From contig DULF01000177.1 in the NCBI GenBank assembly GCA_012840535.1, forward strand, positions 1-34,046: a stretch of 34,046 bases of DNA, written 5' to 3'. Position numbers and translations under genes: made by a program. Origin of the DNA: Clostridiaceae bacterium (GTDB lineage: Bacteria > Bacillota > Clostridia > Acetivibrionales > DUMB01). Positions 1-34,046 of the stretch are shown one piece after another. Within the stretch, counting starts at the first letter, position 1; the number at the start of each line of letters is the position of its first letter. The notes under the pieces are model-generated. The model had not been told where the DNA came from. It did not search any database and saw only the letters and a list, made by a program, of their open reading frames with translations.

Positions 1-1
1 C

Positions 2-1063
2 GAACGGTTTAATATAAACTCCCCTAAACAACTTGGGGTTATATTGTTTGAGAAATTAAAGCTTCCAGCTTCAAAGAAAACAAAGACAGGATACTCTACA
101 AATGCAGAAGTACTTGAGCAGCTGTCGTGGCAACACGATATTGTGGCAAAGATTCTGGAATACAGGCAATTGGTAAAGTTAAAATCTACATATGTAGAGG
201 GTTTAATCAACGTTGTGAATCCTTTGACCGGAAGAATACACTCAAGCTTTAACCAGACTGTAACGGTCACCGGAAGAATAAGCAGTACAGAGCCAAACCT
301 TCAGAATATCCCGGTAAAGCTTGAAATGGGCAGAAAAATAAGAAAGGTTTTTATCCCCCAAAATGAGGATTATGTGCTATGTGATGCTGATTATTCGCAA
401 ATTGAGCTGAGGGTGCTTGCCCATATAACCGGTGACGAAAACATGATAGCTGCTTTCAAGAATAATGAAGATATTCACACGAATACCGCATCCAGGGTGT
501 TCGGAATTGAGAAAAATGAGGTTACTCCCTTAATGAGAGCAAAAGCTAAAGCGGTAAATTTCGGTATTGTATACGGCATTGGGGAATTTAGCCTGTCAAA
601 GGATCTTGGGGTTTCAATAAGGGAAGCCAAACGGTATATTGAAGAATACCTCAGCAAGTATCCAAACGTAAGGCAGTATATGCATGATATAGTCGAGCAG
701 GCTAAAGAATATGGATATGTAACAACACTGTTTAACAGGAGGAGGTATTTGCCTGAACTTAAGTCCAGCAACCGCAATATCAGAGCCTTTGGTGAGAGGA
801 TAGCAATGAATACGCCTATACAGGGAAGCGCTGCGGATATCATAAAAATTGCAATGGTGAATGTTTATAAGGAACTGAAGGATAAAAAAATGAAATCACG
901 ATTGATTTCGCAAGTGCATGATGAGTTGATAATTGAAGCGCATGTTGATGAAAAGGAACAAGTTGAGGAAATATTAAAAAAGAACATGGAAAATGCGGCC
1001 TGCCTGAAAGTGCCATTATCTGTTGAGGTTAGGACCGGCAGAAGTTGGTATGATACAAAATGA
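2..1063 (+). CDS. polA: DNA polymerase I, C-terminal polymerase domain (5' end outside window)
   Basis: Frame is open from base 2 (ERFNINSPKQLGVILFEKL...); Pol A motifs DADYSQIELRVLAH, RAKAKAVNFGIVYG, QVHDELIIEA. Confidence 0.97.
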   Translation, partial: ERFNINSPKQLGVILFEKLKLPASKKTKTGYSTNAEVLEQLSWQHDIVAKILEYRQLVKLKSTYVEGLINVVNPLTGRIHSSFNQTVTVTGRISSTEPNLQNIPVKLEMGRKIRKVFIPQNEDYVLCDADYSQIELRVLAHITGDENMIAAFKNNEDIHTNTASRVFGIEKNEVTPLMRAKAKAVNFGIVYGIGEFSLSKDLGVSIREAKRYIEEYLSKYPNVRQYMHDIVEQAKEYGYVTTLFNRRRYLPELKSSNRNIRAFGERIAMNTPIQGSAADIIKIAMVNVYKELKDKKMKSRLISQVHDELIIEAHVDEKEQVEEILKKNMENAACLKVPLSVEVRTGRSWYDTK

Positions 1064-1114
1064 GGCACGTGAATGGTGAAATGTTAAAAAATATTGTAAG
1101 GGATGGTTCTGTTA

Positions 1115-1714
1115 ATGGTTATTGGTATTACCGGAGGCATTGGAAGCGGAAAAAGCACTGTATCAAAGATACTCAGAGATCTTGGAGCCAAGGTTATTGA
1201 TGCGGATAGAATTTCCAGGGAGGTAACTGCCAAGGGAAAAAAAGCCTATGACGAAATAGTCGACACTTTTGGCAGTGGCGTATTGAATGAAGATGGAGAG
1301 CTTGACAGAAAAAAACTTGCGGATATTGTGTTTAATGACCAGGAAAAGTTAAAGCTTCTTGAAGGAATTGTACATAAGTACGTTATTGAAGAAATTGAAA
1401 AAAGGGTAAATGCAGCAAAAAATGAATGGAGTTCGGATATTATTGTGCTGGATGTGCCTATTCCTGTGAAACGGGGTTTTATTGACCTGGTTGACCAGGT
1501 ATGGGTTGTGACATGCGATATGGAAACAAGGATAAAGCGGATTATGGAAAGAAGCGGCTACACGTATGAAGAAGCTGTCAAGCGCATTAATTCGCAGATG
1601 AAGGAAGACGAATACCTGAAAATTGCAGACGAAGTCCTGGTCAATAACGGGAGTATAGAAGAACTCGAAAACAGTGTTGCAAAATTGTACATAAAAATAC
1701 GAAGTATCAGGTGA
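1115..1714 (+). CDS. coaE: Dephospho-CoA kinase
   Basis: MVIGITGGIGSGKSTVSKIL P-loop, DADRISREV, LDVPIP; ORF track start 1103, likely ATG 1115. polA-coaE order is common in Firmicutes. Confidence 0.93.
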   Translation: MVIGITGGIGSGKSTVSKILRDLGAKVIDADRISREVTAKGKKAYDEIVDTFGSGVLNEDGELDRKKLADIVFNDQEKLKLLEGIVHKYVIEEIEKRVNAAKNEWSSDIIVLDVPIPVKRGFIDLVDQVWVVTCDMETRIKRIMERSGYTYEEAVKRINSQMKEDEYLKIADEVLVNNGSIEELENSVAKLYIKIRSIR

Positions 1715-2280
1715 TGTTTTTGTCTAAAAAATACGGCAGAAAAGCAAGGCTTATTGTTACCGTGGCAATAGCCATGTTGTTAATTGTCCTGATTTTGAAC
1801 AACGCGGCAAAAGCTATGTTTCCGTTGAAATATAAAGACGTGGTATATAAGCATGCTGTTGAGTTTAATATTGACCCCTACCTTGTTTTTGCAATTATAA
1901 AAGCGGAAAGCAGTTTTAACCCTAATGCCGTTTCAAGCAAGGGAGCTGTTGGATTAATGCAAATTTCTGAAACAACAGGGAAATGGGGAGCCGAGAATCT
2001 TAACATGGACAACTACTCAGTCAGTGACCTTTACGATCCTGAAATTAATATCAGGATTGGCTGCTGGTATTTAAGCAGGCTAATGAAAGAATTTGACTTT
2101 CAGCTGGATCTTGTAGTAGCAGCCTATAACGGTGGAAGCGGTAATGTTAATGAGTGGCTGAAAAACAGGGATTACAGCAGTTCCGGGGCTAGCCTGGACA
2201 AAATACCCTTCAAGGAAACCGAAAGGTTTTTGAAAAGGGTGAAAAATTACCATGCCATTTATAAGAGGCTTTATGGATAA
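1711..2280 (+). CDS. Lytic transglycosylase (SLT domain), membrane-anchored
   Basis: N-terminal TM segment; KAESSFNPNAVSSKGAVGLMQI and AAYNGGSGNV motifs; overlaps the coaE stop. Confidence 0.92.
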   Translation: MMFLSKKYGRKARLIVTVAIAMLLIVLILNNAAKAMFPLKYKDVVYKHAVEFNIDPYLVFAIIKAESSFNPNAVSSKGAVGLMQISETTGKWGAENLNMDNYSVSDLYDPEINIRIGCWYLSRLMKEFDFQLDLVVAAYNGGSGNVNEWLKNRDYSSSGASLDKIPFKETERFLKRVKNYHAIYKRLYG

Positions 2281-2285
2281 GCCCC

Positions 2286-2678
2286 TTATTTTGTCGGTAT
2301 ATAATTCACTTTTTTCAATAGTTTTCTTGGGGTATTGTTAACATAGAATGTTTGAAAGTCATGAGGATTGCTTTTTTTGCAATTGTCGCACAGGATTCCT
2401 GAGCGTATTGGCTTGCCGCAACTCTCACAACTGAGAAAAAGGTTGTCATCTTCGATGATTTCAAGTCTTTCTTCCCTTAAATAACGTTTAATCTGAGGAA
2501 TTGGAATATGAAGTTTTTCTGATACTTCAAATACTTGAGCGCCTGGGTGAATATAAAGGTATTCTCTTATTTTTTCGAAGTCCTTGTCATCACGAATATA
2601 ACACTCAGGGCATAGTTTTCTGATTCCTGTAACTTCACTAAAGCGACCACACCTGGCACAGACTTCTAGTTTAGCCAT
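2286..2678 (-). CDS. YvyF-like (flagellar-operon-type) zinc-ribbon/HTH protein
   Basis: Two CxxC pairs (CARCG...CPEC; CESCG...CDNC) flanking a winged-helix-like segment (VFEVSEKLHIPIPQIKRYLREERLEI). Confidence 0.6.
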   Translation of the reverse strand: MAKLEVCARCGRFSEVTGIRKLCPECYIRDDKDFEKIREYLYIHPGAQVFEVSEKLHIPIPQIKRYLREERLEIIEDDNLFLSCESCGKPIRSGILCDNCKKSNPHDFQTFYVNNTPRKLLKKVNYIPTK

Positions 2679-2698
2679 CATATCTACCTCAAATATAT

Positions 2699-2752
2699 GT
2701 TAACATACTTATACGCTATATAAATTATACACTTTTAGCGTAAGGATGTTAA
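2699..2752 (-). promoter_or_regulatory. SigmaA-type promoter of the YvyF-like gene embedded in a large dyad
   Basis: Minus strand TTAACA (2752-2747) - 17 bp - TATAAT (2729-2724); arms TTAACATACTTATACGCTA (2700-2718) and TAGCGTAAGGATGTTAA (2736-2752). Confidence 0.7.
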
Positions 2753-2816
2753 TGAACAGGGAGACCTAATTTCAGAGAATTAAGTCCTATTAACATAGGA
2801 ATGTTGTCATAGTGAT

Positions 2817-2842
2817 TGTCATGGGGACGGTTCCCCATGACA
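2817..2842. repeat. GGGGACGGTTCC-type hairpin
   Basis: TGTCATGGGGA-cggt-TCCCCATGACA, perfect 11-bp stem, 4-nt loop. Confidence 0.75.
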
Positions 2843-2852
2843 CATGACATAA

Positions 2853-3866
2853 TTACAGCTTTCTTCCCACTGCTTTGGCCACCGGTTCAAGTTCTTTCAT
2901 CAGCTCAGCAAACTTTGAAGGTCTTAAGGATTGAGGTCCGTCGCTTAATGCCGAAGCAGGCTCAGGGTGCACTTCTATAAGAAGCCCGTCTGCTCCTGTG
3001 GCAATCGCCCCTTTTGAAAGCGCTCCTACATATTTCCATATACCTGCGGCGTGGCTGGGGTCTACAATAATAGGAAGATGAGAGAGTTCTTTTACCACAG
3101 GTATGGCACTCATATCTATCGTATTCCTTGTGGATGTTTCATAGGTCCTTATACCCCGTTCACAGAGAATCACATTGGGATTTCCGGCAGCTAGTATATA
3201 TTCGGCAGCCATAAGCCATTCTTCAATTGTTGCTGCAAGTCCTCTTTTAAGGAGAACCGGTTTTCCTGACGTGCCGGCTTCTTGAAGGAGACGGAAATTC
3301 TGCATGTTTCTGGCTCCAATTTGTATAATATCCGTATATTCGGTTACAAGTTCAACATCACGCGTATCAACTACTTCGGTTACGATTTTCAGTCCTGTGG
3401 CTTCACGCGCAGTGGCCATGATTTTAAGCCCTTCTTCTTCGAGGCCTTGGAATGAATATGGAGATGTCCTGGGTTTGAAGGCTCCGCCGCGAAGCACTTT
3501 TGCGCCAGCCTCTTTTACTTTCATTGCAGTCTCCATAAACATTTCTTCATTTTCTATAGCGCATGGACCGGCAAAAACAATAATTTCCTCTCCACCTATT
3601 TTTACATCCCCTATTTCAACTATTGTAGGAGTTTGTTTAAGTTCGCGGCCCGCCAGCTTATAAGGCTTCATAATAGGCACAATGGTTTCAACACCGGGCA
3701 TCATGAGTATGGTTTGAGAGTTAAGCATCCGCTTATCGCCGATTGCTCCAATAACCGTTTTCACCTGCCCGAATATTGGATGAGTCTTAAATCCCTGATC
3801 CTGAAGCTTTTTTTGCACATTTTCTATTTGTTCACTGGTAGCGTTTTTACTCATTACAACAATCAT
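2853..3866 (-). CDS. aroF: 3-deoxy-7-phosphoheptulonate (DAHP) synthase, AroF/KdsA-like class with N-terminal extension
   Basis: [51 protein letters not shown]; likely ATG at 3866 ([13 protein letters not shown]). Confidence 0.93.
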
Positions 3867-3959
3867 ACACGAAACCCCCCTTTTTTTAACTTTAATAATC
3901 TTTATCTTATTGAATGCGGCAAGGTCCTGCCCGCCACATATCACCTGTTATCCCTTATC

Positions 3960-4198
3960 TCAAACCTTGTTCTTTTTATCTCATACCTGCCGTAATGCAC
4001 TTCCAAACCTCTGACCTCCAATTTACCATAAGGTTTTCACCTTACCTCATGATGTAATGCACCTCTAACCTCCAACTTCCAAATTGCCATAAGACCTACC
4101 CACCGTAAAGCCTACCCGCAGGTCTGACCCTCATCCCTTTACCTCTCACCACTTACCTCGTACCCGCCGTAAGGCTTACCTCGTACCTGCCGTAAGGT
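3960..4198. repeat. Degenerate C-rich ('acctct(a/g)') repeat tract; includes a near-identical 23-bp tandem duplication
   Basis: Repeated acctct/acctcc/cttacctcgtacc words; units cttacctcgtacccgccgtaagg (4152-4174) and cttacctcgtacctgccgtaagg (4175-4197) differ at one base. Confidence 0.65.
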
Positions 4199-4470
4199 GC
4201 AAAAATCCTCGCCCCATTATGGGACGAGGATTGTATATTCCACGCGGTACCACCCAAATTGACTTAAACAAGTCCACCTCATTAAATGTACAGGGAAAAC
4301 CCGATACATCCTTTCTTTTAACGGTGAAAGCTCCGGTATTGCCTACTAACATTATGTTTCAGCAAACAGCTCAAAGGAGAACTTCAATTATTCTATCCTG
4401 CCAGGCTTCCACCGTCCCCGGCTCGCTTTGAGGACTCAAATAACCTACTTTTCCTTATCATCGCATTAGC
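4197..4470 (-). ncRNA. T-box leader RNA (aroF leader)
   Basis: Minus strand has Stem I AG..CCGGGGACGGTGGAAGCC, canonical T-box GGGTGGTACCGCG (4255-4243), and terminator AATCCTCGTCCCAT-a-ATGGGGCGAGGATTTTT. Likely specifier TTC at 4381-4379. Confidence 0.93.
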
Positions 4471-4490
4471 CAGTTTTTAGTTTATTAAAA

Positions 4491-4520
4491 ATACTACCAT
4501 AAGACATTCTTATATGTCAA
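4491..4520 (-). promoter_or_regulatory. SigmaA promoter of T-box/aroF transcript
   Basis: Minus strand TTGACA (4520-4515) - 18 bp - TAGTAT (4496-4491). Confidence 0.75.
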
Positions 4521-4583
4521 CATGCAATTTTTATTAACCATATCACAAAAATTTCAGTGTGATAATTTAAAAATATTCTTTTT

Positions 4584-4612
4584 TTGCAAACTATAAGGAT
4601 ATATGATATTAT
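4584..4612 (+). promoter_or_regulatory. SigmaA promoter upstream of cheW-like gene
   Basis: TTGCAA (4584-4589) - 17 bp - TATTAT (4607-4612). Confidence 0.55.
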
Positions 4613-4709
4613 TATAATATTATTATGCTGTAAAATTATTGAATTAAATGTTTTTTTTATTGTATGCTTCATAGGAATAGTTACTGACATTTACAGGGGG
4701 TACTGTGAG

Positions 4710-5177
4710 ATGAATGAAATACATATTGTTACATTTCAGCTCAACAATCTGGTATTTGGTGCTGAAGCTTTGCAGGTTAAGGAAATAAAGAAATATAAGG
4801 ATGTTGCTAGTCTTCCGGAAATGCCTGAGTATATTCATGGAATAATAAATCTTAGAGGTATTGAAGTACCAGTAGTAAACCTTAACGAGAAATTCAAGCT
4901 TGGTGTATCTGAAATCAACAAAAAGACGAAAATATTGATTACTCAGGTAGAAGACATGCATATTGGATTTGCAGTGAACGATGTTTATGAAATTTTGAAA
5001 TTCACTGAGGAAGAAATTGATTCAGTGCCCAGGGGATTACTCGACAAGTCAAACTCCTATTTGAAATATATAGCCAAAAGAGGAGAAAAGCTGATTTCAG
5101 TGGTGGATCTGTCGAAAGTTTTGGATGACAGGGAAGTAAGTGAAATTACACAATTAATAGAACAAAAAACGGCCTGA
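4710..5177 (+). CDS. CheW-like chemotaxis coupling-domain protein
   Basis: FQLNNLVFGAEALQVKEIKKY..., MPEYIHGIINLRGIEVPVVNLNEKF, typical of the CheW fold; start at ATG 4710 rather than the tracked 4584. Confidence 0.9.
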   Translation: MNEIHIVTFQLNNLVFGAEALQVKEIKKYKDVASLPEMPEYIHGIINLRGIEVPVVNLNEKFKLGVSEINKKTKILITQVEDMHIGFAVNDVYEILKFTEEEIDSVPRGLLDKSNSYLKYIAKRGEKLISVVDLSKVLDDREVSEITQLIEQKTA

Positions 5178-5195
5178 ACAGGCCATTTTTGTTTT
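5171..5195 (+). terminator. Rho-independent terminator of cheW-like gene
   Basis: GGCCTG-aa-CAGGCC followed by ATTTTTGTTTT. Confidence 0.85.
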
Positions 5196-5373
5196 GTGCC
5201 GCAAATAATAATGCGGGCAGCAAGATGGCGCTCCTGCAAATACCGGAAGCCTGCAGGGGAGACAAGTGGTCTCCGGTTTTACCCCTATAATTTATGCGCG
5301 CGGCTAAATGTCGCCCCTGTTTCTAACTTCCAGCCTCTCACCTCGTACCCTTTACCTCTGACCCGACCGAAGG

Positions 5374-6471
5374 TCATACATTAAACCTGAAAAGAGCTAC
5401 GTCTCCATCTTTCATTATGTAATCCCTGCCTTCAGAACGGACCAGGCCTTTTTCCCGCGCTGCATTATACGAACCACAACTGACCAGGTCATCATATGAG
5501 ACAATTTCAGCACGTATGAACCCTTTTTCAAAATCGCTGTGGATTTTCCCGGCTGCCTGCGGAGCTTTTGTTCCTTTTTTTATTGTCCATGCTCTGACTT
5601 CCTTTGGACCTGCAGTCAGGAAGCTGATTAAGCCTAAAAGCCTGTAACTTGCTTTTATTAACCGATCCAAGCCGGACTCATCAAGTCCAAGTTCATTTAA
5701 AAACACTTTCTTTTCCTCATCATCCAACTGGGCAATTTCTTCTTCAATTTTGGCACATATAACCATTACTTCTGATCCTTCGCTTTTTGCAATATTTTCA
5801 AGTTCTTTAACAAATTTGTTGTTTTGATATGACTGCATGTCCTCCTCAGAGATATTTGCAGCATACAATACAGGTTTTGAAGTAAGAAGAAACAATTGGT
5901 GGTCGATGATTTGCTTCTCTTCGTCCGTGAGTTTTAAAGCCCTTACAGGGATGCCTTTTTCAAGGTTTTCTTTTAGCATTTCAAAAAACTCAAGTTCTAT
6001 CTGGTACTTTTTATCACCTGATTTCAGCATCTTACGGGTTCTGTCAATTCGTTTTTCAAGCATTTCCAGATCAGCAAATATTAACTCAAGGTTAATTGTT
6101 TCAACATCCCTTTTTGGGTCTATTGACCCGTCTACATGAACAATATTGTTATCCTCAAAACAGCGCACAACATGAACAATTGCATCTACTTCACGGATGT
6201 GGGAAAGAAATTTATTTCCCAAACCCTCGCCTCTGCTGGCGCCTTTTACAAGCCCTGCAATGTCTACAAATTCTATGGTGGTGGGTGTAACTTTCTCAGG
6301 GTTATACATTTGGGCAAGTACATTAAGCCTTTCATCAGGCACGGGCACTATGCCCACATTGGGTTCTATTGTGCAGAACGGGTAATTGGCGCATTCCGCT
6401 CCGGCTTTTGTTATTGCGTTAAATAACGTACTTTTTCCTACATTTGGTAGTCCTACTATGCCAAGTTTCAT
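5374..6471 (-). CDS. ychF: Redox-regulated ATPase/GTPase YchF (OLA1 family)
   Basis: MKLGIVGLPNVGKSTLFNAITKAGAECANYPFCTIEPNVG; VDIAGLVKGASRGEGLGNKFL; C-terminal TGS-like domain. Confidence 0.97.
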   Translation of the reverse strand: MKLGIVGLPNVGKSTLFNAITKAGAECANYPFCTIEPNVGIVPVPDERLNVLAQMYNPEKVTPTTIEFVDIAGLVKGASRGEGLGNKFLSHIREVDAIVHVVRCFEDNNIVHVDGSIDPKRDVETINLELIFADLEMLEKRIDRTRKMLKSGDKKYQIELEFFEMLKENLEKGIPVRALKLTDEEKQIIDHQLFLLTSKPVLYAANISEEDMQSYQNNKFVKELENIAKSEGSEVMVICAKIEEEIAQLDDEEKKVFLNELGLDESGLDRLIKASYRLLGLISFLTAGPKEVRAWTIKKGTKAPQAAGKIHSDFEKGFIRAEIVSYDDLVSCGSYNAAREKGLVRSEGRDYIMKDGDVALFRFNV

Positions 6472-6512
6472 TAAATCATCTTCCTTCTTAATTATATGAT
6501 TAACTAAGTATA

Positions 6513-7172
6513 TCAGTATATATTATCAATTTTTTTCAATATTGTATATATGTCGACGGTATTACTGACTATAAAATCAGGGTTTTCTCTGCGCAAAACC
6601 TCTTCAGGGAAGGAGGAAGTAACGGCAATGCATTTCATTCCGGCGCTTTTTGCAGCCTTTATGCCGTTTAACGCATCCTCGACAACTATACAATCAGAAG
6701 GATTTACCTCCATTAGTTTTGCAGCTGTCAGAAAAATTTCAGGATTCGGTTTTTTGTTCACGACAATTTCTCCATACACTATGGCAGAAAATATATCCTT
6801 GGAAATTCCAGCAACCTTCAGATTTGCATCAACTTTAACCTTATCCGCGCTGCTTGCAATTGCCAGTTTGTATCCCTTGTCCTTCAGCTTGTACAACATC
6901 TGGGTTACGCCTTCGTAGATTTTTAATTTTGAATCGACTATTTCAAGGTAAATCTCATAAACCCGCTTTTTCATTTCAGGCTTATAAGTCAGCCCGTGTT
7001 TTTCGGCAACACCGCCGATAAACCTGTCCTCTCCGGCTCCAACAAAGGGTAAAAAATCTTCCGGAGAGGCCTTAACTCCATATTCAGAAAGACCTCTGAT
7101 TGAAGCCTCCAGAATAACGGGTTCGGAATCCACCAGTACTCCATCCATATCAAAAATTAAAGAGTATTTCAT
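6513..7172 (-). CDS. HAD-superfamily hydrolase, beta-phosphoglucomutase-like
   Basis: FDMDGVLVDSEP, ASSADKVKVDANL, VVEDALNGIKAAKSAGM. Confidence 0.85.
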   Translation of the reverse strand: MKYSLIFDMDGVLVDSEPVILEASIRGLSEYGVKASPEDFLPFVGAGEDRFIGGVAEKHGLTYKPEMKKRVYEIYLEIVDSKLKIYEGVTQMLYKLKDKGYKLAIASSADKVKVDANLKVAGISKDIFSAIVYGEIVVNKKPNPEIFLTAAKLMEVNPSDCIVVEDALNGIKAAKSAGMKCIAVTSSFPEEVLRRENPDFIVSNTVDIYTILKKIDNIY

Positions 7173-7419
7173 ATTCTTCCCCTTTCACAATAAAAATAAT
7201 TGAATACCTTTAAAATTTATCTATAGACATGGTACTATAATTGATCTGTTTTTTCAATTAATTAATGGCGCAGGCCTGATAATTGAAATGTTGTTTAATT
7301 AATAAATGGGTTGTGGTAGAATTATTAAAAAGCCATGTTTTTTTAAGTGATTTTAAATCTTTTAACAGGATTGACGAGTTGTTATAGATAATACATATAA
7401 ATGAGGATGGTGAGATGAT

Positions 7420-8106
7420 ATGGTAAACAAGACAAAAGTTCTCGTCGTAGACGATGATGTTAATATATGTGAACTAATCAGGTTGTATTTAGAAAAGGAA
7501 GGTTACGAAGTTTTAACGGTATACAGCGGCACAAAAGCAATTGAAGCGTTTGCTGATTTTACACCGAATATAGTTATACTTGACATAATGCTTCCCGGGA
7601 TTGACGGATTGCATGTTTGCAGGGAAATCAGGAAAAAAAGCAATATACCGATTATAATGCTTACAGCAAAAGGGGAAACCTTTGACAAGGTATTGGGACT
7701 CGAACTTGGAGCGGATGATTATATAGTAAAACCCTTTGATCCAAAAGAGCTTATTGCCAGAGTAAAAGCAGTTTTAAGAAGATACGGGCGCCAGGATTAT
7801 AATGTAGAGGAGGTTGTGTATCCAAATCTGGTTGTAAACCGTTCCAACTATACAATTAAGCTGAACGGTAAGGAAATGGAACTTCCCCCGAAGGAACTGG
7901 AGCTTCTTTTCTTCCTTGCATCCAATCCAAATAAGGTTTTTACCCGTGAACAACTGCTTGAACATGTATGGGGCTTTGATTTTTACGGAGATTCAAGGAC
8001 AGTAGACGTCCATATTAAGAGACTTAGGGAAAAGATTGACCTGCCAAATCAGGTATGGCAGCTAAAGACAGTTTGGGGGGTAGGATACAAGTTTGAGGTG
8101 AAATAA
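7420..8106 (+). CDS. OmpR/PhoB-family response regulator (CssR-like)
   Basis: VLVVDDDVNICELIRLYLEKEGY receiver, VILDIMLPGIDG, LGADDYIVKPFDPKEL, C-terminal winged helix. Confidence 0.95.
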   Translation: MVNKTKVLVVDDDVNICELIRLYLEKEGYEVLTVYSGTKAIEAFADFTPNIVILDIMLPGIDGLHVCREIRKKSNIPIIMLTAKGETFDKVLGLELGADDYIVKPFDPKELIARVKAVLRRYGRQDYNVEEVVYPNLVVNRSNYTIKLNGKEMELPPKELELLFFLASNPNKVFTREQLLEHVWGFDFYGDSRTVDVHIKRLREKIDLPNQVWQLKTVWGVGYKFEVK

Positions 8107-9608
8107 TGCTAAGGTCAATTTTCAGCAAAATGGTTTTTGTATTTTTATCCATATTGATTGCAGGTTTTACAATAACCGGGGTAATGCTTTACTTTTTTCT
8201 TGGAAACTATGTCTCAAATGAAAAGGCTGCAACTTTAAATCAAGTAGGTGAAGTTTTAATAGACTATGTTAATGCATATGTAGAAAATGAAGAGAATCCT
8301 TTATCAAGGTATTTGCTTTCAAAAGTGCTTGAATCTTATAGTACCAATTACTCTTCCATAATTTTTATTACAAACAAAGACGGCTATATTGTCAGCAGCG
8401 GACCAAGTTTGAACAGGATTTCCGGAATAATAAAAAGTCATCTGAATGAAGAGGACGGAGTGTATAGCTTGCCGGATCTAAGGCAGCATAACAAGGTGTT
8501 GGCCGGACAGAATACCGAAAGGGAGATAGGTGATTTTTACGGCGTTTTCAAGGAAACCGGTTATGAATGGCTTACTGTTAAGAAACCTTTCAAGTTTAAA
8601 GTAAGCGGATACGAGGCTGATGTAACCGGCGTAATATACCTTCATACACCGGTACCGGAAATACAAAAGGCGCGGGCAACGGTATTCAGTTTCTTCATAG
8701 TTTCCGTAGGAGTGGCAATAGTAATTTCAATAGTGCTTGTCTATATATTCTCCCTGAAACTTACAAAGCCCTTAAAGAAAATAAGCAATGCAGCAAAACT
8801 TATTGCAAGCGGAGAATTCAGCAAGCGGTTGGATATCGATTCAAAAGATGAAATAGGAGAACTGGCCAAAAGTTTCAATCAGATGGGCGTGGCGCTGCAA
8901 AACCTGGAGGATATGAGAAGGGGATTTATTGCCAATGTATCACATGAATTAAGGACGCCAATGACATCCATAAAAGGGTTTGTAGAAGGTATTCTTGACG
9001 GTACTATACCCCCGGACAGGCGCAATGATTACCTGAAGATAGTAAAAGATGAAGCGGACAGGTTAAACAGGCTTGTAAACGACCTTCTTACTCTGGCAAA
9101 GATGGAATCAGGCGAAGTAAGCCTCACATTGAAGGATTTTGATATTAACGAACTTATAAGGCTGTGCATTATTAAATTGGAAAATCTTATCACTAATAAA
9201 AACATAATGGTAAATGCCACATTTGAGGAAGAAACGCTGTACGTGAATGCAGACAAGGATGCTATTGAAAGGGTTGTGTACAACCTTTTGCATAACGCCA
9301 TCAAATTTACGCCTGATAACGGCGTGATATCCGTTGATACCAGGTCGTATAAGGACAAAGTATTAGTTACTGTGAAAGATACCGGTATAGGAATAGAAAA
9401 AGAGGATATCGAGCGTATCTGGGAAAGGTTTTATAAATCAGATAAATCAAGGAGCAGGGATAAGAGCGGAACAGGCTTGGGACTGGCTATTGTACGAAAC
9501 ATTATAAACGAGCACAACCAGGAAATCTGGGTGGAAAGCGAACCGGGCAGGGGAACGAAATTTACATTTACACTGAACAAAGCACAGAAGCAGTATTTGA
9601 ATAATTAA
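8106..9608 (+). CDS. HAMP-containing sensor histidine kinase (CssS-like)
   Basis: Two TM segments, HAMP, FIANVSHELRTPMTSIKGF, VYNLLHNAIKFT, DTGIGIEKEDIERIWERFYK, GTGLGLAIVRNI. Confidence 0.95.
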   Translation: MLRSIFSKMVFVFLSILIAGFTITGVMLYFFLGNYVSNEKAATLNQVGEVLIDYVNAYVENEENPLSRYLLSKVLESYSTNYSSIIFITNKDGYIVSSGPSLNRISGIIKSHLNEEDGVYSLPDLRQHNKVLAGQNTEREIGDFYGVFKETGYEWLTVKKPFKFKVSGYEADVTGVIYLHTPVPEIQKARATVFSFFIVSVGVAIVISIVLVYIFSLKLTKPLKKISNAAKLIASGEFSKRLDIDSKDEIGELAKSFNQMGVALQNLEDMRRGFIANVSHELRTPMTSIKGFVEGILDGTIPPDRRNDYLKIVKDEADRLNRLVNDLLTLAKMESGEVSLTLKDFDINELIRLCIIKLENLITNKNIMVNATFEEETLYVNADKDAIERVVYNLLHNAIKFTPDNGVISVDTRSYKDKVLVTVKDTGIGIEKEDIERIWERFYKSDKSRSRDKSGTGLGLAIVRNIINEHNQEIWVESEPGRGTKFTFTLNKAQKQYLNN

Positions 9609-9716
9609 AGTTAACATTTTATTCATACTTTTTTCAAAATAGTTGGTTAGAATAAAATTAAAGATGGGAAATAATACAACCTACATATAAATTTTGTGAA
9701 GAAAGGAGTTGAAATT

Positions 9717-11018
9717 ATGGATAACAATAATTTCAATAGCTTTGGCAATAACTTCTCAGATAGCTATAGAGTGGAGAGACCGGGTTCATTTTATACGGAA
9801 AGTTTTAAAAAGACAAAGCGCAAACAAAAAGGCTTTTTGTTTCAACTGATAATAGTTTCATTAATAAGTTCTATAATTGGCGGAGCTGTAGTGTTTGCGG
9901 CTTTCCAGTTTGCAGCGCCTGCTATTGAACCTTCGGTCAGCGGTTATTTGAGCGGCGTAATTTCTCAAAAAACTGGGGACAGTAACAATGTATCATCTGG
10001 AGATGACAATTCGGAAACGTATAAGAAAGTTGTTATAGAAACTACGGATTCACCTGTTACAGCAATTTTTGAAAAAGTTAGCCCATCTGTGGTTGGTATA
10101 AGAGTAACAAGAACTGCTTCGCGGGATTTTCTGTTCTGGAATATGCCAACCGTGGGAGAAGGTTCCGGAATAATCATGAGCAGTGACGGGTATATCATGA
10201 CTAACAACCATGTTATAGAAGGCGCATTGCAGGACCGCAGCAACAAGTTGCTCCAGGGTGCAAAAATAGAAGTATTCTTACCTACTGATAAAGATAAGCC
10301 ATATACGGCAACTGTTGTTGGCAGAGACAGTGATACGGACCTGGCAGTTATAAAAATTGATGCAAAAGGTCTTAAAGCTGCTGAATTTGGTGACTCAAGC
10401 AAGCTTAAGGTAGGGGAACTGGCAGTAGCCATAGGAAATCCGGCAGGCCTTAACTTTATGAGTTCTGTTACTGCGGGAATTATCAGCGGGCTTAACAGAA
10501 AAATTATGGTATCGGAAGACGAGGAAATGACATATATACAGACAGATGCTGCGATTAACGAGGGAAACAGCGGAGGAGCGCTGGTTAATTCTGAAGGCAA
10601 GGTTATTGGAGTAAATACGGCAAAAATCGCTGCGGTAGGTTATGAAGGGCTCGGCTTTGCAATACCCATTAACAAAGCGCTGGAGATAACCCAGATGTTG
10701 AAAGAATCGGGCTATGTAAGAGGAAAGCCGTTGATTGGTATAATGGGCCACCTTGAGTATACTGAAGAATTTGCAAAACGTAACAATTTGCCTCCTGGAG
10801 TATACGTGGTGAAAGTGGAATTAATGTCACCGGCAGAAAAAGCAGGGATTAAGGAACGTGATATAATTACTAAATTCGATGGGCAACCTGTGAAAAGCAT
10901 TGATGAACTTAACAAACTTAAAAATAAGCACAAACCTGGAGATGAGGTAGAGATAGAAGTTTACCGTGACGGAAAGACGTTAAAACTGAAGATTGTACTT
11001 GGAGAAGATAAAGGCTGA
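9717..11018 (+). CDS. HtrA/DegP-like S1C serine protease with C-terminal PDZ domain
   Basis: TNNHVIEG (His), DSDTDLAVIKI (Asp), INEGNSGGALVN (Ser), PDZ region; N-terminal TM helix. Confidence 0.95.
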   Translation: MDNNNFNSFGNNFSDSYRVERPGSFYTESFKKTKRKQKGFLFQLIIVSLISSIIGGAVVFAAFQFAAPAIEPSVSGYLSGVISQKTGDSNNVSSGDDNSETYKKVVIETTDSPVTAIFEKVSPSVVGIRVTRTASRDFLFWNMPTVGEGSGIIMSSDGYIMTNNHVIEGALQDRSNKLLQGAKIEVFLPTDKDKPYTATVVGRDSDTDLAVIKIDAKGLKAAEFGDSSKLKVGELAVAIGNPAGLNFMSSVTAGIISGLNRKIMVSEDEEMTYIQTDAAINEGNSGGALVNSEGKVIGVNTAKIAAVGYEGLGFAIPINKALEITQMLKESGYVRGKPLIGIMGHLEYTEEFAKRNNLPPGVYVVKVELMSPAEKAGIKERDIITKFDGQPVKSIDELNKLKNKHKPGDEVEIEVYRDGKTLKLKIVLGEDKG

Positions 11019-11040
11019 GACGGCGGCAACAGAAGCAGGT

Positions 11041-11120
11041 AAGCTTAAGGATGAGAAGCGCGGGGACGTTTCCTTCGCTTCCTGCGGGAAGCAGGGGGAC
11101 CGTTCCCGTGTTTATTTTTT
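11041..11120. repeat. GGGGACGGTTCC-type dispersed repeat, copy after htrA
   Basis: aagcttaaggatgagaagcgcggggacgtttccttcgcttcc closely matches 32931-32970; second half ggggaccgttcccg. Confidence 0.65.
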
Positions 11121-11206
11121 AGCCATTTAATGACTGTTGAAATAGACATATACATATGATAATCTAGTTCAGAATGACCAAAAAAGCGTTTTGAGGAGAT
11201 GTAAAA

Positions 11207-12673
11207 ATGAAGGAAAACAATGGCCTTAAGATTCTTTTCGTTTCAGCCGAAGTTTCTCCTTTTGCAAAAACCGGGGGACTGGCCGATGTTGCTGGATCTC
11301 TTCCCGGAACACTGGCTTTGATGGGCAATGATATAAGGGTTGTAATGCCACGGTATAAAACCATAAAAAGCGACATGATGTATTTAACTGATTTTGCCGT
11401 ACTTATTGGAAACAGAAAGGAAACATGTATTGTAAAAGAAACTGAAGTTTGCCTTAAAACTGGTGTAAAATATGCCCGCTTTCCTGTTTATTTTATAGAT
11501 AATTACAATTATTTTGATAGAGAAGGGATATATTGCTATTCTGACGATGCTGAACGGTTTGGGTTTTTCTGCAGCGCGGTTCTTGATATGCTGCCGGCGG
11601 TAAATTTTCAACCGGATATTATTCACTGTAATGACTGGCACACAGGTCCCATTTGCATGCTTCTGTGTGAGCGTTACAGGGAACAGCCATTTTATAAGAA
11701 TATAGCTACTGTTTTTACAATTCATAACCTTGAGTACCAGGGAAATTTCCCAAGGAGTACCTTTGACCTTTTTAACCTCGGAGAAGATATTTTTACACCT
11801 GAAAAAGTTGAGTTTTATGGAATGTTTAGTTTTATGAAGGCAGGCTTGGTTTATTCGGATATTATAAATACAGTGAGCAAAAGATATGCAAAAGAGATAC
11901 AAACCGTACAGTATGGGGAAAAGCTTGACGGTCTGCTCAGAAAAAGATCTGCTGACCTTTTTGGAATTGTAAACGGAATAAGTTATGAAGAATTTAACCC
12001 GTCAACCGACAGAAGAATATATAAAAACTATAGCCTTGAGACCTATTGGGATAAAAAGGGAAATAAGACTTGTCTTCAGAAGGAAATGAACCTTCCGGTA
12101 AGGGATGTGCCAATAATAAGCCTGATTTCCAGACTAACCGGCCAAAAAGGGTTGGATATAATTCTTGATAAGATGGATGCGCTGCTTGCCCATGATGTCC
12201 AGTTTGTTTTGCTTGGTACAGGAGATGAGTATTTTGAAAACGCTTTTAAAAATTTGAGAATTAAGTATCCTGATAAATTCTCGGCTTATATAGGCTTCAA
12301 TACAACGCTTGCACAGAGAATTTACGCCGGCAGTGACATGTTCCTGATGCCTTCCCGGTTTGAACCGTGCGGACTTGGCCAGATCATAAGTTTAAGGTAC
12401 GGTACAATACCCATAGTACGTGCTACAGGTGGATTGGCTGATACTATAATTGATTATGATGAAGATAATGAAAAAGGAAATGGCTTTGTTTTTGACGAAT
12501 ATTCTTCAATTGAAATGCTTCAGGCTGTTGAACGAGCCATAAAGCTTTATAATGAAAAACCTGAAGTGTGGCAGCAGCTTGTTAAAAGAGCGCTTTCCCT
12601 TGATTTTTCATGGGATAAGCCGGCAAAAGAATACACTGAATTATATTATCTTGCCATTGAAAAAAGGAGGTAA
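11207..12673 (+). CDS. glgA: Glycogen (starch) synthase, GT5
   Basis: KILFVSAEVSPFAKTGGLADVAGSLPGTL; HCNDWHTGP; PSRFEPCGLGQIISLRYGTIPIVRATGGLADT. Confidence 0.96.
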   Translation: MKENNGLKILFVSAEVSPFAKTGGLADVAGSLPGTLALMGNDIRVVMPRYKTIKSDMMYLTDFAVLIGNRKETCIVKETEVCLKTGVKYARFPVYFIDNYNYFDREGIYCYSDDAERFGFFCSAVLDMLPAVNFQPDIIHCNDWHTGPICMLLCERYREQPFYKNIATVFTIHNLEYQGNFPRSTFDLFNLGEDIFTPEKVEFYGMFSFMKAGLVYSDIINTVSKRYAKEIQTVQYGEKLDGLLRKRSADLFGIVNGISYEEFNPSTDRRIYKNYSLETYWDKKGNKTCLQKEMNLPVRDVPIISLISRLTGQKGLDIILDKMDALLAHDVQFVLLGTGDEYFENAFKNLRIKYPDKFSAYIGFNTTLAQRIYAGSDMFLMPSRFEPCGLGQIISLRYGTIPIVRATGGLADTIIDYDEDNEKGNGFVFDEYSSIEMLQAVERAIKLYNEKPEVWQQLVKRALSLDFSWDKPAKEYTELYYLAIEKRR

Positions 12674-12677
12674 ACTT

Positions 12678-13319
12678 ATGGATAAAAAGCAAAGGGTAAT
12701 AGAGATTATAAAAATATTTGATGAACTATATCCTGACGCAGGCTGTACTCTTGAATACAAGGATCCGCTTCAGCTTCTGATATCCACGCAGCTTGCAGCC
12801 CAGTGCACTGACGCAAGGGTAAATATAGTAACAAAAAGCCTGTTTAAGAAATACAGGAATGTATATGACTTTGCGGCAGCTGATGTGTCAGAACTTGAAA
12901 ATGACATAAAATCCACAGGTTTTTACCGTAACAAGGCGCGTAATATTATCAATTGCTGCAAAATGATTATTGAAAAATTTGACGGGAAAGTGCCTGATAA
13001 CATGGAAGATTTGCTGAAGCTTCCCGGAGTCGGGAGGAAGACCGCAAACCTCGTCCTCGGCGATATATTCGGTATACCGGGTATCGTTGTAGATACTCAC
13101 GCAAACAGGCTTTCAAACAGGATAGGCCTTACCAAAAACAGCGATCCTGTAAAGGTGGAATATGACCTGATGAAAGTTGTTCCAAAGAAAGACTGGAGCA
13201 AGTTTTGCCACCAACTTGTTTATCACGGAAGAGCCGTATGCAAAGCAAGGAAGCCTATGTGCGGTGAATGCAGGATAGTTCAATACTGTGACTATGGAAA
13301 GAAATCAGGGTATCATTAA
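12678..13319 (+). CDS. nth: Endonuclease III
   Basis: LPGVGRKTANLVLG HhH, VDTHANRLSNRIGL, Fe-S motif C-X6-C-X2-C-X5-C; ATG 12678 after an aaggaggtaaa RBS. Confidence 0.95.
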   Translation: MDKKQRVIEIIKIFDELYPDAGCTLEYKDPLQLLISTQLAAQCTDARVNIVTKSLFKKYRNVYDFAAADVSELENDIKSTGFYRNKARNIINCCKMIIEKFDGKVPDNMEDLLKLPGVGRKTANLVLGDIFGIPGIVVDTHANRLSNRIGLTKNSDPVKVEYDLMKVVPKKDWSKFCHQLVYHGRAVCKARKPMCGECRIVQYCDYGKKSGYH

Positions 13320-13381
13320 TCACGAAAAAAAATTTTTTGAATATACTGGTATTATCAGTCCTTTTAGGGAGGAGAGATATA

Positions 13382-13453
13382 ATGAAAGTAATGGTTATAA
13401 AAATGCCCAGGTTTTTTGGCAAACTTCTCAAATTGGTTTTTGGCATTGGCTGA
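13382..13453 (+). CDS. spoVM: Stage V sporulation protein M (SpoVM) micropeptide
   Basis: MKVMVIKMPRFFGKLLKLVFGIG* preceded by agggaggagagatata RBS; matches the SpoVM size and MKxxxIKxPxFxG amphipathic pattern; neighbours rpmB and recG as in Bacillus. Below ORF-track length cutoff. Confidence 0.85.
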   Translation: MKVMVIKMPRFFGKLLKLVFGIG

Positions 13454-13470
13454 TAACATAATTACAACAT

Positions 13471-13525
13471 AAAAAATTACAACATAAAAAAAGCGTTATT
13501 CGCTTTTTTTATGTTGTAATTTTTT
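13471..13525. terminator. Bidirectional terminator between convergent spoVM and rpmB
   Basis: Perfect 25-bp inverted repeat aaaaaattacaacataaaaaaagcg / cgctttttttatgttgtaatttttt with 5-nt loop (ttatt). Confidence 0.85.
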
Positions 13526-13545
13526 AGCTTTTAGCTGATATAACA

Positions 13546-13734
13546 TTATATAGCTCTTGTTACCTTGTTTGAGCGAAGACATCTTGAACAAATCTTTATA
13601 GTCTTCGGAGTTCCGTTTTCTATAATCCTAACCCTTCTCACGTTAGGCTTCCAGGAACGCTTGGTTGCATTCATAGCATGACTGCGAGCGTTGCCAAAAC
13701 GAGTTTCCTTTGCACATATTTCACACTTTGCCAT
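13546..13734 (-). CDS. rpmB: 50S ribosomal protein L28 (zinc-ribbon C+ form)
   Basis: MAKCEICAKETRFGNARSHAMNATKRSWKPNVRRVRI...CSRCLRSNKVTRAI. Confidence 0.97.
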   Translation of the reverse strand: MAKCEICAKETRFGNARSHAMNATKRSWKPNVRRVRIIENGTPKTIKICSRCLRSNKVTRAI

Positions 13735-13767
13735 TAATAATTACACCTCCTGAAACAACACTTATTT

Positions 13768-13797
13768 ATTTTACCACATAACTCGAAAATTCTGCAA
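13768..13797 (-). promoter_or_regulatory. rpmB promoter
   Basis: Minus strand TTGCAG (13797-13792) - 18 bp - TAAAAT (13773-13768). Confidence 0.7.
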
Positions 13798-13855
13798 GCT
13801 TTTTTGTATTTTTATAGAATAAATGGTTACTGTGTATTAAAATAAGATAGGGAGG

Positions 13856-15961
13856 ATGTTTCAATTGTACAAAGAAAAAGGAAATGAAAAAGGCACTGAA
13901 TATATTTTGCAAAAGTCCATACAGCATATAAAAGGCATAGGGCAATCACGCGCTATGCTTTTTAATAAGCTTGGCATTTTTACAATTGGAGATGCGGTTA
14001 CATATTTCCCGAGAGATTATGAAGACAGGGGAAGGTTTAAGACCATTTCCCAAATGTCAGACGGTGAAATGTGTTCTTTTGAGGGTGTTATAGCTTCAAA
14101 GGTAACGGAGAGCAGACCAAGAAGGGGTTTGACAATACAGAAGGTTTCTGTAAGAGATAATACTGGTACAATATTTGCTGTCTGGTTCAATCAGAGCTAT
14201 TTGAAAAATGCTTTTAGAATTGGGGAGAAGTATATCTTTTTTGGTAAGGTAAACAAAAAGAACAGTTATATTGAAATTCAAAATCCAGTTTACGAAAAAG
14301 CTGATTCAGAAAACAAGAAAAACACATGCAGAATTGTCCCGATTTATCCTTCTACAGCCAAATTGACCCAAAATATAATAAGAACGACAATAGAAAATGC
14401 CCTGGAACTTGTATCAGGAAAAATCGAAGATTGCCTGCCCCAGTACATAAGAAGCAAATACAAATTAAGCGAGATTAATTATGCGATATGCAACATACAC
14501 TTTCCGAAATGTGACGAAAGTTTTAAGATGGCCAGGTACAGGCTGGTTTTTGAAGAGCTTTTGCTTCTTCAGCTTGGGCTTTTAAGCATTAAGAATTCGC
14601 TTGAAAATTCAAAAAAGGGTATAAGATTTAAAAAAATTGCTGAAATGCAATCATTTATTGAAAGCCTTCCTTTTAAGCTGACGGATGCACAAATGATGGT
14701 GTTCAAAGAAATTGAAAAGGACATGGAATCGGAAAAAGTCATGAACCGGCTTGTACAGGGCGATGTTGGTTCTGGAAAAACAATAGTTGCCGTACTTGCC
14801 ATGTTTAAAGCGGTTAAGAGCGGGTATCAGGCTGCCCTTATGGTGCCGACGGAAATACTTGCTGAGCAGCATTATAAATCAATAAACGAACATATGTCAA
14901 AATATGGAATAAATATTGCGCTGTTGACCGGCAGCCAACCAAAAAGCAAAAAACAGGAGATTTTGGAGCAAACAAAAGACGGCAGTGTTGACATAGTGAT
15001 TGGTACTCATGCCCTGATTGAGGATAATGTTCTTTTTGAACGCCTGGGACTTGTTATTACTGATGAACAGCACCGTTTTGGCGTAAGGCAGAGGAACACT
15101 CTTTCAAAAAAGGGAGACAACCCTGACATGCTGGTCATGACAGCTACCCCTATACCACGCACATTGGCCCTGATTCTGTATGGTGACCTCGATATATCAA
15201 TTATAAACGAGCTTCCTCCCGGCAGAAAACCTGTTAAGACGTATGCCGTGGACAATAGCATGCGGGAAAGGATAAATAATTTTATAAGGAAAAAGGTTTC
15301 CGAAGGCCAGCAGGTTTACATTGTATGCCCGCTCATAGAAGAATCAGACGCCATTGACGCAAAGTCCGCTGTCAAAACTGCCGAAGATATAGCAAACTGC
15401 TTCAGCGATTTGCGTGTAGGGCTGATTCACGGAAAGATGAAACAGGCGGATAAGGAAGCTGTAATGCGTGGTTTCGTTGAAGGCAATTTAGATATACTTG
15501 TTTCGACTACGGTTATTGAGGTTGGCGTTAATGTACCCAATGCCACAGTTATGGTAATTGAAAATGCTGAAAGGTTCGGGCTGGCTCAGCTTCACCAGCT
15601 GAGAGGCAGAGTGGGCAGGGGAAGCGCCCAGTCGTACTGTATTTTGTTTAATGAGAGCAGGTCACAGGTTTCAAGGGAAAGAATGAAGGTTATGGAAAAA
15701 ACCAACGACGGCTTTGTAATATCTGAAAAAGACCTGAAAATAAGGGGACCTGGAGAGTTTTTCGGCACAAGGCAACACGGCCTGCCTGATCTGAAAATCG
15801 CAAACCTTTATAGAGATATGGATATATTAAAATCTGCGCAGGAGGCTGCACTGGAGATATTAAGCAAAGACAGGCATCTTGAAAAAGATGAGCATTTAAA
15901 ACTAAGAAATAAGATAGAGGAAATGTTTTTGAGCAAATTGAAGGATGTGGGTTTGAATTAA
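13856..15961 (+). CDS. recG: ATP-dependent DNA helicase RecG
   Basis: LVQGDVGSGKTIVAVLAM, TDEQHRFGVRQR, MTATPIPRTLAL, VIEVGVNVPNATVMVIENAERFGLAQLHQLRGRVGRG. Confidence 0.97.
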   Translation: MFQLYKEKGNEKGTEYILQKSIQHIKGIGQSRAMLFNKLGIFTIGDAVTYFPRDYEDRGRFKTISQMSDGEMCSFEGVIASKVTESRPRRGLTIQKVSVRDNTGTIFAVWFNQSYLKNAFRIGEKYIFFGKVNKKNSYIEIQNPVYEKADSENKKNTCRIVPIYPSTAKLTQNIIRTTIENALELVSGKIEDCLPQYIRSKYKLSEINYAICNIHFPKCDESFKMARYRLVFEELLLLQLGLLSIKNSLENSKKGIRFKKIAEMQSFIESLPFKLTDAQMMVFKEIEKDMESEKVMNRLVQGDVGSGKTIVAVLAMFKAVKSGYQAALMVPTEILAEQHYKSINEHMSKYGINIALLTGSQPKSKKQEILEQTKDGSVDIVIGTHALIEDNVLFERLGLVITDEQHRFGVRQRNTLSKKGDNPDMLVMTATPIPRTLALILYGDLDISIINELPPGRKPVKTYAVDNSMRERINNFIRKKVSEGQQVYIVCPLIEESDAIDAKSAVKTAEDIANCFSDLRVGLIHGKMKQADKEAVMRGFVEGNLDILVSTTVIEVGVNVPNATVMVIENAERFGLAQLHQLRGRVGRGSAQSYCILFNESRSQVSRERMKVMEKTNDGFVISEKDLKIRGPGEFFGTRQHGLPDLKIANLYRDMDILKSAQEAALEILSKDRHLEKDEHLKLRNKIEEMFLSKLKDVGLN

Positions 15962-15975
15962 ACTTCCGGTAAAAT

Positions 15976-16007
15976 GGGGAGGGTTACATGAACCCTCCTC
16001 ATTCTTT
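15976..16007 (+). terminator. Terminator of recG
   Basis: GGGGAGGGTT-acatg-AACCCTCCTC then attcttt. Confidence 0.7.
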
Positions 16008-16020
16008 CGTGTCCCAAACA

Positions 16021-17298
16021 TTATACGTAAAAATTTTCAACTACCTCCATGGCTACCCTGGTCCATTCCTTAACGGCATTTATGTCTTTTCTGATTGTGT
16101 GTACGTCCTTGAGATTAATTTCCACATTGCAGCCTCTTGATTTTTCAAGTCCGTCAATCAGCGTTTTTCTTAGAAAATCAGCATCAAAGCCGTTGCATAA
16201 TGTGGATGAAGGATCAGGACGCCATGAAAAAACGTAGTCCCCCTGAATCTGTTCAGCGCATTTTTCGATATCAGCCCATGGCACTACTGCTACAGTCCTT
16301 AGGTTTTTTATTTTTTTCAGGTAGGGTATTTTATTTGTCAAATCTTCACAACATCCATAAGCACAGAGAGCATATTCTTCAGCAAGTATTTTATGGTAGC
16401 GTATTGCAAACTCATCTGTCATTTCCGGTGAAACGCAAGTAAATTCCTGGCCTTCAAAGAAGTGCCATAGTTCTTTACGTTTCACAGGTTTTGTGTCTGG
16501 TGAAGGATCTTCAAGTTCCTCACAGTATGGCATAGACTGGTTGAATTGATTAATAAGTCTCAGATCTCCTGCAGCTTCTGCTTGCGCATGCAAATCACGG
16601 ACAGATTCTGTCATAAAGCTGAGTACCTCATGCAGCCATTCAGGGTTTTCAATCATATCGATATATACCTGTTCAAGGCCGCGCAGCAAGCAGAGGTCAT
16701 GCAATATGCTACCTCCATATGTTCTTATCATGGGTCCTCTGTCCATAATAACGGGCATAATATCACCAATTAAATCGTTTACGGCATTAAAATGCTCTGC
16801 TGTTTTTTCTTCATCTATTATATGAACAGGCTTAGTCATTTTCTTAAAATCATCAAGTTCTACAATGACCGGATCAAATACCCATGCGCCTCTTTTTTCA
16901 GGACTGGGTTTCCTTTTAAATTCAACACCCCAAGTATTACTGCACCAATATAAATCGCCCATTTCAGGCGTGTTTTTATATGGCGCGCCGTATACTGAAC
17001 GCAGTACAACCCATGGTTCTATGACAGTATCATCACCTATCCAATCATGAAAAATGCATTGGCGAAAATAAATTTCAGCTTCACGGCAAGCAGGGTGTTG
17101 GCATTCAAGTGTTTCTTCGCTAGGATATACCTCTTCCCACCACATAAATCCGTTTACATTGACCATGGGGCGGACCATTTTCAACGAATTCAGTTTTCGC
17201 CATAATTCACGTCTTTCTTTTTGCTTCGGTTTATTTGCAATTTCCATAACCTGCGTTGCTAATTTTCGCAGAACATCTCGGTCATTTTTCGCACTCAT
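16021..17298 (-). CDS. Uroporphyrinogen decarboxylase (URO-D)-fold family protein, not heme-type; possible corrinoid/methyltransferase-like enzyme
   Basis: Overall resemblance to UroD/MtaA-like proteins (GGSILHDLCLLRGLEQVYIDMIENPEWLHEVL; AEEYALCAYGCCEDLTNKIPYLKKIKNLRTVAVVPWADIEKCAEQI). Confidence 0.7.
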   Translation of the reverse strand: MSAKNDRDVLRKLATQVMEIANKPKQKERRELWRKLNSLKMVRPMVNVNGFMWWEEVYPSEETLECQHPACREAEIYFRQCIFHDWIGDDTVIEPWVVLRSVYGAPYKNTPEMGDLYWCSNTWGVEFKRKPSPEKRGAWVFDPVIVELDDFKKMTKPVHIIDEEKTAEHFNAVNDLIGDIMPVIMDRGPMIRTYGGSILHDLCLLRGLEQVYIDMIENPEWLHEVLSFMTESVRDLHAQAEAAGDLRLINQFNQSMPYCEELEDPSPDTKPVKRKELWHFFEGQEFTCVSPEMTDEFAIRYHKILAEEYALCAYGCCEDLTNKIPYLKKIKNLRTVAVVPWADIEKCAEQIQGDYVFSWRPDPSSTLCNGFDADFLRKTLIDGLEKSRGCNVEINLKDVHTIRKDINAVKEWTRVAMEVVENFYV

Positions 17299-17684
17299 GA
17301 AAATGCCTCCTTGCAATAGATTTAACCGGTGGGACCATCCCTCTAAAAACTATTTTATAAGGATAACATTTTTGAAACAACGAATAAGTGTAGCATAATT
17401 TTGCAGCCTTAAAACAAAAAAGTGCAAACATAATCTTAACCTTTATAAGCTTTGCAAATATATGCTAATAAAAACAAAATAGGTTAAGCTTTTATTGTTG
17501 AAGCCCATTTTTGAGGAGAATATAATTTGATTAGCAGCTTATAATCGTGTGACCGTCCCTTGGTAAAAAAGTATTAAGTTTAAAAAGCTCTGGGTATTGT
17601 TTTGTTTGTCTTCAAACACAATTAAATCCCTTCCCGGTTTAATTTATGCGGTCAAAGACTTAATATTTTGGAGGTTTCATGTAA

Positions 17685-18695
17685 ATGTTGGACATTAAGC
17701 GCGACAATAAAAAAGGCAGTATAAAAAAATTTTTGAAATGGTTTTTTATTCGCCAGGAAAGCAGTATAATTATTGTTCTTGTTCTTTATTCCTTAATTGT
17801 AACATTAGTTAATCCAGTATTCATTTCAACAGCAAATGTTATCAATATTCTAAGGTCAACCGGATTCACATTAATAATGGTGGTCGGCATGACATTTGTA
17901 TTAATTACCGCAGGACTTGACTTGTCAGTAGGTGCTGTTTTTGCTCTGGGTGCGATAATCTGCGGTTTGTCCATGCAGGCAGGAATACCTATTATATTAT
18001 CAATTCTTTTAGGCATGTTGTCCGGACTTGTAATAGGAATATTTATTGGCACTGTGATAGTTAAAACAGGTATTCCTCCGCTGATTGTAACATTAGGAAT
18101 GATGTATGTTTGCAGGGGACTGGTTTCAATTATTACCAAGGGGGTCCCGGTATATCCGCTTCCGGAACAATTTATGTTAATAGAACAAACCAAAATTTTT
18201 AATAGTTTGCCTGTAATAATACTAATTTCAGTGGCAATTGCCGTTATCGGACATATAATTCTTTCAAAGACGGTATTCGGGCGGTCGGTATATGCAATAG
18301 GCGGAAATGAAGAAGCTGCTAAAATCTCGGGCATTAACATTACAAAAGTTAAAATGGCTGTGTACATTATGACTTCAACACTTGCAGCAATATCCGGAAT
18401 ACTGATGTCTTCAAGGCTTGGTTCAGCTGAGCCTGCTGCCGGTACAGGAATCGAACTTAAAGTTATAGCTGGTTCAATAATAGGAGGTATTTCCACTTTT
18501 GGTGGAATGGGTACCATTTTAGGAGCTTCATTAGGCGCGCTGTTTATGGAAGTGATGACTAACAGTCTAACCCTTATGAAAGTTTCCGTTTACTGGCAAA
18601 ACCTGGTCTTTGGCGTGATTCTTATAGCGTCCGTATTGCTTGACCAGTATAAGAGGAGACTTATTATACGCCAGTCTGTCAAGGCTAAGGATTAA
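17685..18695 (+). CDS. Ribose/xylose-type ABC transporter permease (RbsC family)
   Basis: Multi-TM; LITAGLDLSVGAVFALGAI, GGNEEAAKISGIN, GRSVYAIGGN, typical of the BPD_transp_2 family. Confidence 0.93.
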   Translation: MLDIKRDNKKGSIKKFLKWFFIRQESSIIIVLVLYSLIVTLVNPVFISTANVINILRSTGFTLIMVVGMTFVLITAGLDLSVGAVFALGAIICGLSMQAGIPIILSILLGMLSGLVIGIFIGTVIVKTGIPPLIVTLGMMYVCRGLVSIITKGVPVYPLPEQFMLIEQTKIFNSLPVIILISVAIAVIGHIILSKTVFGRSVYAIGGNEEAAKISGINITKVKMAVYIMTSTLAAISGILMSSRLGSAEPAAGTGIELKVIAGSIIGGISTFGGMGTILGASLGALFMEVMTNSLTLMKVSVYWQNLVFGVILIASVLLDQYKRRLIIRQSVKAKD

Positions 18696-18711
18696 GAAAG
18701 GAGGGGATTTC

Positions 18712-20238
18712 TTGAAGGAGAAAAGGGTTATTTTATCTGTCGAAAACATAACAAAAAGATTTCTTGGCACAGTTGCTTTAAATAAAGTTTCCATGGAACT
18801 GCGCGAAAATGAAATACTTGCAGTGATAGGCGAGAATGGGGCTGGAAAGTCTACACTTATGAAGATACTTAGTGGAATTTATTCTTCAAAAGAATATGAA
18901 GGAAATATTTATGTTAACAATAAGCTGTGCCAGTTTAGAAATCCGCATGACTCCGAAAATGCCGGCATTGCCATGATATACCAGGAACTTAATCTGGAAC
19001 TTGACTTAACCGTTGCAGAAAATATTCTGCTTGGGAGATATCCAAGAACGAAATTGGGATTTGTTGACTGGAAAAAGATGCGTAAAATGGCAAAAGAGGT
19101 ACTGGAAAGGTTACATGCCAATATTGATGTTAATGCTACTGTAAGAAGCTTGAGCCCTTCAATGCAGCAACTGGTATGTATAGCCAGGGCTTTGCTGAGA
19201 AATCCCAAGATCCTTATCCTTGATGAACCGACCTCGGTACTGACGGAAAATGAAACAAAAGTGTTTATGAACTTGTTGCATGAGATGAAAGAACAGGGGA
19301 TATCCTGCATTTATATTTCACATAAGCTGGACGAGGTGTTTCAGCTTTGTGACAGAGTTATAGTACTAAGAGACGGACAATTGATATGTGAATATGAAAA
19401 GAAACACGGATATGACAGCAAAAGCATAATTAATAGTATGATAGGCCGCAGGCTGGATGTAATGTATCCCCAAATTGAAAAAAAAGAAGATGACACTGAG
19501 CTCCTGCGCATTGAGAATTTCAGGGTTCCACACACTTCTGCGTACGGCAAAAGCATTATCAAGGATGTAAGTTTCAGCATCAAAAAAGGCGAGATACTGG
19601 GTTTAGCCGGTCTTGTCGGTTCAGGAAGATCAGAACTGGTAAATGCAATCTTCGGTCTTCTCCCAAAAACCAGCGGAAGGATATACATGGAGGGCAGGGA
19701 AGCGAAAATAAATAATCCCGAGGATGCTATAAAACTAGGCATAGGTCTACTGACAGAAGACAGAAAGAAAAACGGCTATGTCTGGTCAATGAGCATTGAG
19801 CATAATATGACGCTTGCAATATTGAGAGAATTAAGGAAAGGAATTTTTATTGATTCAAAAAAGGAACAGGAAATTGCAAAAGAATATTTCACTAAGCTGA
19901 ACGTTAAAGCGCCTGGCATTAAAACCCTTATAACAAGCCTTTCAGGAGGAAACCAGCAAAAAGTCATACTAGCCAGATGGCTTATGACCAAGCTGAAGTT
20001 GTTAATACTTGATGAACCTACTCGCGGCATTGATGTGGGAACAAAGGCTGAGATATATAAGCTTATGGTAGACCTTTCAAAAAGCGGCATTTCCATACTT
20101 ATGATTTCATCAGAGTTACCTGAATTGCTTGCTATGTGCGATAGGTTTATTGTGTTAGGCAAAGGCGTTGTTCAGGCAGAGTTGGAAAGAGGTGAGGCAA
20201 ATGAAGTAAATATTATGCAAGCAGCTTCAAATACATGA
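18712..20238 (+). CDS. Sugar ABC transporter ATP-binding protein, duplicated ABC domains (RbsA family)
   Basis: GENGAGKSTLMKILSG, second-domain GLVGSGRSELVNAIFG, LSGGNQQKVILARWL; TTG start at 18712 after aaaggagggg RBS. Confidence 0.94.
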   Translation: MKEKRVILSVENITKRFLGTVALNKVSMELRENEILAVIGENGAGKSTLMKILSGIYSSKEYEGNIYVNNKLCQFRNPHDSENAGIAMIYQELNLELDLTVAENILLGRYPRTKLGFVDWKKMRKMAKEVLERLHANIDVNATVRSLSPSMQQLVCIARALLRNPKILILDEPTSVLTENETKVFMNLLHEMKEQGISCIYISHKLDEVFQLCDRVIVLRDGQLICEYEKKHGYDSKSIINSMIGRRLDVMYPQIEKKEDDTELLRIENFRVPHTSAYGKSIIKDVSFSIKKGEILGLAGLVGSGRSELVNAIFGLLPKTSGRIYMEGREAKINNPEDAIKLGIGLLTEDRKKNGYVWSMSIEHNMTLAILRELRKGIFIDSKKEQEIAKEYFTKLNVKAPGIKTLITSLSGGNQQKVILARWLMTKLKLLILDEPTRGIDVGTKAEIYKLMVDLSKSGISILMISSELPELLAMCDRFIVLGKGVVQAELERGEANEVNIMQAASNT

Positions 20239-20295
20239 AATTCTTTATTATGGTAATTTTATTTCATGAACGAAGAAAAACGGGAGGTTACTATT

Positions 20296-21366
20296 ATGAA
20301 AAGAATTATTTTATTGTTAATGGTGTTAGTGTTAATAGTTTCATTTTCTGCATGCGGTACATCACAATCACCGAAAGAAGATACCGGAAAATCCACGACT
20401 GAAAATACAACTGAAAACAAAACTGAAGATGCAACAGCCGGCACTTCTGAAACCGATACTGCAAAAACCGATGATCCCTTGTATTTCGTTTATGTTTCAC
20501 CGCTTCTGTCACACCCTATCTGGCTCATTGCAAAGGAAGGCTTTGAAGATGCTTGCAAAGAGCTTGGCATTCAGGGTGACTGGGTAGGCCCGCAAGGAAT
20601 TTCTCCTGAGGAAATGGCTCAGCTGGTGGATACCGCAGTAGCACAAAAGGCTGATGCCATAATTACACAAGGTTTGGTTCCCGCAAAACCGGTTAATGAT
20701 GCAATAGCGGCGGGAATACCGGTAATAGTTGTAGACGGGGATATTGCCGAAGCAGAGGGCAAGCTGGCCTTTTTGGGAAAAGACCTTAAAAAGCAGGCAA
20801 AACTGTTATATGACTGGGTAGCAAGCAAAATTCCGGCTGACACCAAAATTGTATATTCAATTCAGTGTGCTGCTCTTAATGCCCAGGTGTATATTGACCA
20901 AAACAAATATATTGAAGAAGCTTTTTCACAGCACCCGGGCGGAGCGGAACTTGTTAACATTACGACTTCTGAAGGGGACAAGATGAAAGGTACAACAGAA
21001 TGGCAGAACACATTCAACACTTATCCGGATATAAATGTAGCTATAAATGTTACAGCTGACGGAGCTGTTTCATGTGCAAGAGTTGCTGAAGAAATGGGCA
21101 TCCAGGACAAAGTCCTTATATTTGGTGTTGACGACATTCAAGAGACTCTTGACCTTATCAGGCAAGATAAGATAGAAGGTACGATAGTTACTTCTTTCTA
21201 TAACTATGGATACCAGGCTACATACTGGTTATATCAACATATAACTGAAGGAAGAGTGCCGGAGCAGAAGTTTAATGATGCAGGTACCATAATCGTTACA
21301 AAGGAAAACATAGATACTTACGCTGAACAACTCAGGCAGAAGGTAGATCTTCCTCCGAAGAAATAA
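20296..21366 (+). CDS. Sugar ABC transporter substrate-binding lipoprotein (type 1 periplasmic-binding fold)
   Basis: Signal peptide with lipobox VSFSAC|G; Peripla_BP_4-like fold (LVDTAVAQKADAIITQGL, IPVIVVDGDI, VLIFGVDDIQETLDLI). Confidence 0.92.
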   Translation: MKRIILLLMVLVLIVSFSACGTSQSPKEDTGKSTTENTTENKTEDATAGTSETDTAKTDDPLYFVYVSPLLSHPIWLIAKEGFEDACKELGIQGDWVGPQGISPEEMAQLVDTAVAQKADAIITQGLVPAKPVNDAIAAGIPVIVVDGDIAEAEGKLAFLGKDLKKQAKLLYDWVASKIPADTKIVYSIQCAALNAQVYIDQNKYIEEAFSQHPGGAELVNITTSEGDKMKGTTEWQNTFNTYPDINVAINVTADGAVSCARVAEEMGIQDKVLIFGVDDIQETLDLIRQDKIEGTIVTSFYNYGYQATYWLYQHITEGRVPEQKFNDAGTIIVTKENIDTYAEQLRQKVDLPPKK

Positions 21367-21409
21367 TATAGAGAGTGTTTGCAAGGGCGGGGATGATATT
21401 CATGTTAAG

Positions 21410-21451
21410 TTGCTCCACGAGAAAATGATTCTTGCGGAGCAATTTTCTTTT
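21410..21451 (+). terminator. Hairpin/terminator between binding protein and kinase genes
   Basis: TTGCTCC ac GAGAA...TTCTtgc GGAGCAA followed by TTTTCTTTT. Confidence 0.65.
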
Positions 21452-21515
21452 ATGTATATTAGTGAGTACTATACTTGTTGTCCAGTTAAAAAAGAAAGGA
21501 GCTCGCTTTGAAAAT

Positions 21516-23000
21516 ATGAACAGTGACAATGCGAGATACGGGAGTATTAAGAATAAACTGGTAATGTTTCTTGTTTCAATTCTTGTTGCCATGATATTGG
21601 TTTCTGTTATTAGCAATGTTTCGGGTTATAGTTATATTATAGCCTTTGAACAAGGTTTTGAATCGTATAACCAGTTGAGCTTGTTTTATAAAAATGCGGA
21701 GCTGATGAGCAAAAACGGCTTAAATTTTGTTTACTCCAATAAGGATGAAGATTATGAAGAATATAAAGTCATGCTTAAATCAGCGCGTGACAACTTGAAT
21801 GCGATAAAACGCATGAGCGAACATAAACATACCATATGGAGAATAACTCTTCTTGAAAACATGTTGGACACCTACTCCGAGAAAGTTAATAAATATGTTG
21901 AACAAACAGACTTCAGCAGGGAGGATTCAGTAACTTTATACAATGATTTGTATAGACTTGAAAATTTGATTACAAAAACATTTACCAATTACTATAATAT
22001 TATTTCCCAAGACGTGCAGTTAAAACTGAAAAGGTTGCGCTTGTCATGCTACATCCAGTTTGCTGTTGTGCTGCTACTAATAGCTGCATCCATATTTGCC
22101 GGTTTTGTTTTTGCAAATAATGCAATGAAAGGCATAACCAAGCCAATAAATGAGATCGTGGACAATATCCAGCTGATCAAGAGGGGAGAATATGAAATAA
22201 AAAAAATAAGAGGCGCAGCTAAAGAGCTTAATATTCTGCTGATGACCTTCGATGAAATGGCAAAGAGCATAAAGGAACATATTCAAAACCTTAAAGAGAA
22301 AGCCCAGCTTGAAAAGAAACTGTTGGAAAAAGAGAATGAAAATCTTCGTATAACAAACCTTCTTGCAGAAACAAAACTAAAATCACTGCAATCACAGATA
22401 AATCCGAATTTTCTTTTCAATACCCTCAGCATGCTGTCAAAGAATGCATATATTGAAGGAGCCTTAGATACCAGCATGCTGATGGAAAACCTGTCAGAAT
22501 TGCTGCGTTACAGCCTGGAAAAATCAAACAAAGTATCAAGTATAAAGGAAGAAATTGAATTTATTAAAAATTATTTCTTAATCCAGCAGAAACGTTATGG
22601 AAACAGGGTAAAGTTTTTACTGAACGTAAAAGACAATCTCCCAAATATAAAGCTTCCTGCCATGATATTACAACCATTGGTGGAAAACAGCCTCATTCAT
22701 GGTGTAAATAATATCTCGGACGGGGCGGTTGTATCAGTAAAAGCGTATTGTTATAATAATAATGTATATATTCAAGTCGAGGATAATGGTGCAGGTATGG
22801 ATTCAGACACATTAGAGGCAATACAGTCAAAATTCAAGCACTCTGTTTTTGACAGTAAGGTTGAACAAAGTACCAATATAGGTTTATACAATGTGTACAA
22901 AAGACTTGAAATGTACTATGGTTCTCAGTTTAAATTTTTAATAGAGAGTGAAAGGAACTGCGGTACAATAATTACAATTGTGCTTCCTTTGGTTTATTAA
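21516..23000 (+). CDS. LytS/YesM-type sensor kinase (HAMP + His_kinase PF06580 + HATPase) with Asn at expected phospho-acceptor His
   Basis: Two TMs, HAMP-like linker, SLQSQINPNFLFNTLSML, ILQPLVENSLIHG, VEDNGAGMDSD, NIGLYNVYKRL. Confidence 0.9.
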   Translation: MNSDNARYGSIKNKLVMFLVSILVAMILVSVISNVSGYSYIIAFEQGFESYNQLSLFYKNAELMSKNGLNFVYSNKDEDYEEYKVMLKSARDNLNAIKRMSEHKHTIWRITLLENMLDTYSEKVNKYVEQTDFSREDSVTLYNDLYRLENLITKTFTNYYNIISQDVQLKLKRLRLSCYIQFAVVLLLIAASIFAGFVFANNAMKGITKPINEIVDNIQLIKRGEYEIKKIRGAAKELNILLMTFDEMAKSIKEHIQNLKEKAQLEKKLLEKENENLRITNLLAETKLKSLQSQINPNFLFNTLSMLSKNAYIEGALDTSMLMENLSELLRYSLEKSNKVSSIKEEIEFIKNYFLIQQKRYGNRVKFLLNVKDNLPNIKLPAMILQPLVENSLIHGVNNISDGAVVSVKAYCYNNNVYIQVEDNGAGMDSDTLEAIQSKFKHSVFDSKVEQSTNIGLYNVYKRLEMYYGSQFKFLIESERNCGTIITIVLPLVY

Positions 23001-23027
23001 GCTTGCGAAGCATTATGGGGGATTTTT

Positions 23028-24581
23028 ATGTACAGATTGATGATAGTGGAAGATGAACCGGTTGAGCGTCAGGCATTAAAACTTTTACTGGAATTAAATT
23101 GCAAAGAGATAGAAGTCGTATCCGTGTGTGAAAATGGTATAGAAGCAATAGATTCTTTCTATAAAACCAGGCCAGAGATTGTTATTATGGACATTAATCT
23201 TCCAATACTGAATGGATTGGATGCAATACGGGAAATGCAAAAGAAAGCAGTTAACACAAAGTTTATAGTGATATCTTCCTACAATACATTCAATTACGCA
23301 AAAGAAGCACTTAAGTTAGGAGTGCATGATTTCATTCTCAAACCCGCAAAATTGTCCGTTATATTAGAATCCATAAATTCCGCAATTGCTGTACTGGAAA
23401 ACGAAATTTCTACAGAAAAATACAAAAATAGCCTGATTGAGCGGATAAACAGCATAAAGCCTATTATTGAAAGCGATTTTGTGCATGCGATTACTTCCCA
23501 TAAACAACGCGAAGAATTGAATAAAATACTGGAATTCATGGACTTAAAAGTAAAATCCGCATTTTCTTTTGTTGTGCATTGTGAACATACCAGGCTGCCG
23601 CTTGTTGAAAGAGTGAAGGAACAGCTTGAAAAAATAGGTATAGCGTGTATCGGAGACCGTCTGAACGGTATCATTGTATTTTTTATACTCTCTTCTGAAG
23701 AATTGGGAACAAAAAAAGCTGACGAAATAAGAAGATTGTGCTGCATGATACTGAGTGAAACAATTACAGGGAATTACAACATTGGTTTCGGAAATATTAC
23801 AGCAGATATTGACGGTTTAAAAGAATCGTATAACCAGGCATTAAAAACGCTTTCCTATGCTCAGGCCAAAGGTATCTGTTCATTGAATTATTCTGAAATT
23901 GATGACGAAAATATTCAATCAGAAATTGACATTGACATGTTTGCAAAAGAAATGGCTGTTTCAATAGTCAATTCAGATAAGCAAAAGCTTCAGAATTGTA
24001 TCGACAACTTTTCAAATAAATTATTGTTATTTTATCAGACATACGGTATCTCATTTGTAAGGGAAAACGTATACAACCTGTTAATGTATATATACCGCGA
24101 GGTATCAGATAAATTAGGGAGCGGTACACTGCAAAATGAACATGGAATTGTATATGAGCGCTTAATTGCTATCAATGATATGAGTTTAATGAGGGATTTT
24201 TTAAACAGCCACATCAATAAGCTTGTTATGGACGTTAATGAATTTAAAAATGAACAATCCAACAACCTGGTTTCAAATGTAGTCAACTATATTCAGGAAA
24301 ATTTTTCGAAGAACATTACTCTTGCCGGTGTTGCTGAAGCTTTTGACATTTCGCCCTTTTATCTTTGTAAACTTATTAAAAAACAGACAGGGAAAAATTT
24401 CACTGATATTTTAACAGCTTGCAGGATAGAAAAAGCAAAAGAATTTTTGCTTAATCAAAATATGAGCGTAAAGGAAGTTACCTTTGAAGTGGGATTTAGC
24501 AGTCAAAACTATTTTACGAAGGTATTCCGGAAATACTGCGGGCTTACTCCGTCAGAATATAAAAATAACAGAAAAACATAA
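23028..24581 (+). CDS. YesN-type response regulator (receiver + AraC HTH)
   Basis: MYRLMIVEDEPVERQAL, IVIMDINLPILNGLDA, VHDFILKPAKL; C-terminal AraC HTH ITLAGVAEAFDISPFYLCKLIKKQTGKNFTDIL...VGFSSQNYFTKVFRKYCGLTPSEYK. Confidence 0.95.
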   Translation: MYRLMIVEDEPVERQALKLLLELNCKEIEVVSVCENGIEAIDSFYKTRPEIVIMDINLPILNGLDAIREMQKKAVNTKFIVISSYNTFNYAKEALKLGVHDFILKPAKLSVILESINSAIAVLENEISTEKYKNSLIERINSIKPIIESDFVHAITSHKQREELNKILEFMDLKVKSAFSFVVHCEHTRLPLVERVKEQLEKIGIACIGDRLNGIIVFFILSSEELGTKKADEIRRLCCMILSETITGNYNIGFGNITADIDGLKESYNQALKTLSYAQAKGICSLNYSEIDDENIQSEIDIDMFAKEMAVSIVNSDKQKLQNCIDNFSNKLLLFYQTYGISFVRENVYNLLMYIYREVSDKLGSGTLQNEHGIVYERLIAINDMSLMRDFLNSHINKLVMDVNEFKNEQSNNLVSNVVNYIQENFSKNITLAGVAEAFDISPFYLCKLIKKQTGKNFTDILTACRIEKAKEFLLNQNMSVKEVTFEVGFSSQNYFTKVFRKYCGLTPSEYKNNRKT

Positions 24582-24646
24582 AATGTTGACATTTGAGGAG
24601 CATGATATAAAATAACATTATACGGCACAAACTAATTTAAAATGCA

Positions 24647-25225
24647 ATGAAACAGCACCTGGAGGGAATTGATATACTTAGGGTAATTACGGGAACTGCA
24701 AGGGGACATAAGCTTAAAACAGTTAAAGGTTTAAACACCAGACCTACATCTGATAAAGTAAAGGGAGCGCTTTTTAATATTTTAGCCGGACGTATAGAAG
24801 GAAGCAATGTCCTGGATCTTTTTGCAGGAACCGGTAATCTTGGAATAGAAGCATTAAGCAGGGGTGCCGCCTCAGCTGTGTTTATAGACAAGAGCCCTGA
24901 ATGCATATCCGTTATAAAAGAAAACCTTAAACACACTAAGCTTGAGGAGAGAGCAACAGTTATTCCGGGCGACGTGATGGCAGTTTTAAAAAAAATGTCA
25001 AATAACTTTAAAAAATATGATATAATTTTTATGGATCCACCATATAATAAAAATTTAATTCAAGATACATTGAAGATTATAGAAGAAAACGGCATAATAA
25101 AAAATGATGGCATAGTAGTTGTAGAAAAAAGCGCAAAGGATGATACGGCATTAAACTTGGAAAAGCTAAAGCTTTTCAGGGTTAAAAGGTACGGAGATAC
25201 GGTTTTATCATTTTTCACAACATAA
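24647..25225 (+). CDS. rsmD: 16S rRNA (guanine(966)-N2)-methyltransferase
   Basis: RVITGTARGHKLKTVKGLNTRPTSDKVKGALFNIL, DLFAGTGNLGIEALSRGA, IIFMDPPYN; start codon uncertain. Confidence 0.93.
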   Translation: MKQHLEGIDILRVITGTARGHKLKTVKGLNTRPTSDKVKGALFNILAGRIEGSNVLDLFAGTGNLGIEALSRGAASAVFIDKSPECISVIKENLKHTKLEERATVIPGDVMAVLKKMSNNFKKYDIIFMDPPYNKNLIQDTLKIIEENGIIKNDGIVVVEKSAKDDTALNLEKLKLFRVKRYGDTVLSFFTT

Positions 25226-25248
25226 AATAGACAGGATGGGACGCTACA

Positions 25249-25800
25249 TTGAACTTGCAAAATAACTCACAACAAGAAAATAATACAGGAAGGTATGAAA
25301 AGTTGAAAATATGCGTATATCCGGGTAGTTTCGATCCGGTAACAAACGGTCATCTGGATATAATACATAGGGCAGTCAAGATATGCGACAAGCTTATTGT
25401 TGCAGTCGGAAACAATGTGAATAAAAAGCCGACCTTTACAATTGAAGAAAGGGTGGAACTGTTAAGGCGCGCTTTAAAGGATTACCCTGAGATACAAATA
25501 GATAGTTTTTCAGGCTTGTTAATGGATTATGTGAGAGACCAAAATGCAACGACTATTATTAAAGGCCTGAGAGCTGTTTCAGATTTTGAATACGAATTTC
25601 AGATGGCTTTATTAAATAAGAATTTAAACCCGGACGTTGAGACTTTGTTCATGATGACAAATATTAACTATTCTTTTTTAAGTTCAAGCGCTGTCAAGGA
25701 ACTTGCAATGAACGGCGGAAGTATTGACGGGCTTGTGCCTGATTGCATTAAGGACATTGTGTTGAATAAGTTAAAAAATGGAAAAGCGCAGCTAATTTAA
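25249..25800 (+). CDS. coaD: Phosphopantetheine adenylyltransferase (start may be TTG 25303)
   Basis: [37 protein letters not shown]...[23 protein letters not shown]. Confidence 0.96.
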
Positions 25801-25830
25801 TTTATTTTGAAGGATGCCGGGGGGAAAAAG

Positions 25831-26268
25831 ATGGAGATACTGGCTATTTTAGAGACAATGGAAGACTTGATAGAAAAAAGCATAACTTTGCCTTTTTCTG
25901 GCAAATGTATTGTTGACAAGGAAGAGATACTTGAGATAATAAAGGAAATGCGATTAAAACTGCCTGACGATATCAAACAGGCAAAATGGGTAAAAGAGGA
26001 AAGGCAAAGAATCCTTCTGGAAGCTCAAAAGGAAGCTAATAACATAATAAAGGATGCTGAGAATAAAATTGCATCCTTGGTCGATGAACATGAGATAACC
26101 AAAAAGGCATACGAACAGGCTAAAGAAATTATTTCCAATGCACAAAAGAACGCCAGGGAAATCAGGTTAGGTACAAAAGAATACGCCACCAGCATCCTGG
26201 ACAAGGTTGAGGAAATACTCAGGGATACGATAGATGTTATTAAACAAAATAAAGAGGAATTAAAATAA
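25831..26268 (+). CDS. Conserved coiled-coil protein of unknown function (ATPase-subunit-like helix-rich)
   Basis: Long charged helical region (ERQRILLEAQKEANNIIKDAENKIASLVDEHEITKKAYEQAKEIISNAQKNA) between coaD and ylbJ; ATG 25831. Confidence 0.6.
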   Translation: MEILAILETMEDLIEKSITLPFSGKCIVDKEEILEIIKEMRLKLPDDIKQAKWVKEERQRILLEAQKEANNIIKDAENKIASLVDEHEITKKAYEQAKEIISNAQKNAREIRLGTKEYATSILDKVEEILRDTIDVIKQNKEELK

Positions 26269-27642
26269 CTTTTTCACGAAATTGGATGTTTTTCGTGCAA
26301 GGGTAAATATAAGCGATACGATTGCCAAAAGTATAAGTAAAAACAAAAATGTTGACAGAATAAGTATTAGATATTTGCAGGACGTAAGGAAAAATTTATA
26401 CCATTTTTGAGAATGGGGAATACTTATGAAGAATTGAAAAAGGGCCGGCTCAGCTTTTAAAAGGTGATGGCCGGCTATTTTTAAGCCAATTATTGTGTAT
26501 AAAGCGGCAAAAACCCCCTGGAGAAACTTTCCCAAAAAGTAAGGCTTTATGCTGATGTCAGTGCCGCTAATGATGCTAAGGACCTGTGAATGCACCGAAA
26601 GCCCTGCCCATCCCATTATCATGCTTGCTGCCGCAAGCTTATGCTCTAACGGTGCGTTTTTCGCAATACTGGCCATATTTGTCCCGGTAGTAATCTCAAA
26701 AAATCCGCTTAAAAGCGCCATGATTATGTCCTTTCCAATGCCGACAGGAGATAAAATTACTGACAAAATAGATGAAAGTAATTGGATTATGCCTGTTTCA
26801 ATTAAAAGGTTTATTATTACAGAAAAGAGTATGATAAATCCCCCAATGGTTAACAAAGTCATAATTGAGTGTTTTATTGCTTCGCCGAAGGCTGTACCCA
26901 AATTTATTTTTGGCCTGCCGGCTAAATAAGAGAACTGTCTGCGCAAGTTCCAGAGAAATTTGGGCTGCCCTGAAGAAATTTTATGTCCTGTTTTGCCGGA
27001 TGTATCTGAACTTTGAAGTAACTTGCGCATGGTTTTGCGTTCTGTATGCTTGTTTTTTCCATAAGACCTGAATAAAATACCGACTGTTATACTTGCGGCA
27101 ATATGGCATGCAAGCAATAGGATACCGGCCTGCGGCATTTTAAACATTCCTACCGAAACCGCGCCTACAATAAAAAGCGGACCGGAATTGTTTGTAAAGG
27201 CAAGCAGCCTTCCGGCTTCTGATTTTGAAAGGAGTTTTTCCTGGCGCATGCTTGCTGTAATTTTTGCTCCTACCGGATAACCGGATGTTATTCCCATTGC
27301 AAAAGCAAAAGACCCGCAGCCTGGCACATTAAAAAGAGGCCGCATGACAGGTTCAAGCAGGGTTCCGACGGCCCTTATAAAGCCTGTGCCGTTGAGAAGC
27401 TCTGAGGCTACAAAGAAAGGGAAAAGTGAAGGAAAGACAATATTAAACCACAAATTCAGCCCCTTTTTGGCTGCTTCTACTGCAGTACCAGAAAATATTA
27501 TAAGGCTTATTATAAATATTGTACAAATAAAGGGGAGTGTCAATCTTTTTATATGCAGGACATGTAACGGCTTTAGCCGGGATTTTAATAAAAAAGGCAC
27601 TGTTATTAAAATTGCTGCAACTAAAACATATGCTATGGCCAT
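26260..27642 (-). CDS. ylbJ: Sporulation integral membrane protein YlbJ (nucleoside-recognition/Gate domain)
   Basis: Multi-TM; GLNLWFNIVFPSLFPFFVASELL, GYPVGAKITASM, FTNNSGPLFIVGAVSVGMF; rsmD-coaD-ylbJ neighbourhood. Convergent overlap with previous CDS. Confidence 0.9.
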   Translation of the reverse strand: MAIAYVLVAAILITVPFLLKSRLKPLHVLHIKRLTLPFICTIFIISLIIFSGTAVEAAKKGLNLWFNIVFPSLFPFFVASELLNGTGFIRAVGTLLEPVMRPLFNVPGCGSFAFAMGITSGYPVGAKITASMRQEKLLSKSEAGRLLAFTNNSGPLFIVGAVSVGMFKMPQAGILLLACHIAASITVGILFRSYGKNKHTERKTMRKLLQSSDTSGKTGHKISSGQPKFLWNLRRQFSYLAGRPKINLGTAFGEAIKHSIMTLLTIGGFIILFSVIINLLIETGIIQLLSSILSVILSPVGIGKDIIMALLSGFFEITTGTNMASIAKNAPLEHKLAAASMIMGWAGLSVHSQVLSIISGTDISIKPYFLGKFLQGVFAALYTIIGLKIAGHHLLKAEPALFQFFISIPHSQKWYKFFLTSCKYLILILSTFLFLLILLAIVSLIFTLARKTSNFVKKLF

Positions 27643-27674
27643 GTTATACACCTCGAAATATCCTGTTTGTATGA

Positions 27675-27703
27675 ATTGTATTAGAATAATGCATAAGATA
27701 TGA
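27675..27703 (-). promoter_or_regulatory. Candidate SigmaE-type sporulation promoter of ylbJ
   Basis: Minus strand TCATATCT (27703-27696) - 13 bp - AATACAAT (27682-27675), resembling SigE ATATT / CATACAAT. Confidence 0.45.
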
Positions 27704-27868
27704 ATGAAAAATAAGCAGTTTAATCATGATATCCGGTCAATACGCAACTGGTCTTCTCTTTGAAAAGTGAAGGATTCCCACCGGACAACTAAAATGATAT
27801 AATAATGAAAGTATTGTAAAATAGTGTTATATTGCCAAAACCCTACAAAAATTATATTGGAGGTATTT

Positions 27869-30097
27869 ATGCGCAAAAAAATAGAGCTGGATTGGTCGGT
27901 CGGTTTTTGCACCGGTATTGAGGACGTTCCTGAAAAAAGGGTACCTGCTGCAGTACCTGGCGCAGTGCAGCTGGACTGGGCAAGGGTGGAAGGCTGGGAA
28001 GATTACACATACGCAGATAATTACAAACATTATGCCTGGATGGAGGATGTTTACTGGTCTTATGTAACAAAGCTTCAAGTTCCTGAAATTAAAGAGGATG
28101 AATGCCTTTTTTTTGTCTGCATGGGTGTGGATTACAAATTTCAGGTTAAACTGCAGGGGAAAGTTATCCATGAACAGGAAGGAATGTTTACCCCCTTTGA
28201 AATTGATTTAACCGGAAAGGCTGCTCATGAAGATGAACTTGAAATACTGGTTTTTCCGGCTCCAAAGCGCAAAGGCGCCCCTGAAGGAAGAACCGAAGCA
28301 GACCAATGTGTAAAGCCCGCGGTCAGCTATGGATGGGACTGGCACCCAAGACTGGTTCCTCTGGGCATCTGGGATGAGACATACCTTGAAATAAGGCCTG
28401 CTTGTCACATTAAGGACAGCGAGGTATCCTATTGCCTGGATGAGAACCTGGAGAATGCTTTACTTTTTGCAGAGGTCTGGTTAAGCAGTGACAGATACGA
28501 AAAAATCCAATGGGAGTTTTATGACAGGAACGGAAACCTTGTTTTCTGCAGGGAATATTATGACCTGTCCGGGTATGTCCGCATGGAGCAGGCTGTTGAA
28601 AAACCGCAGCTCTGGTGGCCAAATGGGCAGGGAGAACCCGTGCTTTATAAGTCCGTCATTAAGTTAATTGGATTAAACGGCCTTGTGCTGGATAAGAAAG
28701 AATCCAGGGTGGGATTCAGAAGGGTGAAACTGACGATGCATCCGGGAGCATGGGAATACCCTGAAGAATTCCCCAAAACACGCAGTAATCCGCCAATCAC
28801 TTTGGAGATCAACGGAAGACAGATCTTTTGCAAGGGTTCAAACTGGGTTAATCCTGAGATTTTTCCGGGAATTATTACCGATGAAACATACAGGAACCTG
28901 GTGCGCATGGCAAAGGAAGCAAATATGAACCTTTTAAGGTCCTGGGGAGGGGCAATCATAAATAAAGACTCCTTCTTCGAAATCTGTGATGAAGAGGGCA
29001 TTATGGTATGGCAGGAATTTCCTCTGTCATGCAATAATTATATCGGAACACCGGAATACCTTAGAATATTGGATCAGGAATCCAAGTCAATTATAAAGCG
29101 TCTGAGGACTCATCCCAGTGTTGTACTATGGTGCGGCGGCAACGAATTGTTCAATGCCTGGTCGGGAATGACGGATCAATCACTGGCACTGCGCCTTTTA
29201 AACCGCAACTGTTATGACATGGACCCTTCGAGGCCCTTCATTATGACTTCACCTTTGACAGGTATGAAACATGGATATTACAGATTCCGTTATCCGGATG
29301 GCAGGGATGTGTTCCAGGTGATGCCACATACGGTCGCTACTGCATATACTGAATTTGGATGTCCCGGACCGGCAGATGCAGAATACCTGAAGAAGTTTAT
29401 TCCACCGGAGGAACTGTTTCCTCCACGCCCGGGAACTTCATGGGAAGACCATCATGCATTCAATGCATGGCAGTCTCCTGATTGGCTTGGCTTGGACATT
29501 ATTGAACATTATTTCGGCACGTCTGATTCACTGGAGCTGCTGGTAGAAAGAGGACAATGGCTGCAAGCTGAGGGTTATAAATGTATATTTGAAGAAGCCA
29601 GGAGACAGAAGCCGGTTTGTTCCATGGCCCTGAACTGGTGTTATAACGAGCCGTGGCCCACTGCGGCAAATAACAGCATTATCTCATGGAGGACAAAACC
29701 CAAACCGGCCTATTACGCCGTAAAAGCTGCTTTAAGACCTGTACTTGCGAGCGCAAGAATACCCAAGTTTTCCTGGAGGGGAGGAGAGCTTTTTACACCT
29801 GAATTATGGATTCTCAATGATTCACCTGATTGTGTACCGGCCGGAAAAATAAAAGCCTTTTTGCAGATCGGTGAGGAAGAGATTTTTCTTATTGAGTGGA
29901 ATTACCCGATGCTTGAAAGCAATACCAATATGCCAGGTCCAATTGTTCGTTATTGTCTGCCACACAGGGATGTAGACCGAATAAAGTTAGTAGTGAAGGT
30001 TGATGGTTGCCCGGAAATGAATTCTGAGTATACCTTGTTATACAGAGCAACAGAAAGAAAAGAGGATGGAAATCATGTCAGAATGCTGAATTTTTAG
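27869..30097 (+). CDS. Glycoside hydrolase family 2, beta-mannosidase-like
   Basis: LWCGGNELFNAW (acid/base NE) and AYTEFGCPGP (nucleophile E); N-terminal sugar-binding-like domain; ATG 27869 after ttggaggt RBS. Confidence 0.87.
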   Translation: MRKKIELDWSVGFCTGIEDVPEKRVPAAVPGAVQLDWARVEGWEDYTYADNYKHYAWMEDVYWSYVTKLQVPEIKEDECLFFVCMGVDYKFQVKLQGKVIHEQEGMFTPFEIDLTGKAAHEDELEILVFPAPKRKGAPEGRTEADQCVKPAVSYGWDWHPRLVPLGIWDETYLEIRPACHIKDSEVSYCLDENLENALLFAEVWLSSDRYEKIQWEFYDRNGNLVFCREYYDLSGYVRMEQAVEKPQLWWPNGQGEPVLYKSVIKLIGLNGLVLDKKESRVGFRRVKLTMHPGAWEYPEEFPKTRSNPPITLEINGRQIFCKGSNWVNPEIFPGIITDETYRNLVRMAKEANMNLLRSWGGAIINKDSFFEICDEEGIMVWQEFPLSCNNYIGTPEYLRILDQESKSIIKRLRTHPSVVLWCGGNELFNAWSGMTDQSLALRLLNRNCYDMDPSRPFIMTSPLTGMKHGYYRFRYPDGRDVFQVMPHTVATAYTEFGCPGPADAEYLKKFIPPEELFPPRPGTSWEDHHAFNAWQSPDWLGLDIIEHYFGTSDSLELLVERGQWLQAEGYKCIFEEARRQKPVCSMALNWCYNEPWPTAANNSIISWRTKPKPAYYAVKAALRPVLASARIPKFSWRGGELFTPELWILNDSPDCVPAGKIKAFLQIGEEEIFLIEWNYPMLESNTNMPGPIVRYCLPHRDVDRIKLVVKVDGCPEMNSEYTLLYRATERKEDGNHVRMLNF

Positions 30098-30171
30098 GGA
30101 CATAAAGAATAATTTCTAGAAATAATTCTATTTATGATATTACCTAGATTTTACATATAAAGATTTCTGTA

Positions 30172-30214
30172 ATGCCCAAAAGGTTTAAAAAAGCCATTTT
30201 GGGCATGTTTTTTT
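30172..30214 (+). terminator. Terminator downstream of GH2 gene
   Basis: ATGCCCAAAA...ATTTTGGGCAT followed by gTTTTTTT. Confidence 0.85.
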
Positions 30215-30253
30215 ACTTTGTCACAAATTAATCGCATTTTTCAAATCATACTG

Positions 30254-30299
30254 GTTGTACGTACAACATACTTATGGTAATATATATGTACGTACAAAT
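30254..30299 (+). promoter_or_regulatory. Promoter with two AraR-like operators
   Basis: GTTGTACGTACAAC (30254-30267, perfect palindrome) and ATGTACGTACAAAT (30286-30299; core TGTACGTACA); -35 TTGTAC (30255-30260), 17 bp, -10 TAATAT (30278-30283). Confidence 0.8.
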
Positions 30300-30331
30300 T
30301 CGCATATTATACTTTATGAGGGGGTTTTAAA

Positions 30332-31813
30332 ATGATTAACATTCCGGAAGTAAAACTTGGAATTGTTGCTGTAAGCAGAGATTGTTTTCCTATTGAACTC
30401 AGTACAAAAAGGCGTGAAGAAGTTGTAAAAGCTTGCGCAGAGAAAGGTATTGCTATTGAAGAGGTTAAAATTACGGCTGAAAACGAGAAAGATGTTTTAA
30501 AAGCATTGGAAGAGCTTAAAAACGCAAAAGTCAACGCTTTAGTTGTCTACCTTGGAAATTTTGGACCGGAAGGACCTGAAACATTGCTTGCACAAAAGTT
30601 TGAAGGTCCTGTCATGTTTGCTGCAGCGGCTGAAGTATGCGGAGACAACCTTATCGGAGGAAGAGGAGATGCCTTCTGCGGAATGCTCAATGCTTCATAC
30701 AATCTCGGCCTGAGAGGCGTTAAGGCTTACATTCCTGAATACCCGGTTGGAACTCCTGATGAAATAGCCGAAATGATAGCTGACTTTGAAAACATCGCAA
30801 GAGTTATTATTGGACTTTCAAAGCTGAAAATAATAACCTTTGGACCCAGACCGCAAGACTTCTTTGCTTGTAACGCTCCTATCAAGCCGCTTTTCGACCT
30901 GGGAGTTGAAATTATGGAGAACTCAGAGCTGGACCTTTTTGAAGCTTTCAATAACCATGCAAATGATAGCAGAATTTCCGATGTAATAAAAGAAATGGAA
31001 GAAGAACTTGGCGAAGGCAACGCTTACCCCGGAATACTTCCGAAGCTGGCCCAGTTTGAGATTACTCTCAAGGACTGGATGGATAAAAACATTGGAGCGT
31101 CTGAGTTTGTGGTATTTGCAAATAAGTGCTGGCCTGCCTTCCAAACCCAGTTCGGTTTTGTGCCATGCTATGTAAATTCAAGATTTGCAATGAGAGGTAT
31201 ACCCATTGCTTGCGAAACAGATATTTACGGAGCATTAAGCGAATACATTATTACCCTTGCTTCCAATATGCCTGCAGGGTTGCTTGATATAAACAATACA
31301 GTGCCAAAGGATTTATATGAGGAAAATAAGGATAAAGTGGGAGATTATTCATTTACCGATTTGTTCATGGGCTTCCATTGCGGAAATACTTCATCCTGTT
31401 ACCTGAAAAAACCTGAAATGAAGTACCAGTTAATCATGCACAGCTTGCTTGAACCTGATAAGGAACCTAATATTACTAGGGGAACACTTGAAGGAACAAT
31501 AAAACCAGGAGAGATAACATTATTCAGGCTGCAAGGAACTGCTGATTCCAAGCTGAGAAGCTATGTAGCACAAGGAGAAGTATTAGACATTGAACCAAAA
31601 TCATTTGGCGGAATTGGCGTGTTTGCAGTAAAAGAAATGGCCAGATTTTACAGGCATGTGCTGATTGAGAAGAGATTCCCGCACCATGCAGGTGTTGCTT
31701 TCAAGCATATAGGGAAAATATTGTTTGAGGCCATGAAGCTTTTAGGTATCGAGGATATCTCTTTCAATCAGCCAAAAACAATGCTGTACAAGGGAGAGAA
31801 TCCATTTAAATAA
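30332..31813 (+). CDS. L-fucose/L-arabinose isomerase family protein (probable L-arabinose isomerase by context)
   Basis: Fucose-isomerase-like fold: IPIACETDIYGALSEYI, MPAGLLDINN, PHHAGVAFKHIG; precedes araR and araB. Confidence 0.83.
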   Translation: MINIPEVKLGIVAVSRDCFPIELSTKRREEVVKACAEKGIAIEEVKITAENEKDVLKALEELKNAKVNALVVYLGNFGPEGPETLLAQKFEGPVMFAAAAEVCGDNLIGGRGDAFCGMLNASYNLGLRGVKAYIPEYPVGTPDEIAEMIADFENIARVIIGLSKLKIITFGPRPQDFFACNAPIKPLFDLGVEIMENSELDLFEAFNNHANDSRISDVIKEMEEELGEGNAYPGILPKLAQFEITLKDWMDKNIGASEFVVFANKCWPAFQTQFGFVPCYVNSRFAMRGIPIACETDIYGALSEYIITLASNMPAGLLDINNTVPKDLYEENKDKVGDYSFTDLFMGFHCGNTSSCYLKKPEMKYQLIMHSLLEPDKEPNITRGTLEGTIKPGEITLFRLQGTADSKLRSYVAQGEVLDIEPKSFGGIGVFAVKEMARFYRHVLIEKRFPHHAGVAFKHIGKILFEAMKLLGIEDISFNQPKTMLYKGENPFK

Positions 31814-31835
31814 TATCAATAGGTACGGGGTATAA

Positions 31836-32927
31836 ATGTTTAATAATGAAAAACCGAAATACCAAGCGCTAAAAGAATATTTGATTGATACAATTAAATC
31901 CGAAAAGCTAAAACCCGGAGACCAGATTGAAACCGAAATTGAACTTGCGGAGAAATTTGGAGTCAGTAGGCACACCATAAGACAGGCAATAGGGGAATTA
32001 GTTGCTGAAGGCTGGCTTTACCGCGTGCAGGGAAAAGGGACTTTTGTCGACAGAAGGCCTGATATAGCTGCGATAAATTGCAAAACAATCGGCGTTATGA
32101 CTACGTATTTAAATGAATATATTTTCTCTGCAATAATCAGGGGAATAGACAGGATTTTAAGCAGCAAAGGCTATAATATCATACTCAGCTGCACTTATAA
32201 CAGGCATGAAAAAGAAAAAATGTGCATGCATAACATGCTGAATCAGAGAATAGACGGGTTGATTGTCGAGTCTACCAGGAGCGCGCTTCCGAATCCGAAC
32301 CTTCAGCTGTATAAGGAGCTTAGTGCTAGAGGGGTCCCTATTCTGTTTATTCACGGATGCTACAAGGACCTTAATTATTCCTATATAGTTGAGGATGATA
32401 TGCTTGGCGGGTATTTGGCTGCAAAGCACCTTATTGAACTGGGCCATAAGAAAATAGGGGGCATTTTCAAAGTAGACGATATTCAGGGCCACTATAGGTT
32501 TGAAGGTTTTCAGAAAGCTTGCAGCGAATACGGAATAAGCCTGAGTGATTCCAACGTTTTGTGGTTCGATACATTTGACCTGGACTTTAAATTTGAAGCT
32601 TATTCGGGCAATACTATCAAAAATATTGTCCGGAATACTACAGGCATTGTCTGTTATAACGACCAGATAGCTGTAAAGGTATTGGACGCTATTAGAGGAA
32701 TGGGATTATCCGTACCGGAAGATGTTTCAATTGTGAGTTTTGATGATTCGGATTTGGCAACGGCTTCGGAACCGAAACTTACAACCTTGGCGCATCCGAA
32801 AGAGCAGCTTGGTGTAAGGGCGGCAGAATCAATCATACAAATGATAGAAAGAAAAGTAAACTATTTCGGTGAAAAAATTGAGCCGAAGCTTATTGTCCGA
32901 AACAGTACGGCAAAACGTGAAAGTTAG
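31836..32927 (+). CDS. araR: AraR-type transcriptional regulator (GntR HTH + LacI-like ligand domain)
   Basis: GntR HTH KPGDQIETEIELAEKFGVSRHTIRQAIGELVAEGWLYRVQGKGTFV; LacI/PBP1 domain ...LIELGHKKIGGIFKVDDIQGHYRFEGF...DVSIVSFDDSDLA. Confidence 0.92.
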   Translation: MFNNEKPKYQALKEYLIDTIKSEKLKPGDQIETEIELAEKFGVSRHTIRQAIGELVAEGWLYRVQGKGTFVDRRPDIAAINCKTIGVMTTYLNEYIFSAIIRGIDRILSSKGYNIILSCTYNRHEKEKMCMHNMLNQRIDGLIVESTRSALPNPNLQLYKELSARGVPILFIHGCYKDLNYSYIVEDDMLGGYLAAKHLIELGHKKIGGIFKVDDIQGHYRFEGFQKACSEYGISLSDSNVLWFDTFDLDFKFEAYSGNTIKNIVRNTTGIVCYNDQIAVKVLDAIRGMGLSVPEDVSIVSFDDSDLATASEPKLTTLAHPKEQLGVRAAESIIQMIERKVNYFGEKIEPKLIVRNSTAKRES

Positions 32928-32930
32928 AGA

Positions 32931-33047
32931 AAGCTTGGGGAGGAGAAGCGAGGGGACGGCTACTTTGCTTTTCTCGTTGGTGAGACATGGATACGGTTCT
33001 CATGTCTTCAGGATGACTTAGATATGGAGAGCGGTTCCCTTGTCTCC
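32931..33047. repeat. Three tandem hairpins of the GGGGACGGTTCC-type repeat family
   Basis: GAGAAGC...GCTTTTCTC (32943-32975), AGACATG...CATGTCT (32983-33007), GGAGA...TCTCC (33026-33047), each loop carrying an (a/g)(c/g)cgg(t/c)t-like core. Confidence 0.65.
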
Positions 33048-33081
33048 AAGGTATATTTGAGCTGATAGGAGGTATTGAAAA

Positions 33082-34046
33082 ATGGGTAAAAAATATTCAA
33101 TAGGCATTGATTTCGGAACACAGTCAGGAAGGTCCGTACTGGTGGAAGTTGATACCGGGAGAGAGGTTGCGACAGCTGTTAAATATTACCCACATGGTGT
33201 AATTGATGAGTATCTTCCTGATGGTGTTACAAGGCTTGAACCCGACTGGGCGCTGCAGCATCCACAGGATTATCTTGATGTCCTTACTGAGACAATTCCT
33301 GCAATTTTGAAAGAGTCCGGCGTATCACCTGATGATGTTATTGGCATCGGCATTGATTTTACAGCATGTACAATGTTGCCTATAAAAGAAGACGGAACAC
33401 CCCTTTGTTTTATTGATGAGTATAAATCAAATCCACATGCTTACGTAAAGTTATGGAAGCACCATGCAGCCCAGGATGAGGCAAATAAGCTTAATGAAAT
33501 AGCCGAGAAAAGAGGAGAGGAATTTCTTGCTCTCTATGGAGGAAAAATATCATCTGAATGGTTTATTCCCAAAGTATGGCAAATCCTTAACGAAGCTCCT
33601 GAAATTTACGAGGCTGCCGACAAGTTTATAGAAGCCGCGGATTGGACAGTAATGCAGTTAACAGGCCAGGAAAGAAGAAACAGCTGTACTGCTGGTTACA
33701 AAGCCATATGGAATAAGCGAAAGGGCTATCCTTCAAATGAGTTTTTCAAAGCGCTTGATCCCAGGCTGGAAAATGTAATTGACGAGAAAATGAGCAGGGA
33801 CATATATCCTCTTGGCTCGAAAGCAGGAGAATTAACTGAAGCCGCTGCAAAAATGACCGGTTTAAAAGCCGGGACTGCCGTAGCCGTAGCAAATGTTGAT
33901 GCTCATGTCGCAGTACCGGCTGTTGGTATTGTCGAGCCTGGGAAAATGCTTATGATAATGGGTACTTCAACATGCCATATGCTGCTTGGCAATGAAGAAA
34001 AAATGGTCCCGGGCATATGCGGTGTTGTTGAGGATGGAATTATTCC
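33082..34046 (+). CDS. araB: Ribulokinase, N-terminal part (continues beyond window)
   Basis: [46 protein letters not shown]...[18 protein letters not shown]...GTSTCHMLL; aggaggt RBS. Absent from ORF track because no stop in window. Confidence 0.94.

Follow-up and report, generated by a model that had tools for sequence, protein, structure and literature searches.

A LytS/YesM-type sensor kinase encoded in the DNA analyzed here (a stretch of 34,046 nucleotides, hereafter the window) carries Asn at the position of the phospho-acceptor His. On balance, and with confidence somewhat better than even, we regard this as a recent, lineage-specific loss of autokinase activity through one acceptor substitution in the sensor of a sugar three-component system. 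Sequence and translation place the altered codon, AAT, at positions 22407-22409 of the plus strand, within an H-box that reads QINPNFLFN (22395-22421, plus strand) where QINPHFLFN is usual for the kinase family. A sequence-only reading of the window had singled out the surrounding motif, SLQSQINPNFLFNTLSML (22380-22430), as a replacement of the acceptor His and had proposed an alignment of orthologs as a check. That alignment bears the claim out: all 56 relatives, a set that includes paralogs from the same genome, have His in the acceptor column, and the window kinase alone has Asn. The His is likewise present in the kinase of the ortholog cassette described below.

The kinase gene extends to position 23000 on the plus strand and likely starts at ATG 21516, judging from the sequence AAAGGAG just before this codon. 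The mechanical open reading frame runs from TTG 21432 to 23000 (522 aa), with the AAT codon in frame; the altered residue is number 298 of 494 when counted from ATG 21516 and number 326 when counted from TTG 21432. The product consists of a helical extracellular sensor followed by HAMP, DHp, and CA regions, and its HAMP/His_kinase/HATPase architecture is uninterrupted, with scores of 78.3 bits against the Pfam family His_kinase (PF06580; curated cut-off 25.2) and 42.6 bits against HATPase_c (PF02518). The ATP-binding boxes had been described as intact from the translation, and the alignment agrees: every invariant or near-invariant E, N, D, and G of the N, G1, and G2 boxes is present, and the N-box, ENSLIHG (22683-22703, plus strand), has its conserved E, N, H, and G. 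A lost N-box lysine was considered as a second lesion and rejected, the alignment placing this position outside the conserved columns of the family. Four residues after the acceptor lies an Asn (AAT, 22419-22421, plus strand) that is invariant in 56 of 56 relatives and is a candidate phosphatase residue; from Staphylococcus aureus LytS work we take it to be the residue that serves this function in the family. The cytoplasmic part of the protein contains only three His: His 283 in the linker helix that follows HAMP, His 423, which is the conserved one of the N-box, and His 470 in the ATP-lid region. A residue scan of this part found none in the phosphotransfer helix.

The rarity of the substitution was assessed at several taxonomic depths. 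At the DNA level, the pattern [IVM]NPHF[LIMF][FY]N occurs 440 times in 58 genomes of the order, and the same pattern with an acceptor codon not starting with C occurs 10 times. These 10 comprise the window kinase, one locus (L072) whose variable position is a stop codon, and eight matches in non-kinase frames of 14-113 aa; the other Asn, Ser, Tyr, Cys, and Gly matches in the order were accordingly set aside as chance occurrences outside kinase frames. Leu, Pro, and Arg codons were also absent from the acceptor position in the 58 genomes. Over the residues searched, which were all but Gln, the genomes of the order thus contain no other real kinase with an acceptor replacement. Wider scans gave the same picture: INPNFLFN was found in no other of 391 genomes in a class sample, and QINPNF[LIMF][FY]N in no other of 399 genomes in a phylum sample, nor in 119 relatives. 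Given a census of 440 to 1 and the scans of the class and phylum samples, the His-to-Asn substitution is rare and, as far as the present data go, confined to this genome, and a common Asn variant of the H-box motif is ruled out. The observation clearly exceeds chance. Nor is the loss common to orthologs, since the nearest ortholog has the His and the Asn motif appears in no other genome. A literature search, which covered few subscription papers, found no published report of a LytS/YesM kinase without the acceptor His.

Five genes follow one another on the plus strand here, encoding in order a permease, an ATPase, a binding protein, the kinase, and a regulator. The first is a sugar ABC transporter permease of the ribose/xylose type (17685-18695; BPD_transp_2, PF02653, E 4.6e-45), and the second a two-domain sugar ABC transporter ATPase (18640-20238) whose best NCBIfam model, the xylose ATPase, scores below its cut-off. 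The third is a lipoprotein sugar-binding protein (20266-21366; Peripla_BP_4, PF13407, E 1.5e-43), the likely extracellular partner of the sensor kinase. The last gene encodes an AraC-type, YesN-like response regulator (23028-24581; PF00072, PF12833, and PF17853) with receiver, GGDEF-like, and HTH_18 domains, and its receiver Asp and Lys, which the sequence-only reading had reported as kept, are indeed found in the MDINLP and LKPAK motifs of the translation. Upstream of the cassette, a 431-aa open reading frame on the minus strand (window positions 16021-17316) is without a Pfam or NCBIfam match; downstream, the open frames at 24647 and 25249 look rsmD-like and coaD-like, respectively, as judged by eye from their translations.

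Structural comparisons add to this picture. The nearest solved structures to the binding protein are 6gq0, 5xss/5xsj/5xsd, and 6sw4, and the nearest solved relative of the kinase core is 6swj/6swk (E 1.4e-40), so that the kinase fold is already represented by solved homologs (6swj and 5xsj). A subfamily profile of 17 rows, one of them the window sensor, hits 5xsd_L and 5xsj_L, the sensor chains of LytS (E about 1e-9); the window sensor sequence by itself does not reach these chains. As judged from its gene neighbors and from the structural matches of the binding protein, kinase core, and sensor profile, the cassette encodes a three-component sugar system (binding protein, kinase, and regulator) of the XylFII-LytS-YesN kind, a class discussed previously (PMC10384115).

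A strong predicted hairpin followed by a T-rich tract (21407-21452, plus strand; -20.2 kcal/mol, z -5.9) separates the binding-protein gene from the kinase gene. It is probably a terminator, perhaps a partial one, that reduces expression of the kinase and regulator, and it could set the transporter-to-sensor expression ratio. A consensus terminator scan of the window did not include it among its hits.

An identical five-gene order was found in one ortholog cassette (L064, containing kinase L028) of a genome from another family of the same order (G010). Its proteins share 62% (permease), 67% (ATPase), 66% (binding protein), 41% (kinase), and 36% (regulator) identity with those of the window, and it is the only ortholog found with high identity across the whole cassette. 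By domain, the two kinases are 57% identical in DHp, 46% in the ATPase domain, 44% in the HAMP/linker region, and 26% in the sensor, and the H-box of the ortholog reads QMNPHFLMN, with the His present. All five gene families also occur together at L065, L067, and L068. At L065, from a sister genus of the same family (G001), identities are just 28-44% and the gene order is unlike that of the window, the transporter genes lying downstream of the genes for binding protein, kinase, and regulator. A scan for close relatives among GTDB contigs, which may not include the same or a very near genome, returned two remote loci only, titled Salinivirgaceae and Marinoscillum.

Apart from the acceptor, the protein bears no marks of decay. 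Twenty alignment columns are conserved in at least 94% of relatives, and the window kinase differs at two of these, through the His-to-Asn change and one Gly-to-Ala change that falls within the ATP-binding domain; several kinases of the same genome that retain the His differ at two or more of the same columns. The kinase core has a branch length of 0.468, versus 0.495 for the His-bearing ortholog, and none of the relative-rate tests on the kinase was significant. An old pseudogene under relaxed constraint is unsupported by these branch lengths and tests. Had the 20 columns been unconstrained over the whole branch, about 7.5 changes would be expected even at the domain-average rate, versus the 2 seen; a rough calculation on these columns puts the probability of two or fewer changes at about 0.007. 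Because of this shortfall, the alignment indicates that either the His was lost late or the protein is still constrained for something besides autophosphorylation. As for the regulator, the branch length of its receiver and middle region is about twice that of the ortholog, and its DNA-binding domain is not longer; nine relative-rate tests over three domains gave one nominally significant result (middle region, p = 0.03).

The genome contains 26 PF06580 matches: one in the window kinase, one in each of 23 further kinases, and two in a single kinase split by a frameshift. The other kinases of the family belong to a different, longer class, with open frames from about 590 aa upward, and the best identity between the window kinase and any paralog is about 32%. 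Given this difference in class and identity, the genome appears to hold no obvious candidate for a heterodimer partner. The frameshifted kinase, also of the LytS/YesM type, lies on another contig (G000:C78:19811-20046; L025 and L026) and is interrupted soon after an intact INPHFLYN motif; it adjoins a fragmentary regulator-like open reading frame and represents either a pseudogene or a local assembly error.

Four interpretations had been put forward from the translation alone, and they fared unequally. The proposal of a pseudokinase is supported, because the acceptor is gone while all else is intact, and a recent one-base loss is the most economical account, because the ortholog and relatives keep the His and signs of older decay are absent. 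The two remaining proposals lost ground. A role as regulator of another kinase is weakened by the class and low identity of the other kinases in the genome, and action of the ChrS/HrrS or RocA/CovS type is rendered less likely by the lack of a close short-sensor paralog. Use of another acceptor is disfavored because none of the remaining His lies in the phosphotransfer helix; thus, although the catalytic domain is intact, we think it very improbable that the kinase is still active through such a residue or that phosphate is accepted in a heterodimer with a normal paralog, the best of which is so distant. These gradings, like those that follow, are judgments rather than computed values.

The preferred reading, a recent loss of the acceptor, has to be weighed against the nature of the data, which come from one genome in a 240-contig assembly, the sole representative of its species and genus in the comparison. 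An error in base calling or in the consensus would likewise yield a single observation of this kind, as would a minority or strain allele, the real population then carrying a normal His kinase, and the fully functional appearance of the rest of the protein is what would be expected if the true sequence were normal. Consensus errors are, however, not common at this codon, the Asn being the sole case among 441 motifs in 58 genomes, and the other aligned family kinases of the same assembly have the His; we consider it unlikely, though a possibility of some weight, that the Asn is not fixed. If the allele is real and kinase-dead, two overlapping sub-cases can be considered. The substitution may be the first step of ordinary decay in a system that is no longer needed, leaving a dead kinase without a role. 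The frameshifted kinase locus on contig C78, which also counts against the preferred reading as a sign of decay or local error elsewhere in the genome, and the longer branch of the regulator receiver and middle region in this lineage would fit such decay; yet none of the five cassette genes has an interrupted frame, the transporter and binding protein show good conservation, and the rate tests are mostly non-significant, as are all but one of the nine on the regulator domains. Decay of this kind is rather unlikely in our estimation. Less probable still is an old, selected loss that produced a stable repurposed pseudokinase, such as a sugar-gated phosphatase or a DivL-like sensor of the phosphorylated regulator. 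Retention of the ATP site, docking helix, and invariant downstream Asn, together with the unaccelerated kinase core, would suit stable repurposing, and precedents exist in DivL, which has Tyr at the acceptor position (PMC4211667), RocA (PMC7028121), and ChrS (PMC9491836); nevertheless, the Asn occurs in no second genome, and hence there is no sign of evolutionary retention.

With Asn at the acceptor position, phosphohistidine cannot form there. The window kinase would then be unable to autophosphorylate or donate phosphate, and it would presumably still fold, dimerize, bind ATP, and dock the regulator. It may thus bind or dephosphorylate the regulator in a signal-gated manner, with acetyl phosphate charging the regulator; in an alternative outcome, the operon would not rise above its basal, unphosphorylated level. 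The kinase probably binds or dephosphorylates the regulator rather than phosphorylating it, and, provided that the Asn is genuine, the usual route by which sugar would activate the regulator through the kinase is predicted to be closed. In S. aureus, LytS is both a kinase and a phosphatase, with higher phosphatase activity in the presence of ATP; acetyl phosphate charges its regulator more rapidly than LytS does (PMC4830213). Work on other kinases bears on whether a phosphatase can persist without the acceptor: a His-to-Ala change in CrdS (H371A) reduced phosphatase activity but did not abolish it, the acceptor His of EnvZ is described as not required for dephosphorylation (PMC3510030), and the acceptor His of the DesK family has no role in dephosphorylation (PMC7005713).

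The window cassette resembles XylFII-LytS-YesN of Clostridium beijerinckii in its sugar-binding lipoprotein, its short helical sensor with HAMP and a His_kinase core, its AraC-type regulator, its adjoining sugar ABC transporter, and its matches to the structures 5xsd/5xsj and 5xss/5xsj. Unlike that system, it has Asn in place of the acceptor His, and its one binding protein may have a part in transport as well as in sensing. AraPST of Geobacillus stearothermophilus, to which we take 6swj/6swk and 6gq0 to belong, is similar in its kinase core (6swj/6swk), which begins QSQINPHFLFN, and in its binding protein (6gq0), but its kinase retains the His. S. aureus LytS has the same DHp class and differs in its 5TM sensor, its LytTR regulator, and the presence of the His. 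As in DivL, a pseudo-histidine kinase of Caulobacter, the acceptor His is replaced and the kinase fold kept; DivL, however, belongs to the HisKA family and has Tyr rather than Asn, and the change in the window kinase is not common to its relatives. DivL binds ATP weakly, lacks phosphatase activity, and senses phospho-DivK (PMC4211667), whereas the ATP site of the window kinase looks normal. RocA and ChrS are catalytically dead sensor kinases that still act, via CovS and HrrS, respectively (PMC7028121, PMC9491836). In these two it is the catalytic domain that is degenerate or truncated, not the acceptor that is lost, and they work with a partner kinase, for which the window genome offers no obvious candidate.

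By the absence of the acceptor His from an otherwise kinase-like protein, the window kinase is a probable pseudo-histidine kinase. Acceptor-less histidine kinases are already known, as exemplified by DivL, and the present case would be another, in the LytS/YesM class. A bolder interpretation, which we hold to be improbable, is that one residue turned a bifunctional LytS/YesM sensor into a sugar-gated phosphatase or sensor of the phosphorylated regulator, giving an inverted sugar circuit and possibly the first natural acceptor-less LytS/YesM kinase; in such a circuit, the sugar signal would work by removal of phosphate supplied by acetyl phosphate. Should the allele be only a recent null or an artefact, it would be unremarkable. 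Its interest, provided that reads and sister strains bear it out, is mainly that of a clean natural variant: the acceptor His is nearly invariant in the class, and its replacement with the rest of the protein intact thus amounts to a clean natural experiment on a kinase-less LytS/YesM sensor. If real and maintained, the allele would show a single-step route from a sensor kinase to a phosphatase-only or binding-only regulator.
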